From Rhizobium redzepovicii (lineage in GTDB: Bacteria; Pseudomonadota; Alphaproteobacteria; Rhizobiales; Rhizobiaceae): a stretch of 64,000 bases of DNA. How positions within the stretch are numbered: position 1 is the stretch's first letter; each line of letters starts with the position of its first letter. Positions 1-64,000 of this stretch are shown here, piece by piece. The DNA is taken from assembly GCF_019793435.1 (NCBI RefSeq), contig NZ_JAILYH010000011.1, positions 62,001 through 126,000 on the forward strand. The letters are read 5' to 3'. The position numbers and the translations under genes were made by a program. The notes below the pieces were generated by a model. The model saw only the letters and a list, made by a program, of their open reading frames with translations. It had not been told where the DNA came from and did not search any database.

Positions 1-60
1 ATAGCTGGTGTAGCGGGGTAGTCGGGCGTCGCCGTATTTGTCGACAAGGGCGTCGGACAT
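1..60 (-). CDS. hemN: HemN, oxygen-independent coproporphyrinogen III oxidase (5' end only)
   Basis: The minus strand opens with ATG at 60-58 and reads MSDALVDKYGDARLPRYTSY before leaving the window. The KYGDARLPRYTSY stretch is the usual N-terminus of rhizobial HemN, a radical-SAM enzyme that makes protoporphyrinogen precursor for haem under low oxygen. Only 20 codons are visible, so the catalytic CxxxCxxC cluster cannot be checked. A FixK/FNR-like box lies about 60 bases upstream, as expected for a microaerobically induced hemN. Confidence 0.8.
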   Translation of the reverse strand, partial: MSDALVDKYGDARLPRYTSY

Positions 61-117
61 TTTCGCATCCTCAAAAAAGCGTGTGATGCGTTATGCGCCT
101 TGGCGAGCGCCTACTCG

Positions 118-131
118 TTGTCATGGATCAA
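118..131. promoter_or_regulatory. FixK/FNR-type anaerobox
   Basis: TTGTC-ATGG-ATCAA is a dyad with one departure from the FixK/FnrN consensus TTGA(T/C)-N4-(G/A)TCAA. It sits between hemN (leftward) and the DUF2249/MIP18 genes (rightward) and could serve either side. The rest of 61-307 shows no convincing gene. Confidence 0.5.
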
Positions 132-307
132 TCACGCCGCGAACAATTTGCCGAAACGCCCAGCCCGCGCTGTGCCAACCGTATGCGATAGAGCGCTAAA
201 ATCTTGGGAACTCGCACTCGCCAACTCTCCTGCGAACGTGGATCCCAATACAAAGAGGCACGCATTTCAACAGCCGGCGTTCTTCTTCGCCGCCAACAAG
301 AAAGGTC

Positions 308-409
308 ATGCCAATGGTCCAGCTTCGTGAGCTTGACGTAGGACAGATCCTGCGAAATGGCGGGATGCCCTTCCAAACGGGACGCCGCAGATGCCGGCAA
401 CTGATGTGA
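308..409 (+). pseudogene. Cut-off DUF2249 gene
   Basis: An AAGAAAGG ribosome site precedes ATG at 308. The first 22 or so residues (LRELDVGQILRNGG-PF) match the start of DUF2249 proteins, which usually run to about 75-90 residues. Here the reading continues for only about ten arginine-rich residues and stops at 407-409, inside the next gene. This looks like a deletion that joined the head of DUF2249 to the head of the MIP18 gene. DUF2249 commonly neighbours MIP18 and hemN genes in N-oxide respiration clusters, which supports the reading. Confidence 0.5.
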
Positions 410-726
410 CGAAGGAGCAAGTTTTCGCCGCGTTGCGGGAGATTGAGGGTCCGGAAGTCGGAACGAACCTTGTCGACCTTGGGCTGATCTACGAGGTCGA
501 TACGACAGAAGCCGGCGTCGTCAAGATCGAGATGACCACGACTACCCGCTTCTGTCCGGCGTCAGCCTTCATCATCGAGGCAGTCAAGACCCGCGTTGGG
601 ACGATCGCCGGCGTCGGCGAAGTAGTCATCGATCTAGTCTACGAGCCTCCATGGTCGGCCGAAATGGCGACGCTATTTTCCTTCAAGCAACCAAGCGTAA
701 AAATTACGGTCGGACGCAAGCCATGA
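391..726 (+). CDS. MIP18 family (DUF59) metal-sulfur cluster assembly factor
   Basis: A 111-residue protein with the compact MIP18/DUF59 fold. The motif EVGTNLVDLGLIYEV (residues 22-36) and the conserved cysteine in RFCPAS (Cys55) are the family hallmarks seen in PaaD and SufT, which help mature Fe-S clusters on target proteins in the cytosol. The start at 391 is the only ATG after the in-frame stop at 334-336; no strong ribosome site precedes it, and it lies inside the DUF2249 remnant, so translation may once have been coupled to that gene. The stop overlaps the next start as ATGA. Neighbours suggest a role with low-oxygen or N-oxide enzymes, which is inference. Confidence 0.8.
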   Translation: MPATDVTKEQVFAALREIEGPEVGTNLVDLGLIYEVDTTEAGVVKIEMTTTTRFCPASAFIIEAVKTRVGTIAGVGEVVIDLVYEPPWSAEMATLFSFKQPSVKITVGRKP

Positions 727-1010
727 ACATCGATCTCAAAGGCCTGGTGCTTGACGCAACCGACCTGGCCGGACGTTTCGGATTGTCGCCCGACGCGCTT
801 CGTAGCCAAATGCGGCGAGGTCTGGTTCGCGGAGTGGTCGAGGCCGGCGTTGGCGAAGACGCCGGGAGGACTCGCTTTTCCGTGCGCTTCGGAAATCGGG
901 TCTGGATTGCGGTCGTTGGCATTGGCGGTGAGAGTCTGAGCGAGGAAATGAAATTCGTCGCCTCCGCTGTGCCTCGGGTTTCAAGCGTTTCGTGCAAAAC
1001 GGGCGGATAA
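723..1010 (+). CDS. Small conserved protein, DUF6522-like
   Basis: A 95-residue protein whose ATG overlaps the MIP18 stop by four bases (ATGA), indicating translational coupling. The N-terminal half has the pattern LDATDLAGRFGLSPDALRSQMRRG, followed by a GEDAGRTRFSVRFGNRVW segment. This resembles a small family I know as DUF6522, found beside denitrification-type genes; the family name is from memory and was not verified. It has no signal peptide, membrane segment or cysteine cluster, and no function can be assigned. Confidence 0.6.
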   Translation: MNIDLKGLVLDATDLAGRFGLSPDALRSQMRRGLVRGVVEAGVGEDAGRTRFSVRFGNRVWIAVVGIGGESLSEEMKFVASAVPRVSSVSCKTGG

Positions 1011-1181
1011 TCACAGCTAAATAACGATCAAGTCCAGCGCCTGCTGCCAGATCCATATTCCACACGTACTTCGTCGCGGGAGGCATGGCAGCAATAGAGG
1101 ATGCCTGGTTCATCCTCGGTTTCGTTCCAAGGTCGACAGGGTGTTCGGCAAGGTGCCGGAGGCCGGCGGACCCTCACTCGT

Positions 1182-1400
1182 CTATCGGGTATCTTCGAGC
1201 ATGAGTGCCGTAATCAGATACCCAACGCCCAGCATGCTGGCGAACAGGTACACGAACAAACCCTGCGCGACGTAATAATCCGTCGGACTCGCTGAGTACA
1301 TTCCGGCAAACCTGTTGTTCCAAACAACGAACCCGACCGCACACCCCAGCCCAGCACCGGCTGCGAGGCGGGTGAGCATGAATGAAATCAACCGAGGCAT
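1182..1400 (-). CDS. Small two-helix membrane protein, unknown function
   Basis: A 72-residue protein with two hydrophobic segments, roughly residues 9-27 (RLAAGAGLGCAVGFVVW) and 43-66 (YYVAQGLFVYLFASMLGVGYLI). It is separated from the histidine kinase remnant, which lies upstream on the same strand, by about 75 bases. I do not recognise the family. The hydrophobic pattern and sensible start make it likely to be real, but it sits among decayed genes and may be a relic. Confidence 0.45.
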   Translation of the reverse strand: MPRLISFMLTRLAAGAGLGCAVGFVVWNNRFAGMYSASPTDYYVAQGLFVYLFASMLGVGYLITALMLEDTR

Positions 1401-1476
1401 CTCGCGTCTCCATGGTCTCCGCGCTCAACGTATGAGCGCTGATCAAGTTCCGGTGGCAAAAGGCGCCTTCGATCAA

Positions 1477-1967
1477 TTGGGGTGGCGTGTGCCGGACGGC
1501 GTTCTTGATCAAATTGCGGAGCGCGTCTCTCAACAAGGCTGGGGCACCCCGCAGCAGAGCGGACTCGACCTGCGAAGAGAACTCCAGTGAATGGTTGTTC
1601 TCATAGACCATGGAGCGAGTTGAGCCACGATAGACGAGCCTAGCTCGATGAGGTCGATGTCTTCGAAAGTGCTATGGTCAAAACCGTCCAACCGCGCGAG
1701 AGCGGTGAGCGGACCGACGAAGCGAACGAGATCGTCGAGATTGGCCTCCGCCTGCCTGGCGCGGGGATGGTCTATACGGCCGAGTTCCAGCTTCAAAACC
1801 GCAAGCGGCGTGCAGATCTCATGTGCAATCCCGGATGTTAGGATCTTCTGTGATTTCATTAGCTCTCCGACCCGCTCGAAGGCGCGGTTGACCGCGATCA
1901 CAACATGGGCGACACATTTTGAAGCGAAGCGCCCGGACTCGTGACCGTCAAGTACCACGAGGAACAC
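1477..1967 (-). pseudogene. Sensor histidine kinase remnant, frameshifted and cut at both ends
   Basis: The first frame reads RAFERVGELMKSQKILTSG followed by IAHEICTPLAVLK, a HisKA dimerisation helix with the phosphorylatable histidine (H-box, HEICTPL instead of HELRTPL). At about 1608-1612 one base is missing: the reading leaves frame after VAQLAP and resumes one frame over as MVYENNHSLEF. That frame then carries the N-box of the ATPase domain (DALRNLIKNAVRHTP). Nothing recognisable follows, so the G-boxes are absent, as is the sensor region upstream. It cannot encode a working kinase. Confidence 0.75.
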
Positions 1968-2040
1968 TCTTTAGCCGTTTCCCCTTGATATTCGATCGGT
2001 ACAATTCTATGTAGTTAGTGCTTCGCAAGAAGACATGGTG

Positions 2041-2335
2041 CTAAACCTTTTGTGCAATAGATGTGCAGGACGCGGCTTCGACGCCGCCGCCTCCACCAAC
2101 AACCGCCGGCGCGACGGCTGTTGATGGGGGCGACATGGGATCGACTGGCATTGAAAGACAAAAGCTGTGCTCGGCATGATACCACCGTTATCGGGTCAAA
2201 ATAGTAGTTGCAAACGACAACTATGCGGAAGCTCGTCTCGCTGCTTAATCGCAGTGTGACACTTCAAATCAAGCCCTTGGGGTTCGCACCTTAAGGCGGG
2301 GTTCGGAGGTACCTGGCAACAGAAACCTCCACCTT
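2041..2335 (+). ncRNA. ssrA: tmRNA, circularly permuted two-piece form
   Basis: The gene order is permuted as in Alphaproteobacteria: the acceptor piece comes first, with T-loop sequence TTCGAC at about 2078-2083 and the 3' end CGCCTCCACCA at 2088-2098. A short spacer able to fold follows (2099-2125), then the 5' end of the coding piece, GGGGGCG, at 2126. GGGGGCG pairs with CGCCTCC to form the acceptor stem. The tag frame at 2210-2248 encodes ANDNYAEARLAA and a TAA stop, the classical alphaproteobacterial degradation tag. A hairpin GGAGGT/ACCTCC (2305-2310, 2325-2330) lies near the 3' end. Outer limits are approximate. tmRNA rescues stalled ribosomes; its tagged products go to ClpXP, helped by SspB encoded just downstream. 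Confidence 0.93.
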
Positions 2336-2469
2336 TCCCCTCTCTGTCCTGCTGCCTTTGATTGAATGACGCTATGGTGATGTGGACTAAAATTAGTCAA
2401 CGAGTAGCTATCTTTTTTCCTATTTTCAGACACTTATCTTGAACTAACAATCGTCATGTTCTCATAAGC

Positions 2470-2635
2470 GTTGGTACCCGGCGCCTCCACCAAAAACCGG
2501 CGGCCGCGAAGGCCGGCTTTTGATGGGGGCGAAACAGGATCGACAAGGGTGCGTGACACTTCAATCAAAGTCCTAGTGGTTCGCACCTCTAGGCGGGGTC
2601 CGAAGGCACGTGGCAACAGAAGCCTTCACCTTCTC
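2470..2635 (+). pseudogene. Second tmRNA-like locus without tag or T-arm
   Basis: CGCCTCCACCA (2482-2492), a hairpin spacer, and GGGGGCGAAACAGGATCGAC (from 2525) repeat the acceptor end, spacer and 5' end of ssrA. GTGACACTTCA and TGGCAACAGA further on match the downstream part of ssrA. About 110 bases that hold the tag frame in ssrA (2146-2255) are replaced by eight bases, and no TTCGA T-loop precedes the CCA. The acceptor pairing is intact. The spacer hairpin and the terminal hairpin (GAAGGC/GCCTTC against GGAGGT/ACCTCC in ssrA) are both preserved with changed sequence. It cannot tag proteins; it is either a decayed old copy or a separate RNA. Confidence 0.75.
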
Positions 2636-2758
2636 CCTGCCGCCGAAATCATGTATGCTGCTGAAAAACGTGACTCGGCTCCGGTCTTTCCCAAGGCGCC
2701 CGGACGTGGCATATAACCTTGTGAAAAGACTTCCGAACCGACGAAAGACAGGAAAAGC

Positions 2759-3274
2759 ATGGGGCAGGATCATATCCGCTACGACATTCTGGCACAGGAT
2801 GCACTTCGCGGCGTCATCCGCAAGGTTTTGGCGGAAGTCGGAGCGACGGGCCGCCTGCCCGGCGACCATCACTTCTTCATCACCTTCCTCACAGGTGCTG
2901 CCGGCGTACGCATCTCCCAGCACCTGAAATCGAAATATCCCGAGCAGATGACCATCGTCATCCAGCATCAGTTTTGGGATCTGAAAATTACCGAGTCGCA
3001 TTTCGAGATCGGCCTTTCCTTCTCCGACGTCCCGGAAAAGTTGGTCATCCCGTTCAATGCGATCCGCGGCTTTTACGATCCCTCCGTCAACTTCGAGCTC
3101 GAATTCGACGTGCCGCTCGCCGATGGCGAGGAATTACCGTCCGGTGAAATCACCGCGTATCCCGTCGACGCCGCAGCAAAGCCCGATGAGGCCGCGGGCG
3201 CAAAACCCGGCGATGGCGAAGAGAAGAAGCCGGGTTCGGTCGTCTCGCTCGACTCCTTCCGCAAGAAGCAGTGA
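2759..3274 (+). CDS. sspB: SspB-family adaptor for ClpXP (SspB-alpha)
   Basis: A 171-residue protein matching the alphaproteobacterial SspB group, which binds ssrA-tagged substrates and delivers them to the ClpXP protease. Residues 1 to about 120 form the substrate-binding domain (RLPGDHHFFITFLTG near 40-54; FNAIRGFYDPS near 98-108). Residues 125-155 are an acidic, lysine/alanine-rich flexible linker. The last residues, VVSLDSFRKK, are the ClpX-docking tail. A GACAGGAAAAG ribosome site precedes the ATG. Its place just after ssrA joins tag and adaptor in one neighbourhood. A strong terminator follows directly. Confidence 0.9.
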   Translation: MGQDHIRYDILAQDALRGVIRKVLAEVGATGRLPGDHHFFITFLTGAAGVRISQHLKSKYPEQMTIVIQHQFWDLKITESHFEIGLSFSDVPEKLVIPFNAIRGFYDPSVNFELEFDVPLADGEELPSGEITAYPVDAAAKPDEAAGAKPGDGEEKKPGSVVSLDSFRKKQ

Positions 3275-3280
3275 TTTGAA

Positions 3281-3302
3281 GGGAGGCCAAGCCTCCCTTT
3301 TT
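3281..3302 (+). terminator. Rho-independent terminator after sspB
   Basis: GGGAGGC-CAA-GCCTCCC followed by TTTTTC, starting seven bases after the sspB stop. Confidence 0.9.
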
Positions 3303-3323
3303 CATAAGGATTAAGGGGCCCGC

Positions 3324-3518
3324 ATGAGCGCCGAAATCGTCAATCTCCGCCAATTCCGCAAGAAGCAGGCCCGCTCAGAAAAGGAGGCGCAGGCCGAGCA
3401 GAACCGCATTTCCTTCGGCCGCACCAAGGCTGAGAAGCAACTCACCCGCAGCATGAACGAGAAGGCCGACAAGACCCATCGCGACGGCCGGCTCGAGACT
3501 GATGACGACGGCGCGTGA
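3324..3518 (+). CDS. DUF4169 family protein
   Basis: A 64-residue, highly charged protein: MSAEIVNLRQFRKKQARSEK, then FGRTKAEKQ. Both segments are typical of DUF4169, a short family of unknown function in Rhizobiales. It lacks membrane segments and is likely helical. The start follows the sspB terminator, so it probably has its own promoter or depends on readthrough. The same order (sspB, DUF4169, ribbon-helix-helix protein) is common in related genomes as far as I recall. Confidence 0.8.
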   Translation: MSAEIVNLRQFRKKQARSEKEAQAEQNRISFGRTKAEKQLTRSMNEKADKTHRDGRLETDDDGA

Positions 3519-3682
3519 AGCTTTCACGCAAAGCTTGAGCCGCCGGAATACAGTGTGAAGATTTTTTATGCATGTCGTCGTCCCGGAACCGCCGCACACT
3601 TCCGGGCGACATGCATTGAGATCAGCCACTTATGCAGCTTCCTTGAATCGATCTACCAGCCAATTAGACGTGAAGCCGCTTC

Positions 3683-3907
3683 ATGATACGCAAGCATTCT
3701 GCGACGTTGCACGGCCACCGTACCAGTTTCTCGCTGGAAGACGAGTTTTGGGACGAGTTGAAGGCGATCGCCGCAAGCCGTTCGATACCGCTTGCCGCTC
3801 TCATTTCCGAAATCGATGACCATCGGCCGTCGGACAGCAACCTGTCCTCGGCGCTGCGGCTCCACGTGCTGGCCTGGGCGAAGGCCGGCGCTGGCCGCGG
3901 ATTATAA
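3683..3907 (+). CDS. Ribbon-helix-helix domain protein
   Basis: A 74-residue protein. After a short basic head, RTSFSLEDEFWDELKAIAASRSIPLAALISEID (about residues 13-45) gives the beta strand and two helices of a ribbon-helix-helix DNA-binding fold of the RHH_4 type. Such proteins are small dimeric repressors or antitoxin-like regulators; no toxin gene lies beside it, so a toxin-antitoxin role is not supported. It ends 18 bases before the convergent AsmA-family gene. Confidence 0.7.
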   Translation: MIRKHSATLHGHRTSFSLEDEFWDELKAIAASRSIPLAALISEIDDHRPSDSNLSSALRLHVLAWAKAGAGRGL

Positions 3908-3924
3908 TCAAATTCCATGCATTA

Positions 3925-6900
3925 TCATTGCGCCTGAACGCCCGGCACCTGGTCAAAATTGAGCGAACCGGGCTGCGGCCCGCCGCGCCGGGCCGCTTCC
4001 GCGGCGGCCCTCGCCTGTGCATCCGCCTCGTCTTTGGCCTCCGCCGCGCGTGCAGCCTCCGCTTCCGCGAGAGCCTTCTGCGCGGCCGCAGCCTGCGCCA
4101 ATGCGCGCAGCCGCTCTTCCTCCGCCTGCCGTTGCTGCTCGATTTCGGCCGCCCTGACGCGCTGAGCGTCATTGAAGCGGTAGAGCGCCGCCTCGCGGCG
4201 CAGCCGCTGCTTTTCGAGCACGATCGCCTGCAACCGCTCGACGCGCCGGCGCTCGCGCTCGAAGGCGCGCAGCGACAGGTAGCTGGTGATATCGGTCACA
4301 TCCATCGTCTTGCCGGGCGACGGCAGCATGCCGGAAAAATTCAGCCTGAGCGACGGCTCGGCGCCGGACAGCGCTTCCGTGCCAGGATTGAGACCGACGC
4401 CTAGCGTCGCGCTGATCCGTTCCTCCGGCAGCGCGATCTGCGCATCGGCGGTGATGCGGGCGAGATCGTTGGCGACGGTGACATTCTGCACGCGCAGTGT
4501 CCCGTCGGTGATATTGAAGGGGATGCCGAGCGGCGGCAGCTTCGCCTCTCCGTTGCTGAGCAGCGTCTCGATAATCGGATGCACCTTGCCGGCATTAATC
4601 TGCTCCTGCATCGTATCGGTCGCGGCAAGCAGCGGCGGAAGGATGGCGAGGTTCAGTCCGCGTATGCTGGTCTCGCCGAGCCTAAGTTCGCCCGAACCGT
4701 TCAGCGAACTGGCAATCTCGCCAATCGTCTTGCCCGAAGCCTCCATCGACAGCGACAATCCGAATTTGCCGTTGGCGATCGGCGCGCCGTCGCGCAGCCA
4801 GACGACGCCGGCAACATCGGAATCGGCAAGCGCAAGCTTCGTCTGCAGGAAACCGGTGCCGTCGGCATTGGTGAACAGCAGATTGCCGGAGAGCTTTCCG
4901 CCATCCCAGTTGCCGGCCATGTCGTTAAGCTGCAACTCATCGCCCTTGTAGGCAACGTTGCTGGTAAAGTCGGTGACCGCCGTCTCCGGCAGACCGGGCC
5001 AGAACTGCTTGGCGGTCAGCTTCACGTTGACGTCGAGATCCTTGAAGACGGGCAGCCCGAGCGGCGCCGTCGTCAGCGCGCCGTTGGCGGGATCAACGAT
5101 CTGGCCGAACACTGCCTCGCCAAGCCAGCCGGCATCCGCCTTGGAGAGCGTCAAGTCGCCGGTCGCGGTCGTCTTCGCAGCCCTCCGGTCGAAGCTCAGC
5201 GCGCCTGAAAACTCGTTGTCGGCCGCATGCCCCTTGAGATCGGAAAAGACGATCTTGTCGCTGTCGACGCGGGCATTGACCTGCAGGCCGAACGGCAGCC
5301 CGGCTCCCGTCTGCGGCAGGGCGATCCCGTTCATGATGAGATAGGGGTCGATATCGGCGCTGTCGAGCGAAAGCGCGATCTTGCCGTTCATGAAAGTTTC
5401 CGGCCGGACATCGACTTTGCCATTGGCTGTAAACGAGGTCCGGTCGGTCGCAAAGGTTAGCGCCGCATCGGCGGGATCGTTACCTGATGCCTTCACCTTC
5501 AGCGTTAGGCGGCCGTTGGCGCCGACATCGACCGGCAGCGGATCGAGCCCGGCCTGGCCGAACAGGATCGACGGCACGGCATTTTCGAGCGTCGCCTCAA
5601 GGCTCGTCGTACCGTTGCCGGTCAGCGCCAGCAGGTCGGACATGCGGTAATCGAGATTGACGCGGCTGCCGTTCGCCACACCGGCAAGCGTCACCGTCAG
5701 CGCGTTGCCTTCGTCGCCGCCGAGCGTCAGCGCGCCGCGCAGCGCCGTGTTGCCGTACCAGCCGGCATTGCGCACCAGCCGGTCGAGCACCGGGTGATGC
5801 GGCAGGTGCTCGCGCAGCATGGTGAAAAAGCCACCGGGATCGGCCGATTTGAAGGTGATCTCGCCGGCGCCCTTGTAATCGAGCAGCGAGCCTTCCGCCC
5901 TGCCCGTCGCCGTCAGTTCAGCGCCTGCAATATTCTTGATCGACAGCCGGTCGACGGCAAGCTCTCCGTCGGCGATCGTGAAGGTGGTCTCGACATTCTC
6001 GGCATCGACGCCGAAGGCAGTGAACTTATCGGCCTTCAGCTGGGCGGCGATCTTGTGGTCGAGCACGTTGTCGCCGGCATCCTGGCCGGTCATCAGCCCG
6101 CTCAGCGCCTGCAGCGCATCGAGATCGAGCGTGTCGCCATTCAGGGCCACCGATAGGGTCGGCGTCTGGCCGGAGATCGCCTGTCGCTCCAGCCTGCCCT
6201 TCAGCGTCGCCGGCCCCATAGCGATCTCAAGATTTTCGAAACGCTGCAATTCGGGTGTCAGGCTGACATTGGCGGAAAAGCCCGCCTGCCGCAATTGGCG
6301 GATGGCCGGATCGACCGAGCCGGCAAGCCAGGAGGCAAGCCCGGTCGGCTGGCTGGACGCCACTACGATCTGGCCATTGAACGAGGCTTCGCCCTGCAGC
6401 AGGAGTTTGCCTTTGCCTTCCACCTGTGTCCGCCCCGGCAGCGTACCGGTGGCGCTGTCGATCATCCAGCCGGTACCGGCCGGTTCGAGCTCCAACTGCA
6501 CGTCGCGCAGCGTCGTATCGCCGGCGACGATCGCCGGCAGCTTGACACTTGCCTTGCCCGGCACCTGCGGGATCGGCACCTGTGCGATGACATCAATTAG
6601 CGAATTCAGCCGCTGGCGCGCCGAAACCGCCGGATCGCGGGTCGTTTTGCCGGCCTCGCCCTGATTGCCGATGCGGTTGACGTCGATCTGCTGCCCGTCG
6701 GCGGTCAACAGGAATTCCGGCGCATTGCCCGTATCCAGCGTCGCCTCCCCGGTTATGACGTAGGGATCGTCCGTCGGTCCGATCTCCATCCGATATTCGG
6801 GAATGCGGATGCGTTCATTGGTGAGCTCGAAGCGGCCCTTGACGCGCGGCGGCTGCTCCTTCTTGTTGGCGGGCTTGGCGCTGTTGCCGCTTTCGATCGC

Positions 6901-7626
6901 CGCTGAAAGCTGCCCCTGATAGTTCGGCTTGCTGTCGACGAGCTTCAATTCGCCATCGAGATCGATGCTGACGGGGTGCTTGTCCGGCGAAAGCTTCGTG
7001 CGCATGCGCAGCACGCCCTTTTCGTCGGGCTGGCTGCTCGAGATCAAAAAGCTGCCGTGCTCGCCGTCAAGCGCCGCATTGCCCTCGATGCGCCAGGGGC
7101 CGGCCAGCGACTTGGCCGACATTTCCGCATTGAGGCCGGTGATGCGGCGTGAGCGGCCGGACTGGTCGTCGATGAACTCGACTTCGCCGCCGTTGACATG
7201 CACGTTTTCGAGAACGACGTTTTTCGCGGGTATTTCGGCGCGGCTGCCGCGCATCCAGTCGAGCGTGCCGTCCTTGAGCAATCTCAGGCGCACCTTCGGA
7301 TTGACGACGCGCATGTCGAAAATCAGCGCCTCACCCGACAGGAACGGCGCGAGCTCCGCATCCATGGAGAACTGCTCGACCTTGACGATCGGCGTGCCGT
7401 CCGCCTCCTGGCCGACGCGCACGTCATGAAGTGTGACCGACGGAAACGGCAGGAGACGCGCATCCACCGTGCCGTAGACGGTGACCTTCTTGCCGATGAT
7501 GCGGCTTGCCTGATCCTCGAAATTCTTGCGGAAATCCGTCCAGTCGATGAACAGCGGCGCAAGCAGCGCCACAAACAGCACTACGACGATCACTCCCCCT
7601 AGAAAGACGAGGAACCGGCCTACCAA
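3925..7626 (-). CDS. AsmA family protein with coiled-coil tail
   Basis: A 1233-residue envelope protein. Residues 5-27 are a single hydrophobic anchor (LVFLGGVIVVVLFVALLAPLF), followed by IDWTDFRKNFEDQASRIIGKKV, typical of AsmA/TamB-like proteins, and long beta-rich repeats. AsmA-like proteins span the periplasm and are linked to phospholipid transport to the outer membrane. An AsmA C-terminal region is recognisable at about 940-1110 (GSGELRLGETSIRGLNL, VQNVTVANDLARITADAQI). The last 110 residues are unusual: an arginine-, glutamate- and alanine-rich coiled coil with a proline/glycine end. The start has a weak ribosome site. It stands alone, convergent with the ribbon-helix-helix gene. Confidence 0.85.
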   Translation of the reverse strand: MVGRFLVFLGGVIVVVLFVALLAPLFIDWTDFRKNFEDQASRIIGKKVTVYGTVDARLLPFPSVTLHDVRVGQEADGTPIVKVEQFSMDAELAPFLSGEALIFDMRVVNPKVRLRLLKDGTLDWMRGSRAEIPAKNVVLENVHVNGGEVEFIDDQSGRSRRITGLNAEMSAKSLAGPWRIEGNAALDGEHGSFLISSSQPDEKGVLRMRTKLSPDKHPVSIDLDGELKLVDSKPNYQGQLSAAIESGNSAKPANKKEQPPRVKGRFELTNERIRIPEYRMEIGPTDDPYVITGEATLDTGNAPEFLLTADGQQIDVNRIGNQGEAGKTTRDPAVSARQRLNSLIDVIAQVPIPQVPGKASVKLPAIVAGDTTLRDVQLELEPAGTGWMIDSATGTLPGRTQVEGKGKLLLQGEASFNGQIVVASSQPTGLASWLAGSVDPAIRQLRQAGFSANVSLTPELQRFENLEIAMGPATLKGRLERQAISGQTPTLSVALNGDTLDLDALQALSGLMTGQDAGDNVLDHKIAAQLKADKFTAFGVDAENVETTFTIADGELAVDRLSIKNIAGAELTATGRAEGSLLDYKGAGEITFKSADPGGFFTMLREHLPHHPVLDRLVRNAGWYGNTALRGALTLGGDEGNALTVTLAGVANGSRVNLDYRMSDLLALTGNGTTSLEATLENAVPSILFGQAGLDPLPVDVGANGRLTLKVKASGNDPADAALTFATDRTSFTANGKVDVRPETFMNGKIALSLDSADIDPYLIMNGIALPQTGAGLPFGLQVNARVDSDKIVFSDLKGHAADNEFSGALSFDRRAAKTTATGDLTLSKADAGWLGEAVFGQIVDPANGALTTAPLGLPVFKDLDVNVKLTAKQFWPGLPETAVTDFTSNVAYKGDELQLNDMAGNWDGGKLSGNLLFTNADGTGFLQTKLALADSDVAGVVWLRDGAPIANGKFGLSLSMEASGKTIGEIASSLNGSGELRLGETSIRGLNLAILPPLLAATDTMQEQINAGKVHPIIETLLSNGEAKLPPLGIPFNITDGTLRVQNVTVANDLARITADAQIALPEERISATLGVGLNPGTEALSGAEPSLRLNFSGMLPSPGKTMDVTDITSYLSLRAFERERRRVERLQAIVLEKQRLRREAALYRFNDAQRVRAAEIEQQRQAEEERLRALAQAAAAQKALAEAEAARAAEAKDEADAQARAAAEAARRGGPQPGSLNFDQVPGVQAQ

Positions 7627-7715
7627 CGCAAGGATTCTCCATTCAGCATTCTGTTGCCGACACTAGCGCTATTCATGCCGGGGGCAAGGCCCAAGTTCAT
7701 GAGAATATTCCGTTT

Positions 7716-9128
7716 TCAGCTCTGGTGGAAAATCTTGCCGGGATTGAAGATATTGTCCGGATCGAGCGCCTTTTTCACCTGTCGCATCAGATCCACCGTG
7801 CCCCCCAGCTCTTGTTCGAGGAATGCCATCTTGCCTTGCCCGATCCCGTGTTCGCCGGTGCATGTCCCGTCCATGTCGAGCGCTCGCCGATTGAGCCGCT
7901 GCACGAAGCTCTCGGCCTTGGCGATGTCTTCGGCGCTTTTGTCATCGAACAACAGCAGCACATGAAAGTTCCCGTCGCCGGCATGGCCGACGATCGGGCC
8001 GAGCAGCCCCTGGGCCTCGATATCGGCCTGCGTTTCGGAAACACAATCGGCAAGCCGCGATATCGGAACACAAACATCCGTCGAAAGTGCGGCAAGCCCG
8101 GGCGCCAGCGCCCTTGCCGACCAGTAGGCATCGTGGCGCGCCTTCCAGAGCTTGGTCCGCTCCTCGGCATTGGCGGTCCACAGGAACTCGCCCCCGCCGC
8201 ATTCCGCCGCGATCTCGCCAAAGGCTGACGATTGCAGCGGCACCGTCTCGTCGGTGCCGTGAAATTCGAGGAAGAGCGTTGGGCTTTCGGCATAGGAAAG
8301 CTTGGAATAGGCATTGCAGGCCCGCATCTGCACCGTATCGAGCAGCTCGATGCGCGCCACCGGGATGCCCATCTGGATCGTCATGATGACGGCGTCGCAA
8401 GCGGCCTTGACGCTCGGAAAGGCGCAGGCGCCGCCGGCGATCTTCTGCGGGATCGCCTGCAGGCGCAGCGTCACCGAGGTCAGGATGCCAAGCGTGCCCT
8501 CGGCGCCGACGAAGAGCCGCGTCAGGTCGTAGCCGGCGGAAGATTTGCGGGCGCGCCGGGCCGTGCGGATTTCCTCGCCATTGGCGGTGACGGCGGTGAC
8601 GGCAATCACATTGTCCTTCATCGTCCCATAGCGCACGGCATTGGTGCCGGACGCCCGGGTCGAGGCCATGCCGCCGATCGAGGCATTGGCGCCGGGATCG
8701 ATCGGGAAGAACAGGCCGGTATCGCGCAGATGGATGTTCAGCGCCTCGCGCGTCACACCCGGCTCCACAGTGCAGTCGAGATCCTCGGGATTGACCTCGA
8801 GCACCTGGTTCATACGGCTGAAATCGATCGAAATACCGCCATTGGCGGCATTGACCTGGCCCTCCAGCGAGGTCCCGACGCCGAAACCGATCACCGGCAC
8901 CTTGTGGGCCGCACACGCCCTGACCGCCGCCTTCACGTCTTCGGCGCTCTCGGCAAAGAGCACACCATCCGGCAGCTGCGGCGGGATATAGGTGGTCGTG
9001 TGGGCATGCTGTTCGCGGAAGGACTGGCCGGTCTGGAAGCGCTCGCCGAAGCTCTGCTTGAGAATGCCGAGCACAGCTGATATCCCCGCCTCGTTGCGTG
9101 TACCGGCCTTCGCGTCCTTCAACGCCAT
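7716..9128 (-). CDS. FAD-linked oxidase, D-lactate dehydrogenase (cytochrome) type
   Basis: A 470-residue flavoprotein of the VAO/GlcD family. The FAD-binding PP-loop is visible as FFPIDPGANASIGGMASTRA (about residues 138-157) with YGTMKDNVIAVTAV after it, and the C-terminal cap ends in GEHGIGQGK ... ALDPDNIFNPGKI, a family signature containing the flavin-proximal histidine. These enzymes oxidise D-lactate or similar 2-hydroxy acids and pass electrons to cytochrome c or quinone. Exact substrate cannot be told from sequence; glycolate oxidase GlcD or D-2-hydroxyglutarate dehydrogenase are alternatives. It has no obvious operon partner. Confidence 0.85.
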   Translation of the reverse strand: MALKDAKAGTRNEAGISAVLGILKQSFGERFQTGQSFREQHAHTTTYIPPQLPDGVLFAESAEDVKAAVRACAAHKVPVIGFGVGTSLEGQVNAANGGISIDFSRMNQVLEVNPEDLDCTVEPGVTREALNIHLRDTGLFFPIDPGANASIGGMASTRASGTNAVRYGTMKDNVIAVTAVTANGEEIRTARRARKSSAGYDLTRLFVGAEGTLGILTSVTLRLQAIPQKIAGGACAFPSVKAACDAVIMTIQMGIPVARIELLDTVQMRACNAYSKLSYAESPTLFLEFHGTDETVPLQSSAFGEIAAECGGGEFLWTANAEERTKLWKARHDAYWSARALAPGLAALSTDVCVPISRLADCVSETQADIEAQGLLGPIVGHAGDGNFHVLLLFDDKSAEDIAKAESFVQRLNRRALDMDGTCTGEHGIGQGKMAFLEQELGGTVDLMRQVKKALDPDNIFNPGKIFHQS

Positions 9129-9269
9129 CCCTTTGATCTCCCTGCCATTCCACGGGGCATGTCGTGTCCCATGGGGTCAGGCTGGGTATGCGGCAAGTCA
9201 AAGCGGCTGTCCAGTTAAGATTGGGAGAAGATCTCATTCCCTTTTTGTTATACGCCGGTCCGCCGCCTT

Positions 9270-9368
9270 AAGCGCGTCACGATCTTTCAGATTCGCTCTT
9301 GGCGCCTTAGCCCTTTGTTTTCCGCACGTCATAGTCGCAAACGCGTTGCACACTTTTGCGCGACATGC
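9270..9368. repeat. Dispersed rhizobial intergenic repeat, copy A
   Basis: AAGCGCGTC(A/G)CGATC-TTCAGATTCGC and a following TTTGT-TTT-GCA-GTC pattern are shared with 36948-37024, with an end TTTGCGCGACATGC. It lies between two convergently or tandemly arranged gene ends and carries no coding sequence. Confidence 0.6.
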
Positions 9369-10403
9369 TCAGACGATCGGCGGATTGAGCCGCGCGAAAC
9401 CCTCTTGCCGCCGGTAGGGAAAATAGGGATAGGGCGCTGTTACAGCGCTGACGGCGTCGAGCTTTGCGATTTGCTCCTTCGACAGGCTCCAGCCGACCGC
9501 GCCGAGGTTTTGCCTGAGCTGTTCCTCGTTGCGGGCGCCGATGATGACGCTCGATACCGTCGGTCGCCCAAGCAGCCAATTGATGGCGATCTGCGGCACC
9601 GTCTTGCCGGTTTCCGTTGCGATGGCATCCAGGACCTCGACGATGTCGAATAGCTTCTCGTCGTCGACGGGCGGGCCATATTGCGCCGTCTCGTGCAGCC
9701 GACTCTCCCTGGGCAGCGGCTGGCCGCGGCGGATCTTGCCGGTCAGCCGTCCCCAGGCGAGCGGGCTCCAGACGAGGGCGCCGACGCCCTGGTTGGCGCC
9801 AAGTGGCATCAGCTCCCATTCGTAATCGCGCCCGGCCAGCGAATAATAGACCTGATGGGCGACGTAACGCGGATGGCCGTGGCGCTCGGCAGCGGCGAGC
9901 GACTTGATCAGCTCCCAGCCGGCAAAATTCGAAACGCCGATATAGCGGATCTTGCCTGAGGAAACGAGCCCGTCGAGCGTCGACAGCACCTCCTCGACCG
10001 GCGTCGAGGCATCGAAGGCGTGCAGTTGCAGGAGGTCGATATAGTCGGTCCCGAGCCGGCTGAGCGCAGCCTCGGTGGCACGGATCAGCCGCGCCCGCGA
10101 CGTTCCCCAGTCCTGCGGCCCCTCGCCCACCGGCAGCGCTGTCTTCGTCGAGATCAGCACGGCGTCGCGTCGGCCGCGGATCGCCTGGCCAAGCACCTCC
10201 TCGGAAGCGCCGGCCGAATAGACGTCGGCGGTGTCGAAGAGATTGACGCCGGCTTCGAGGCAGATGTCGACGAGCCGCCGCGCCTCGTCCGCCTCGGTAT
10301 TGCCCCAGGCGCCGAACAGCGGGCCGCTGCCCCCGAATGTGCCGGCGCCAAAGCTCAACACAGGCACTCTGAGCCCGGATGCACCGAGATTTCTGTAGTC
10401 CAT
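9369..10403 (-). CDS. Aldo/keto reductase
   Basis: A 344-residue TIM-barrel NADPH oxidoreductase. The start MDYRNLGASGLRVPVLSFG is the family opening; a good GGAGA ribosome site precedes ATG 10403, so an upstream in-frame start was not used. NLFDTADVYSAGASEEVLG (with the catalytic Asp and Tyr) and GTSRARLIRATEAALSRLGTDYIDLLQLH hold the usual active-site region, and VIIGARNEEQLRQNLGA near the C-terminus binds the cofactor phosphate. It resembles the YajO/voltage-channel-beta-like subgroup. A LysR gene is divergent 92 bases away and probably regulates it. Confidence 0.88.
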   Translation of the reverse strand: MDYRNLGASGLRVPVLSFGAGTFGGSGPLFGAWGNTEADEARRLVDICLEAGVNLFDTADVYSAGASEEVLGQAIRGRRDAVLISTKTALPVGEGPQDWGTSRARLIRATEAALSRLGTDYIDLLQLHAFDASTPVEEVLSTLDGLVSSGKIRYIGVSNFAGWELIKSLAAAERHGHPRYVAHQVYYSLAGRDYEWELMPLGANQGVGALVWSPLAWGRLTGKIRRGQPLPRESRLHETAQYGPPVDDEKLFDIVEVLDAIATETGKTVPQIAINWLLGRPTVSSVIIGARNEEQLRQNLGAVGWSLSKEQIAKLDAVSAVTAPYPYFPYRRQEGFARLNPPIV

Positions 10404-10495
10404 GGATCTGTCTCCTTTGTTTCCACTGAGATAGACCTCGGCCGCCTGGTGATATAGATTGCCTATTAGCAAATCATCTGTGACTTAAATTCATC

Positions 10496-11398
10496 ATGAG
10501 CCGTCAGGACATCAACCGCTCCGGCGAAATGGAGGTCTTCGTCAGCGTCGTCGAGCGCGGCGGCTTTACCGCGGCCGCCCTCGCCCGGCGCATGACGCCG
10601 TCGGCCGTCAGCAAACTCGTCGCCCGGCTGGAGTCACGCCTCGGCGCCCGTCTTGTCAATCGCTCGACGCGAAAGCTGCAGCTGACGCCGGAGGGTTGTG
10701 CCTTCTACGAGCGCAGCGTCGCCATCCTTGCCGATATCGCCGAGGCCGAGCGCCAGGCATCATCAGGCGAACTGGCTTCGGGCCGCATTCGCATCAACAC
10801 CAGCGGCTCCTTCGGCAATCATGTGCTGGCGCCGCTGGTGCCGGCCTTCATGGCGCTTCATCCCGCCGTGGCGCTGGATATCTCCCATACCGACAGGATC
10901 GTCGACCTGATGGAGGAGCGCGCCGATGTCGCGATCCGCGCCGGCCCCTTGAAGAGTTCAAGCCTGATCGCCCGCAAGCTCGGCGCCACAGGCAAGATCA
11001 TCGTCGCCTCGCCGGATTATCTCAGGCGCCACGGCGAGCCGCGCAGGGTCGCCGATCTCCGCCGCCATTGCCGCATCGGCTTTTCCTATGCCCGCGCCGT
11101 CGAGGGCTGGCGGCTACGCGAGGACGGCGAAACGATAACAATCCCGATCACCCCCGGCGTCCAGGTGGGAGACGGCGAAGCCATGCGCCACCTCGCTTTA
11201 TCGGGCGCCGGCCTCGCCCGTCTTGCCGCCTTCACCGTGCGCGCCGACATCGATGCCGGACGCTTGATGCCGGTGCTCGATGAGGCCAATCCCGGCGATC
11301 TCGAAGAATTCTACGCCCTCTACATGGGCCAGGGCGGCCCGCTGCCGGCGCGCGTGCGCGCCCTGCTCGATTTTCTCGTCGGCCATGTGCATCTTTGA
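10496..11398 (+). CDS. LysR family transcriptional regulator
   Basis: A 300-residue regulator. Residues 8-67 form the winged helix-turn-helix (GEMEVFVSVVERGGFTAAALARRMTPSAVSKLVARLESRLG). SGRIRINTSGSFGNHVLAPLVPAF begins the effector-binding domain, in the CrgA/AaeR-like group that controls neighbouring oxidoreductases. It is divergent from the aldo/keto reductase gene, the classical arrangement for a LysR regulator and its target; the shared 92-base region is AT-rich and would hold the operator. Confidence 0.88.
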   Translation: MSRQDINRSGEMEVFVSVVERGGFTAAALARRMTPSAVSKLVARLESRLGARLVNRSTRKLQLTPEGCAFYERSVAILADIAEAERQASSGELASGRIRINTSGSFGNHVLAPLVPAFMALHPAVALDISHTDRIVDLMEERADVAIRAGPLKSSSLIARKLGATGKIIVASPDYLRRHGEPRRVADLRRHCRIGFSYARAVEGWRLREDGETITIPITPGVQVGDGEAMRHLALSGAGLARLAAFTVRADIDAGRLMPVLDEANPGDLEEFYALYMGQGGPLPARVRALLDFLVGHVHL

Positions 11399-11642
11399 TA
11401 AATCCCGTCCAAACCGTTCGGCAACATCTAGCGATGATATGAAAAAACAATAACTTGAAGCGGCCGGATGAATCGGTTTGGCATCCCGGGGCGGCGAGAC
11501 GCCAGATTTCGCAATTGACCGTGCGCCTCGCGCCCACCTATACCGGACCCGCGCCAGCCGGTCCTTGCAGCCGGCCTCTCTTCGTCATGCCGGAGCCTCC
11601 TCCCATCTTCAGCCTCAGGGCTTGGCACCGGCCGGGAAAGAT

Positions 11643-12746
11643 ATGGGGATCATGCCATTAAGCGACGCACGCCGCCTGCTGCGCGATGCCGGCCTGCCGA
11701 AATGGGCGCTGCTGCTGGCGCTCTCCACCGCTCTCGTCGTCTTCCTCGAACTCTTCGTCCTACCGGCCTCGCTGCTGATCGGGCCGATGGTCGCGGCCAT
11801 CCTGCTGGCGCTGACGGTCGGCAAGGGAAAGCTTCGCGTGCCGCTCTGGCCGCTGCAGTTCGGCCAGGTTCTTGTCGGCCTCATGATGGCGCGCACCATC
11901 ACCCCTGATATTCTCGGCGCCATGGCGAAGGACGCGCCGCTCTTCCTGCTGTTCGTCTTCTCCGTCATCGCCATCGCCACCGGCCTCGGCTGGCTTCTGA
12001 CGCGCTGGCAGGTGCTGCCGGGAACAACCGCCGTCTGGGGCTCCTCGCCGGGTGCCGCCTCCGCCATGGTGATCATGTCGGAGGCCTATGGCGCCGATGC
12101 CCGCCTCGTCGCCTTCATGCAGTATCTGCGTGTCGTCTTCGTCGCCGTCGGGGCCTCGGTGATCTCGCGCCTCTGGGTGGCGGCTGACGGCGGTGAGCCG
12201 CCGCCGCTCATCCTCTTCCCCGCAGTCGATTGGCCGGCCTTTATGGCGACCATCGCCTTTGCCGGCTTTTGCGCCTATGGCGTGCGCCGCCTGCAAATCC
12301 AGGGCGGCATGATCATCGTGCCGCTCTTTCTCGGCGCCTTCCTGCAGGGTGTCGGCCTCTTGAAGATCGAGCTGCCGATGTGGCTGCTCGCCATCGCCTA
12401 TGCGCTCGTCGGCTGGAGCATCGGCCTGCGTTTCACCCGCCCGATCCTTGAGCACGTAGCCCGCGCTCTGCCGCGGGTGTCGGCCTGCATTGTGCTGCTG
12501 ATGGCGCTCTGCGGCTGCATGGCGGCAGCCCTTCATATCTTCGCCGGCATCGATCCGCTGACGGCTTATCTCGCCACCAGCCCCGGCGGCGCCGATTCCG
12601 TCGCCATCATCGCCGCCTCCAGCGATGTCGACGTGCCCTTCGTGATGGCGATGCAGACCGGCCGTTTCCTGGTCATTCTGCTGATCGGCCCCACGCTCGC
12701 CCGCTTCATCGCCCGCCGCTCCGGCCTTGCGGAAAATCCTACCTAG
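11643..12746 (+). CDS. AbrB family membrane protein (AbrB/aidA-type, duplicated)
   Basis: About 367 residues with ten or so hydrophobic segments in two repeats: LLIGPMVAAILLALTVGKGKL ... LPLQFGQVLVGLMMAR, and later GGMIIVPLFLGAFLQGVGLL ... SPGGADSVAIIAASSDVDVPFVMAMQTGRF. WGSSPGAASAMVIMSEAYGAD is typical of the family annotated as AbrB or putative ammonia monooxygenase; its transport role is unproven. ATG 11643 is chosen because GGGAAAG lies just upstream and the hydrophobic part begins soon after; ATG 11652 is also possible. A same-strand leader reading further upstream looks non-coding. Confidence 0.8.
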   Translation: MGIMPLSDARRLLRDAGLPKWALLLALSTALVVFLELFVLPASLLIGPMVAAILLALTVGKGKLRVPLWPLQFGQVLVGLMMARTITPDILGAMAKDAPLFLLFVFSVIAIATGLGWLLTRWQVLPGTTAVWGSSPGAASAMVIMSEAYGADARLVAFMQYLRVVFVAVGASVISRLWVAADGGEPPPLILFPAVDWPAFMATIAFAGFCAYGVRRLQIQGGMIIVPLFLGAFLQGVGLLKIELPMWLLAIAYALVGWSIGLRFTRPILEHVARALPRVSACIVLLMALCGCMAAALHIFAGIDPLTAYLATSPGGADSVAIIAASSDVDVPFVMAMQTGRFLVILLIGPTLARFIARRSGLAENPT

Positions 12747-12890
12747 CAGGCTGCTGAAAATCGTTTTGCGTTACCGTATAGCATGGCGGTGGGTTTGATT
12801 TTTAACCGGATTGCCGGTGGATATGCGCTGATCGAGGGCAAGGCGGATGATGTTGTAGGCGGCAAGGGCGAAGGCGAAGGCACACTCTGA
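12747..12890 (-). mobile_element. IS remnant: transposase C-terminus and terminal repeat
   Basis: The minus strand reads FALAAYNIIRLALDQRISTG ... HRHAIR and stops at 12771, a C-terminus typical of DDE transposases of the IS5/IS1182 kind. GCAGGCTGCTGAAAA at about 12750-12764, just past the stop, looks like an IS terminal inverted repeat. No upstream transposase frame is present, so only this end remains. It marks the left edge of a patchwork region. Confidence 0.6.
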
Positions 12891-12982
12891 TCCGCGTGGT
12901 CTTCTTGGGGTCGCTTCTGCATACGGACAAGCAGCTCAAGGGCATTTCCGGCTATTCACAAGCTGACAATGCCTAACATGGA

Positions 12983-13012
12983 GTGGTGTCCGACTTTCAT
13001 GTCGGACACCAC
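12983..13012. repeat. Perfect 12-bp inverted repeat
   Basis: GTGGTGTCCGAC and its exact complement flank the six-base loop TTTCAT. There is no T-run after it on either strand, so a simple terminator is unlikely; an IS end or operator is possible. Confidence 0.6.
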
Positions 13013-13082
13013 GACTCTCCAACCAGGCGGCAGCCCCTTCAGCCATCGCCGCGAGGTGGCAACGCCTGGAACCTCAGCTCCA

Positions 13083-13370
13083 TCAGCCATCTGTTGAATA
13101 TCGTTGTCGCGGTGAGTCGGCGCGCCGGCTATTTCGTAGACCCCCCACGATCGGGTTCAGATGAGGGCAGATTACGACGAGCTGTCCGACGCGCAACTCA
13201 GGGCTTGCTTGGCCGATACCGAGTCCCGAAATGCACGCGTCGAGCGGCGCCTCGTGGGTATCAAAGGTAATGCTGCACACCTTGGGTTCGAAATCGATCA
13301 TCGCCGTCTCACACCATCCATGACGAGGCGTCCGCAGTGTCAGGTAAAATCGGAAGTTCGAAGGAAGCAT
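13083..13370 (-). pseudogene. Possible LysR effector-domain fragment
   Basis: The frame reads ITFDTHEAPLDACISGLGIGQ, resembling the ACxxGLGIAxLP part of LysR effector domains, but the surrounding residues do not fit and no helix-turn-helix is found. It lies between the IS remnant and an intact LysR gene on the opposite strand. It may be chance; otherwise nothing recognisable occurs in 13013-13446. Confidence 0.25.
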
Positions 13371-13446
13371 CCGGTCGCAAGCAGATAGCCATCCTTTCTG
13401 TAGTAGCGTTTGCTACACAATTCCGGAAAAAAGCAGTATCATCCCA

Positions 13447-14397
13447 ATGTCCGGAAATCAGAACGCAATCAGAAGGATAGCGACGATCGTCAGGAAATAT
13501 TACGGCCTGCCACCACTTACGAGCTTGGCAGTCTTCGAAGCCACTGCCCGACACGCGAGCTTCAGTCGAGCTGCCGACGAGATGAATGTAACGAAGAGTG
13601 CAATCAGCCGCCAGATAAAGGCGCTTGAAGACGAATTGGGGATAAAGCTTTTCATTCGCGCCAAGGACGGTGTGCAGCTAACGGCCGCAGCTCACGATCT
13701 TTTCGCGGAAATCTCCTCGAGTTTTTCAAGATGGTCTGAGACAATCCGGACAATAACGACAGACGAACCGGAGGAAAGCGTAACATTGGCATGCACAGAA
13801 GCGTTCGCCATACTTTGGTTAATGCCAAGAATACATCAGTTTACAAGCATATTCCCTAGAATTACCATAAACTACTCTATACCGGATAGGGTTGGTGATT
13901 ATCGAAATGCGGAAGTAGATTTGTTCATTCGGCCCGCTAACGGAGCTTGGCCCAACGAAAAGAGCGAGCCACTTTACGATGACATCATATATCCGGTTTG
14001 CGGAGCAGGTTTCGCCGGCCAGCACAACGACTTCGAAGTCTCCTCCATGTGGCAACTTCCCCTGCTTCACCTTGAGTGGACAAGTCCGAACTGGCCACGC
14101 TGGCAAGACTTTTTTCAAGCCAAGTCAATAACCTGCCATGGTCTCAGAGGGCCAAGGTTTGCCAAGTACACTGTCTTGTTGGCCGCCGCCGAGGCCAACC
14201 AGGGCCTCGCACTCGGGTGGGACGCCATGGTCCGACCCTTGATCGATCAGGGAAAGCTCGTTCGATTTTCGGACCTGTCGTTGACTGATCCGATCGGCTT
14301 TTGTGTAGCGTGGAGTGATCGGAAGCCGCTCTCCGATCCAGCCCGAAGGTTTAAGTCTTGGCTTTGTGATCAAGCCAAACGGTCCGTACACAGCTAG
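13447..14397 (+). CDS. LysR family regulator, GcvA-like
   Basis: A 316-residue protein. LPPLTSLAVFEATARHASFSRAADEMNVTKSAISRQIKALEDELG (about residues 21-65) is the helix-turn-helix of the GcvA group. The effector domain starts near residue 100 (ESVTLACTEAFAILWLMPRI). It has lower GC and more AT-rich codons than the flanking core genes, in keeping with an acquired region. GcvA-like regulators often sit beside transport genes; here a betaine-type binding protein follows 278 bases downstream on the same strand, a likely but unproven target. Confidence 0.88.
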   Translation: MSGNQNAIRRIATIVRKYYGLPPLTSLAVFEATARHASFSRAADEMNVTKSAISRQIKALEDELGIKLFIRAKDGVQLTAAAHDLFAEISSSFSRWSETIRTITTDEPEESVTLACTEAFAILWLMPRIHQFTSIFPRITINYSIPDRVGDYRNAEVDLFIRPANGAWPNEKSEPLYDDIIYPVCGAGFAGQHNDFEVSSMWQLPLLHLEWTSPNWPRWQDFFQAKSITCHGLRGPRFAKYTVLLAAAEANQGLALGWDAMVRPLIDQGKLVRFSDLSLTDPIGFCVAWSDRKPLSDPARRFKSWLCDQAKRSVHS

Positions 14398-14675
14398 GAA
14401 ATGACCCATGAGGCCCTGACGGAGTTCGTGCGGCTACGTTAACTCCCGTTGATTTTTTTGCGCGATACGAGCGGACATTCCGGTGATAGATAATTGGTCG
14501 CTAGTTATTTGAGCCCCGCAAATCAATACTTCAAGAGGGGTCAGAACGCGGTGCGGGAGAGTATTTTGACTTCCATGGCGGTGAATGTCCGCTCAACCTG
14601 TCCAAGTATTAATAGCGATAGGCTTCCGCTCAGGCTCCTTTATCAGCGTCACTTTGTCTATCCCGTGGAGGAAAA

Positions 14676-15677
14676 ATGAATAGGTTCTTAGGTATCGCGG
14701 TGGTGAGTCTGATGGGCGTCTTCGCCTCTCAGCAAGCTCAAAGCGCGGAATGTGGCGACGTGACTATTGCCGACATGAGTTCGATGTCGGCGGAATTCCT
14801 TGCCGCGATGGACAGGTTTATTCTCAACAATGGTTTCGGCTGCAATGCCAATTTGGTGGCAGGCGACACTGTCCCAGGTATTACCTCCATGATCGAGAAA
14901 GGGCAGCCGGACATCATTCCCGAAGGCGCGGTGGATGTTGTTCCCGCGCTGTATAAGGACGGCGTGGACAACGGTAAAATCGTAGCCGTATCCGATCCCT
15001 TGTCCGACGCCGGGAATCAGGGGCTGTGGGTGCCCAAGTACATGGTAGAGAAGGACGCCGCCCTCGCCAGCCTCGCGGGCGTTCTCCAGCACCCTGAGCT
15101 TTTCGCAAGTCCGGAGAACCCCGATCACGGCGCGATTTACAATGGCGCACCGGGCTGGGGCGCGACGATCATCACCGCGCAACTGTATAAGGCCAATAAA
15201 ATGGCCGAACATAAATTCGACCTGATCGATCCGGGTTCGCTCGCAGGCCTCGATAGCGCGATATCGCGTGCGTACGAGCGGAAGGAAGGCATCATCGCCT
15301 ATTACTGGTCCCCGACAGGACTTCTCGGCCGTTACGACATGGTCAAAGTGGACCTGGGAGTCCAACACGATCCCTCAGAATGGAAACGTTGCACCACAAA
15401 TGCGGAATGCACTGATCCAAAGCCGAACTCGTGGACTGCGTCCGACAACATCAAGACGCTCGTGGCAAAGCCGTTCTTGGATCAAAACGCCGAGGTTGTC
15501 GAATACCTGAAGAAGCGCCAACTGAGCGCTACCGCGATCAACAAGGTCTTGGCGTGGATGAACGAGAACCAGGCCAAGGGTGAGGATGCCGCGCTCCATT
15601 TCCTCAAGGAAAACCAGGGCGTTTGGACGACCTGGCTTGCGCCGGAGGTCGCCGAGAAAGTCAAGGCTGCGCTCTAG
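14676..15677 (+). CDS. ABC transporter substrate-binding protein, glycine betaine (OpuAC/ProX) type
   Basis: A 333-residue secreted protein with a signal peptide cleaved after AQSA (about residue 23) and a GGAGG ribosome site. The body matches OpuAC-family proteins that bind glycine betaine, choline or proline: VAGDTVPGITSMIEKGQPDIIPE near 62-84 and IAYYWSPTGLLGRYDMVKVDLG near 208-229, where tryptophans and tyrosines form the aromatic box. Cysteine pairs (CGDV, CNAN; CTTNAEC) suggest disulfides. No permease or intact ATPase gene follows, only a short ATPase-like CBS fragment, so the transporter is incomplete here. Confidence 0.85.
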   Translation: MNRFLGIAVVSLMGVFASQQAQSAECGDVTIADMSSMSAEFLAAMDRFILNNGFGCNANLVAGDTVPGITSMIEKGQPDIIPEGAVDVVPALYKDGVDNGKIVAVSDPLSDAGNQGLWVPKYMVEKDAALASLAGVLQHPELFASPENPDHGAIYNGAPGWGATIITAQLYKANKMAEHKFDLIDPGSLAGLDSAISRAYERKEGIIAYYWSPTGLLGRYDMVKVDLGVQHDPSEWKRCTTNAECTDPKPNSWTASDNIKTLVAKPFLDQNAEVVEYLKKRQLSATAINKVLAWMNENQAKGEDAALHFLKENQGVWTTWLAPEVAEKVKAAL

Positions 15678-15837
15678 CAGCGGTTATGTAAGGAACCTGC
15701 GGGTCACCAACCACGCTCGGTGGCCCGTCTTACGCAAGCCATTGGATTTGAGGCTCCTCGAGATCGGACGCGCCAAGGCTTCGCCTCGGTTTGCCGGACG
15801 GAATCCGGCGCCACACCAACCAAAGGCCCTACTCTTT

Positions 15838-15956
15838 TACGCATTTCGACCTCCAATGTTGAGTTTGCCGATGTCGTTGACCACTCTGGCACGGTGGTCG
15901 GCAGCGTCTCATTTCGCCAGTTGATCGCTACCATGATCCCTACGGCGTCTGCGTAG
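15838..15956 (+). pseudogene. CBS-domain tail of a lost ABC ATPase
   Basis: The frame ends ISTSNVEFADVVDHSGTVVG followed by SVSFRQLIATMIP and a stop. This is the shape of the last CBS motif in ProV/OpuAA-type ATPases of betaine transporters. It has no start, Walker motifs or other domains, and follows a betaine-type binding protein directly. The likely reading is a deletion that removed the permease and most of the ATPase. The rest of 15678-16001 shows nothing else recognisable. Confidence 0.45.
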
Positions 15957-16001
15957 CGATTTGCGCAGAACGATTTCCAATAAGAATTGCAGCAATCCCC
16001 G

Positions 16002-16967
16002 ATGTCCAAGCAGTCCATCATTATCGACACTGACCCAGGGCAAGATGACGCCTTGGCAATCCTCATGGCTCTTGCCAACAATGAGTTACTGGAGGTCTTG
16101 GGCATCACCGCGGTTTGCGGAAACATTGGTGTCAGGGCAACTGCCGCAAATGCGCTGAAGGTGCTGAGGCTGGCTGGACGCGAAGACGTCCCGGTGTTTG
16201 TGGGGGCCGCTGCTCCAATTCTCGGGGGGCTGGTCACCGCAGAGGCGTTGCATGGTGCGGCGATAACCGAAGGATGGGATTTGCCCACTTCGACAACGCA
16301 TCCCCGGCCGGAGTTTGCCGCTGACTGGATAATCGACACCGTGAATTCCCACCCACCGGGCACCATCACGATTTGTGCGCTCGGGCCACTGACTAACGTT
16401 GCCTTGGCGATCGCAAAATGCCCCGAAATAGCTGGCAGGTTGCATGGCCTCGTTCTTATGGCCGGAGCGTCACAGGGCGGGAATATGAACGCCGTAGCCG
16501 AGTTCAACGTTTTCGTGGACGCATATGCAGCGGCGCGGGTCTTCGCCGCGCCCGTACCGAAGACTGTGGTTTCGCTCGACATCACATCGAAGCTGCTATT
16601 GACTGAGCGGGAACTCAACCGGTTGACGTCTGCGAACAACGCGATCACCCCTCGCTTGAAGGGCTTATTGACCCTTTATGAGAATTACATAAAGCTTGGG
16701 AAGCCTCGGCCCGTCCACGATCCCGCTGTCATTGCCTGGCTTCTCGCCCCCGAGATGTTTGTCGGCAAAGACGTAAATGTCGAGATCGATACTACCCGGG
16801 GTCTGACTCATGGCCAAACGATCGTCGACATGAACGGCGTGACCGGGCGCGCGGCCAATGCGTTTTGGTTGACAGCGGCCGATAACGACACCTTCTACGG
16901 ACTGTTAGCCCAAGCTCTTGAAGAAACCGGGAGGCGCTCATTGTCCCGGATTGGTGATGGTCGATGA
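16002..16967 (+). CDS. Nucleoside hydrolase (IunH/RihA family)
   Basis: A 321-residue enzyme. IIIDTDPGQDDALAILMAL (residues 5-23) is the calcium-binding signature DTDxGxDDA of inosine-uridine preferring nucleoside hydrolases, which split ribonucleosides into base and ribose in the cytosol. GNMNAVAEFNVFVDAYAA and a later HDPAVIAWLL (catalytic histidine with the metal-binding Asp) complete the active site. ATG 16002 gives the canonical start MSKQSIIIDTDPG; no strong ribosome site is seen, and an ATG five codons upstream is an alternative. It sits in the patchwork island with no obvious partner; such hydrolases often accompany nucleoside transporters, absent here. Confidence 0.88.
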   Translation: MSKQSIIIDTDPGQDDALAILMALANNELLEVLGITAVCGNIGVRATAANALKVLRLAGREDVPVFVGAAAPILGGLVTAEALHGAAITEGWDLPTSTTHPRPEFAADWIIDTVNSHPPGTITICALGPLTNVALAIAKCPEIAGRLHGLVLMAGASQGGNMNAVAEFNVFVDAYAAARVFAAPVPKTVVSLDITSKLLLTERELNRLTSANNAITPRLKGLLTLYENYIKLGKPRPVHDPAVIAWLLAPEMFVGKDVNVEIDTTRGLTHGQTIVDMNGVTGRAANAFWLTAADNDTFYGLLAQALEETGRRSLSRIGDGR

Positions 16968-17050
16968 ATGTTACCCGGTGGCGCACGTTGAAGCGCCACG
17001 AACCGACTGTTCAAGAGCTGGCCCGTGCGCCTTGTAGCTTTCTAAGAGCT

Positions 17051-17235
17051 CTACCTCGCCCTGATAGGCTCGCCATAGACGCCCGCGATGACCTCGGGCG
17101 TCGCGGCATGATCGCCGAAGGCCTCGCGCAGCATGGCGTCCGATATTTCACCGACGGTGGCGCCGGCCCGCGCCGCTTCGATCGTGGTTTCGAGCGGGTT
17201 GCCGCGGCCGCTGCGTGCCGCCGAGCACGGCAGAC
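17051..17235 (-). pseudogene. Methylmalonyl-CoA mutase-family C-terminal fragment
   Basis: Read leftward to a TAG at 17051, the frame gives RGNPLETTIEAARAGATVGE and then ISDAML-EAFGDHAATPEVIAGVYG, matching the end of the large-subunit domain of B12-dependent acyl-CoA mutases. An AVLGGTQ piece of the same fold seems present just upstream in another frame, so the fragment is internally deleted as well as cut. It abuts the 3' end of the AraC-type gene and marks the right edge of the patchwork region. Confidence 0.5.
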
Positions 17236-18122
17236 TAGCGCATAAATCGCCCTCGACTTCCGGGGTTATATGCCAACGCGGCCCACTGGCCGGGCGTCAT
17301 TCCGTAGGCCTTCTTGAAATGCCGGTTGAGATGGCTCTGGTCGGCAAAGCCGGTCGCTGCCGCCGTGTCGGAAATTCCCTCTCCTGCGCCGATCATCGCC
17401 CGGGCCTGCTGCAGCCGCCGCATCAGCAGATAGCGGTGCGGGCTGGTGGCAAAGGCCGCCCGGAAATGCCGCGACAGCGCGAAACGGTCGAGCCCCGTGA
17501 CCGCTTCCAACTCGCCTGAGCGTACCGCTCGGGACGCATGCGCCTCGAGATAATCCCGCGCCGCTCGGGCCTGCCGCCAGGCGACGCTGCCGAGCGGCCG
17601 GCGTGGCATCAGCGCATGCTTGGACAGCCCGCCCGTCACCCTCGAGACAAAGTCGTCGACGAATAGCTCGTCCAACTCGCGGTCGAGTTCGCCGAGCGCG
17701 CCAAGCAGCACGCCAGCCAGCGCTGGATCGCCGATAACAGGTTCTCTGACGAAAGGCAGGCCGACGCCATCGGCCTCCAGGCATTCGAGCAGCAGCGACG
17801 GTTCGAGGTAAAGCATGCGATACTGCAGCCCGTCCTCGGTCCCCGCCCCGCCATCATGCTCCTCATCGGGATGCAGCACGATCACCTGGCCCGGCAGGCT
17901 GAAGCGCCGCGCGCCGCGATAGCCGAAAGTCTGCACGCCCTTCAGTGTCACGCCGAGCGCATAGGTGTCGTGTCGATGCGGCTCGAAGGCATTGCCTAAA
18001 AACTGCGCCTCGATACGCTCGATACCGGGAAAGGCAGGGGCCGCCAGGATGGCGTTGCCGGATGGTCCCGCGCACAAACGTTCAAGACCTTCGAAGGCCT
18101 GCGGATGTAGATCCTGGCTCAA
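17235..18122 (-). CDS. AraC family transcriptional regulator
   Basis: About 295 residues. The N-terminal half is a cupin-like sensor (FEPHRHDTYALGVTLKGVQTFGYRG ... GQVIVLHPDEEHDGG). The C-terminal hundred residues hold two helix-turn-helix units, ending in ISDTAAATGFADQSHLNRHFKKAYGMTPGQW, the AraC signature. The start is uncertain: an ATG-initiated frame reaches 18275 but would run over the divergent DUF2000 gene. TTG 18122 gives a normal length. It is divergent from the DUF2000 gene and may regulate it; related regulators often control small exporters. Confidence 0.85.
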   Translation of the reverse strand: MSQDLHPQAFEGLERLCAGPSGNAILAAPAFPGIERIEAQFLGNAFEPHRHDTYALGVTLKGVQTFGYRGARRFSLPGQVIVLHPDEEHDGGAGTEDGLQYRMLYLEPSLLLECLEADGVGLPFVREPVIGDPALAGVLLGALGELDRELDELFVDDFVSRVTGGLSKHALMPRRPLGSVAWRQARAARDYLEAHASRAVRSGELEAVTGLDRFALSRHFRAAFATSPHRYLLMRRLQQARAMIGAGEGISDTAAATGFADQSHLNRHFKKAYGMTPGQWAALAYNPGSRGRFMR

Positions 18123-18162
18123 CGCGCCCGATACTCCATAACCCGAGGTGAAAGACTGTCCG

Positions 18163-18570
18163 ATGTTTGATACCAAAATTGCCGTCGTCCTGCGAAACAA
18201 TCTTGCTGGCTGGCAGAAGCTGAACGTTACCGCCTTCCTGATGACCGGCATCGCCGGCGGGCATCCCGAAATCATCGGCGAGCCCTACAAGGACCGCGCC
18301 GGCAATCTCTATAATCCGCTGTCGATCCAACCGATCATCGTGCTCTCCGCCGACGAGACGACGATGTCAGCCATCCATCGTCGCGCGCTGGACCGTGAGG
18401 TCACCGCCTCTCTCTTCATCGAGGAGATGTTTGCGACCGGCCATGACGCCGCCAACCGGGCCGTCTTCGCCGAATTTACGCCCGACGACGCCAAGGTGGT
18501 CGGCATCGCAGTACGGGCCGAAAAGAAGATCGTCGACAAGATCACTAAGGGCGCGACGATGCAGCAATGA
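18163..18570 (+). CDS. DUF2000 family protein
   Basis: A 135-residue protein starting MFDTKIAVVLRNNLAGWQKLNV, with FLMTGIAGGHPEIIGEPYKDRAGN and a central PIIVLSADETTM stretch. These match DUF2000, a family related to peptidyl-tRNA hydrolase Pth2 folds and of unknown function. ATG 18163 is preferred over one five codons earlier because family members start at this point. It is divergent from the AraC gene, which may be its regulator. Confidence 0.8.
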   Translation: MFDTKIAVVLRNNLAGWQKLNVTAFLMTGIAGGHPEIIGEPYKDRAGNLYNPLSIQPIIVLSADETTMSAIHRRALDREVTASLFIEEMFATGHDAANRAVFAEFTPDDAKVVGIAVRAEKKIVDKITKGATMQQ

Positions 18571-18576
18571 CAAAAA

Positions 18577-18597
18577 CGGCCGGGCACCGCCCGGCCG
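18577..18597 (-). terminator. Rho-independent terminator for the OmpA-family gene
   Basis: CGGCCGGGC-ACC-GCCCGGCCG with a T-run on the minus strand (AAAAA at 18572-18576). It lies between two convergent gene ends and may also slow the plus-strand transcript. Confidence 0.85.
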
Positions 18598-18620
18598 CTT
18601 CAGAGATGGGAAAATCCTGC

Positions 18621-19286
18621 TCAGCCCTGCGTGATCGGCGCGATCTGGATCTCGACGCGGCGGTTCTGGGCGCGGCCGGCCTCGCTGGCGTTGGAGGCGA
18701 CGGGCTGGGATGGGCCGAAACCAACAGCCGACACGCGGCGCTGATCGATGCCCTGGCCGCCGAGATAATCGGCGACCGAAAGAGCGCGGCGCTGCGACAG
18801 GTCCTGATTGTGCTGCAGGCTGCCGGTCGAATCCGTATGGCCGTTGACGTCGATCAGCGTGCGATTGAACTTGCGCAGCACGATCGCCACCGAATTCAGC
18901 GTCGGATAGAAGCCCGGCTTCACCGCATCCTGGTCGACGTCGAAGGTGATGTTCGACGGCATGTTGAGGATGATGTTGTCGCCGTTGCGGGTAACCGAAA
19001 TGCCGGTGCCTTCGAGCTGGGCGCGAAGCTCGGATTCCTGCTGATCCATGTAATTGCCGATCGCGCCGCCGGCGAGCGCGCCGACACCGGCGCCGATCAG
19101 CGCTGCGTTGCGCTTGCCGTGGCCGCCGCCGCCGACAGCCACGCCGACAAGAGCACCGCCAAGCGCGCCAAGCGCCGCGCCACCCGCCGTATTGGAAACC
19201 TTCTGTTCACCCGTATAGGGATCGGTCGTCGTGCAGGCAGTGAGATAACTTGCTGCGACAGCCAAAAGTACGAATTTCTTGATCAT
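18621..19286 (-). CDS. OmpA family lipoprotein with glycine zipper
   Basis: A 221-residue outer-membrane protein. The signal peptide ends in the lipobox LTAC (Cys18). Residues 33-78 form a glycine-zipper segment (GGAALGALGGALVGVAVGGG, then GAGVGALAGGAIGNYMD). The C-terminal 110 residues are an OmpA peptidoglycan-binding domain: ITFDVDQDAVKPG and DVNGHTDSTGSLQHNQDLSQRRA, where Asp and Arg contact diaminopimelate, then AEGRAQNRRVEI-like ending. This is the YiaD/Pal-like arrangement that ties the outer membrane to the wall. It stands alone with its own terminator. Confidence 0.9.
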   Translation of the reverse strand: MIKKFVLLAVAASYLTACTTTDPYTGEQKVSNTAGGAALGALGGALVGVAVGGGGHGKRNAALIGAGVGALAGGAIGNYMDQQESELRAQLEGTGISVTRNGDNIILNMPSNITFDVDQDAVKPGFYPTLNSVAIVLRKFNRTLIDVNGHTDSTGSLQHNQDLSQRRALSVADYLGGQGIDQRRVSAVGFGPSQPVASNASEAGRAQNRRVEIQIAPITQG

Positions 19287-19533
19287 GGACAGGATGGTCT
19301 CCGTTCGAAGCTGATGCGAGCAAATGGCAAGGATTGCGGCAAGAAAATGAAGATGCTCTCGTCATAGGGGAATTTCAGGCCCCGAAATAGGAGCCATGTT
19401 GCGGGAATGCGCTGATACCAACAGTTTTAATGGATCGACCAAGCCTATAGGCAGCAGGCACGACGATCAGCCCTCATGGTGAAGAGGCCCAAAGGCCGTC
19501 TTGAACCACGAGGGCGGGTGGCGGCTCACAACC

Positions 19534-20532
19534 TTAGAAATTCTGGAACAACTGCCTGACCGTATCATAAGTCGCATTGGCGATGTTCAGCGATTGCAGA
19601 CCGAGCTGCTGCTGCGTCTGCAACGCTTTGAGCTTGCTTGACTCTTCCTCCATATCGGCATCGACGAGCCGGCCGATTCCGGCGGTGTTATTGTCGTGCA
19701 GTTTCGAGGCGAAATCGTTCTGCAGGTTGATGCGTTTCTCCAGCGCGCCGAAGGCCGAACCGACAGTCGTCAACTGCGTCAGCGCGGCATCGACGACACT
19801 GATCATTTCGCCGATCTGTCCCTGCGTCGTGGCGTCCGAAAGCGAGATCACCACTTGCCCGGTAGTGGTGCCGTTCTTGCTTTCCATCAGCACATAATTC
19901 TGCGAGGCGCCGAGCTCGGTGGCGAAATAGGCCGATGTCAGCACACCGTATTCGCCAGAACCGGTGGCGCGGTCGTCGATCAAATAGCGCGCGTCCTTGG
20001 AGCTCGTCGCTCCCACCGGCGTGTTGTCGATATGATAGCTCAGCATACCGACCGAGACCGTCCCGTCCGCATTGCGGATGAAGGAGGCCGGGATCTGGCG
20101 CGGCTGCGTCGGTGTCGCGTCATTGTTGAGGATCACCCAATTGTCGCTGTTGAAGGTCGCCGATTCCGAAACGCTGCGCAGTTGCTCCTGCAGCTGTTTG
20201 ATCTCTTCGTTGACCTTGTTCTTGTCGACGCCGTCTTCGGTCGCGGCAACCAGCTTGGCCTTGATCTCGGAGACGACGTCGATGACGTTCTCGACGCCGG
20301 TATAGGCTGTGCCCATCGTCGCCGCCGCCATGCCGAGCGCATCCTGGATCGCCGAAACAGCCTTGTTGTCGGTGCGCGCGGTGGTGGCGACCGACCAATA
20401 GGCACCATTATCTGCGGCTTTTGCGACACGCATGCCGGTCGTGATGTGGTTTTGCGTGACCGTCATATTCCGATTGATATCGCGCAGCACATGAAGCGCC
20501 GCGTCCACGGAGACGCGCTGATAAATACTCAC
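19534..20532 (-). CDS. Flagellin
   Basis: A 332-residue flagellin. The N-terminal D0/D1 helices are VSVDAALHVLRDINRNMTVT and ITTGMRVAKAADNGAYWSVA; the C-terminal ones are FASKLHDNNTAGIGRLVDAD and LGLQSLNIANATYDTVRQLF. GTG 20532 is the likely start because GGAG sits nine bases upstream and flagellins begin about here; the longer ATG frame would add a hydrophobic leader foreign to the family. No other flagellar gene is nearby, so it is an isolated paralogue like the scattered fla genes of R. leguminosarum. A long imperfect hairpin at about 19470-19516 follows it. Confidence 0.88.
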   Translation of the reverse strand: MSIYQRVSVDAALHVLRDINRNMTVTQNHITTGMRVAKAADNGAYWSVATTARTDNKAVSAIQDALGMAAATMGTAYTGVENVIDVVSEIKAKLVAATEDGVDKNKVNEEIKQLQEQLRSVSESATFNSDNWVILNNDATPTQPRQIPASFIRNADGTVSVGMLSYHIDNTPVGATSSKDARYLIDDRATGSGEYGVLTSAYFATELGASQNYVLMESKNGTTTGQVVISLSDATTQGQIGEMISVVDAALTQLTTVGSAFGALEKRINLQNDFASKLHDNNTAGIGRLVDADMEEESSKLKALQTQQQLGLQSLNIANATYDTVRQLFQNF

Positions 20533-20807
20533 GGGAACTAAACTCCAAAACGCAAACAAAACGCAAACTGCACAAGAATGAACCGTTGCCGCGCGGACAT
20601 TCATGTCCGGGGGCGCTGGAAACTCCAGCGCGATGCAGCCTTCAAGAAACGAAGAAGACCAGCCGGTTGCTGGTCACGATCATTGCCGTTTATGCTTAAC
20701 AAACGGCTAAACTTCAGAAGTAATTTATCTTATTTCGCAAGGTTTCATACACCATAAGAAACGCCGCCGAATGGCGATCCGGCGGCGAGGTCAATTCGGA
20801 AATAAGT

Positions 20808-23800
20808 CTATTCGGCGGCCTGCAACTGCTCATCATCCGGCACGGCGCGTGGCCGCGTGGCGACCGCCATCTCCTCGTGAAGCCGCGCTTCCTCATGAGC
20901 GTGTGGCTTGCCGAAGCGGGCAAGCAGCAGATAAGCGACCGGGGTGATGAACAGCGTCACCAGCGTCGCGAAGCCGAGACCGCCGACGATCACCCAGCCG
21001 AGTGCCACGCGCGCTTCGGCGCCGGCACCATGAGCAAAAACCAGCGGCACGCCGCCGAGGATGGTGGCGATCATCGTCATCATCACAGGGCGAAGGCGCA
21101 ACGCGCAGGCCTTTTCGATCGACGAGCGCACATCCTGGCCCCGGTCGCGCAGCTGATTGGCGAATTCGACGATCAGAATGCCGTTCTTCGCCATGACGCC
21201 GACCAACAGCACCAGGCCGATCTGGCTGTAGATATTGAGGCTGGAGCCGGTGATGATGAGCGCGAAGACGGCGCAGGCAAGGCCGAGCGGCACCGTCGAC
21301 ATGATGATCAGCGAGGACAGCACGCTTTCGAACTGCGCTGCCAGCACCAGGAAGATGATGACGATGGCGAAACCGAAGGTCAGCGCCATACCGCTTGAAT
21401 TCTCCTCCAGCGTCGCGGCTTCGGCAAGCGGCAGCAGGCGTGCACCTGCCGGCAGCAGCGGCTGCGCAAGCTCGGTTACCTGCTTGACCGCGTCGCCGAG
21501 CGACATGCCATTCTTCAGGCCGGCGGTGATCGCGACGGAGGCGAGCTGCTGCTCGCGGTTGAGCTGCGGCGCAACAGAACCTTCCTTCATCGTGGCGATG
21601 ACCGACATCGGCACGATCTTACCGTCGCCGGTTTTCAGGAACACGTTTTCAAGGTCAGTCGGATCGTCGATCGGCCGCGTCGTCGAAGTCAAAAGCACGG
21701 GATAAGACTCGCCGTCGACAAACACGTCGACCACCGAACGCCCTTCGAGCAGCGACTGGATCGCCGTCGAAAGCCCCGTAATGTCGATGCCGAGATCGGA
21801 GGCACGCTCGCGGTCGATCGCCACCGACACCTGCGCCTGGCTCGGTTCGTTGGTCAGGCGCGGCGTATCATATTGGCCGGTGGCGTCGAGCGCCTGCACC
21901 AGCTTGGCGGCGGCCGCCGTCAGCGCCTCGTGATCATTGCCGATCAGCGCCATCTGCACGCCGCTGCCTGCGCCGCGGATGCGCAGGCTGTTCGATGAGA
22001 TAGCATTGCCGCGTAGCGCCGGCACCCTGGAGGCCGCTTGGTTGATATCGCCGACGATCTCCGCCTGCGTCCTCTGGCGCTCTCCCCAGGGGGCAAGCGT
22101 CAGCACCATGAAGCCGCTATTCAGCGAACCGCCCTGGCCGGAAATCGAGAAGACGTTGCGAATGTCGCCGCTGTCGACCAGCGGCTGCAGATATTCCTCG
22201 ACGAGCTGCATCTTGTCGCGGGTATATTCGAGGCTCGATCCCTGCGGCGTCGTCAGCCGCATCATCACCATCGACCGGTCCTCTTCGGGCGTCAGCTCAC
22301 TCTTGACCGTCGAGAAGGCGACGAGCGCCGCACCGGCAAAGATCACCGAAAACAGGATAACGACGAAGGGCGCGTTGAGGCAGCCGTGCAGCGCCCATTT
22401 ATAGAGGCGGGCAAGCGCTCCGCCGAGACGGCCGAGCGCACCGTGATCCTCGATCATCGGCTTCGTCAGCATGCGCGAGGCCAGCATCGGGCAGAGCGTC
22501 AGCGCCACGATCGACGACAGGCCGACGGAGAAGGCGAGCACGAAGCCGAATTCACGAAAGAGGCCACCGACCTGTCCCGGCAGGAAGGAGAGCGGGATGA
22601 ACACCGCTGCGAGCGTCGCGGTCGTCGCAACAACAGCGAAGAACACCTCACGCGTTCCAAGCACTGCAGCCGCCCGCGGCCCCATGCCTTCGGCTCGCCG
22701 CCGCACGATGTTTTCGAGCACCACGATCGCATCGTCGACGACGAGGCCGGTCGCCAGCACGATCGCCAGCAGCGTCAGGATGTTGATCGAGAAACCGACC
22801 ATGTAGATCGCCGCCAGCGTGCCGATCAGCGCCACCGGCATGCTGACCGCCGGGATCAGCGTCGCTCGCCAGTCGCGCAGGAAGAGATAGATGACGGCGG
22901 TAACGATGACGGCGGCGAGCAGCAGCGCCAGCACCACTTCGTGGATCGCGCCCTGGATGAAGACGGCGTCGTCGCTGGTGATCGCGATCGTCGTGCCCTC
23001 GGGCAGCGTCTTCGACAATTGCTCGACGGCGGCCTTGATGCCGGTCGAGATGTTCAGCGTGTTGGATTGCGCCTGGCGGATGATGCCGAGGCCGATGCCC
23101 GGCTTGCCGTTCGATCGCAGCGCGGTTTCCCCGTCGCGCGGCCCGAGCGTCACCGTCGCGACGTCGCCGAGCCGGACGCGATCCTGCAGCATGACGCTGG
23201 AAAAATCCGCCGGCGTCTGCAGATTGGCGGTGGCGCGCACCACGATATCCTGGGTACTGCTCTTCAGCGATCCCGCCGGCACGTCGAGTGCGGCATTGTC
23301 GAGCGCTTTGGTCAAGTCGCCGATGGTCAGCCCGCGGCTCGCCAAAGCGCCCTGGTCGACATCGACGCGGAAGACCTTCTCCTGATCGCCATATTCCTCG
23401 ACGTCGGCGACGCCATCAACGGAGGCAAGGCGATCGATCACCTCGTTTTCGACGAGCTGCGTCAGATCGTCCATATTGAGCTTGGTGGAGGTGACGGCAA
23501 GGCGCATGATCGCCGAGGAATCCGAATCCGCCTTGACGATCTGCGGTGCATCCGCCTCATCAGGCAGGTTCTGGGTGATGCGGCCGATCGCGTCGCGCAC
23601 GTCGTTGGCAGCGACCGCAAGATCGATCGCATCCGAGAATTCGAGTGTCACCCGGCTCTGGCCGAAGGAAGAGGTGGACGAGATCGATTTCAGGCCGCTG
23701 ACGCGCGCGACCGCGCCCTCGATCACCTTGGTCAGTTCTTGATCGATCGTCTGCGGCGATGCGCCGTCGAAGGTCGTGCGCACAGTGACGACGGGACGAT

Positions 23801-23963
23801 CGACATCCGGCAGTTCGCGCACCTCGACGCCGACGTAAGCGGCAAGGCCGGCGACGACCATCAGCGTATTGAATACCAGTGCCAGGATCGGCCGGCGGAC
23901 GAAAAGCGCGGTGAAGCTCTGCTTGCCCGAGGCCCTGTCCTGATGAATCTCGGTCACACTCAT
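20808..23963 (-). CDS. RND efflux transporter, inner-membrane pump (HAE1/AcrB-like)
   Basis: A 1051-residue, twelve-helix proton-driven pump. FVRRPILALVFNTLMVVAGLAAY is helix 1; ELPDVDRPVVTVRTTFDGASPQ starts the first periplasmic loop; LATGLVVDDAIVVLENIVRR in helix 4 holds the paired aspartates that carry protons. The second half repeats this plan (VLSSLIIMSTVPLGLACAVF, VGVMAKNGILIVEFANQLRD). It overlaps the stop of the membrane-fusion gene by four bases. No outer-membrane channel gene lies nearby, so it would borrow a TolC-like protein. Sequence suggests a MexB/MdtB-like drug or envelope-stress substrate range, not determinable here. Confidence 0.92.
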   Translation of the reverse strand: MSVTEIHQDRASGKQSFTALFVRRPILALVFNTLMVVAGLAAYVGVEVRELPDVDRPVVTVRTTFDGASPQTIDQELTKVIEGAVARVSGLKSISSTSSFGQSRVTLEFSDAIDLAVAANDVRDAIGRITQNLPDEADAPQIVKADSDSSAIMRLAVTSTKLNMDDLTQLVENEVIDRLASVDGVADVEEYGDQEKVFRVDVDQGALASRGLTIGDLTKALDNAALDVPAGSLKSSTQDIVVRATANLQTPADFSSVMLQDRVRLGDVATVTLGPRDGETALRSNGKPGIGLGIIRQAQSNTLNISTGIKAAVEQLSKTLPEGTTIAITSDDAVFIQGAIHEVVLALLLAAVIVTAVIYLFLRDWRATLIPAVSMPVALIGTLAAIYMVGFSINILTLLAIVLATGLVVDDAIVVLENIVRRRAEGMGPRAAAVLGTREVFFAVVATTATLAAVFIPLSFLPGQVGGLFREFGFVLAFSVGLSSIVALTLCPMLASRMLTKPMIEDHGALGRLGGALARLYKWALHGCLNAPFVVILFSVIFAGAALVAFSTVKSELTPEEDRSMVMMRLTTPQGSSLEYTRDKMQLVEEYLQPLVDSGDIRNVFSISGQGGSLNSGFMVLTLAPWGERQRTQAEIVGDINQAASRVPALRGNAISSNSLRIRGAGSGVQMALIGNDHEALTAAAAKLVQALDATGQYDTPRLTNEPSQAQVSVAIDRERASDLGIDITGLSTAIQSLLEGRSVVDVFVDGESYPVLLTSTTRPIDDPTDLENVFLKTGDGKIVPMSVIATMKEGSVAPQLNREQQLASVAITAGLKNGMSLGDAVKQVTELAQPLLPAGARLLPLAEAATLEENSSGMALTFGFAIVIIFLVLAAQFESVLSSLIIMSTVPLGLACAVFALIITGSSLNIYSQIGLVLLVGVMAKNGILIVEFANQLRDRGQDVRSSIEKACALRLRPVMMTMIATILGGVPLVFAHGAGAEARVALGWVIVGGLGFATLVTLFITPVAYLLLARFGKPHAHEEARLHEEMAVATRPRAVPDDEQLQAAE

Positions 23964-25192
23964 TGCGTGGCGACCTCACCATTCGAGGCCACGTCAGCGG
24001 AAACGCGCACCGCCCCGCCCTCACGCACGCGCTGCAGGCCTTGCGTCACGATCTTGTCGCCGTCCTTGAGATCGGCTTTGACGAGCACGAAATCCGGGTT
24101 GCGCTGCACGACGCTGACCCGCACCTTATGCGACTTGTCGTCGTTGACCAGCCACACGAACGACCCCTGCGAATCCCACTGCACGGACTGCGGATCGACC
24201 GCCGGATATTTGTCACCGGGGAATTTCATGCTGACACTGAAGGACATGCCGGCGCGCAGCTCGTCGGAAGAGTTGTCGATCCGGGCGCGCAGGCGTAGCG
24301 TGCGGCTCGCCGCATCGATGCGGTTGTCGACAGCTTCGACTTCCCCGGAAAACACCTGCCCAGGTTTTGCGACCGACATCGCCTCGACCGGCTGGCCGAC
24401 CGACACCGTGTTGGCAAAGCGCTCAGGCACCCAGAAGTCGACGAGGATTTCCGAACGGTCGTCGAGTGTGACGATCGGGATGCTCGTCGTGACATTGTCG
24501 CCGATATTGACCGGCACGATGCCGACGATACCGTCGATCGGCGCAACAATGTTGCGCCGTGCGAGATTGAGCTCGGCGGCCTGCAGCTGCAGCCGGGCGC
24601 CCTGCTCGGCGATCTCGGAATCGAACACGTCCATGCGCGACACGCTGGACTTGATGTTGTGATAGAGATTGGATTTCTCGACGGCGGCCTTGACCGCAAC
24701 GTCAGCCTGACCGCGGGCAATCACCTGCTCCTCGCTGTCGAGCTTGGCGAGCACCTGGCCGGCCTTCACCCTGTCGCCCGACTTGATGAGGATTTCACGG
24801 ATCGTCCCCGATGCCTGCGGCGTGACCGCGACCGAGCGGATCGCGTCACCCGTCCCGATGGCGTTCAGCCGGTCGTTGACGACACCCTGGACGACCGCCT
24901 GCGTCGCGACGAGAATAGCGCCGTTGCGCCCGCCGCCATTGCGGCGGTTCTCGCCCTGTCCCTGGCTCCCCTGTCCCTGGCCTTGACCCTCGCCACGTTG
25001 CTGGCCTTGCGACCGGGCGGGAGCGTCGGCAACCGCCGTCTGCTCGGCCTTCGGCGCGATCCTGGAAACGATGCCGTCTGGAATACCCGCATCTCGCATC
25101 ATATCGCCGGCGCCCGGGACAAAGAAAACCCACGCGGCAAAGCCGGCAACAATAACGATGAGCGAAAGTATAAACTGCTTCCAAAAGGCCAT
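23960..25192 (-). CDS. RND efflux periplasmic adaptor (membrane-fusion protein)
   Basis: A 410-residue HlyD/AcrA-type protein. It starts with one hydrophobic anchor (FILSLIVIVAGFAAWVFFV), then a glycine/glutamine-rich low-complexity linker (residues 60-85, GQQRGEGQGQGQGSQGQGEN), an unusual extension. The lipoyl half-motifs are GTIREILIKSGDRVKAGQVLAKLD and RNIVAPIDGIVGIVPVNIGD; beta-barrel and membrane-proximal parts follow. It pairs with the RND pump whose start overlaps its stop (ATGA), giving a two-gene operon. No regulator adjoins the operon. Confidence 0.9.
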   Translation of the reverse strand: MAFWKQFILSLIVIVAGFAAWVFFVPGAGDMMRDAGIPDGIVSRIAPKAEQTAVADAPARSQGQQRGEGQGQGQGSQGQGENRRNGGGRNGAILVATQAVVQGVVNDRLNAIGTGDAIRSVAVTPQASGTIREILIKSGDRVKAGQVLAKLDSEEQVIARGQADVAVKAAVEKSNLYHNIKSSVSRMDVFDSEIAEQGARLQLQAAELNLARRNIVAPIDGIVGIVPVNIGDNVTTSIPIVTLDDRSEILVDFWVPERFANTVSVGQPVEAMSVAKPGQVFSGEVEAVDNRIDAASRTLRLRARIDNSSDELRAGMSFSVSMKFPGDKYPAVDPQSVQWDSQGSFVWLVNDDKSHKVRVSVVQRNPDFVLVKADLKDGDKIVTQGLQRVREGGAVRVSADVASNGEVATQ

Positions 25193-25458
25193 TCACGTCT
25201 CCGGAGGGACTCGAGGTTGGACCAGGCTCGGTCGAAAGAGGCGCTGCGGGATGACGGTCCCGTCTGATGCGACAATATCGCGCGTTTACAGCGTACCGGC
25301 AAGCATAAGCAGCCGGCATTACCGATTTGTAATATCAGCAAAGAATGGAAATAACCCGGCCGCTCACTTTTGCTTGAACGAACACTCGCCGTGTCTTCAA
25401 CACCGCCGATTGGCGGCCAAGGCGCCATGCAAAATCTCTGCCGATGCGGCCTAAATGT

Positions 25459-26367
25459 CTACCGCCTCATCGACCATCGCAAGCCCATGACGGCCGCAAT
25501 TCCCAATATCGGCCACACCGCCCAGAACTGTCCCGTCCAGGTGAAGAGGTTGATGCCGGCAATGCCGAGCGCCACGATCGCCAGCGAGGTGATCTTCCGG
25601 TTGAACAGGGTCTGATTGCGATTCCAGGCAAACGCCGCGACGACGGCGAGCGCAAGCACCGGAAAGCGCGCCCAGAAAACGCCCTGCCACGATAAAAGAT
25701 TGATGCCGATCAGTACAGCCGCGATGACCCCGAGCACAGCGAACAGCCTGCGTCGCCCAGTTACCGGGCTTGCTTCGGTAATTTGAGCCGCGGGCTGCGG
25801 CCGCGGGGGGCCTGGTCGTCGAGCCGGCGGCGTCTCATCCTTGGCATCGCCGATCTTCACCGCGTAGCTCGGCACGCCTTCATCGACATTCTTCACCATC
25901 AGCGGCCCGAGAAACTCAAAACCGACCGCGACCTTGTTGCGGACTTGGTCGTAGACGGTGCTTGAGATGACGATGCCGCCGGCCGAAGCCGAAGCCTGCA
26001 GCCGTGCGGCGATATTGACGCCGTCGCCGTAGATGTCGTCGTCTTCGACGATCACATCGCCGAGATTGATACCGATGCGGAACAGCATACGTCCGTCTTC
26101 CGGGCGACGGGCGTTGAAACCAGCAAGTTCGTTCTGGGTATCGACGGCGGCGCGCACCGCCTCGACCACGCTTGGGAAATCGGCGATCAGCCCGTCGCCC
26201 CAGGTGTTGACGACACGGCCGCCATGGCTTTCGATCAGGCGTCCCATCGCTTCGCGGCAACGCTTCAGCGCCGCAAGAGTCCCTTCCTCGTCGGCCCCCA
26301 TCAGCCTGGTATAGTCCTGCACGTCAGCACAGAAGATCGTCGTCAGCTTGCGCCGCGTTTCACTCAT
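25459..26367 (-). CDS. Class III adenylate/guanylate cyclase with C-terminal membrane domain
   Basis: A 302-residue protein. Residues 1-170 hold a class III catalytic domain: LTTIFCADVQDYTRLM (first metal aspartate), NTWGDGLIADFPSVVEAV (second), and GINLGDVIVEDDDIYGDGVNIAARLQ, the substrate-ring region. A proline-rich linker leads to four hydrophobic stretches at about 200-290. The order, catalysis first and membrane last, is reversed relative to most membrane cyclases. MSETRRKL at 26367 is taken as start; a longer form adds eleven residues. It makes cAMP (or cGMP), and the membrane part may sense a signal. Confidence 0.85.
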   Translation of the reverse strand: MSETRRKLTTIFCADVQDYTRLMGADEEGTLAALKRCREAMGRLIESHGGRVVNTWGDGLIADFPSVVEAVRAAVDTQNELAGFNARRPEDGRMLFRIGINLGDVIVEDDDIYGDGVNIAARLQASASAGGIVISSTVYDQVRNKVAVGFEFLGPLMVKNVDEGVPSYAVKIGDAKDETPPARRPGPPRPQPAAQITEASPVTGRRRLFAVLGVIAAVLIGINLLSWQGVFWARFPVLALAVVAAFAWNRNQTLFNRKITSLAIVALGIAGINLFTWTGQFWAVWPILGIAAVMGLRWSMRR

Positions 26368-26474
26368 GGTCTCTCGTCTCCGCGCTGTCTGCTCCCGCAA
26401 GGTCGCTGCAAACGTGGAATGTGGGTGAGTGATGGGCGATTGCAGCGGCGGTAAGTTACTAAGCCTTTGTCTTC

Positions 26475-26509
26475 GTTACCATCGATAATTGCACACTATC
26501 GATGGTAAC
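26475..26509. promoter_or_regulatory. Perfect 13-bp inverted repeat between spoVR and the cyclase gene
   Basis: GTTACCATCGATA and its exact complement surround the loop ATTGCACAC. It lies about 110 bases upstream of the cyclase start and 28 bases after the SpoVR stop. No T-run follows, so an operator or processing site is as likely as a terminator. Confidence 0.55.
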
Positions 26510-26536
26510 AAGCACGGCCTGGAGAAAGATCGATGA

Positions 26537-28087
26537 TCATTGAACGATCTTGCGCGGGCTCGCCGTGTGCTCTCTCGCCACGCTGTTCGAACTATCGATT
26601 TCCTGAAGCAACACGTCGTAGCCCCAGAGATCGGCGAGGTGCTGCAGGACAGCCCTCGTGTCGGCTTCCTGGAGATAGCTGCCGCTCATCATGATATGTT
26701 GCAGCAGCAGGCGGCGGTCACCCGCGAGGTCGACATCGACGATATCGATTGCCGGATCGGTCCAGCCGATATCGTATTCGCGGGAAAGCTGGCGGCGGAT
26801 GCGCAGATATCCGCGCTCATTGTGGATCGCCGAAACCAGCACACCCTCGGTCTGTTCCGGATCGTCGTAGAGGTGGAACAGCCGCAACTGGCGGATCAGG
26901 TTCGGGCTGAGGAATTGACTGATGAAACTCTCGTCCCGGTAATTGGCCCAGATGTCGCGCAGGACAGACATCGCATCGCCGCGGCCGGCGATATCGGGAA
27001 ACCATGCGCGGTCTTCGTCCGCCGGCTTCGTGACGATCCTCTCGATATCCTGCATCATCGCAAAACCGAGCGCATAGGGGTTGAAGCCCGAGAACCGGCG
27101 ATCATCGTAGCTCGGCTGGAACACGACGTTGGAGTGCGACTTCAAGAATTCGAGAAAGTTTCCGTCGCTGATCTGCCCCCGCTCGTGAAGCCGGTTCATG
27201 ATCTGGTAATGGACGAAGGTCGCAGTCCCCTCATTCATCACCTTGGTCTGCCGCTGGGGATGGAAATATTGGGCGACATGGCGGACGATGCGAAGGATCT
27301 CACGCTGCCAAGGCTGCAGCCGCGGCGCAGTTTTCTCAAGAAAATAGAGGATGTTGTCCTGCGGAAGACCCAGTGCAGCGCGGCGCTTTTCCAAGCCGCC
27401 GTCGCTCGTCTTCTTGGCCTTGCCGACCGGAACCGTACGCCACAGATCGTTGAACATCTGCTCCTCGTGGGCACGGCGCTCCTGCTGCCGCTTCTCCTCC
27501 TGGCGAAGGTCGATGGTGGTCTTGCCCGCATAGCGATGCACCCCGTGCGACATCAGCGCATGCGCCGCATCGAGCGTCCGCTCGACGGCCGTCTCGCCGT
27601 AACGCTCTTCGCAGCGGGTGATATAACCTTTGGCGAAATCGAGGTAATCGAGGATCCCTTCCGCATCGGTCCAAAGCTTGAAGAGATAGTTGTTCTTGAA
27701 GAAATGATTGTGGCCGAAAGCCGCGTGCGCGGTGACGAGCGTTTGCATCGTCGCCGTATTCTCCTCCATCAGATAGGAGATGCAGGGAGAGCTGTTGATG
27801 ACGATCTCATAGGCGAGGTCGCGCATACCGCGGCGGTAGAAGGCTTCGTGATGCGCGAAGTGTTTGCCGAACGACCAGTGGCGGTAAAACAGCGGCATGC
27901 CGGTCGAGGAGTAGGCATCGAGCATCTGCTCCGAGGTGATGACTTCGATCTGGTTCGGATAGACGTCGAGGCCGAGTTCGCCGAGCGCGATTTCCTCGCA
28001 GGCGTCGTGGATGCGCTGGAGCGTCGAAAAGTCCCAGTCGGCCCCCTCGAACAACAGCCGCTCTCTTGGCCTCATCGTCGTATTCAT
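26537..28087 (-). CDS. SpoVR family protein (YcgB)
   Basis: A 516-residue cytosolic protein matching SpoVR/YcgB: LLFEGADWDFSTLQRIHDACEEIA at the start, YPNQIEVITSEQMLDAYSS, and NEGTATFVHYQIMNRLHERG in the middle. Function is unknown; in Escherichia coli the homologue ycgB is part of the RpoS stress regulon. Its start overlaps the DUF444 gene stop by four bases, giving the three-gene operon prkA-yeaH-spoVR. A leftover HWSFGKHF motif and many conserved His/Glu residues are in place, so it appears intact. Confidence 0.92.
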   Translation of the reverse strand: MNTTMRPRERLLFEGADWDFSTLQRIHDACEEIALGELGLDVYPNQIEVITSEQMLDAYSSTGMPLFYRHWSFGKHFAHHEAFYRRGMRDLAYEIVINSSPCISYLMEENTATMQTLVTAHAAFGHNHFFKNNYLFKLWTDAEGILDYLDFAKGYITRCEERYGETAVERTLDAAHALMSHGVHRYAGKTTIDLRQEEKRQQERRAHEEQMFNDLWRTVPVGKAKKTSDGGLEKRRAALGLPQDNILYFLEKTAPRLQPWQREILRIVRHVAQYFHPQRQTKVMNEGTATFVHYQIMNRLHERGQISDGNFLEFLKSHSNVVFQPSYDDRRFSGFNPYALGFAMMQDIERIVTKPADEDRAWFPDIAGRGDAMSVLRDIWANYRDESFISQFLSPNLIRQLRLFHLYDDPEQTEGVLVSAIHNERGYLRIRRQLSREYDIGWTDPAIDIVDVDLAGDRRLLLQHIMMSGSYLQEADTRAVLQHLADLWGYDVLLQEIDSSNSVAREHTASPRKIVQ

Positions 28088-29358
28088 GGCGTCACCCTCG
28101 ACTGTGCGTCACGCTTCTGGAAGAGATCGTGGAAAACCGGGAATATTTCGCTTCGCCGGCAGACCTTGCGCATCGAAAGCGGCAGCAGCTCGGAGCGGAT
28201 CCCGTCATAGAGCATCCATAGCGGTGAACGCGATACCGAAGAGTCACCGCCTTCTTCGCCGACTTCGATATAGGCGAAATACTGGCACAGCGGCAAAATC
28301 TCGCGCAGCAGCTGCCCGCTCAGGTTTCCGTCCGAATGGGCGTTGTCGCCGTCCGAGGCCTGGGCGCCATAGATGTTCCACTCTGCCGGATCGAAACGCG
28401 CCGCGATGATGCCGCGCATGGCCGCAAGGGCGCTGGAAACCAGCGTGCCGCCGGTCGCCGGACCATAGAAGAAGGTTTCCTCGTCGACTTCCTCGGCCTT
28501 GTCGGTATGGCGGATGAAGACGATCTCGACCTTCTTGTAGCGCTTCGACAGGAAGAGATAGAGCAACAGGTAGAACCGTTTCGCAAGGTCCTTCATGTGT
28601 TCCGACATCGAGCCGGAGACGTCCATAAGGCAGAACATCACCGCTTTGGCCACGGGTTTCGGCTCGTTCTCGAAACGGCGGTACCGTACATCCAGCGGAT
28701 CGATATAGGGAATGCGGCGGCTTTTTTCCGTGAGGGATTTGAGTTTCGCCTCGAGCGCTAGGCGGCTCTCGTCGTCTTCGCATTCTACGATCTGCCGCTG
28801 CAGCGCTTCGATCTCTTCGCGGCGCGGCCGGTGAAGCGCGACGCGGCGCATCATCGCTAGCCGCGTCGTGCGGCCAACGGCAATGTTGGACGGCGATCCG
28901 GACACGGAATAGCCGGCCCGCAGCGGCGTTTCCTCTTCGGTTTCGGCTAGACGCCGTTTGGCAAGATCGGGCAGTTCCAGGTCGTCGAGGAATACGTCGA
29001 GGAATTCCTCGCGCGTCAGCACGAAACGGAAACCGTCCTCACCATCGCCCTCGCCCGCATCTTTTGGCTTGCCACCCCTGCCGCCCGGCGGGCGCGGAAT
29101 GATATCGCCTTCGACGAACGCTCTGTTTCCCGGCAGGATGTGATCGGCGGTGCCGCCCTCGCCTTTGCGAAGGCTCGGTTCGGCCATTCCGTCGATCGGC
29201 AGGCTGATCTCCCCGCCGTCGAGTACATCGCGGATGTTGCGGTTTTGCAGAGAACGTTTGACCGCCTGCTGCACGGCGCCTTTCATGCGCCGAAGAAACC
29301 GTTGCCGATTTTCCAGACTTTTACCGCGCGGATTTAGCCGACGGTCGACAATGTGCAT
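28084..29358 (-). CDS. YeaH/YhbH family protein (DUF444)
   Basis: A 424-residue protein. IVDRRLNPRGKSLENRQRFLRR opens the family; a von Willebrand A-like domain lies in the C-terminal half, with AVMFCLMDVSGSMSEHMKDLAKRF carrying the metal-site DxSxS motif and FFYGPATGGTLVSSALAAM further on. In E. coli yeaH sits downstream of yeaG (prkA), and the pair adapts cells to starvation. The gap to prkA is 12 bases, and the next gene overlaps. It probably acts with the PrkA AAA kinase, as VWA proteins often do. Confidence 0.92.
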   Translation of the reverse strand: MHIVDRRLNPRGKSLENRQRFLRRMKGAVQQAVKRSLQNRNIRDVLDGGEISLPIDGMAEPSLRKGEGGTADHILPGNRAFVEGDIIPRPPGGRGGKPKDAGEGDGEDGFRFVLTREEFLDVFLDDLELPDLAKRRLAETEEETPLRAGYSVSGSPSNIAVGRTTRLAMMRRVALHRPRREEIEALQRQIVECEDDESRLALEAKLKSLTEKSRRIPYIDPLDVRYRRFENEPKPVAKAVMFCLMDVSGSMSEHMKDLAKRFYLLLYLFLSKRYKKVEIVFIRHTDKAEEVDEETFFYGPATGGTLVSSALAAMRGIIAARFDPAEWNIYGAQASDGDNAHSDGNLSGQLLREILPLCQYFAYIEVGEEGGDSSVSRSPLWMLYDGIRSELLPLSMRKVCRRSEIFPVFHDLFQKRDAQSRVTP

Positions 29359-29370
29359 GGTGGCTCCGCA

Positions 29371-31314
29371 TTAACTTGCCTGTTTGACGCGCATGTACCA
29401 TTCGACGAGGCGCCGAACCTGCCTCTCCGTGTAACCCCGCGCGGCCATGCGCGAGACGAATTCGCTGTGCTTCTTTTCTGTTTCCGAATCCTTCTTCGAT
29501 CCGAAGGAAATGACCGGCAAAAGATCCTCGACCTGCGAGAACATACGCTTCTCGATCACTTCCCGGATCTTCTCGTAGCTCGTCCAAGACGGATTTTTTC
29601 CGCCGTTGGCTGCCCGCGACCTCAACGAGAATTTGACGATTTCGTTGCGGAAATCCTTCGGATTGGCAATTCCCGCCGGCTTTTCGATTTTCGTCAGTTC
29701 CTGGTTGAGGAGCTCGCGATCGAGAAGCTGACCGGTATCGGGATCCTTGAAGTCCACGTCTTCGATCCAGGCATCGGCATAGTCGACATAGCGGTCGAAC
29801 AGGTTCTGTCCGTAGTCCGCATAGGATTCAAGATAAGCCTTCTGAATCTCATTGCCAATGAACTCTGCGTAGCGTGGCGCAAGATCGGCCTTGATGAATT
29901 CCAGATAGCGCTTCTCGACATCGTCGGAAAACTGCTCGCGGCGGATCGCCTGTTCCAGCACATACATCAGATGCACAGGGTCGGCGCCGATATCCGTGGT
30001 GTCGTGATTGAAGGTGGAGGCGAGCACCTTGAAGGCAAAGCGTGTCGATATGCCGTCCATGCCCTCGTCGATGCCGGCCGCATCCCGGTATTCCTGAACG
30101 CTGCGGGCGCGCGGATCGGTTTCTTTCAGGCTCTCGCCGTCATAAGTGCGCATCTTCGAGAAGAATGTCGAGTTCTCATGCTTGCGCAGGCGTGAAAGCA
30201 CCGAAAAACGGGCCAGCATTTCGAGCGTTGCCGGAGCGCACGGCGTATCCGCGAGTTCCGACCCTTCGATCAGTTTCTCGTAGATCTTTTGCTCTTCCAT
30301 CACCCGGAGGCAATAGGGCACCTTGATCACACAGATGCGGTCGATGAAGGCCTCATTGTTCTTGTTGGCCTTGAAGGTCTGCCACTCCGCTTCGTTCGAA
30401 TGTGCGAGGACGATGCCGGAGAAGGGTATGGCGCCGATATTTTCGGAGCCGATGTAATTGCCCTCCTGCGTCGCCGTCAGCAGCGGATGCAGCATCTTGA
30501 TCGGTGCCTTGAACATTTCGACGAATTCAAGCACGCCCTGATTGGCGCGGTTGAGCCCGCCCGAATAGCTGTAGGCATCGGGATCGTTCTGGGAGTAGGT
30601 CTCAAGCTTGCGGATGTCGACCTTGCCGACCAGCGACGAGATATCCTGATTGTTCTCGTCTCCGGGCTCGGTCTTGGCGATGGCGATCTGGCGCAATCGC
30701 GAAGGCTGAATTCTGACGACGCGGAAGCGGGAAATGTCGCCGCCGAAGTCGTCGAGCCGCTTCAGGCACCACGGGCTCATCAGCCCGTTCAGGCGCCGCA
30801 GCGGGATGCCGTATTGCTCTTGGAGCAGCGACCCCATCGTCTCCGGATCGAAGAGGTTGAGCGGGCTTTCGAAAACAGGGCTGATTTCGTCGCCCGCCTT
30901 CAGCACGTAGATCGGATGAACCTCCATCAGCAGCTTCAGCCGCTCCGCCAAGGACGACTTGCCGCCGCCGACCGGGCCGAGGAGGTAGAGGATCTGCTTG
31001 CGCTCCTCGAGCCCCTGTGCCGCGTGACGGAAGAAGGAAACGATGCGTTCGATCGTCTCTTCCATGCCGTGGAAACCGGCAAAGGCCGGGTAGATCCGGA
31101 TGGTCCTGTTCATGAAGATTCGGCCAAGCCGCGCATCTCTCGCAGTGTCGACCATCTGCGGCTCGCCAATCGCGGCGAGCAGGCGCTCGGTCGCATTGGC
31201 ATAGGCGATCGGGTCTTTTTTGCAGAGATCGAGATACTCAGCCACCGACATATCGGTTTCGCGGCGCGCTTCGTAACTGCGCGTAAACGCATCGAATACG
31301 GATTCGTTCAGCAT
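29371..31314 (-). CDS. prkA: PrkA family serine protein kinase (YeaG)
   Basis: A 647-residue protein. An AAA-type ATPase module has Walker A GPVGGGKSSLAERL (about residues 103-116) and a sensor region; the C-terminal half is the PrkA kinase-like domain. MLNESVFDAFTRSYEARRETDMS at 31314 is taken as start because GGAGG lies four bases upstream; a longer frame would add eleven residues. It heads the operon prkA-DUF444-spoVR. In enteric bacteria this set responds to nitrogen starvation and stationary phase. A GGAAC-N18-GTT element lies 40-70 bases upstream. Confidence 0.93.
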   Translation of the reverse strand: MLNESVFDAFTRSYEARRETDMSVAEYLDLCKKDPIAYANATERLLAAIGEPQMVDTARDARLGRIFMNRTIRIYPAFAGFHGMEETIERIVSFFRHAAQGLEERKQILYLLGPVGGGKSSLAERLKLLMEVHPIYVLKAGDEISPVFESPLNLFDPETMGSLLQEQYGIPLRRLNGLMSPWCLKRLDDFGGDISRFRVVRIQPSRLRQIAIAKTEPGDENNQDISSLVGKVDIRKLETYSQNDPDAYSYSGGLNRANQGVLEFVEMFKAPIKMLHPLLTATQEGNYIGSENIGAIPFSGIVLAHSNEAEWQTFKANKNNEAFIDRICVIKVPYCLRVMEEQKIYEKLIEGSELADTPCAPATLEMLARFSVLSRLRKHENSTFFSKMRTYDGESLKETDPRARSVQEYRDAAGIDEGMDGISTRFAFKVLASTFNHDTTDIGADPVHLMYVLEQAIRREQFSDDVEKRYLEFIKADLAPRYAEFIGNEIQKAYLESYADYGQNLFDRYVDYADAWIEDVDFKDPDTGQLLDRELLNQELTKIEKPAGIANPKDFRNEIVKFSLRSRAANGGKNPSWTSYEKIREVIEKRMFSQVEDLLPVISFGSKKDSETEKKHSEFVSRMAARGYTERQVRRLVEWYMRVKQAS

Positions 31315-31355
31315 GGGCCCTCCAGTAAGGTTCTGCCGCAGGCTCAAAGTCGTAT

Positions 31356-31381
31356 AACCATCGAGATGGCTACGACGTTCC
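31356..31381 (-). promoter_or_regulatory. Possible EcfG (general stress sigma) promoter of prkA operon
   Basis: On the minus strand GGAAC (31381-31377) is followed after 18 bases by GTT (31358-31356), close to the alphaproteobacterial EcfG/RpoE2 consensus GGAAC-N16/17-CGTT. It is 42 bases from the prkA start. The C of CGTT is G here. Confidence 0.4.
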
Positions 31382-31721
31382 TAAGAATCAATAATTTCGT
31401 AGCTATATTCGACGCTCACCGGCTGTTTCTTGCAACGCACAAAAACGTGCATGCACCGGTTATTTTTACTCTACGAAACTGTTTCTCATTATAGTTGAAA
31501 AAAGCACCCGTGCGGTATCAGCACATTTCGCGACGTGACAGAAAGATGAAAAGGGTGTGCAATGTCGCCCGTGATTCGAGTTCCGGAAAAATCGACGATT
31601 GGCAGCCAAATCTGCACAGAGTCGGTGCTGGACAGCATGTGCCGGTTGGCGCCCGACATGGCGGAAACGGCCGCATGCCGGCCGTGAGCCAAGCGTTCGA
31701 ATCATTCGCCGCCAGCACAAT
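31382..31721. other. Non-coding gap upstream of prkA
   Basis: About 340 bases, AT-rich near 31385-31500 as expected for promoter DNA. I see no gene, RNA or repeat in it beyond short open frames without supporting features. Confidence 0.5.
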
Positions 31722-32198
31722 TCAGCCGTTGAATGCCTTCTCCAGCCCGGCGACATCGATCTTGACCATGCCGAGCATCACCTCGGTCACGCGCCTGGCC
31801 CGCTCGCGGTCGCCGTGGTCGATCATCTCGGAAAGCATGCGCGGCACGATCTGCCAGGATAGGCCCCAGCGATCTTTCAGCCAGCCGCAGGCCTCCGGCG
31901 TGCCGCCATTGGCGAGGAATGCTTCCCAGACCCGATCGATCTCGGCCTGGCTTTCCAAGAGGATCGCGATCGAGAAGGAATGGTTGAAGCTATCGAGCGG
32001 ACCCGCCTTCATCGCCAGGAAGGCCTGATTGCCGAGCGTGAACTCGATCAGCTCGACGCTGCCGGGAGGCCCGCTCGGCGTTTCCGCCGGAAGAATGGTC
32101 GTGCGGCCAACCCTGGAATCCGGGATTATGGACACATAGAATTCGACGGCTTCGCGCGCTTCCTGCGCGAACCAGAGATTTGAAACGACCTTCGCCAT
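31722..32198 (-). CDS. VOC family protein (PhnB/3-demethylubiquinone methyltransferase-like)
   Basis: A 158-residue glyoxalase-fold protein. MAKVVSNLWFAQEAREAVEFYVSI opens it; FTLGNQAFLAMKAGPLDSFNHSFS and WLKDRWGLSWQIVP are hallmarks of the PhnB-like group. ATG 32198 has GGAGG six bases upstream. Despite old annotations as a methyltransferase, these proteins lack a SAM fold; the true role is unknown. It is convergent with nothing and stands alone, divergent from the helicase gene. Confidence 0.88.
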   Translation of the reverse strand: MAKVVSNLWFAQEAREAVEFYVSIIPDSRVGRTTILPAETPSGPPGSVELIEFTLGNQAFLAMKAGPLDSFNHSFSIAILLESQAEIDRVWEAFLANGGTPEACGWLKDRWGLSWQIVPRMLSEMIDHGDRERARRVTEVMLGMVKIDVAGLEKAFNG

Positions 32199-32425
32199 GA
32201 TGCAGCCTCCTTGTTGACGGTAGACCCGGACGATTGTCCGATGATCCAAGGACGCCCCGCCGACGCGGTTTCCGACAAGTGCGGCTGAAATTTTCCGTCG
32301 GGTTGCCTCTGTCCTATCAAGCAGCCTTGCCGCCATGCGTAAACCCCTTGGGATAGCGGCGGCTTGGGAATGAAAGCAGAACATCTTTTCTGGTCTTTCC
32401 TTCCCGAATCACTACATTACGCGCC

Positions 32426-34903
32426 ATGAGCAATAGTTTCGACGATATTCCCTTCTTCGACGAAGAGCCGAGCGAGATGGCGCGCAAGCCGCAGCCGCCT
32501 GCCGCGCCCGCCGGAAGGGCGCCCGCCACCGGTGGCATTGCCGCCCGCGCCATGGCCGCCCGCGACGGCGGCAGCCGGCCGGATTATCTCTCCGGGCTGA
32601 ACCCCGAACAGACCGAAGCCGTCGAAACCCTGGAAGGCCCGGTCCTCGTGCTTGCGGGCGCCGGCACCGGCAAGACTCGCGTGCTGACAACTCGCATCGC
32701 ACATATCCTCAATACCGGCCGCGCCTTCCCCTCGCAGATCCTCGCCGTCACCTTCACCAATAAGGCGGCCCGCGAGATGAAGGAGCGCATCGCGTTGCTC
32801 GTCGGTGGCGCCGTCGAAGGCATGCCCTGGCTCGGCACCTTCCATTCTATCGGCGTCAAACTTCTGCGCCGCCACGGCGAGCTCGTCGGCCTGCGCTCCG
32901 ATTTCACCATTCTCGATACCGACGACGTCGTCCGCCTGATCAAGCAGCTGATCCAGGCCGAAGGCCTCGACGACAAGCGCTGGCCGGCCAAGCAGTTCGC
33001 CGGCATGATCGACACCTGGAAGAACAAGGGTCTCGGCCCCGCCGATATCCCTGAGGGTGACGCGCGCGCCTTCGCCAACGGCCGCGGCCGCGATCTCTAT
33101 TTCGCCTATCAGGCGCGCCTGACGACGCTGAACGCCTGCGACTTCGGCGACCTGCTGATGCATCCTATCGCGATCTTCCGCAAGAACCCCGATCTTCTGA
33201 AGGAATATCACGGCCGCTTCCGCTATATCCTCGTCGACGAGTACCAGGACACCAACACCGCTCAATATATGTGGCTCCGGCTCCTCGCCCAGCGCGCCAA
33301 GGGCGAGCCGCAGAACGTCTGCTGCGTCGGCGACGACGACCAGTCGATCTATGGCTGGCGCGGCGCCGAGGTCGACAACATCCTGCGCTTCGAGAAGGAT
33401 TTCCCCGGCGCCAAAGTCATCAAGCTCGAGCGCAACTACCGCTCGACCGAACATATCCTCGGTGCCGCTGCCCATCTGATCGCCCATAATGAAGGGCGGC
33501 TCGGCAAGACACTGTTCACCGACCGCTCCGATCCGGACGACGTCAAGGTGCAGGTGCACGCCTCCTGGGATTCGGAGGAGGAAGCCCGCGCCATCGGCGA
33601 GGAAATCGAGCAGCTTCAGCGCGGCAAGCATCTGCTCAACGACATGGCGATTCTCGTGCGCGCCTCCTTCCAGATGCGCGAATTCGAAGACCGCTTCGTC
33701 ACCCTTGGCCTCAACTATCGCGTCATCGGCGGCCCGCGCTTTTACGAGCGCCTGGAGATCCGCGACGCCATGGCCTATTTCCGCCTGGTCGCTCAAGCCT
33801 CCGATGACCTCGCCTTCGAGCGCATCATCAACACGCCGAAGCGGGGCCTCGGCGACACGACGGTGCGCGCGCTGCACGACTATGCGCGAGCCCGCGATAT
33901 CCCCATGCTTGCGGCCGCCGCCGACATCATCGAAACGGATGAGCTGAAGCCGAAAGCGCGAAAAGCCCTCTTCGACGTGATTCAATCTTTCCGCCGATGG
34001 CAGGAACTGCTTGAAAACACACCGCATACCGAACTTGCCGAGCAGATCCTCGAAGAGTCCGGCTATACCGACATGTGGAAGAACGATAAGAGCGCCGAAG
34101 CGCCCGGCCGCCTAGAGAACCTCAAGGAACTGATCCGCTCGATGGAAAGCTTCGAGTCGATGCGCGGCTTTCTCGAACACGTCTCTCTCGTCATGGATGC
34201 CGAGACCAACGAGAACCTCGATGCCGTCTCGATCATGACGCTGCATTCGGCCAAGGGCCTCGAGTTCGACACCGTCTTCCTGCCCGGCTGGGAGGAAGGC
34301 CTCTTTCCGCATCAGCGCTCGCTCGATGAAAGCGGCCGCGCCGGCCTGGAGGAGGAACGCCGCCTCGCCTATGTCGGCATCACCCGTGCCAAGCACCGCT
34401 GCCACATCTGGTTCGTCTCCAACCGCCGTATCCACGGCCTCTGGCAATCAACCCTGCCCTCGCGTTTCCTCGACGAGCTGCCGGAAACCCATGTCGAGGT
34501 TGCCGAAATGGAGCAGAGCTATGGCGGTTACGCCCGCGGCGGCTACGGCCAATCCCGCTTCGACAAGGCGGAGCCCTTTGCCAATTCCTATTCCACGCCC
34601 GGCTGGAAACGCGCCCAGGCCAACAAGACCGATGCCACGCGCGACAATTGGGGCAGCCGCTCCGGCCACGCCGTCGAACGTATCGGCTATGGCGAAAGCG
34701 GCCCGAAGGGACGCACGATCGAAGGCGAGCTGGTGGCAAAATCCACCTCGTCGGAGCCTTCGCGTTTCACCCTCGGCGACCGCGTGTTCCACCTGAAATT
34801 CGGCAACGGCAACATCACCGGCATCGAAGGCAACAAGCTGACGATCGAGTTCGACCGAGCCGGGCAGAAGCGGGTGCTGGACGGGTTCGTCGAGCGCGTG
34901 TGA
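32426..34903 (+). CDS. uvrD: UvrD/PcrA-type superfamily 1 DNA helicase
   Basis: An 825-residue helicase. A poorly conserved, alanine-rich 50-residue head precedes the motor: LNPEQTEAVETLEGPVLVLA, Walker A AGAGTGKT (77-84), motif Ia TFTNKAAREMKER, Walker B ILVDEYQDTN, motif III GDDDQSIYGWRGA, motif IV LERNYRSTEHIL, motif V TLHSAKGLEFDTVFLPG and VI EERRLAYVGITRAKHR. It unwinds DNA 3' to 5' in nucleotide-excision and mismatch repair. The C-terminus ends in a Tudor-like element (LGDRVFHLKFGNGNITGIEGNKLTI), as in PcrA, where it contacts RNA polymerase. Confidence 0.93.
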   Translation: MSNSFDDIPFFDEEPSEMARKPQPPAAPAGRAPATGGIAARAMAARDGGSRPDYLSGLNPEQTEAVETLEGPVLVLAGAGTGKTRVLTTRIAHILNTGRAFPSQILAVTFTNKAAREMKERIALLVGGAVEGMPWLGTFHSIGVKLLRRHGELVGLRSDFTILDTDDVVRLIKQLIQAEGLDDKRWPAKQFAGMIDTWKNKGLGPADIPEGDARAFANGRGRDLYFAYQARLTTLNACDFGDLLMHPIAIFRKNPDLLKEYHGRFRYILVDEYQDTNTAQYMWLRLLAQRAKGEPQNVCCVGDDDQSIYGWRGAEVDNILRFEKDFPGAKVIKLERNYRSTEHILGAAAHLIAHNEGRLGKTLFTDRSDPDDVKVQVHASWDSEEEARAIGEEIEQLQRGKHLLNDMAILVRASFQMREFEDRFVTLGLNYRVIGGPRFYERLEIRDAMAYFRLVAQASDDLAFERIINTPKRGLGDTTVRALHDYARARDIPMLAAAADIIETDELKPKARKALFDVIQSFRRWQELLENTPHTELAEQILEESGYTDMWKNDKSAEAPGRLENLKELIRSMESFESMRGFLEHVSLVMDAETNENLDAVSIMTLHSAKGLEFDTVFLPGWEEGLFPHQRSLDESGRAGLEEERRLAYVGITRAKHRCHIWFVSNRRIHGLWQSTLPSRFLDELPETHVEVAEMEQSYGGYARGGYGQSRFDKAEPFANSYSTPGWKRAQANKTDATRDNWGSRSGHAVERIGYGESGPKGRTIEGELVAKSTSSEPSRFTLGDRVFHLKFGNGNITGIEGNKLTIEFDRAGQKRVLDGFVERV

Positions 34904-34931
34904 TAATCACCTCTGCGCGACGCAAGACCCT

Positions 34932-35279
34932 TTACCCGAGCATCCGCATGCTGCCGAGCCCGAGAATATCGTTCATCAAGGCGATGCCCATCCCGATGGC
35001 CACGATCGACAATCCGATCAAGAAAAGTCGGCGCGACCGGTCATATTTGACGGCAAGCAGCGAGTCCCGCGCCAAGAGATCGGCAAACACCTTCACCTGA
35101 ATAGCGATGCCGACGGTCAGGAACGACATCGGCAGCAGATCGACGCGGCTCCAGTTATTGGGATTGGAAACCCAGAGACTGATGAAATTGAGAGAGAAAC
35201 CGAGGATGATCCCGGTCGCCGTCAGCGACCCGTTGCGGAACGTCGCATCGATCTTCTCGTTCGGCTCTGACTCGGACAT
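34932..35279 (-). CDS. Small three-helix membrane protein, unknown function
   Basis: A 115-residue protein beginning MSESEPNEKIDATFRNGSLT. Hydrophobic segments fall at about 20-37 (TGIILGFSLNFISLWV), 46-68 (LLPMSFLTVGIAIQVKVFADLL) and 84-106 (FLIGLSIVAIGMGIALMNDI). The ATG at 35279 begins the plausible coding part; a longer upstream frame is arginine-rich and unlikely. I do not recognise the family. It is convergent with uvrD, with a gap of 28 bases. Confidence 0.6.
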   Translation of the reverse strand: MSESEPNEKIDATFRNGSLTATGIILGFSLNFISLWVSNPNNWSRVDLLPMSFLTVGIAIQVKVFADLLARDSLLAVKYDRSRRLFLIGLSIVAIGMGIALMNDILGLGSMRMLG

Positions 35280-35554
35280 GGTTTCGCTTCCGGCTTGGGT
35301 CTGAGCAAGAAAGGCAGAAATTGCGGCCGGGAGCAAGATCGGCCTCGCATCGCGCTTCCGCGCCCGGTGCAGAACTCCATCCGATCGAACCCATCTGTCT
35401 ACAAAAACACAATAATTCCAAAAAGATATCTTTGGTAACCGAAAAGTTAACGTGTCAAAACGTCGCTTTGACGCTTGGCGCAAATCAGCTTAGCCCGGAA
35501 CCTGCCCGTCCATGAAAGGCGGGCTTCACGACGAACTTTTCGAAGGAGGTTCAA

Positions 35555-36058
35555 GTGACCAGCGTTTCATCTCTCGGCAGCACATTATCCCAGTACCAGT
35601 CTCCGCTTTCCAGCCTCGACAAGAATGGTGACGGCGTCGTTTCGGCGGACGAACTCGCCGCCGCGTCGCAGTCCTCGTCATCCGGCGCGGCTGCGACATC
35701 AGCCGACGGTGACGACAGCAGCGCCGATATCGTCAAGAAGATCACCGCCGACATCCTGTCGCTGATGCTGTCCCTGCAAAAGACCGATGACAGCGACGAT
35801 CAGGCTGATGGCAGCGATCAGAGCGACGACACCTCCAAGGGCGTTTTTGCCGCGATGGATAGCAATGGCGACGGCAAGTTGACCGAAGCCGAATTCCTCG
35901 CCGCTGATCCGAACAAGATCAGCACCTCAGGCGACAGCGATCCGCTGCTCACCAAAGTGCTGAGCGACATGCAGACGGCCCTCCAAGCCCATCGCAATAC
36001 CTATGGCGCATCCCCTGCGGCAAGTGATTCCGTAGCCGACGCCGTGACCGCGGCATAG
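35555..36058 (+). CDS. EF-hand calcium-binding protein
   Basis: A 167-residue acidic protein with two canonical EF-hand loops: DKNGDGVVSADE (residues 22-33) and DSNGDGKLTEAE (about 101-112), each with the Asp-x-Asn/Asp-x-Asp pattern and the twelfth-position Glu. A serine-, aspartate-rich segment (about 38-95) separates them. The start is GTG 35555 with an excellent AAGGAGG site. There is no signal peptide; export by another route or a cytosolic calcium role is open. R. etli has a secreted EF-hand protein, calsymin, but this one is much shorter and different in plan. Confidence 0.82.
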   Translation: MTSVSSLGSTLSQYQSPLSSLDKNGDGVVSADELAAASQSSSSGAAATSADGDDSSADIVKKITADILSLMLSLQKTDDSDDQADGSDQSDDTSKGVFAAMDSNGDGKLTEAEFLAADPNKISTSGDSDPLLTKVLSDMQTALQAHRNTYGASPAASDSVADAVTAA

Positions 36059-36308
36059 TTCGGCACGGGGTTCCGCCGGGGGAGCCTCGATCCGCCAGAC
36101 GCAAAAGCGTCTTCCGCCTTCCCTTCCATTTCGACACGAGGGCCGTCGCAGGCTCTCGCGGTGATTGCATTAGCGTATTCTTTTTCAGCCACTTACTACC
36201 GCTAGTACCAGATTTAACACTTGCGCGTCGGCGCCTGGAAATCCACTAGTTGATGCGTTCAATATGCTTGGCGTCTTTACACTGGAATAAGCGAAGGGAT
36301 TGGCCTTG

Positions 36309-36935
36309 ATGAAAGCGCTGCTGCTCGTCGACATTCAGAATGGCTTCTGTCCGGGCGGCAATCTGCCGGTACCGGATGGCGATAAGGTGGTTCCTATCGC
36401 AAACAGTCTGATCGACAGCGGCAAATACGATCTGATCGTCGCCTCCCAGGATTGGCACCCGCCGGGCCATGGCAGTTTCGCCTCCGCCCATCCGGGTGCG
36501 GCCCCTTTCGAGATGGGCGAACTGTCGGGCAAGCCGCAGATGATGTGGCCCGATCACTGCATTCAGGGCACGCTCGATGCCGAACTGCATCCCGTGCTGA
36601 AATCCGAAGAGATCGACCTGATCCAGCAGAAGGGCGAGGATCCCGACATCGACAGCTATTCCGCCTTCCGCGACAATGACCGCGATGCCTCGACCGGCCT
36701 TGCCGAATTCCTCGAGGGCCAGGCTGTCACCGATCTCGACGTCTGCGGGCTGGCGACCGACTATTGCGTCAAGTTCTCCGCGCTCGACGCGCTGGAGATG
36801 ATCCCGGGTATCCGCGTCCGCTTCATCGAGGATGCAAGCCGCGGCATCACCCCCGAAGGCGTTGCCGCCGCCATCGACGAGATGCGCGCCCATGGCATCG
36901 CGATTATCGACAGCGCCGAAGTCCTGGACGGCTAA
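36309..36935 (+). CDS. pncA: Nicotinamidase/pyrazinamidase
   Basis: A 208-residue isochorismatase-fold hydrolase. LLVDIQNGFCPGGNLPVPDGD carries the catalytic Asp; SQDWHPPGHGSFASAHPG carries the metal-binding Asp and two histidines; MWPDHCIQGT and VCGLATDYCVKFSA include the nucleophilic cysteine. It turns nicotinamide into nicotinate for NAD salvage and also activates pyrazinamide. ATG 36309 is preferred to a TTG nine bases upstream because AAGGGA is then nine bases away. It stands alone. Confidence 0.92.
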   Translation: MKALLLVDIQNGFCPGGNLPVPDGDKVVPIANSLIDSGKYDLIVASQDWHPPGHGSFASAHPGAAPFEMGELSGKPQMMWPDHCIQGTLDAELHPVLKSEEIDLIQQKGEDPDIDSYSAFRDNDRDASTGLAEFLEGQAVTDLDVCGLATDYCVKFSALDALEMIPGIRVRFIEDASRGITPEGVAAAIDEMRAHGIAIIDSAEVLDG

Positions 36936-36947
36936 CTGACGCTATAA

Positions 36948-37024
36948 AAGCGCGTCGCGATCGTTCAGATTCGCCCCCGGCACTTTGGCTCTTGTCTTTA
37001 TGCATGTCGTTTTACGCGACAGGC
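36948..37024. repeat. Dispersed rhizobial intergenic repeat, copy B
   Basis: Same family as 9270-9368: AAGCGCGTCGCGATC-GTTCAGATTCGC, then CTTTGGCTCTTGTCTTTATGCATGTC written in parts here only for identity, ending in TTACGCGACA. It fills the gap between pncA and the next gene. Confidence 0.6.
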
Positions 37025-37107
37025 TTTAAAAACAATGCGGGGAATGTCGGATTGGCGCACGCCGACCCGTCCTTGGCTATGAACACACCGACCATGGGAG
37101 TCGAGAG

Positions 37108-37773
37108 ATGAGAAAGCTTGTGACCGCTGCCTTTGTCAGCCTGGACGGCGTAATGCAGGCGCCCGGCGCGCCTGAGGAGGATCCGACCGGCGGCTTCACC
37201 CTTGGCGGCTGGACCGTCAATTATTGGGACGAGGCGATGGGCCAGTTCATGGATGGGATCTTCACCGACCCCTTCGCACTGCTGCTCGGCCGCAAGACCT
37301 ACGAGATCTTCGCCGCCCACTGGCCTTATGTCGGTGAAGACGATCCCATCGGTAAGGCCTTTAACGCCGCGACCAAATATGTCGCGACCACCTCGGCGGA
37401 GCCGCTCAGCTGGGAAAATTCCATTGCGTTGCGCAGCGATGCTGCCGCCGAAATCGCCCGGTTGAAACGGGAGGATGGCCCCGACATTCTCACCCAGGGC
37501 AGCAGCAGCCTTCTGCAAACACTGCTGGCGCACGACCTGATCGACGAACTCCGGCTTCTGACCTTCCCGGTGATCCTCGGCCCCGGCAAGCGCCTTTTCG
37601 GCCATGGCGCCAGACCGGAAGCACTGAAACTCACCGCCAACTCGGTATCGACCACGGGCGTCATCATGAGCGTCTACGAACGCGCCGGCGAGGTCGAACC
37701 CGGCAGCTTCGCCATGTCGGAGCCCTCGCAGGCCGAAATCGCGCGCCGGGAGCGGATGAAGCGGGAGGGCTGA
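37108..37773 (+). CDS. Dihydrofolate reductase family protein (RibD C-terminal-like)
   Basis: A 221-residue protein. MRKLVTAAFVSLDGVMQAPG, LLLGRKTYEIFAAHWP and LTQGSSSLLQTLLAHDLIDELRLL match the YyaP/RibD-like reductase group that shares the DHFR fold. True folate activity is unlikely, as the enzymes of this group have uncertain substrates. The C-terminus carries a basic extension (SQAEIARRERMKREG). The start has GGGAGTCGAGAG upstream. It is convergent with the glycosyltransferase gene. Confidence 0.85.
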   Translation: MRKLVTAAFVSLDGVMQAPGAPEEDPTGGFTLGGWTVNYWDEAMGQFMDGIFTDPFALLLGRKTYEIFAAHWPYVGEDDPIGKAFNAATKYVATTSAEPLSWENSIALRSDAAAEIARLKREDGPDILTQGSSSLLQTLLAHDLIDELRLLTFPVILGPGKRLFGHGARPEALKLTANSVSTTGVIMSVYERAGEVEPGSFAMSEPSQAEIARRERMKREG

Positions 37774-37796
37774 GGAAGAGACTGCAGTCCAGTGTC

Positions 37797-39428
37797 TTAC
37801 TTCATGACATAGGCATCGTAGGTCTCGTCGCTCCCGGCATCTGGGCCGAAGCGTTTGACGAGTTCTGTCGCACTCTGGAAAGCAGAGATATCCTCCGGCG
37901 TCAGGGACAACCGCCAAACATAGCTTTCACGCAAGGAGACGGGGGCCGTAATCTGGTCGAGCCGCCGCGAAAGAAGAATGACGACAGGCACCTGCTCACT
38001 CTGCTGCAATCGACGTGCCGTTTGCAGCATATCGGCAAGGCTGAGCGAAAGCCGCGCGTTGCGGGTATATCGCACGATGGCGCCGAACCGCTCCTCGCGC
38101 GGAAGATAGGTGCGATTGGAAAGATAATAGGGCAGCGCTTCCACGAGATAGTCGGGATCTGCCATGATGATCGCATCCTTGAGATCGGGGCGCGATTGAA
38201 TGAACGCCCCGAAATCCCTGCTCCGGCTAAAGGGTATTTCGGCCACGAAGGCGCGATTGACCTTTTCGATACCGGACACGACCTGCAGCGCCAGTAATAT
38301 CAGGAAGCACAGACGCCCGAACTTTACGCCGCTGCCGGTTGCCTTCATGCCGGCAACGTCCACTCCTTCACGCTGGAAGTTCGTGCTCAAGGCGGTCATC
38401 GCGATCATGAAAACCAGCCAGAGCGCCTGATGTCTGTATCCGCCGGGATAGACAAGCGTAAAAAGCAGCGAAAGCCCCAACAGAACAAGACCCGCTGCGA
38501 TCATCGCCGGCCGCCTGTTCGCCAGCGACAACAGGCTGGCATAGACGAGCACGGACATCAGCGCTGTGAAAATGCGTGACGCCAGCGGATATGCCACGAC
38601 CAATTCAAGGATGCAGTTGGGATAGAATTCCATAAAATGCGAACTGGGCGCAGCAAGAGCGCCAAGGGCAAGCAAAACGAAGTTCTTGCCACTGAGATCG
38701 TTCTGCCCCGTATCATTGAAGGTCGGATAGACCGTTACGAAACACAGGACAATTCCAACCGCGGCAATGGCGGCAGCTGTTGCAAAGGCCCGGTATTCCG
38801 TCAGAGGAGACCGCGGTCGCACCAGAATTAAATCGAAAAACCAATAGGCGAGGAAGCCGCCGACAAGGACGACCGAATGGACGTTGGAATTTGCCAGCAA
38901 GGCAAACAGCAGGCCGAGCAAGATCCCGTTGCGGGCTCCTTTCTCCCAGATCAGAACGATTAGGAAAATCACCAGCATGCTGATGCCGTAGTTTCGCGAC
39001 ATCGCGGCGTATTCGAAAATCGAAAAGCTGCCAAACAGCGACAGCAGCATGATGGGAAGCGGCAGTTTCAGCCTGAAAACAAGAAGATAGGCCGCGGCCG
39101 CCGCAATCGTCAGCGCGACAACCTTCAGAACGACGGGGGAGCCGACAACGACATAGGCGGCGCGCAGCAGGATATACCAGAGAGCTGGATGACCCTCGCC
39201 ATGCAACTGGCGAAGCATATCGGCGAAATTGTCCCCCTGAAGGGCCAGCGACAATGCGCGAACCTCGTCACGCCAAACGGTTTCGGACCAGCAAAGAGCA
39301 GACGCCAGCGCAAGCCAAACCAAAAAGATCAACGGTTTGCCGAGCTTGGCGAAACGCGGTTCATCAACAACAGAGACAATCGAGGCCAAATGACACGCAA
39401 ACCCGGTGAATGACAGCGTGACGACCAT
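37797..39428 (-). CDS. Polytopic glycosyltransferase-like membrane protein (GT-C type)
   Basis: A 543-residue integral membrane protein with about eleven hydrophobic segments and a soluble C-terminal domain of about 150 residues. WRDEVRALSLALQGDNFADM in the first periplasmic loop holds the acidic pair typical of GT-C enzymes such as ArnT and PMT, which move sugars from lipid carriers outside the membrane. HGEGHPALWYILLRAAYVVVG follows, as in that group. The acceptor is unknown; nearby genes give no hint. A longer N-terminus was accepted because it holds no better start. Confidence 0.75.
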   Translation of the reverse strand: MVVTLSFTGFACHLASIVSVVDEPRFAKLGKPLIFLVWLALASALCWSETVWRDEVRALSLALQGDNFADMLRQLHGEGHPALWYILLRAAYVVVGSPVVLKVVALTIAAAAAYLLVFRLKLPLPIMLLSLFGSFSIFEYAAMSRNYGISMLVIFLIVLIWEKGARNGILLGLLFALLANSNVHSVVLVGGFLAYWFFDLILVRPRSPLTEYRAFATAAAIAAVGIVLCFVTVYPTFNDTGQNDLSGKNFVLLALGALAAPSSHFMEFYPNCILELVVAYPLASRIFTALMSVLVYASLLSLANRRPAMIAAGLVLLGLSLLFTLVYPGGYRHQALWLVFMIAMTALSTNFQREGVDVAGMKATGSGVKFGRLCFLILLALQVVSGIEKVNRAFVAEIPFSRSRDFGAFIQSRPDLKDAIIMADPDYLVEALPYYLSNRTYLPREERFGAIVRYTRNARLSLSLADMLQTARRLQQSEQVPVVILLSRRLDQITAPVSLRESYVWRLSLTPEDISAFQSATELVKRFGPDAGSDETYDAYVMK

Positions 39429-39476
39429 ATCGGCCGTGACATAATTTGGCGTTAAATGTAGGCCGCCATTTGATTA

Positions 39477-39731
39477 TCAGGCGCCAGAGGTTTTGCTCTC
39501 CCTCTCGAGAAGATGGATGTCCTCGGCTAGATCCTCCATTCTCTTCAACAAGGCAGCCTGGGCGTCTCTCAGCCCTCGATTGTAGAAGTACGGACCGGTC
39601 TCCTCGGCGAAGAAGTCGAGCAGGAATTCAGCCGGCAAGGCGCCAATAGGATCGAGCTCCCGGTCGAAATAAGCGCGAATGCGCGAAACGATCTCAGCCT
39701 TTTCGTCCTTGGAAAATTCGATCTTCTTCAT
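39477..39731 (-). CDS. DUF2164 family protein
   Basis: An 84-residue protein with MKKIEFSKDEKAEIVSRIRAYFDREL and LPAEFLLDFFAEETGPYFYNRGLRDAQ, the DUF2164 signature. Function unknown. It has no membrane segment or signal. The start has a strong GAGGAAACC site. It lies between two unrelated genes. Confidence 0.88.
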   Translation of the reverse strand: MKKIEFSKDEKAEIVSRIRAYFDRELDPIGALPAEFLLDFFAEETGPYFYNRGLRDAQAALLKRMEDLAEDIHLLERESKTSGA

Positions 39732-39864
39732 GGTTTCCTCTTTGAATGCGACCGGGGCTGCGATGGTTCAGCGAAATCGATCGGTCAATCAATGAAATTC
39801 AATTGCCGCTGCAATCCATAGACCATAAGGGAAAGCTTGGATTCCAACAGGATAAGATGATCGC

Positions 39865-40596
39865 ATGAATCGCGCCGACTTTGTTGAAGGTTTGCGGGGC
39901 GGCTCCGCCGTTGCGCTGGCGTCGGCGCCCTTCGGCGCTCTGTTCGGGGCGCTCGCGGTCGAAAACGGCCTGTCGCTTTCCGAGGTCGCCTTTATGAGCG
40001 CCACCGTCTATGCCGGCGCCAGCCAGATGGTCGGCATCGAGCTCTTCGGTCACAATGTCCATGCCTGGCTGATCGTGCTGTCGATCCTCGCCGTCAATTT
40101 CCGCCACGTGCTCTATTCGGCGGCCTTGGCGCGCTATATCGGCCATTTCACGCCGGTGCAGAAATTCCTCACCTTCTTCCTGCTCGTCGATCCGCAATTT
40201 GCCGAAGCGGTGAAGCGCAGCGAGGCCGGCAAACCGCTGACCTTCGCCTGGTATTTCGGCTTCGGCATCATCATCTATATCCCCTGGGTACTGATCAGCG
40301 TCATTGGCGGCATGCTCGGCGGCTTCATCGGTGATCCCAAGGCCATCGGCCTCGATATCCTGCTGCCGGCCTATTTCCTCGGCATCGTTCTCGGCTTCCG
40401 CAAGCGCGACAATTTCCTGCCCGTGGCGCTCGTCAGCGCGGTGGCTTCCGTGCTCGCCTATCGCTATGTCGGCTCGCCCTGGCATGTCAGCCTCGGCGCC
40501 GCTGCCGGCATCGTCCTTGCCGCCCTGCTGCCATTGCCGCCGCAGGAGCCCGATCTCGAAGCCGACGCCCTGCAATCCGAAGTGCATGAGGTCTGA
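39865..40596 (+). CDS. azlC: AzlC family branched-chain amino acid exporter, large subunit
   Basis: A 243-residue membrane protein. VALASAPFGALFGALAVENGLSLSE and AGASQMVGIELFGHNVHAWLIVLSILAVNFRHVLYSAAL match AzlC/YgaZ, which with AzlD/YgaH exports valine and related amino acids or analogues. About seven membrane spans. AzlD follows after three bases, so the two form an operon. The start ATG is preceded by GGATAAGATG, a weak site. Confidence 0.9.
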   Translation: MNRADFVEGLRGGSAVALASAPFGALFGALAVENGLSLSEVAFMSATVYAGASQMVGIELFGHNVHAWLIVLSILAVNFRHVLYSAALARYIGHFTPVQKFLTFFLLVDPQFAEAVKRSEAGKPLTFAWYFGFGIIIYIPWVLISVIGGMLGGFIGDPKAIGLDILLPAYFLGIVLGFRKRDNFLPVALVSAVASVLAYRYVGSPWHVSLGAAAGIVLAALLPLPPQEPDLEADALQSEVHEV

Positions 40597-40599
40597 GCC

Positions 40600-40908
40600 A
40601 TGGAATTCGATCTTCACATGGCGCTCGTCATCCTCGCCGCCGCGGTCGCCACTTTCGCCACACGCATCGGCGGCTACATCCTCATCACCCGGATGAAGAG
40701 CATCCCGCCGCGCATGGAGGCGGCGCTGAATGCGGTGCCGGCCGCCGTGCTGACGACGCTGGTCGCACCTGCCTTTTTCATCGGCGGCTGGGACTCGAAG
40801 CTGGCGCTGATCGTCGCCCTCTTCGTCGGCCTGCGTTTCACCCATACGTGGATGCTGGTCGCCGCCTGGATCGCAGTGATGATCTGGCGTCATACCGCCG
40901 GCGTCTAA
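40600..40908 (+). CDS. azlD: AzlD family branched-chain amino acid exporter, small subunit
   Basis: A 102-residue, four-span membrane protein: ILAAAVATFATRIGGYILITRM and LNAVPAAVLTTLVAPAFFIGG are AzlD features. It is needed with AzlC for export and begins three bases after the azlC stop, indicating coupled translation. It ends 24 bases before the convergent aminopeptidase gene. Confidence 0.9.
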   Translation: MEFDLHMALVILAAAVATFATRIGGYILITRMKSIPPRMEAALNAVPAAVLTTLVAPAFFIGGWDSKLALIVALFVGLRFTHTWMLVAAWIAVMIWRHTAGV

Positions 40909-40932
40909 GGCCGGCATTCAGACGACATTGCC

Positions 40933-42768
40933 TTAATATTCCACCGGCAACGTCGCGTTTTCGAGCCACGCCCGGACATCGTGATCATGGATCAGCGGCA
41001 TCAGCGCCTCGCGCGTGCGGCGGTGATAGTCGTTGAACCAGTGCAGCTCGTCATGGGTCAGAAGCTCAGGAATGACGAGACTGCGGTCGATCGGGCAGAA
41101 AGTCAGTGTCTCGAAGCCGAGCATGGCCGCGTCGCCGCCGTCGATCTCCTCGGCCGCGCGCACATAGATCAGGTTTTCGATGCGGATGCCGAAGCTGCCG
41201 GGCCGGTAATAGCCCGGCTCGTTGGACAGGATCATGCCGGGCAGCAGTTCCTGCGTCGAAAGCCTGGAGATGCGCTGCGGCCCCTCATGCACCGAGAGAT
41301 AGGAGCCGACACCATGGCCCGTGCCGTGCGCGAAATCGGCCCCTGCCCGCCACAGCGCGATGCGCGCCAGCGGGTCGAGGTCACAGCCGCGCGTGCCTTT
41401 CGGGAAACGCGCGGTGCTGATCTGGATCATCCCCTTCAGCACCAGTGTGAAGAAACGGCGATGTTCTTCTGAAACCGCCCCGATGCCGACGGTACGGGTG
41501 ATGTCGGTCGTGCCGTTGATATATTGCGCGCCGGAATCGATCAGGAAGAGCTCGCCAGCCTCGATCATCCGGTTGGTCTCGGTCGTCACGCGGTAATGCA
41601 TGATCGCCGCATGTTCGCCAGCGCCGGAAATCGTGTCGAAGGAAATATCCTTCAACGGGTTCTGCATATTTTGGCCGACCCGGGCCCGCGCCGCTTCGAG
41701 GTGCTCGGCGGCAACAATTTCGCTCACTGTGCCGGGTTTTGTCTGCGACAGCCAATAGAGGAATTCCACCATTGCCGCCCCATCCTGCAGATGCGCGGCG
41801 GCCGAGCCATTGATCTCGACGTCGTTCTTGACCGCGCGCGGCAGCTTGGCGGGATCGGCGCCCTCCACCCCTTCGCCGCCCGCCTTGCGGATAATCTCGG
41901 CCAGCGCATAGGAGGCGATATCGGGGTCGATCAGCACACGGCCGCCATCCCTGGAGACGGCGCCCAGCCTCTCCTCCAGCGCCGAGGGCGGCAGCTGCGT
42001 GCAGATCTGCGCGAGATAGGCCTCCAACTCGATGCCGGTCTTGCGTTTGTCGAGGAAGAGCTCGGCCCGCCCGTCGGCATGGACGATGGCACGCGCCAGC
42101 GGATGCGGCGTGTGCGGCACGTCGGCGCCGCGGATGTTGAAGGTCCAGGCAACCGAGGAGGGATCGGCGATTAACACTGCCGCCAAGTTCTTCTTCGAAA
42201 GGTCGGCGGCGATCGTGGCGATTTTATCCCTGGCAAGCACGCCGGCCTGCGCAACATTCTGAATGCTGACCGCGCCGAGCGGCTCGGCCGGCCGGTCGCT
42301 CCAGAGCCTGTCGAGCGGATTGTGCGGCAGGAAGGTGAGCGTGCCGCCGATCTGCGAAAGCGATCGTTCCAGACGGCGCACCTCGGCACCCGCATGCAGC
42401 CAGGGATCGATGCCCAGCCGAAGCCCCTTGGCTCCGTTTGCGGCAAGCCAGAGATGCGGCGGCTCGTTGACGAGATCGCCGCTCGAGAAGACCGAACCGT
42501 CGACCTGTTCGGCAAGCTGCGTCACATAACGCCCGTCGACGAAGACGATCGCCTGCGTGCGCAGAACCATTGCAATGCCTGCCGAGCCGGTGAAGCCCGT
42601 CAGCCAGGCCAGGCGCTCCGAACATGCGGGAACATATTCGCCGTTGAACTCGTCGGCGCGCGGCACAAGAAAGGCGTCGATCTCGAGGGAATCGAAAGCA
42701 GCGCGCAGCGCCGATACCCGATCCCTGCCGAATTGGGGCGTGGAGGTGACTTCGAAGGACTGGAACAT
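40933..42768 (-). CDS. pepP: Xaa-Pro aminopeptidase (M24B)
   Basis: A 611-residue metallopeptidase. Two non-catalytic creatinase-like domains precede the pita-bread domain, whose metal ligands are visible: LIDSGAQYINGTTDITRTV (two Asp), FAHGTGHGVGSYLSVHEGP (His), LSNEPGYYRPG and RIENLIYVR (two Glu). It removes N-terminal residues before proline. MFQSFEVTSTPQFGRDR at 42768 is taken as start; a longer frame adds 17 residues. The three-domain length fits the eukaryote-like long form common in alphaproteobacteria. Confidence 0.9.
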   Translation of the reverse strand: MFQSFEVTSTPQFGRDRVSALRAAFDSLEIDAFLVPRADEFNGEYVPACSERLAWLTGFTGSAGIAMVLRTQAIVFVDGRYVTQLAEQVDGSVFSSGDLVNEPPHLWLAANGAKGLRLGIDPWLHAGAEVRRLERSLSQIGGTLTFLPHNPLDRLWSDRPAEPLGAVSIQNVAQAGVLARDKIATIAADLSKKNLAAVLIADPSSVAWTFNIRGADVPHTPHPLARAIVHADGRAELFLDKRKTGIELEAYLAQICTQLPPSALEERLGAVSRDGGRVLIDPDIASYALAEIIRKAGGEGVEGADPAKLPRAVKNDVEINGSAAAHLQDGAAMVEFLYWLSQTKPGTVSEIVAAEHLEAARARVGQNMQNPLKDISFDTISGAGEHAAIMHYRVTTETNRMIEAGELFLIDSGAQYINGTTDITRTVGIGAVSEEHRRFFTLVLKGMIQISTARFPKGTRGCDLDPLARIALWRAGADFAHGTGHGVGSYLSVHEGPQRISRLSTQELLPGMILSNEPGYYRPGSFGIRIENLIYVRAAEEIDGGDAAMLGFETLTFCPIDRSLVIPELLTHDELHWFNDYHRRTREALMPLIHDHDVRAWLENATLPVEY

Positions 42769-42920
42769 GCTGGAAACCCGAATGGTTGAGACGAATCCGG
42801 TAAAGGGGATGCCGGCCATGTTAGCGAAATTTCAATCGATGGGGAGAAAAAGCGACGAAACGAGTCGAAACCGTAGGGGCGGCCTAGTATTTTGACAGAA
42901 CTGTGACGCCAAAAGTTAAT

Positions 42921-42937
42921 TTGGCACGCTTTATGCA
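42921..42937 (+). promoter_or_regulatory. Sigma-54 (-24/-12) promoter
   Basis: TTGGCACG-CTTT-ATGCA matches the RpoN consensus TTGGCACG-N4-TTGCA with one change. The invariant GG (42923-42924) and GC (42935-42936) are ten bases apart, exactly as required. Transcription would start near 42948 and the first gene on it starts at 43047. No clear NifA site (TGT-N10-ACA) was found upstream, so the activator is unknown. Confidence 0.7.
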
Positions 42938-43046
42938 TTAGCCGCATGGCTCCCATGAGCCAAACCCTCTGCCTCCGCCTTTCAGAATAGCTATATAGAC
43001 GGCATCGAACGGTTCGCGATGAACCTGCAACAAAGGAATTTTTGAA

Positions 43047-43220
43047 ATGGCCGCCTCTCTCTCGCGCTTCGCATACAGCAGCCCGGTGCAGGCTGGCGAA
43101 CGCCAGACCGTACGTCACGTCATCGGCGCCCGCCGGCCGCAGAACGACGACAGCCTCAAGCTGCTCGGCGCGGGCCAGCGCGCCACGCGCCACAACGGCG
43201 CTCCCAGCTACGCGTTCTGA
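43047..43220 (+). CDS. 57-residue small protein, unknown function
   Basis: ATG 43047 follows AAAGGAA with eight bases spacing. The product reads MAASLSRFAYSSPVQAG then ERQTVRHVIGARRPQ and NDDSLKLLGAGQRATRH, ending GAPSYAF. It is basic, soluble-looking, without cysteines, membrane segment or signal peptide. Its codons use rhizobial third-position G/C, which supports real translation. It follows a near-perfect sigma-54 promoter with a leader of about 100 bases and precedes a hairpin (43277-43313) and a strong terminator (43337-43363). I know no family for it. Similar short rhizobial proteins may exist but were not checked. Confidence 0.65.
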   Translation: MAASLSRFAYSSPVQAGERQTVRHVIGARRPQNDDSLKLLGAGQRATRHNGAPSYAF

Positions 43221-43276
43221 GTCTGAAAGCCCGTCCGTCTCCTCCCTCCCGGACCGGCCTATTGGAATGCAGTAGA

Positions 43277-43313
43277 GCCCGCTCGAGCGCTCCTCCCCTT
43301 TGAGCTCGCGGGC
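43277..43313 (+). other. Structured region in the 3' part of the small gene's transcript
   Basis: GCCCGC at 43277-43282 pairs with GCGGGC at 43308-43313, and an inner GAGC/GCTC pair extends the stem. Together with the terminator, it could form a stable 3' RNA. The stretch 43221-43583 holds no other recognisable gene. Confidence 0.45.
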
Positions 43314-43336
43314 ATTGACCGGATAGACCGGTCCAA

Positions 43337-43363
43337 GGCGGTGCCATCGGCACCGCCTTTTTT
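43337..43363 (+). terminator. Rho-independent terminator
   Basis: GGCGGTGCC-ATC-GGCACCGCC followed by TTTTTT. It ends the transcript from the sigma-54 promoter at 42921; no other plus-strand gene lies between. Confidence 0.93.
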
Positions 43364-43583
43364 GTTGTCGTCGGTAGGGTTTAGCTGGTGGACAGGTTCC
43401 TGATATAGGCGCCGGTACGGTGAATGGCTCCTTCCGTCGACCCCACGCTCCGTCATGCGGCCTTGAGCCGAGCATCCATGCGGCAATGAGGTGATGTTCT
43501 CGCCAAACTCGCCGCCGGCGCAGTGAAACACCGCGTCGGATGCGCCATCAGACAGGCACTCGCCTCCTCATCGCCCCAAAAAC

Positions 43584-44462
43584 TCAAGGCCGATCGAAAT
43601 GGATCGTCACCCAGCCGTTCCGCCAGATCGTCCTGACATGCCGAAGCCTCGCGCCGCTATAGGCGGCGATCACCTTCCAGCGCTGCGCGGCGAGAATGCC
43701 CGAAAGGATCACCGAGCCGCCGGGTGCGAGATGCGTCGCAAGCTTCGGCGCCATGCGGATCAGCGGCCGGGCGAGAATGTTGGCGATGATCAGATCGAAG
43801 GGACCATGCTCGGAAAAGGCCGTCGAATGAAAGCCCGGCGCAGTCCGGGTGACGATGCCCGAGGCGATGCCGTTGCGGCGCACGTTTTCTGCCGCCACCC
43901 GCGTCGCGATCGGGTCGATGTCGGTTGCGAGCACCGGTATGTTCTTGAGCTTGCGCACCGCAATCGCCAGCACGCCGCTACCGGTGCCGAGATCGAGCGC
44001 GTTGCAGACCGGGCGCGACCGCACCACGGCGTCGATCGCCTCGAGGCAGCCGGCGGTCGTGCCGTGATGGCCGGTTCCGAAGGCCTGGCCGGCATCGATC
44101 TCGATGGCGATATCGCCGGGGCGGACCTTGTCGCGGTCATGCGAGCCGTGCACCAGGAAGCGCCCCGCCCTGACAGGCTTCAGCCCCTCCAGCGATTTCA
44201 CGACCCAGTCGACATCGGGGATGACTTCCCGCTCCAGCCGGGCATCGGGGAAAGAGGCCTTCAATGCGGCCTCGACGCGGGAATGCACTTCGGCCTCGTC
44301 TTCGGCCATCATATAGATCGAGGCTTCCCAGATATCTTTCTTCTCGTCGATCTCGGTGGTGCCGATGGCAAAGTCTTCTTCGCCGAAGACCGCACTCAGA
44401 AGATCGAGGATCTCTTCGGCCTTGCTCTCGGTCGTCGTCACGTAAAGGCGGATTTCACTCAC
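43584..44462 (-). CDS. prmA: Ribosomal protein L11 methyltransferase
   Basis: A 292-residue SAM-dependent enzyme that trimethylates L11. The C-terminal part has motif I ALDLGTGSGVLAIAVRKL, motif II VLATDIDPIATRVAAENVRRNG and the NILARPL element. AIEIDAGQAFGTGHHGTTAGCLEAID is a PrmA-specific segment. The N-terminal 70 residues form the L11-recognition domain (EIRLYVTTTESKAEEILDLLS). It is followed by a gap of about 220 bases. Confidence 0.92.
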   Translation of the reverse strand: MSEIRLYVTTTESKAEEILDLLSAVFGEEDFAIGTTEIDEKKDIWEASIYMMAEDEAEVHSRVEAALKASFPDARLEREVIPDVDWVVKSLEGLKPVRAGRFLVHGSHDRDKVRPGDIAIEIDAGQAFGTGHHGTTAGCLEAIDAVVRSRPVCNALDLGTGSGVLAIAVRKLKNIPVLATDIDPIATRVAAENVRRNGIASGIVTRTAPGFHSTAFSEHGPFDLIIANILARPLIRMAPKLATHLAPGGSVILSGILAAQRWKVIAAYSGARLRHVRTIWRNGWVTIHFDRP

Positions 44463-44530
44463 GATAGGCGGTCTTTCCCGTTTCCGTTGCTCGCCACCGG
44501 TCGAGGCAACGCCCCATCACGCTGAAACCA

Positions 44531-45133
44531 TCACCCCTTATTGACGAGATTCTCCAGCTTCTTTACCGCCGTGTCCGGGTTTTCGCCATAGGCGATCGTT
44601 CCGGCAAACCGCCCGGCCGAATCGAGTAAGAAGACCGAGGCGGTGTGATCCATCGTGTAATCGCCGTTCGGATCCTTCTCGTCGACCGGCACCTTCTTGG
44701 CATAGACGCGGAAACCCTTGATGACTTCGGCAATCTTGTCCGGCGGACCCGAAATGCCGGTGATGCGCCTGGAAACGTTGGAGACGTATTCGTTCATAAT
44801 CTCGGGCGTGTCGCGCTCTGGATCGACAGTCACGAAATAGGCTTGCAGCTTGTCACCCTTGGGGTCGACCTTCTCCATCCAGCCGTTTAGCTCGAAGAGC
44901 GTCGTCGGGCAAACCTCTGGGCAGTGGGTAAAGCCGAAAAACAGCGCCGTCGGCTTGCCGCGCAACGCTTCTTCGGTGATCGGCTGCCCGCTCTGCGAGA
45001 CCAGGGTAAATGGAACACCGAAGGGCGCCTCCGCCGCCACATCCCCCGATTTCAAAGGATACCATCTGACGAAGCCGAGAACCCCGGCAAGTATCAGGAC
45101 ACCGACCCAGACGGCGATGCGGAATGTCTTCAT
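44531..45133 (-). CDS. SCO1/SenC family copper chaperone
   Basis: A 200-residue, thioredoxin-fold protein anchored by residues 6-24 (IAVWVGVLILAGVLGFVRWY). The copper site is visible: GFTHCPEVCPTTLFELN (CxxxC) and the later histidine in YTMDHTASVFLLD. SCO proteins deliver copper to the CuA centre of cytochrome oxidase or act as thiol reductants in the periplasm. It stands apart from oxidase genes. A methyltransferase gene follows on the same strand. Confidence 0.92.
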   Translation of the reverse strand: MKTFRIAVWVGVLILAGVLGFVRWYPLKSGDVAAEAPFGVPFTLVSQSGQPITEEALRGKPTALFFGFTHCPEVCPTTLFELNGWMEKVDPKGDKLQAYFVTVDPERDTPEIMNEYVSNVSRRITGISGPPDKIAEVIKGFRVYAKKVPVDEKDPNGDYTMDHTASVFLLDSAGRFAGTIAYGENPDTAVKKLENLVNKG

Positions 45134-45452
45134 TGGCGAGATCCTCGATCCAGGCGGATGCGCCGCCCGCCTCTTCCGGCGTGATTATAGTCTCGACCGA
45201 AGGGGCGCAACTCAACAATATGTTTTCTGACCCGTGATTAATTGTCTCATCGGCCGCAGCCGTTCCCCGACCGGAAATCGCCCCCCAGAAATCAGCACGA
45301 TAAAAAAATCGATGTTTGTGAATAGCTTGCCTTCAGAGCGACGGACAATCCCAAAATACATATCGTTAGGAAAGACTTAAGCCGTCACATCTATATTTAA
45401 CGGCAGTTCTGCATCGCTACTCCGCCGGGGATAACTGGGAAGAATTCTGACC
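45134..45452. other. Divergent intergenic region between SCO1 and cheW genes
   Basis: 319 bases, AT-rich at 45295-45400. No RNA gene, repeat or recognisable operator was seen; it should hold promoters for both flanking genes. Confidence 0.5.
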
Positions 45453-45923
45453 ATGAACAACAACAACGCCATCAAGCAGTCGGGCGCTTATCTCGAAATC
45501 GTCTCGTTCCACCTGGGCGACCAGGAGTTCTGCATCGACATCATGGCCATCCGCGAAATCCGCGGCTGGGCGCCGGTGACGCCGATGCCGCACACCCCGC
45601 CCTACGTGCTCGGCCTCATCAATCTGCGCGGCGCGGTGATCCCCGTCATCGACATGGCCTGCCGCCTCGGCATGAAGATGACTGAGCCCTCCGAGCGCTC
45701 GGCGATCATCGTCACCGACATCGCCGGCAAGCTGGTCGGCCTGCTGGTCGAGCAGGTTTCCGACATGATGACTATCAAGAGCGAAGACCTGCAGCCGCCG
45801 CCGGAAATCATCCCGGAAGCCCAGCGCGCCTTCTGCCGCGGCATCGTCGCACTGGAAAAGACCATGGTCTGCTTCCTGAACCTCGATACGGTTATCGCCG
45901 ACGAGCTGACTCAGGCCGCTTGA
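45453..45923 (+). CDS. cheW: CheW chemotaxis coupling protein
   Basis: A 156-residue protein with EIVSFHLGDQEFCIDIMAIRE, LGLINLRGAVIPVIDMACRLG (the receptor/kinase-interaction region) and VGLLVEQVSDMMTIKSEDLQPPP. CheW links chemoreceptors to CheA at the cell poles. It has no chemotaxis neighbours here, so it is an extra or detached copy; rhizobia carry several che gene sets. GGGAAGAATTCTGACC precedes the ATG and a clear terminator follows. Confidence 0.9.
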   Translation: MNNNNAIKQSGAYLEIVSFHLGDQEFCIDIMAIREIRGWAPVTPMPHTPPYVLGLINLRGAVIPVIDMACRLGMKMTEPSERSAIIVTDIAGKLVGLLVEQVSDMMTIKSEDLQPPPEIIPEAQRAFCRGIVALEKTMVCFLNLDTVIADELTQAA

Positions 45924-45948
45924 TACTTTTCCATTCTGGCATTGGAAG

Positions 45949-45971
45949 GCCCGGCTCGTCCGGGCTTTTTT
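45949..45971 (+). terminator. Rho-independent terminator after cheW
   Basis: GCCCGG-CTCGT-CCGGGC followed by TTTTTT. Confidence 0.9.
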
Positions 45972-46011
45972 ATTAGGTGTCGAGAGTGCGGCAGGCATGA
46001 TTTCCGTGTGC

Positions 46012-46140
46012 AAAACCCCTCCCCCAAGGGGGAGGGACTAACCGGGGCTACGCCTCATTCCCCCGAAACGTCGAGAATCTGGAAAGCGGGTGCGCCAAAT
46101 TAAGCCCCTCCCTCTTGTGGGGCGGGGTCTTCATCACCGA
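46012..46140. repeat. RIME-like mosaic repeat with two palindromes
   Basis: A perfect palindrome (CCCTCCC-CCAAGG-GGGAGGG, 46017-46036) and an imperfect one (CCCCTCCCTCTTGTGGGGCG near 46105) flank a spacer of about 70 bases. This two-palindrome plan recalls the Rhizobium-specific intergenic mosaic elements. No coding sequence. Confidence 0.55.
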
Positions 46141-46159
46141 GGACAGTAGTCCCTGAGCT

Positions 46160-46651
46160 TTACGGCTTCCCATTCTTCCACGTGACAGTCTGCCCATAGA
46201 GCGGAATCGTCGAGATCGACATCTTCGCAGAGCCATCCGTCAGTTCCCTGGAATGGGCGAGATAGATCAGCGTGTCGTTGGCCTTGTCGTAGATGCGATT
46301 GACGACCAGCGTCTTCCAGATCAGCGACATGCCCTGCCGGAACACTTCGCTGCCATCCTTGGACAGGTCGATATTGCCGATCTCGATCGGCCCCGTCTGC
46401 CGGCAGGCGATGGAATTGTTGGAGGGATCTTCGAACCAGTTGCCGTTCTTGAACCGGTCGATCAGGCTGCGGTCGAAATAGGTGACGTGGCAGGTGACGC
46501 CCTTGACCTCCGGATCGGAGAGCGCCTCGACGATGATGTCGTTGCCGATCCAGTCGACCCCGACCTTGCCGACGACCTCGGCCGAGGCGGCGCCTGCGGA
46601 AAGGGTGGCGAAGGAGAAGGCGGCGAAAAGAAGATTGCGCAGGTTGGACAT
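46160..46651 (-). CDS. creA: CreA family protein
   Basis: A 163-residue secreted protein. The signal peptide ends near ASA (residue 24). VVGKVGVDWIGNDIIVEALSDPEVKGVTCHVTYF and QTGPIEIGNIDLSKDGSEVFRQ fit the CreA family of unknown function, with two conserved cysteines. It stands alone next to two repeat elements. Confidence 0.88.
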   Translation of the reverse strand: MSNLRNLLFAAFSFATLSAGAASAEVVGKVGVDWIGNDIIVEALSDPEVKGVTCHVTYFDRSLIDRFKNGNWFEDPSNNSIACRQTGPIEIGNIDLSKDGSEVFRQGMSLIWKTLVVNRIYDKANDTLIYLAHSRELTDGSAKMSISTIPLYGQTVTWKNGKP

Positions 46652-46660
46652 GGCGGCTCC

Positions 46661-46768
46661 TTAGAGCGCCGCGCGTCCGACCGGACGCGCTAAGGACGCT
46701 CTATCACTTTGAATCTGCGCATAATCCTTTACGAAAATCGATTCCGATTACTGGGGTTATGCGCTGAA
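46661..46768. repeat. Dispersed rhizobial intergenic repeat with two hairpins
   Basis: GCGCGTCCG-ACC-GGACGCGC forms one hairpin, and TGCGCATAATCC pairs with GGGGTTATGCGC about 35 bases later. The pattern (GACGCTCTATCACTTTGAAT then CTGCGCATAATC) is a common intergenic repeat of rhizobial genomes, here just upstream of creA. Confidence 0.6.
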
Positions 46769-46831
46769 TAATCCGCCTTCTAGATAAGTGCGTCCACATG
46801 CTTCGCAAGAAAGGCCGACTGCGGGAAAGGA

Positions 46832-47422
46832 TCAGCCTTTCCGGCAGGTGCAGGGCTCATAGGCCCGCGCCGTCAGCCGGCCAGGCTTCATGCCGATCAG
46901 CGCCGGTATGGCGTGAACGGCATTGGCCTTGACCGCCTTCGCCATCTCGATGGCCGCAGCCGCGCAAACGATGGCGTCCTCGGCCGCATTGTGGTGCACA
47001 AAACGCAAGCCGAGATGCTCGGCGATCAGGTTCAGCCGATGCGAAAGGAAGTGCGGCCAGATCCGCTGCGCCATCTTCAGGCTGCAGAGATAGGTCAGCT
47101 CCGGATAGGATTGCCGGTAGAGATCGAGGCACGCCCGCCAGACGCTGAAATCGAAGGCGGCATTATGCGCGATCATCGTTGCGCCGCTGATATCCTCGTG
47201 GAACTCGTCCATCACCTCGGGAAATTCGGGCGCATCCTCGACGTGCTCCGGCCGGATGCCGTGAATCGCGATGTTCATCCCGGAAAAACGCATGTCGCGC
47301 GGCCGGATCAGCCGCTCCTCGACACGCGTGACCCTGCCCTCCTCGATCCAGGCAAGGCCGACGGAACAGGCGCTGCCGCGCTGTTCGTTCGCCGTCTCGA
47401 AGTCAATCGCAATGGTCTTCAA
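46832..47422 (-). CDS. 3'-5' exonuclease, DnaQ/DEDD family
   Basis: About 196 residues. Exo I is TIAIDFETAN, Exo II is MIAHNAAFDFSVW, Exo III is FVHHNAAEDAIVCA, giving the DEDDh metal set. It resembles the proofreading subunit fold without polymerase partner domains. The start is unclear: TTG 47422 gives LKTIAIDFETAN directly at the first motif, while an ATG reaches 47536 with 38 unlikely arginine/glycine-rich residues. The C-terminus has a CxC pair (EPCTCRKG). Confidence 0.85.
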   Translation of the reverse strand: MKTIAIDFETANEQRGSACSVGLAWIEEGRVTRVEERLIRPRDMRFSGMNIAIHGIRPEHVEDAPEFPEVMDEFHEDISGATMIAHNAAFDFSVWRACLDLYRQSYPELTYLCSLKMAQRIWPHFLSHRLNLIAEHLGLRFVHHNAAEDAIVCAAAAIEMAKAVKANAVHAIPALIGMKPGRLTARAYEPCTCRKG

Positions 47423-47706
47423 ATCAGTACCCGAATCATTTCCTCGGGAACAGAAATACCGCCCCGCTCCCGGCCGCGCAAATTCGGCACGACGTACGGT
47501 TGACTTTTCACCCGGCATATCCAAACTTGCCGCCATGATCGGCTCCGTGACCGTGGCAGCGCTTATTCATCACACCACGACCCTTGAAGGGTACGCGGGA
47601 GCGATGGCGCGTTAGCAGCGATCCGATCACCCCCGAAAACCCTGCCGAGGCGAGCAGGGTTTTCCAAAACCCGGGCTCTCCTCCTGAAACGAACGGAGAG
47701 CAGCCA

Positions 47707-48243
47707 ATGTCTGAAAACGAAGAGACTGAGCCTGGCCGCCGGCCGCGCCTGCCGGAAGGCGTCCTCGTGCGCGCCGTCCGCCTCGCCGATGCGGAGGAGA
47801 TCACCGATCTCATAAATCTGCCAGGCTATCGGGCCGGCACCCTGCGGCCGCCGTACCAAAGGGTCGAAGAGGTCCGCAAATACATGGAAAACCCATCGCC
47901 GGGCGCGCTCAACCTCGTTGTTACCTTGGATGGCAAGATCGTCGGCAATTGCGGCCTCCACCGTCTCTCCGGCCGCAGGCAGCACGTCGCCAGCCTCGGC
48001 ATGGGGATACATGACGATTTCACCGGCCGCGGTTTCGGCCGCATCCTGCTCGGCGCCATGGTCGAGGCCGCCGACGATTGGCTGGATGTCAAACGGCTGG
48101 AACTGACCGTCTACACCGACAACGACGCCGCCATCGGCCTCTATAAGACGTTCGGCTTCGAGCGGGAGGGCCTGCTGAAAGCCTTCGGCTTTCGAGCGGG
48201 AAAGTATGTCGACGCCTATACGATGGCCCGGCTCAGGCTGTGA
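47707..48243 (+). CDS. GNAT family N-acetyltransferase
   Basis: A 178-residue acetyl-CoA enzyme. VLVRAVRLADAEEITDLINLPG opens the fold; ASLGMGIHDDFTGRGFGRILLGAM holds the Q/R-x-x-G-x-G/A acetyl-CoA loop; LELTVYTDNDAAIGLYKTFGFEREG is the end of the domain. ATG 47707 is chosen because CGGAGAG lies eight bases upstream; a longer frame would add 41 residues. Target unknown. It is convergent with ligA. Confidence 0.88.
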   Translation: MSENEETEPGRRPRLPEGVLVRAVRLADAEEITDLINLPGYRAGTLRPPYQRVEEVRKYMENPSPGALNLVVTLDGKIVGNCGLHRLSGRRQHVASLGMGIHDDFTGRGFGRILLGAMVEAADDWLDVKRLELTVYTDNDAAIGLYKTFGFEREGLLKAFGFRAGKYVDAYTMARLRL

Positions 48244-48278
48244 GTGGACGAGGCTGGCGGCTTGCCGTCATCAGCCTC

Positions 48279-50441
<2,163 letters not shown>

Positions 50442-50604
50442 TCACTCCAGAGAATCTGGCCAGAAATCTGCATTGTTTTTAGAGCAAAATTGCCGGATGA
50501 AAAGAGAGGCAATATCTGTCGCGTTGCGAAGATAGCTCTACCCCAGTCCGCAGCAGTACGCAGCCGGACACCGCTGACGTACAGACGGACCGCTGACCTT
50601 TCCA

Positions 50605-50742
50605 CCCTCATTCCTGTGCCTGTCACAGGAATCCAGCCACCGCGCGTCTGCGCGGAGATTGACTCTCTTGCACCGAAGAAGAGTCTTCTGCGCCCAAGGA
50701 CTTGGGCGCACTGGATTCCTGTGACGGGCACAGGAATGAGGG
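50605..50742. repeat. 138-bp composite palindrome (MITE-like)
   Basis: The outer arms of 32 bases (50605-50636 and 50711-50742) are complementary at 31 positions; each arm starts CCCTCATTCCTGTGCCTGTC or its complement and ATTCCTGTG/CACAGGAAT within an arm also pair. Between them lie three hairpins: CCGCGC-GTCT-GCGCGG (50640-50655), GACTCT/AGAGTC (50661-50685) and TGCGCCCAAG-GA-CTTGGGCGCA (50689-50710). It has no coding frame. The rest of 50436-50822 shows nothing else. Confidence 0.75.
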
Positions 50743-50822
50743 AGGTTGGGGCCGGCTTTCTCGCCAAAATTCGACACGCGGAGCATCGCACAGACGGATA
50801 GCATTTGAATACCCTCCCCGCC

Positions 50823-51350
50823 CTATTCCCAATCCCTCGCATTGCGCAACCGGATACCGCTGACATGCAGGCTGGTGGTCCAGAGGCCCTTCAGCGGCCG
50901 CAGACTGTCGAGCACTCGAAGCTCCACCCGGCGCGGCGCAAACTCCCGATCGAGCCGCGATATGGCAACCCGTTCCGTGGGAATGACGCGTCTGCGCGAT
51001 ACCCACATGCCCGCATCGTCAAGATCTTCGAACTCCTCCGCCGGCATCTCGTAACGATGGATCGTCTCTGCCTCGAGCCTTTCCAGCCAATGACGCTCGA
51101 CAAAGGCGACGGCGCGCCAATCGCCGAGCCAGCGCCGCCGTTCGGCCTCCGGCGTATCCGACGTTGCCCATGCCAGAATGCGCGGGCAGTCGCGCGGAAA
51201 GAGATACATGAAGTCATGATCGCCATCGATCGCCCAGACGAGCGGACCATTCAGCCATTCCCGGCCGAGCGGGCGAATGGAGGGAATGCGGACGGGGCGC
51301 GGTTCGAATATGGCAATATCGGGATCGTCGCTGAAATGGAAAAGCCGCAT
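50823..51350 (-). CDS. Conserved hypothetical protein, DUF6886-like
   Basis: A 175-residue protein: MRLFHFSDDPDIAIFEPRPV, LVWAIDGDHDFMYLFPRDCPRILAW, and HRYEMPAEEFEDLDDAGMWVSRR. It resembles a family I know as DUF6886, soluble and without assigned function; the name is from memory. It lies between recN and ligA on the same strand with a short gap to recN. Confidence 0.75.
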   Translation of the reverse strand: MRLFHFSDDPDIAIFEPRPVRIPSIRPLGREWLNGPLVWAIDGDHDFMYLFPRDCPRILAWATSDTPEAERRRWLGDWRAVAFVERHWLERLEAETIHRYEMPAEEFEDLDDAGMWVSRRRVIPTERVAISRLDREFAPRRVELRVLDSLRPLKGLWTTSLHVSGIRLRNARDWE

Positions 51351-51423
51351 GGCGAGGGATCACCGCTGAACGAGCGATTGGCATAATGTGAATCGAACGC
51401 ATGTCACAGCGGCCGTCTGGCGA

Positions 51424-53097
51424 TCAGCCGTTGCCGGCCAGCAGCCGCTTCGCCGCCGCCCTCGCCTCTTCGGTCACCGAAGCTCCGGCCAGCATCCGGG
51501 CGATCTCTTCGGTGCGGTCCTTCTGCTCCATCGTTGCCACGCGCGTGGCGATCTTTTCCGACCCTTCGGCGACCGGCCCTTTGGAGATCAGAAGATGCGT
51601 CGCCGCTCTCGCGGCGACCTGCGGCGCATGCGTGACAGACAGCACCTGCACCCGCTCCGACAGCCGCTTCAGCCGCAGGCCGATCGCATCGGCCACCGCA
51701 CCGCCGACGCCGGTATCGATTTCGTCGAAGACGAGCGTCGGAGCCGATCCGCGATCGGCAAGCGCCACCTTCAGCGCCAGCAGGAAACGCGACAGCTCGC
51801 CACCGGAGGCGACCTTCATGATCGAGCCCGGCCGCGTGCCCGGATTGGTCTGGACATGGAACTCGACGACGTCGATGCCTTCGGCAAGCGCCTCCTGCGC
51901 ATCCGTGGTGATCTCGACCATGAAACGGGCGCGTTCGAGCTTCAGCGCCGGCAGCTCCGTCATGACGGCCGTAGCCAGTGCGGTGCCGGCATGATGGCGC
52001 TTGTCGGAGAGCGAGCGCGCCGCCGTATCGTAATTCTCGTGCGCCAGGCCGACTTCGGCTTCGAGCCTGGCAAGCCTTTCCTCGCCCGCATCGAGGTCGG
52101 CAAGATCGGCGATCATGCGGACGGCAAGAGCCGGCAGCTCGGTGACGGGCACCGAGTATTTTCGCGAAGCAGCCCTGAGCGCGAAAAGCCGCTCCTCCAC
52201 CCGCTCCAGCTCTCTCGGATCGTATTCTGTCTTGCGCAATGCCGCCTCGACTTCCATCTGGGCGTTGGAAAGCTGGTCGAGCGCGGCATCGAGCAGCGTC
52301 ACGGTGTCTTCAAGCAGGCCCGGCGCCTCATGGCTCTTGCGCTCCAGCCGTCGCACCAGCGAAGCGATATGAGGCACGGGCGAGGCATTGCCGTTCAGGA
52401 ACTCGGAGGCCTCGGCGATATCGCCGGCGATTCGCTCCGCCTTCATCATCTTCTGCCGGCGGTCGGCGAGTTCGTCCTCCTCGCCATCTTGCGGCGAGAG
52501 CTTCTCAAGCTCTTCGACGGAAGATCGGAGATAGTCGGCTTCGCGCGCCGCACCTTCCACCTTCTCGCGGTGCTTCTTTAGCATCCGCTCGCTGTCGCGC
52601 CACAGACGATAAAGCCGGGAAACCTCCGAAACCTCATCGGTGAGACCGGCGAAGGCATCGAGCAGAGTGCGGTGGGCATTGGTGTCGACAAGGGCGCGAT
52701 CGTCGTGCTGGCCGTGGATTTCGACCAGCATCTGGCCGGCCTGACGCATCAGCTGCACGCTGACCGGCTGATCGTTGACATAGGCCTTGGTGCGCCCGTC
52801 CGCCGATTGCTGGCGACGGAAGATCAGGTCGCCCTCGTCGTCGATGCCGTTTTCACGCAGCAACTTGCGGGCGCCGTGGTCCATGCCGACATCGAACACC
52901 GCCGTCACCTGGCCCCTGTCCTCGCCGTGGCGCACCAGATCGCCATCGCCGCGTCCACCGAGCGCCAGCGACAGGCTATCGAGCAGGATGGATTTGCCTG
53001 CTCCGGTCTCGCCCGTCAGCACGGAGAGGCCGGTCTCGAAGGCAAGATCCAGCCGCTCGATCAGGACGATATCGCGGATCGAAAGCTGGATCAGCAT
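51424..53097 (-). CDS. recN: DNA repair protein RecN
   Basis: A 557-residue SMC-like ATPase that acts early in double-strand-break repair. MLIQLSIRDIVLIERLDLAFETGLSVLTGETGAGKSILLDSLSLAL carries Walker A GETGAGKS. Coiled-coil stretches follow at about 150-360. The C-terminal half has the ABC signature ASGGELSRFLLALK and Walker B PTLVFDEIDTGVGGAVADAIG. ATG 53097 starts at the conserved first strand; a longer frame adds 16 residues. It follows bamD by five bases and is probably co-transcribed. Confidence 0.94.
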   Translation of the reverse strand: MLIQLSIRDIVLIERLDLAFETGLSVLTGETGAGKSILLDSLSLALGGRGDGDLVRHGEDRGQVTAVFDVGMDHGARKLLRENGIDDEGDLIFRRQQSADGRTKAYVNDQPVSVQLMRQAGQMLVEIHGQHDDRALVDTNAHRTLLDAFAGLTDEVSEVSRLYRLWRDSERMLKKHREKVEGAAREADYLRSSVEELEKLSPQDGEEDELADRRQKMMKAERIAGDIAEASEFLNGNASPVPHIASLVRRLERKSHEAPGLLEDTVTLLDAALDQLSNAQMEVEAALRKTEYDPRELERVEERLFALRAASRKYSVPVTELPALAVRMIADLADLDAGEERLARLEAEVGLAHENYDTAARSLSDKRHHAGTALATAVMTELPALKLERARFMVEITTDAQEALAEGIDVVEFHVQTNPGTRPGSIMKVASGGELSRFLLALKVALADRGSAPTLVFDEIDTGVGGAVADAIGLRLKRLSERVQVLSVTHAPQVAARAATHLLISKGPVAEGSEKIATRVATMEQKDRTEEIARMLAGASVTEEARAAAKRLLAGNG

Positions 53098-53102
53098 TGG
53101 CC

Positions 53103-53948
53103 TCAGGAACCGAGCAGGAGTTTCTTGCCTGCCGCAGCGATCCACGAGCCCTTGTTTTCACGCGGCTCGGCACCGCCGGTCTGCAGCAGCTTGTAGGAAT
53201 CGGCGTACCACTGGCTGTCGGGATAATTGTGGCCGAGGACGGCAGCCGCCGTCTGCGCCTCGTCGACAATGCCCATGGCGTAATAAGCCTCGACGAGACG
53301 CGCCAAGGCCTCTTCGATCTGGTTCGTATTCGGATATTTCTCGACGACGATGCGGAAGCGCGAGATCGCGGCGAGATATTCCTTCCGCTCCATGTAGTAG
53401 CGGCCGATCTGCATTTCCTTGCCGGCGAGCTGGTCCCGCGCAAAGCGGATCTTGGCCTGGGCGTCGTCGACATATTCGGAGTTCGGATAATTGTCGATGA
53501 CGGCCTGCATCGCTTCGATCGTCTTGGCCGAGGCGCGCTGATCCTGGGTCACGTCGACGATCTGCTTGGAATAGGTGAGACCGATGAGATACTGCACATA
53601 GGCCGCATCCTGTGATTTCGGATATTGCGACATGTAGCGGTTGCCGGATGTAAGCGCATCGTCCAGGCGGCCCTGGCGGTATTTGACGAAAGTGCTCATG
53701 ACAAGCGCCTTGCGCGCCCATTCGGAGAACGGGTTCTCGCGGTCGATGGCGTCGAACTTGCGCGCCGCTTCCGCCATGTTGCCGGCCTTCATGTTGGCAA
53801 GGCCCTGTGTGTAGAGCACATCCGGCGGATCGGTTTCGAGGCCGAGCTTGGTGATGTCGATATCGGGATCCGACTGGCAGCCGGATATCGAGGCGCCCGC
53901 GCTGAGCACCAGAAGCGATGCGAACAAAGCACGCGCTGTCTTCATCAT
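53103..53948 (-). CDS. bamD: Outer membrane assembly lipoprotein BamD
   Basis: A 281-residue lipoprotein. The signal peptide ends in the lipobox ISGC (about Cys23). Five tetratricopeptide-like repeats follow (PPDVLYTQGLANMKAGNMAEAARKFD, NPFSEWARKALVMSTFVKYRQGRLDDAL, and three more), and YPNSEYVDDAQAKIRFARDQLAGKEMQIGRYYMERKEYLAAISRF is the family core. BamD feeds outer-membrane proteins into the BamA barrel. Two adjacent ATGs (53948, 53945) are possible starts. It sits between lpxC and recN, a common alphaproteobacterial order. Confidence 0.93.
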   Translation of the reverse strand: MMKTARALFASLLVLSAGASISGCQSDPDIDITKLGLETDPPDVLYTQGLANMKAGNMAEAARKFDAIDRENPFSEWARKALVMSTFVKYRQGRLDDALTSGNRYMSQYPKSQDAAYVQYLIGLTYSKQIVDVTQDQRASAKTIEAMQAVIDNYPNSEYVDDAQAKIRFARDQLAGKEMQIGRYYMERKEYLAAISRFRIVVEKYPNTNQIEEALARLVEAYYAMGIVDEAQTAAAVLGHNYPDSQWYADSYKLLQTGGAEPRENKGSWIAAAGKKLLLGS

Positions 53949-54163
53949 ACCGTCAGATCCTGCATAACCCATTCGAAAGAACCCCACTGCCGCCGCTCGC
54001 TCCACGGCAGCCACGCCTCGCTGGCGTTTCTAGCCATAAATGTGCATCAAGAGCAACGCAATGATAAGGCATTAACGCATTTTTGTGGCAGCAGCCGGGG
54101 AATGCCCGGCTTTTCCTCTTCTTCCCCGACCTGTGGCAGTAAAGCATCTGACCCGGCGGACAT

Positions 54164-54191
54164 AAAAAAACCGCCTCCGGGAAAGAGGCGG
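54164..54191 (-). terminator. Rho-independent terminator after lpxC
   Basis: CCGCCTC and GAGGCGG form the stem around CGGGAAA, with seven Ts following on the minus strand (54170-54164). It separates lpxC from bamD. Confidence 0.92.
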
Positions 54192-54216
54192 CCTGGTCTT
54201 GAGAATATGCTGGAGG

Positions 54217-55173
54217 TCATGCCGACCAGGGAGCGAATCCGGAAGCGCTGACCGCGATCAGTTCGCGGGCGGCGACACGCTGGCGCGGCGTCGACGTCTC
54301 CACAACCTCATAGGCGGAGGGATCGGCGAGCAGCGCCTTCAGCGCATTGGCATTCATCTTATGGCCACCGCGGTAGGACCGGTAGCAGCCGATGAACGGC
54401 GCGCCGGCAAGCGATAGATCACCGACGGCATCAAGCGTCTTGTGGCGGACGAATTCGTCCTTGGCGTAACGCAGCCCTTCGACGTTGATGACGGTATTGT
54501 CGTCCGAGATGACGACGGAATTTTCGAGCGAGGAGCCGAGCGCGTGGCCCGAAGCCCAGAGACGCTCGACATCGCGCATGAAGCCGAAGGTGCGGGCGCG
54601 GGAAAGCTCGGCCTTGAAGACGGCCGCGGTCATGTCGCCGGCCCACTTCTGCCGGCCGATCAGCGGGCAGTCGAAATCGATCTCGACCTCGAAGCGCGTG
54701 CCGTCATAGGGACGGAATTCGCTCCAGGAGCCGCCATGCTCGATTCGCACCGGCTTGGTAATGCGGATATAGCGGCGCTTGACGCCAAGCGAGACCAGGC
54801 CGACCTGCTCGATCGCCTCGACGAAGGGCAGCGAACTGCCGTCCATGATCGGCATTTCGGAGCCCTGCACCTCGATCACCACATTGTCGAGGCCGAGCGC
54901 ATAGATCGCCGCCATCACATGCTCGATCGTCGCGACCGAATGGGCGGGCGAGAAGCCGAGTACGGTGCAGAGGTCGGTATTGCCGACCTGCGAGGAGACG
55001 GCCTTGAGTTCGGTGATATCGCCATTGGCATGCATGCGCTGGAAAATGACGCCGGTATCCGATTCGGCCGGGTTCAGCGTGATCGAGACATTAGCACCCG
55101 AATGGACCCCGATGCCCGAAAGCGTCACGGGACGCGATACCGTCGTTTGAAAACCCAGCAAGCCAATTGCCAT
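54217..55173 (-). CDS. lpxC: UDP-3-O-acyl-N-acetylglucosamine deacetylase LpxC
   Basis: A 318-residue zinc enzyme that commits sugar to lipid A. LGFQTTVSRPVTLSGIGVHSG opens it; VATIEHVMAAIYALGLDN has the zinc-binding histidine; FVRHKTLDAVGDLSLAGAP carries the second metal-site His/Asp; GHKMNANALKALL carries the catalytic histidine. ATG 55173 is the family start; a longer frame adds 27 residues. It follows ftsZ in the dcw order but after a ftsZ terminator, so it has its own promoter. Confidence 0.95.
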   Translation of the reverse strand: MAIGLLGFQTTVSRPVTLSGIGVHSGANVSITLNPAESDTGVIFQRMHANGDITELKAVSSQVGNTDLCTVLGFSPAHSVATIEHVMAAIYALGLDNVVIEVQGSEMPIMDGSSLPFVEAIEQVGLVSLGVKRRYIRITKPVRIEHGGSWSEFRPYDGTRFEVEIDFDCPLIGRQKWAGDMTAAVFKAELSRARTFGFMRDVERLWASGHALGSSLENSVVISDDNTVINVEGLRYAKDEFVRHKTLDAVGDLSLAGAPFIGCYRSYRGGHKMNANALKALLADPSAYEVVETSTPRQRVAARELIAVSASGFAPWSA

Positions 55174-55377
55174 AAATTCTGCCTTTATTCTTCCGCACCG
55201 GCAGTCTGCCCAATCGGCGCGGTCATCGTTCATTCTGTACAACGAGCCTGTCAAAAGGACTCGTGGGGCAGTTTCCTTGCACCATACTTACGTGCCCCGG
55301 CGCTCCAATCCAAATCACTGTTTCTTTCGCTTTGTAACGAAGTCACACGATTGAAATCGCTAGCGAATCACGGACTG

Positions 55378-55413
55378 AAAAACAGCAATGCCCGGGACCT
55401 TGATCCCGGGCAT
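55378..55413 (-). terminator. Rho-independent terminator after ftsZ
   Basis: ATGCCCGGGA and TCCCGGGCAT form a perfect ten-pair stem (55388-55397, 55404-55413); a T-run follows five bases later on the minus strand. Confidence 0.85.
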
Positions 55414-55434
55414 GAACGGTGCAGAGTTAGCCGC

Positions 55435-57150
55435 TCAATTCGACTGGCGACGCAGGAATGCCGGGATTTCCAGCTGGTCGTCTTCCTGCATCATCCGCGC
55501 CTGCGGAACCGCCCTGCCCTGATCATCGAGATTGCCGCGACGCGGTGCGTAGAGGCTTGCTTCAGGCGACAGCGGACGGCGCTGCTGCGAAGCGGCCGGC
55601 GGTGCGGCGGTCATGTCGGCGGCCACGGCTTCGTCGTCGCGACGGCCGAGCGAATTGGTGATTCGCTTGAGCAGGCCCATCGGACCGCGCTCTTCCGCTG
55701 CATGCGCGGAAGCCGGCTGCGTGCGGTGGTCGAGTTCGGCCTGGACGACCGGCGGGAAATCCTCGACCTTCGGCATGCGCATCGGTTCGGGCGCCTGGCG
55801 GATGATCGGCTCCTGCCGGACCGGCTGCTGCTGGACGGGCTGGCTCACGATCGGCTGGCTCATGACGGGCGCTGGAGCCTGCTGCTGCACCTGGGGACGC
55901 GTGACGGGAGCTTCCGGAGCAGGCGCGAAAATCTTGCTCTGCGGACGGAAGGTTTCCTGCTGTACCACTGGCTGCTGTACCGGGGCGCTGGCACGCGGGG
56001 CCGGGAATTCGAGTTCGCGTTCCATCTCGGCTTCGCGGATGGTCTGCGCGATCGGATCCACCACCTTCGGTGCCTGCATCACGGGGGCAGGCTGAACTGC
56101 GGCCGCTGCCGGAGCAACAGCCGCGGAGGGACGGATAGCAGGCCTTGCGACCGGCTGAACGTTGCGCTCGGCGGCTTCGCTGATCGCCCGATCGATGCCG
56201 GTTGCGACGACCGAGACGCGGATGATGCCCTCAAGCGATTCGTCGAAGGTGGCGCCGAGAATGATGTTGGCGTCGGGATCGACTTCCTCGCGGATGCGGG
56301 TCGCGGCTTCGTCGACTTCGAAGAGGGTGAGGTCGCGACCGCCGGTAATGGAGATCAGCAGGCCCTGGGCGCCCTTCATCGAGGTTTCGTCGAGCAGCGG
56401 GTTGGCGATCGCGGCCTCGGCGGCCTGCAGCGCGCGGCCGGAGCCGGAAGCTTCGCCGGTACCCATCATCGCGCGGCCCATTTCGCGCATGACCGAGCGG
56501 ACGTCGGCGAAGTCGAGGTTGATGAGACCTTCCTTCACCATCAGGTCGGTGATGCAGGCAACGCCCGAATAGAGAACCTGGTCGGCCATCGCGAAAGCGT
56601 CGGCGAAGGTGGTCTTGTCGTTGGCAATGCGGAAGAGGTTCTGGTTCGGAATGACGATCAGCGTGTCGACAGACTTCTGCAGTTCCTGGATGCCCATCTC
56701 CGCCAGGCGCATGCGGCGCCCGCCTTCGAAATGGAACGGCTTGGTGACGACGCCGACCGTCAGGATGCCCTTGTTGCGGGCGGCCTGGGCGACGACGGGC
56801 GCTGCGCCCGTGCCGGTGCCGCCGCCCATGCCGGCGGTGACGAAGCACATATGCGTGCCGTTCAGGTGATCGATGATCTCGTCGATGCACTCTTCGGCGG
56901 CCGCGCGGCCGACTTCCGGCTGCGAACCGGCGCCGAGGCCTTCAGTGACGTTGGCGCCGAGCTGGATGACCCGCTCCGCCTTCGTCATCGTCAGCGCCTG
57001 GGCATCCGTGTTGGCGACGACGAAGTCGACGCCCTGGAGACCGGCGGTGATCATGTTGTTGACGGCGTTGCCGCCACCGCCGCCAACGCCGAATACGGTG
57101 ATGCGCGGCTTCAGCTCTGTGATGTCAGGCTTTTGCAGCTTGATGGTCAT
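55435..57150 (-). CDS. ftsZ: Cell division protein FtsZ (long form)
   Basis: A 571-residue tubulin homologue that forms the division ring. The nucleotide site shows [18 protein letters not shown] near the start and the tubulin signature [16 protein letters not shown] (about residues 105-120); the T7 loop is [13 protein letters not shown]. After about residue 320 comes a disordered linker of about 230 residues rich in proline, glutamine and alanine, and a conserved tail [14 protein letters not shown] that binds FtsA. The E. coli protein is near 380 residues, so most of the added length is linker, usual for rhizobia. A terminator follows. Confidence 0.96.
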
Positions 57151-57205
57151 GGTACCTGTTCCTTCTCTCTCTGGCCGCATCGCCACGCCGGCCAATCACT
57201 CAATT

Positions 57206-58537
57206 TCAGAAGCTTTCCTTCAGCCACTGGCCCATCCGGGCTATGCGGCTGTTATTTCCACCAAGCGACATGAGCAGACCGCTCTGTGACGCATGTGTCT
57301 CCATGTCCGCGACCTGCGGATAGATCATCAGGCCGACGGCCGTCGAAAAAGCCGGGCCCTTTGCCGCCGTCGGCAGTCCCGAGACGCCCATCGGGCGGCC
57401 GATGCGGACGTTGCGGGCAAGAATGCGCCGCGCCACATCGGCAAGGCCGGTCAGCTGGCTCGCGCCGCCGGTCAGGACGACGCGCTTGCCGACGATCGGG
57501 CTGAAGCCGGAGCGCTGGATGCGGTCGCGGATCAGTTCCATCGTTTCTTCGATTCGGGCCGAAACGATGCGCGAAACCAGCGCCCGCGGCACCTGCGACG
57601 GCTGGTCGCGATCATCCTCGCCGATCGGCGGAATCGAGATCAGCTCGCGCTCGTCGGAGGAATTCGAAAGGGCCGTGGCATGCACGACCTTCAGCCGCTC
57701 CGCATCCTCGATACGGGTCGAAAGGCCTCGCGCGAGATCGGTGGTCACGTGATGGCCGCCGAGGCCGACGGCATCCGTATGAACGAGCTTGCCTTCGGCA
57801 AAGACCGAGATCGTCGTCGTGCCGCCACCCATGTCGATCGCAGCGCAGCCGAGCTCGACTTCGTCATCGACGAGAGCCGCCAGGCCGGATGCATAGGGCG
57901 TCGCGACGATGCCCTCGACCGACAGATGCGCGCGGTTGACGCTGAGCTCGAGGTTCTTCAGCGCCGAGCGCTCTGCGGTGACCACATGCATATCGACGCC
58001 AAGCGCATCGCCATACATTGCCAGCGGATCGCGAATACCGCGCTCGCCGTCGAGCGAAAAGCCGGTTGCTAGCGAATGCAGCACCGAACGATCCTGGCGC
58101 AGCGACTGCTGGCAGGCGGCCGACAGTACCTTCTTCAGATCGTTGAGTTCGACTTCCTGGCCGCCGAGATCGATCGTGGCCGTGTAAATGTCACTGCCGA
58201 GGCGGCCGGCCGTCAAATTGACGATCAGGCTCTCGACAGTCAGCCCGGCCATGCGCTCCGCCGCGTCGACGGCGAGGCGAATGACGCCTTCCAGCGCGTC
58301 GAGATCAGCGATGACGCCGGTCTTGATGCCGCGGGAACGCTGGTGCCCGATGCCGATGATCTCGATATTGTGCGTGCGGCCCGGCAGGATCTGGCTTTCC
58401 TCGCGCGGCGTCAGCCGGCCGATCATGCAGACGACCTTGGTCGAGCCGATGTCGAGCACCGAAACGACATGCGACCGCTTCGACGAAAGCGGCTTCAGGC
58501 GCGGCAATCCGAAATGGGATGAACCGAACAAGCTCAT
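57206..58537 (-). CDS. ftsA: Cell division protein FtsA
   Basis: A 443-residue actin-like protein that tethers FtsZ to the membrane. VVSVLDIGSTKVVCMIGRL is the phosphate-1 motif; LGCAAIDMGGGTTTISVFAEGKL is phosphate 2; VVLTGGASQLTGLADVARRIL is the adenosine motif. The extra 1C domain lies between. The C-terminus ends MGQWLKESF, the amphipathic membrane helix. Its start overlaps the ftsQ stop by four bases and ftsZ follows after 55 bases. Confidence 0.95.
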   Translation of the reverse strand: MSLFGSSHFGLPRLKPLSSKRSHVVSVLDIGSTKVVCMIGRLTPREESQILPGRTHNIEIIGIGHQRSRGIKTGVIADLDALEGVIRLAVDAAERMAGLTVESLIVNLTAGRLGSDIYTATIDLGGQEVELNDLKKVLSAACQQSLRQDRSVLHSLATGFSLDGERGIRDPLAMYGDALGVDMHVVTAERSALKNLELSVNRAHLSVEGIVATPYASGLAALVDDEVELGCAAIDMGGGTTTISVFAEGKLVHTDAVGLGGHHVTTDLARGLSTRIEDAERLKVVHATALSNSSDERELISIPPIGEDDRDQPSQVPRALVSRIVSARIEETMELIRDRIQRSGFSPIVGKRVVLTGGASQLTGLADVARRILARNVRIGRPMGVSGLPTAAKGPAFSTAVGLMIYPQVADMETHASQSGLLMSLGGNNSRIARMGQWLKESF

Positions 58538-59466
58538 ATATTCTGCCCCGCCTTCTTCAATTCCTTGGTGCGCTCTGTCACAGCCGTCTGACGGCGGACT
58601 GCCGCCTCCGGCGTCAGCTGGATTGCGGTTCTATCGGACAGCCTGAGATCGACCGCGGCAATGTCCCGCTCCAGGAGCTGATGCTCCTTGTCGAACTTCG
58701 AAAGCGTCGCCAGCGCCTGGTCGATACCGTCTTCCGGCAGCTTGACGACGACGCCGTTATCCATGTGCAGATCCCAGCGACGGCCTGATATCCAGACATA
58801 GGCCTTCACGCGGGCCTTGACGTCGGGCCACTTCGAGAAGGCGTCGTCGAGCGACGCCGCCGCCGTCTCCGCATCGCGGCCGACGACGAGCGGCAGCGAC
58901 GAAAACTTGTTGTCGCGCAGCGGCGCAATGACGCTGCCGTTCTTTTCGATCAGCGAAAGCTCCTGCCCGTGCTGCCAGATCGCATAGGCCTGACGCTCCT
59001 TGAGCTTCACCTCGATCGTCTTCGGATAGATCTTGCGAACCTCGACACTTTCGACCCACGGAAGATGCGCGATCTTCCGGCGGGCGGCATCGACGTCGAG
59101 GGCGACCAGCGAGGTCGTGCCGTCGAGGCCGATCAGTTGCAGGATCTCGATTTCGGACGTCTCCGAATTGCCGGAAACCTTCACGTCCTCGATCGCAAAA
59201 CCCGCCGCCGTCGTCGTCGCCTGCGCAACGGCTTCGGTGTGGCCGCCGAGCGACATGCCGTAAAGCCCGGTCGCAGCCAGGAAAGCCAGCGCCGAGATCG
59301 TGCCGGTATGGGCCGGGATGTAGATGCGGCCGCTGCCGAGGCTGATCAGGAAACGGGTAACGCGGCGCAGCGGACGCGGCAGGACGAATCGCTCTTCGGC
59401 TTCCATGACCGGAAGCACGGCATGATGGCTGGGGCGCCCTATCCTCTTTACTGTCAACGCAAACAA
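58534..59466 (-). CDS. ftsQ: Cell division protein FtsQ
   Basis: About 310 residues. A basic cytosolic head leads to a single span (about [21 protein letters not shown]), then a POTRA domain ([20 protein letters not shown] ... [30 protein letters not shown]) and the beta domain. FtsQ links early and late division proteins in the periplasm. TTG 59466 is favoured because GGAGG lies eight bases upstream; GTG 59487 is an alternative. It overlaps the ddl end by about 13 bases. Confidence 0.92.
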
Positions 59467-60380
59467 GACGCGTCCTCCACCATCCACCGGAGAAACTCAC
59501 CAAAGGAATAACCGGCATGACCGGCCATTTCGGGCACAAGCGAGGTTGGAGTCATGCCTGGCTGGGTATTGACTTCCAGCCAGATGATTTCGCCGTCTTC
59601 GGAGAAACGATCGTCGTAACGAAAGTCGGACCGACTGACGCCGCGACAACCGATTGCCTGATGCGCCCTTAGGGCCAATCTTTGTATTTTTTGGTAAATA
59701 TTCGGTGAAATTTTTGCCGGGATGACGTGTTTTGAACCGCCGGCTGCGTACTTGGAATCGTAATCATAGAAATTGTGTCCCTGCGGCACCACCTCGGTGA
59801 CGCCGAGCGCAGTCTCGCCCATGACGCCGCAGGTGAGTTCGCGGCCATAGACATAGCGCTCGACAAGCACATCCTCGCCGTAGCGCCACTCGGTGGAGCT
59901 GACGACTTGCGGCGGATGCGCCTGATCTTCCGTGACGATGACGACGCCGAAGCTCGACCCTTCCCGCACCGGCTTCACCACATAGGGCGGCTTCATCGGA
60001 TGCGTCGAGGGAAAGGCGAAACGGTTGATCACCTGCGATTCGGCGACCGGAATGCCGGCAGCGGCGGCAACAAGCTTCGCCTTGTCCTTGTCCATTGCCA
60101 GCGCCGAGGCAAGCACGCCCGAATGCGTATAGGGGATCTCGAGATATTCGAGGATGCCCTGAATGGTGCCGTCCTCGCCGAAGGGGCCATGCAGCGCATT
60201 GAAGACCACATCGGGTTTCAACGCGGCAAGCTTTTCGGAAACGTCGCGCGCCACATCGATGCGTGTCACTTCGAAGCCTTCCGATTCGAGGGCTTCTGCG
60301 CAAGCCTTTCCCGAGGAAAGGCTGACAGGCCGTTCCGAGGAAAATCCGCCCATCAGGACAGCGACATGCTTGCGACTCAT
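59454..60380 (-). CDS. ddl: D-alanine-D-alanine ligase
   Basis: A 308-residue ATP-grasp enzyme that makes D-Ala-D-Ala for the wall peptide. [21 protein letters not shown] is the first signature; ATP-grasp elements [15 protein letters not shown] and [21 protein letters not shown] (metal Glu/Asn, family signature 2) follow. ATG 60380 is chosen; a TTG four codons upstream is weaker. It begins the ddl-ftsQ-ftsA-ftsZ block. Confidence 0.94.
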
Positions 60381-60620
60381 CAACACCCCCAAAAAATAAC
60401 TTTCATTCTCGAAATCGACGCTTGCGCGAAGCTGTCTGCGCCGTTTCGGGCCTTTGTCCGACCTGCATGCATTAGAGCATCATTATGGTTAATGAAGTGT
60501 TTACTTTCGTTAACTTCTTCTTCCCAGGCGCAGCATTTGTCCGTGCCGCGCACTTCATTTTTCGAAGCTTCACGTCTTCGAAGTTTCAGGGTGGACATCT
60601 CAGCCGATCTGTCAAAACGG

Positions 60621-60650
60621 AAAAGCCCGCATGGAAAAACCACGCGGGCT
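60621..60650 (-). terminator. Probable terminator after aqpZ
   Basis: AGCCCGC (60624-60630) pairs with GCGGGCT (60644-60650), with TGG/CCA extending the stem across single mismatched bases; a short T-run follows on the minus strand. Confidence 0.65.
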
Positions 60651-60676
60651 CAACGGGATAGCCTCCTGCCTTGTGG

Positions 60677-61363
60677 TCAGTCGGCGTCGTCGAGAAACTT
60701 CCACACGAGCCCCCCGAGCACCCCGCCCGCAAGCGGTGCAATCCAGAACAGCCAGAGCTGCTGCAATGCCCAGCCGCCGACGAAAAGCGCCTGGCCGGTG
60801 GAACGCGCCGGGTTGACCGAGGTATTTGTCACCGGGATAGACACGAGATGGATCAGCGTTAGCGCGAGGCCGATCGCAAGTGGCGCGAAGCCTGCAGGCA
60901 CGCGGCTGCTGGTCGATCCCAGGATGATGATCAGGAAGAACATGGTCAGCAGCACTTCGATCAGCAGTGCCGAAAGCAGCGAATAACCGCCCGGCGAATG
61001 ATCGCCATAGCCGTTGGCGGCAAAGCCGCCAAGTTCGAAACCCGCCTTGCCGCTGGCAATGAGATAAAGCAGTGCGGCCGCAGCAACAGCGCCAACAACC
61101 TGGACGACGATATAGGGAAGCAGGCGTGCCGCGGGAAACCGCCCGGCGACCGTCAGGCCGAGGGAGACGGCGGGGTTGAAATGACCGCCCGAAATACCGC
61201 CCACGGCATAGGCCATGGTGAGCACGGTCAGGCCGAATGCAAAGGCCACCCCGACAAAACCGATGCCCAATTCGGGATAGGCCGCGGCAAGGACGGCGCT
61301 GCCGCATCCACCAAAGACAAGCCAGAACGTGCCGAGAAACTCCGCAACAAGACTCTTTCGCAT
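60677..61363 (-). CDS. aqpZ: Aquaporin Z-type water channel
   Basis: A 228-residue, six-span MIP-family channel. Both NPA boxes are visible: [11 protein letters not shown] and [10 protein letters not shown], with the selectivity-filter arginine after the second. ATG 61363 has GGAGG five bases upstream; a GTG two codons earlier is too close to that site. It sits between ddl and the epimerase gene, an addition to the usual murB-ddl order. Confidence 0.94.
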
Positions 61364-61569
61364 GCGCACCTCCTAAATCTCAACCAGAGAGTTTATAGGG
61401 AATCTGCTACAATTCGAGTCCGGTCAAGCTGGTGAGAAATGCTGCGGCAAGCTTCGCGCAAGGATCGAGAAACTGTGCATCCGAGGAAAACAGCCAGCGC
61501 GGCTTTTTTATTGATGCGGTCGGCACTTCCGGCTAACCCGAGCACTCAAGGTCAAGCGGGGAACAGATC

Positions 61570-62499
61570 ATGCGATGCCTCATCACCGGCGCGGCCGGCT
61601 TTGTCGGCGGGCCTCTCGTCGAAAGACTGCATGGCGAGCGGCTGTGGGAGCTTCAGGTGACGACGCGCTCCGCAGCCGCCGGCTTTCCGGCAGAGGTGCG
61701 GCATTTCCCCATCGAAATATCCAGCGAAACAGACTGGACGGCCGCTCTCGACGGTGTTGACGTCGTCGTCCATCTCGCCGCCCGGGTGCACATCATGAAT
61801 GACCGCGCGGCCGATCCTCTGACGGAATTCCGCCGGATCAACACCGCCGCCACGCTCAATCTCGCCGAGCAGGCCGCACACGCCGGGGTAAAAAGGTTCG
61901 TTTTCATCAGCAGCATCAAAGTCAATGGTGAAGAAAACGACCGGCCCTTCCGCCACGACGATACGCCGATGCCGCTTGATCCCTATGGCGTTTCGAAGTT
62001 GGAAAGCGAAATCGGCCTGCATGAAATCTCAGCCCGAACAGACATGGAAGTCGTCGTCATTCGCCCGCCCCTCGTCTATGGGCCTGGCGCCAGGGGCAAC
62101 TTCGCCCTGCTCGTCGGACTTGTCCGGAAGAAGATACCGCTCCCCTTCGCATCGCTGAAGAACCACCGGACACTGGTTGCGCTTCCAAATCTCGTCGACC
62201 TGATCGTCACGGCCATGACGCATCGGGATGCGACCGGCCAGACCTTTCTCGCCGGTGATGGAGAAGATCTCTCCACACCCGGGCTCATCGAAGGCATTGC
62301 CGCGGGCTTGGGCGTCAAACCGATGCTGCTTCCCTTCCCTCCCGCCTTGCTGCAGTTGGGTGCGAAATTGACGGGAAAAGACGCGGTCTACCAGCGTCTT
62401 TGCGGTTCCCTGCAGGTCGACATATCCCACGCCCGCGACGTGCTCGGCTGGTCGCCCATCGTCACGCCGCGCGAAGGTTTGAAGCTCGCCGTGCAGTAA
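61570..62499 (+). CDS. NAD-dependent epimerase/dehydratase (extended SDR)
   Basis: A 309-residue Rossmann enzyme. MRCLITGAAGFVGGPLVERL holds GxxGxxG; FISSIKVNGE supplies the catalytic Ser; DPYGVSKLESE supplies YxxxK. It resembles UDP-glucose 4-epimerase-like proteins (WbpP/GalE-related group) that act on nucleotide sugars for surface polysaccharides. Substrate is not determinable. Plus-strand in a minus-strand dcw block; it ends four bases before the convergent murB stop. Confidence 0.88.
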   Translation: MRCLITGAAGFVGGPLVERLHGERLWELQVTTRSAAAGFPAEVRHFPIEISSETDWTAALDGVDVVVHLAARVHIMNDRAADPLTEFRRINTAATLNLAEQAAHAGVKRFVFISSIKVNGEENDRPFRHDDTPMPLDPYGVSKLESEIGLHEISARTDMEVVVIRPPLVYGPGARGNFALLVGLVRKKIPLPFASLKNHRTLVALPNLVDLIVTAMTHRDATGQTFLAGDGEDLSTPGLIEGIAAGLGVKPMLLPFPPALLQLGAKLTGKDAVYQRLCGSLQVDISHARDVLGWSPIVTPREGLKLAVQ

Positions 62500-62503
62500 A
62501 AAG

Positions 62504-63478
62504 CTATTCGCTGGTGACACCGTGGAACGGGCGCACTTCGCGGCCGGGCATGAAGACGCCGAGGCGCTTGATTTCCCATTCGAGCTTGATGCCCTCTTTC
62601 TCGAAGACCTCGCGGCGCACCTGTTCGCCGAGATATTCGAGATCGTAGCCGGTCGCCTGCCCCATGTTGATCATGAAGTTGCAGTGAAGCGACGACATCT
62701 GCGCTCCGCCGATGACGAGACCGCGGCAGCCTGCCTCGTCGATCAGTTTCCAGGCCGAATGGCCGGCAGGGTTCTTGAAGGTCGAGCCGCCGGTCTTTTC
62801 GCGCACCGGCTGCACCGTCTCGCGATGATTGCGCACGGCGTCCATCTCGGCGCGGATCTGGGCGCGCTCCTCCGGATAGCCCTCGAACAGCACGGAGGTG
62901 AAGATCAGCTCGCTGGATGCGGTCGAATGACGATAGGAATAGCCCATCTCGGCATTGGACAGCACGTGCCTGTTGCCCTTGCGGTCGACCGCGTTGACCT
63001 CGATTAGCCGCTCGCGCGTCTCCACGCCATTGGCCCCGGCATTCATGCGCGCTGCGCCGCCGATGCTGCCCGGAATACCGTAGAAGAAATGAAAGCCGCC
63101 GATGCCGTTATCCATCGCCATCGCCGCCACATGCTTATCGGGGCAGATGCTGCCGGCCAGAATGCGGTTTTCGCCGGCAAGCTCGACAAAGCCGAAGCCC
63201 TTGGCGGACAGGCGCAGCACGACGCCGGGAATGCCGCCGTCGCGCACCAGGATGTTGGAGCCGACGCCGATCACGGTCAGCGGCACCTCTTCCGGCAAGA
63301 TTTTCAGGAAGGCGACGAGATCGTCGATATCATGCGGCTGGAACATCAGCTCGGCGAGGCCGCCTGCCCTGAACCAAGTGACGCGGTCCATGGGGGCATC
63401 CGGCGTGATGCGACCGCGGATATCCTTTACACCGTCTCCGAGAGACGCGAGAAGCTTTTCCCCATTCACCTGTTTCAT
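62504..63478 (-). CDS. murB: UDP-N-acetylenolpyruvoylglucosamine reductase
   Basis: A 324-residue FAD enzyme that makes UDP-N-acetylmuramate. [41 protein letters not shown], and [18 protein letters not shown] bind [15 protein letters not shown] is the conserved Y-x-Y-R-x-S substrate segment of type I MurB, and the last part has [16 protein letters not shown] (catalytic Ser). Its start overlaps the murC stop (ATGA), so the two are coupled. Confidence 0.95.
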
Positions 63479-64000
63479 ACGGACTTTCCCGATAGGCCTT
63501 CCAGTTGCTTGGGCAGCGCCGCCGCCCAGGATGTGATGCTCCCAGCCCCCAACAGAACCACGAAATCGCCAGGCTTTGCAACCTCCGCAACCATCTGCGG
63601 CAGAAGCTCTGCCGAAGTGAGAAAGCGAGCGTCGCGATGGCCGCCGGATTTTATCCGCGAGACCAGCGACACGGAATCGATCCCCGCGATCGGATCTTCG
63701 CCTGCCGCATAGACCGGCGCCAGGAAAATGCTGTCGGCATCGTTAAAGCAGGCGGCGAATTCCTCGAACAGGCTTGCCAGGCGGCTGTAGCGGTGCGGCT
63801 GATGGACCGCGATGATGCGCCCCTTGCAGGCTTCGCGGGCAGCGCGCAGCACCGCCTTGATCTCGACCGGATGGTGACCGTAATCGTCGAAGATCTGCAC
63901 CCCGTTCCATTCGCCGGTCAGCGTGAAACGGCGCTTGACGCCGCCGAAGGAGGCTAGCCCCTTGGCGATATCGGCGCTCGATATGCCGAGCCGGTTGGCT
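63475..64000 (-). CDS. murC: UDP-N-acetylmuramate-L-alanine ligase (3' part)
   Basis: About 175 codons of the C-terminal domain are visible, reading from the right edge [20 protein letters not shown] through [21 protein letters not shown] to [25 protein letters not shown]. The DYGHHPVE motif is the Mur ligase C-domain signature of MurC. It adds L-alanine to UDP-MurNAc. The protein start lies beyond the window. It leads the murC-murB pair of the dcw cluster. Confidence 0.95.

What the first reader, a model, noticed from the sequence alone, without database searches (positions are those of the whole stretch)
2041..2635. Tandem tmRNA loci: a complete permuted ssrA and a tag-less sister next to sspB
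The second locus keeps the CCA-end/5'-end pairing, a folding spacer and the 3' hairpin, but lacks the tag frame (about 110 bases gone) and the T-loop. Its spacer and 3' hairpins differ in sequence from ssrA while still pairing (GAAGGC/GCCTTC against GGAGGT/ACCTCC; two compensating pairs), which argues against free decay. It may be a relic left by gene replacement or an element that used ssrA as target, or a processed RNA with a role apart from tagging, for example binding SmpB or the tmRNA processing enzymes. I have not seen such a tag-less partner described.
Basis: partly seen in the sequence, partly recalled or inferred. Interest (0 to 1): 0.78.

Follow-up and report, generated by a model that had tools for sequence, protein, structure and literature searches.

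The report
Island carrying spare for broken gene
The 'tag-less' second RNA gene is the decaying stump of the bacterium's original tmRNA gene, cut in two by a mobile DNA island that brought its own complete spare copy, and similar islands did the same at the same spot in several related soil bacteria.

Summary
Both loci are real, but they are not a gene and its tag-less partner. Locus B (2474-2630) is the right half of the resident Rhizobium ssrA, cut at the T-loop; a further 103-bp loss removed its tag. Its left half lies 33.5 kb upstream on the same contig. Between the halves sits a genomic island, and the complete ssrA (A) is island DNA, of a clade ('F') with a TTCGA T-loop instead of the resident GGCGGTA. 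I found F in 13 Rhizobiaceae genomes. In 10 of 13 it directly follows all or part of a recombination module (three tyrosine-recombinase-like proteins plus a small one); in 11 of 13 a resident right half, cut at the same point, lies downstream (78 kb away in one). Ten of these eleven keep the tag; only this genome lost it, and here no recombinases were found and both halves carry changes at positions invariant in intact genes. Best reading: an SE/GInt-like island destroys the permuted ssrA on integration and survives by carrying a full spare without the attachment site, the tmRNA counterpart of tRNA-dependent lysogeny. Expression, excision and rescue are untested.

The parts
1..2472 (.). Right-hand 2.5 kb of a 33.5-kb genomic island (whole-genome coordinates C13:30990-64472) that lies between the two halves of the resident ssrA
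   Evidence: left resident half C13:30778-30989, right half from C13:64473
391..726 (+). Island gene: iron-sulfur cluster assembly (FeS_assembly_P) protein
   Evidence: Pfam PF01883, E 5e-16
1981..2333 (+). Island-borne complete permuted ssrA (locus A, 'F-type')
   Evidence: RF01849 251 bits; ARAGORN; F clade of 13
2077..2082 (+). F-type T-loop TTCGAC, in place of the resident GGCGGTA where related islands have cut
2096..2098 (+). CCA end of the acceptor piece of A
   Evidence: sequence, aligned to RF01849
2126..2132 (+). GGGGGCG, 5' acceptor strand of the coding piece of A
   Evidence: sequence, RF01849 alignment
2210..2248 (+). Tag reading frame ANDNYAEARLAA plus stop in A
   Evidence: ARAGORN
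2334..2473 (.). Right end of the island, with GGACTAA/GAACTAA motifs shared with right ends of some related islands (putative recombinase sites)
   Evidence: junctions compared by eye; site function is inference
2473..2479 (.). Right junction (attR): resident ssrA sequence resumes at GTACCC inside the T-loop
2474..2551 (+). Locus B, first part: resident ssrA from T-loop through CCA (2490-2492), spacer hairpin and 5' acceptor strand GGGGGCG (2525-2531)
   Evidence: 97.5% identical to L038 2609-2687
2551..2553 (+). Deletion junction: 103 bases of resident ssrA (pairing region and tag) missing
   Evidence: L038 2688-2790 without counterpart
2553..2630 (+). Locus B, second part: resident ssrA 3' region with 3' hairpin
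   Evidence: collinear with L038 from 2791; RF01849 alignment
2759..3274 (+). sspB, the resident right-hand neighbour of ssrA

Best explanation
Locus B is what remains of the resident ssrA after a genomic island integrated into its T-loop. The alpha-proteobacterial ssrA is circularly permuted, so the T-loop lies near the start of the gene: integration separates the promoter and the first part of the acceptor piece from CCA end, spacer and coding piece, and a short reconstructed 3' end, as used by islands in ordinary tRNA genes, cannot repair it. The island therefore carries a whole ssrA. In related islands it sits directly behind a four-gene recombination module (three tyrosine-recombinase-like proteins and a small protein, like GInt/SE modules). 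Its T-loop (TTCGA) lacks the GGCGGTA of the cut site, so it should be immune to the same integrase. Shown: the two halves, the common breakpoint, the F clade, the link to recombination genes in relatives, intact displaced halves elsewhere and decay here. Inferred: that the island ssrA is expressed and restores trans-translation, that the module catalyses integration, that the T-loop change gives immunity, and that this island lost its recombinases and became fixed, after which B decayed and lost its tag.
For: Left half of resident ssrA at G000:C13:30778-30989, same strand, ending in the T-loop. All 8 left junctions read show GGACCCGGGGGCG then NTA(T/G). That left-junction pattern occurs in 6 of 394 family genomes, reversed-pattern control none, and all 6 carry a TTCGA-type ssrA, five F and one F2. 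Resident sequence resumes at GTACCC in 12 right junctions of 11 genomes. F 5' halves form one clade, 13 of 13, support 0.99, and are 84-95% identical to A, although the recombination proteins beside them mostly share only 22-49% identity. All or part of the module lies directly upstream in 10 of 13. In the genus, of 148 genomes 143 have a best match of 288-308 bits (taken as resident type), 4 one of 243-251 bits, 1 none. Resident T-arm identical in every R-type copy read. Decay: G000 has 3 of 40 changes in the left half, and 1 change plus 61 missing of 162 invariant positions in B; the other 7 left halves have 0 of 40, the other 11 right halves 0-2 changes, one with a 16-position gap.
Against: No recombination module was detected in this island; its assignment rests on junctions, end sequences and the F ssrA. 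Two of 13 F genomes (G049, G525) have a single F or chimeric ssrA and no remnant; in N. vignae no module was seen in the 1.15 kb held. In G493 module and F ssrA lie at the left end and the remnant 78 kb away, a different layout. F-like ('F2') copies look like the ordinary ssrA in one genus (g60: all 5 genomes sampled; thyA-ssrA-sspB order in the one examined, L096), so the TTCGA lineage is not only element-borne. Right halves elsewhere are as conserved as intact genes, so their loss of function is assumed from the missing half. G135 and G246 have their halves on different contigs. Nothing here shows transcription, excision or rescue.
Confidence: 0.87

Rival explanations
1. B is a functional tag-less regulatory RNA, for example binding SmpB or processing enzymes.
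For: The region folds better than shuffles (z -2.5); CCA/5' pairing and 3' hairpin are kept; a promoter-like match at 2366-2393 lies upstream of B (2 such sites found in 1900-2760, shuffles mean 0.5, sd 0.6).
Against: All folding parts are inherited from resident ssrA; none of the ten other genomes with a displaced right half has lost the tag; B and its sister half changed at positions invariant in intact genes; it lacks promoter half and T-arm.
Confidence: 0.04
2. A and B arose by tandem duplication of one gene followed by decay of B.
For: Tandem order and general similarity.
Against: A falls in the F clade with genes of other genera, B is close to the resident gene of a congener; the rest of B's gene is 33.5 kb away.
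Confidence: 0.02
3. The halves and the F ssrA are real, but the F ssrA was acquired for its own benefit and its link to the recombination module is hitch-hiking, not rescue.
For: F-like ssrA is the ordinary gene in one genus; loss of ssrA is tolerated in some alpha-proteobacteria (recalled).
Against: A spare gene of the same kind as the broken target stands next to recombination genes in 10 of 13 cases, with proteins that mostly share only 22-49% identity; the cut-site motif is absent from all 13 F copies.
Confidence: 0.1
4. The displaced right halves stay conserved elsewhere because they still make a working coding piece that pairs in trans with the island's acceptor piece, the tmRNA being two-piece anyway.
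For: 0-2 of 162 invariant positions changed in the ten genomes other than G000, with a 16-position gap in one of them.
Against: Seven of eight left halves are just as intact, which fits recent insertion or frequent excision; promoter lost; acceptor and coding pairing partners differ between F and R (alignments).
Confidence: 0.03

Closest known systems
tRNA-dependent lysogeny (Guerrero-Bustamante and Hatfull 2024, PMC10865867; abstract and passages seen)
   Same: Integration with a short core into an essential RNA gene without rebuilding it; the element carries a complete gene of the same kind.
   Different: There phages, one integrase and a tRNA, shown by experiment; here genomic islands, a multi-recombinase module and a tmRNA, inferred from genomes.
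GInt genomic islands with three integrases, ginABCD (Bardaji et al. 2017, PMC5385486; abstract, the first two of six text parts covering most of the Results, and Discussion read)
   Same: Three tyrosine-recombinase-like proteins plus a small protein in one operon, varied cargo, a specific site, short imperfect repeats; distantly related modules can share one site.
   Different: Its authors think insertion probably does not fully inactivate the target; the main text has no use of 'tmRNA' (supplementary tables not seen). Here the protein without the first catalytic arginine seems to be second, not third.
Strand-biased circularizing integrative elements, SE (PMC10214605; passages seen)
   Same: Gene order ordinary recombinase, recombinase-like protein, large recombinase, small protein seems to match.
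[quoted passage not shown] start of abstract seen in listings; Williams 2003 recalled, not held)
   Same: tmRNA gene as integration site; displaced fragment marks the island end.
   Different: Those islands restore the target gene with their own sequence at the junction; here the target stays broken at both junctions and a separate, whole, diverged gene is carried.
TLD-only tmRNA of phage DS6A (PMC4131195, passages seen)
   Same: tmRNA-derived sequence without a tag.
   Different: Keeps the tRNA-like domain; B has lost part of it and is read here as a relic.

Membership tests
Functional permuted tmRNA (locus A) | Scores above the Rfam alpha_tmRNA cut-off over the full model | tested here: met
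   251 bits against 50, positions 1-355
Functional permuted tmRNA (locus A) | Tag frame with stop, CCA, paired acceptor strands | tested here: met
   ANDNYAEARLAA; CCTCCACCA and GGGGGCG
Functional permuted tmRNA (locus B) | Above cut-off, T-arm and tag present | tested here: not met
   46.5 bits, T-arm cut, tag missing
GInt / SE-type island (the related islands) | Three tyrosine-recombinase-like genes plus a small gene in a row | tested here: met
   G132, G135, G323, G493 complete; G246 cut by the contig end; in the other five only part was seen or is left
GInt / SE-type island (the related islands) | Homology to GinABCD or IntA-Tfp-IntB-Srap | not testable with these tools
   Reference sequences not at hand; Pfam puts T1 of G132 and G493 in Phage_integrase, T3 of G493 there weakly below cut-off, T2 and T4 in no informative family; NCBIfam hits of T1 are below its cut-offs
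GInt | Order ginA-ginB-ginC, the protein lacking the first arginine being third | tested here: inconclusive
   In five-sequence alignments T2 keeps R437, H461, Y470 without a clear first arginine, T3 keeps R285, R392, H416, Y425: an SE-like order, but the residue assignment is mine by eye
GInt / SE-type island (this island, G000) | Recombination module present | tested here: not met
   none found in C13:30990-64472; only ends and F ssrA
GInt / SE-type island | Excises as a circle and restores the empty site | not tested
   needs PCR or long reads
tRNA-dependent-lysogeny logic | Target RNA gene not rebuilt at either junction | tested here: met
   in the seven F genomes with both halves found, both end in the T-loop
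tRNA-dependent-lysogeny logic | Element carries a complete gene of the same kind | tested here: met
   F ssrA lies between the resident halves on one contig in G000, G132, G323, G484, G493; in G135 and G246 the halves are on different contigs
tRNA-dependent-lysogeny logic | Spare gene needed for survival after integration | not testable with these tools
   needs genetics

The most novel reading that the evidence does not exclude
Rhizobiaceae carry a family of multi-recombinase islands with an obligate 'break and replace' life style: they destroy a permuted ssrA that cannot be rebuilt from a short attachment repeat and bring a full, target-free spare, which makes the cell dependent on the island (addiction without a toxin). 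The tag class of the spare matched the host's own tag class in 10 of 10 readable pairs, which suggests exchange of the tag half with each host. The strategy may be general: beside this ssrA, thyA is itself broken in the coding sequence next to a foreign thyA and another recombinase gene cluster.
Probability: 0.55. Interest if true: 0.78.

Novelty: new variant of a known kind. Interest (0 to 1): 0.62.

Why it matters
It explains a puzzling tandem tmRNA locus as the footprint of a recurrent event and warns annotators that the intact ssrA of such genomes is foreign. It extends the logic of tRNA-dependent lysogeny from phage tRNAs to a tmRNA and to islands, and shows how gene permutation changes what an integrating element must carry. 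It makes 'dependence without a toxin' testable in tractable soil bacteria, and the two-class T-loop is a simple sequence test for such islands.

Tried and rejected
Tandem duplication and functional tag-less RNA were rejected on the split resident gene and on changes at invariant positions. A search with the small recombination protein (T4 of G132) in 394 family genomes found only G493, missing G323, G246 and G484, which other searches showed to have a T4: the protein diverges too fast for it. The F pattern found nothing in viral contigs. Relatives of T3 and T2 of G132 in plasmids: one weak partial hit and none. The order-level F search matched 4 of 397 genomes, all of the own family and already seen. 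Promoter and terminator scans of 1900-2760 gave 2 promoter-like sites (shuffles 0.5) and 3 terminator-like sites (shuffles 1.0), too few to argue from. I asked whether displaced right halves are kept by selection; left halves are about equally intact, so no such claim is made.

Full report
OBSERVATION. The window lies in a Rhizobium-type genome (G000, contig C13:62001-126000). Locus A at 1981-2333 is a complete permuted ssrA (251 bits; tag ANDNYAEARLAA). Locus B matches the same Rfam model at 46.5 bits, below the cut-off of 50, with the middle missing.

WHAT B IS. BLAST against loci of congeners shows that B is not a copy of A. Window 2473-2551 is 97.5% identical to the ssrA of genome G068 (L038:2609-2687); after 103 unmatched bases in the relative, window 2553-3518 follows at 92.7% identity through sspB. 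B is thus the resident ssrA in its native place, cut at the T-loop on the left and lacking 103 bases inside. The rest of that gene should exist elsewhere if an insertion cut it. A search with the relative's 5' half found it at C13:30778-30989, same strand, 90% identical, ending in the T-loop. It lies next to a (truncated) thyA; in the uninterrupted relative thyA, ssrA and sspB are neighbours. The two halves are 33.5 kb apart; A lies between them, near the right half.

THE SAME EVENT ELSEWHERE. In the genus, 147 of 148 genomes have an ssrA match; 143 have a best match of 288-308 bits and four (G000, G049, G132, G135) of 243-251 bits, with a different 5' half. G132 and G135 also have a truncated second copy downstream, with the tag intact, and resident left halves 147.7 kb upstream (G132) or on another contig (G135). 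A search with the 5' half of A over 394 family genomes (68 with a match at E <= 1e-8, many only over the CCA region) gave close matches (86-93%) in five more genomes, and an exact pattern over a GTDB collection gave ten named contigs. In all, 13 genomes carry this 'F' type. Their 5' halves form one clade (13 of 13, support 0.99); the resident genes put in (28 of 28, a sample) form another (support 0.86).

JUNCTIONS. All eight left junctions that I read show GGACCCGGGGGCG followed by NTA and T or G; twelve right junctions in eleven genomes resume at GTACCCGG (found by matching those strings, so the bases just beside them are the test). The pattern of a left junction was sought in 394 family genomes: 6 have it (G000, G246, G276, G323, G484, G493), the reversed-pattern control none. 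All six carry a TTCGA-type ssrA: five F and one F2 (G276). Distances between the halves, are 33.5 kb (G000), 147.7 kb (G132), 33.0 kb (G323), 16.6 kb (G484) and 85.3 kb (G493); in G135 and G246 the halves are on different contigs. Island ends beside the junctions carry similar motifs (GACTAA and its inverse, or GTCGAC forms) in inverted order; G000's ends resemble those of G246, G323 and G135 (by eye).

RECOMBINATION GENES. Directly upstream of F ssrA are up to four genes: T1 (about 470 aa, Pfam Phage_integrase in the two scanned), T2 (about 630 aa, no family in the two scanned), T3 (about 620 aa, weak Phage_integrase below cut-off in one of two) and T4 (about 160-170 aa, no informative family). 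All or part of this module was found in 10 of 13 F genomes: G132, G135, G323, G246 and G493, Root1212, N. tomejilense, Shinella PQ7 and G049, and G484, where a transposon-like gene pair stands in place of most of the module. In G049 and Shinella only T4 was seen. Not found in G000 or G525, nor in N. vignae, where only about 1.15 kb upstream was held. Between islands the proteins mostly share 22-49% identity; close pairs are Root1212/G135 (68-74%) and G049/G246 (84%). The F 5' halves are 84-95% identical to A. Conserved columns include R285, R392, H416 and Y425 in T3, and R437, H461 and Y470 but no clear first arginine in T2 (catalytic assignment is mine). This resembles GInt (PMC5385486) and SE modules (PMC10214605); the order seems to fit SE better.

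DECAY TEST. From 42 distinct intact resident genes, 162 positions of the right part are invariant. The eleven displaced right halves of other genomes (two in N. vignae) have 0-2 changes, like intact genes left out one at a time (0-3); Root1212 also has a 16-position gap. B has one change and lacks 61. For the left part, 40 positions are invariant in 47 genes (left out one at a time: 0-1 changes): seven of eight displaced left halves have 0 changes, G000 has 3. The control genes were required to have an intact T-arm and come largely from best-scoring loci, so the control leans towards well-conserved genes. The likely history: elsewhere insertions are recent or still excise; in G000 the island lost its recombinases and the resident halves are decaying. 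Tag loss is part of this, not a new function.

WHY A WHOLE GENE. In the permuted gene the T-loop lies before the CCA end and the coding piece, so an integration there cannot be repaired by a short duplicated 3' end. The resident T-arm is identical in every R-type copy read, and none of the F copies has it. Hence the reading: the island breaks ssrA and replaces it with a copy it cannot break again. Rescue is inference; the nearest proven case is tRNA-dependent lysogeny (PMC10865867; abstract and passages seen).

MOSAICS. The tag class of F matched the host's resident tag class in 10 of 10 genomes where both could be read, five of each class; exact tag identity in 8 of 10; three of the ten (G484, N. 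vignae, N. tomejilense) are nearly identical in this part, so they are not independent. G049 has a single chimera (F 5' part, resident-like 3' part) with a T4 remnant before it; N. vignae has two truncated copies, the first with the 3' end of F. Both fit recombination between the tandem copies.

CARGO. This island carries genes for microaerobic respiration and cytochrome c assembly: matches to CcmF, FixG, an E1-E2 ATPase, cytochrome oxidase subunit I, a PAS kinase, a cupredoxin and a radical SAM protein (ten proteins scanned, one without a match; any gene names beyond Pfam are recalled). Ten proteins of the G132 and G135 islands were scanned for defence families: IetA-like ATPases and a UG17 reverse transcriptase are the strongest.

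LITERATURE. Nine searches of an open-access library showed, in their listings, no description of islands that carry a full spare ssrA. Subscription papers, among them Williams 2003 on traffic at the tmRNA gene, were not held, so earlier notice cannot be excluded.

Noticed in passing
G000:C13:29129-30772 (outside the window; L056:17129-18772) and L090:154-1793: thyA next to the left junction is itself broken (207 or 213 aa) beside a foreign thyA (312-313 aa); in G000 two large proteins (1095, 663 aa), a small one and a tyrosine recombinase (546 aa) follow. In G000 the lost 3' part of native thyA is on contig C50:91339-91608 (97% identity). This looks like a second break-and-replace insertion.
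   Followed up: partly
L098 (Neorhizobium vignae), reverse-complement coordinates 1576-1854 and 1966-2244: Two tandem truncated resident ssrA copies after the F ssrA, the first with the 3' end of F: product of unequal exchange.
   Followed up: partly
L035:2834-3193 (R. mesosinicum, G049): Single chimeric ssrA, F-type 5' part and resident-like 3' part, with a T4 gene in broken frame upstream.
   Followed up: partly
L084 (G470): ssrA with resident T-arm whose 3' part is 97-100% identical to that of six F copies, a possible reverse chimera.
   Followed up: no
L063, L064, L071, L065-L069: A second TTCGA-type lineage (F2): among sampled g73 genomes matched only in G492 and G520; in G276 with a resident left half on another contig; in all five g60 genomes sampled.
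   Followed up: partly
L054:13210-14643, L052:4353-6329: UG17 defence-type reverse transcriptase at the left end of the G135 island and an IetA-like AAA ATPase at the left end of the G132 island.
   Followed up: no
L089, about 6060-6640: Long simple tandem repeats (GCCTTGAGCCCGT and GTGCC) between the left junction and the recombination genes in G493.
   Followed up: no
genomes G004, G111: Each has a second RF01849 match that was not listed and not examined.
   Followed up: no
window 1530-1967 (-): Short reading frame just upstream of A, where other islands have the recombination genes; looks like a histidine-kinase fragment (by eye).
   Followed up: no
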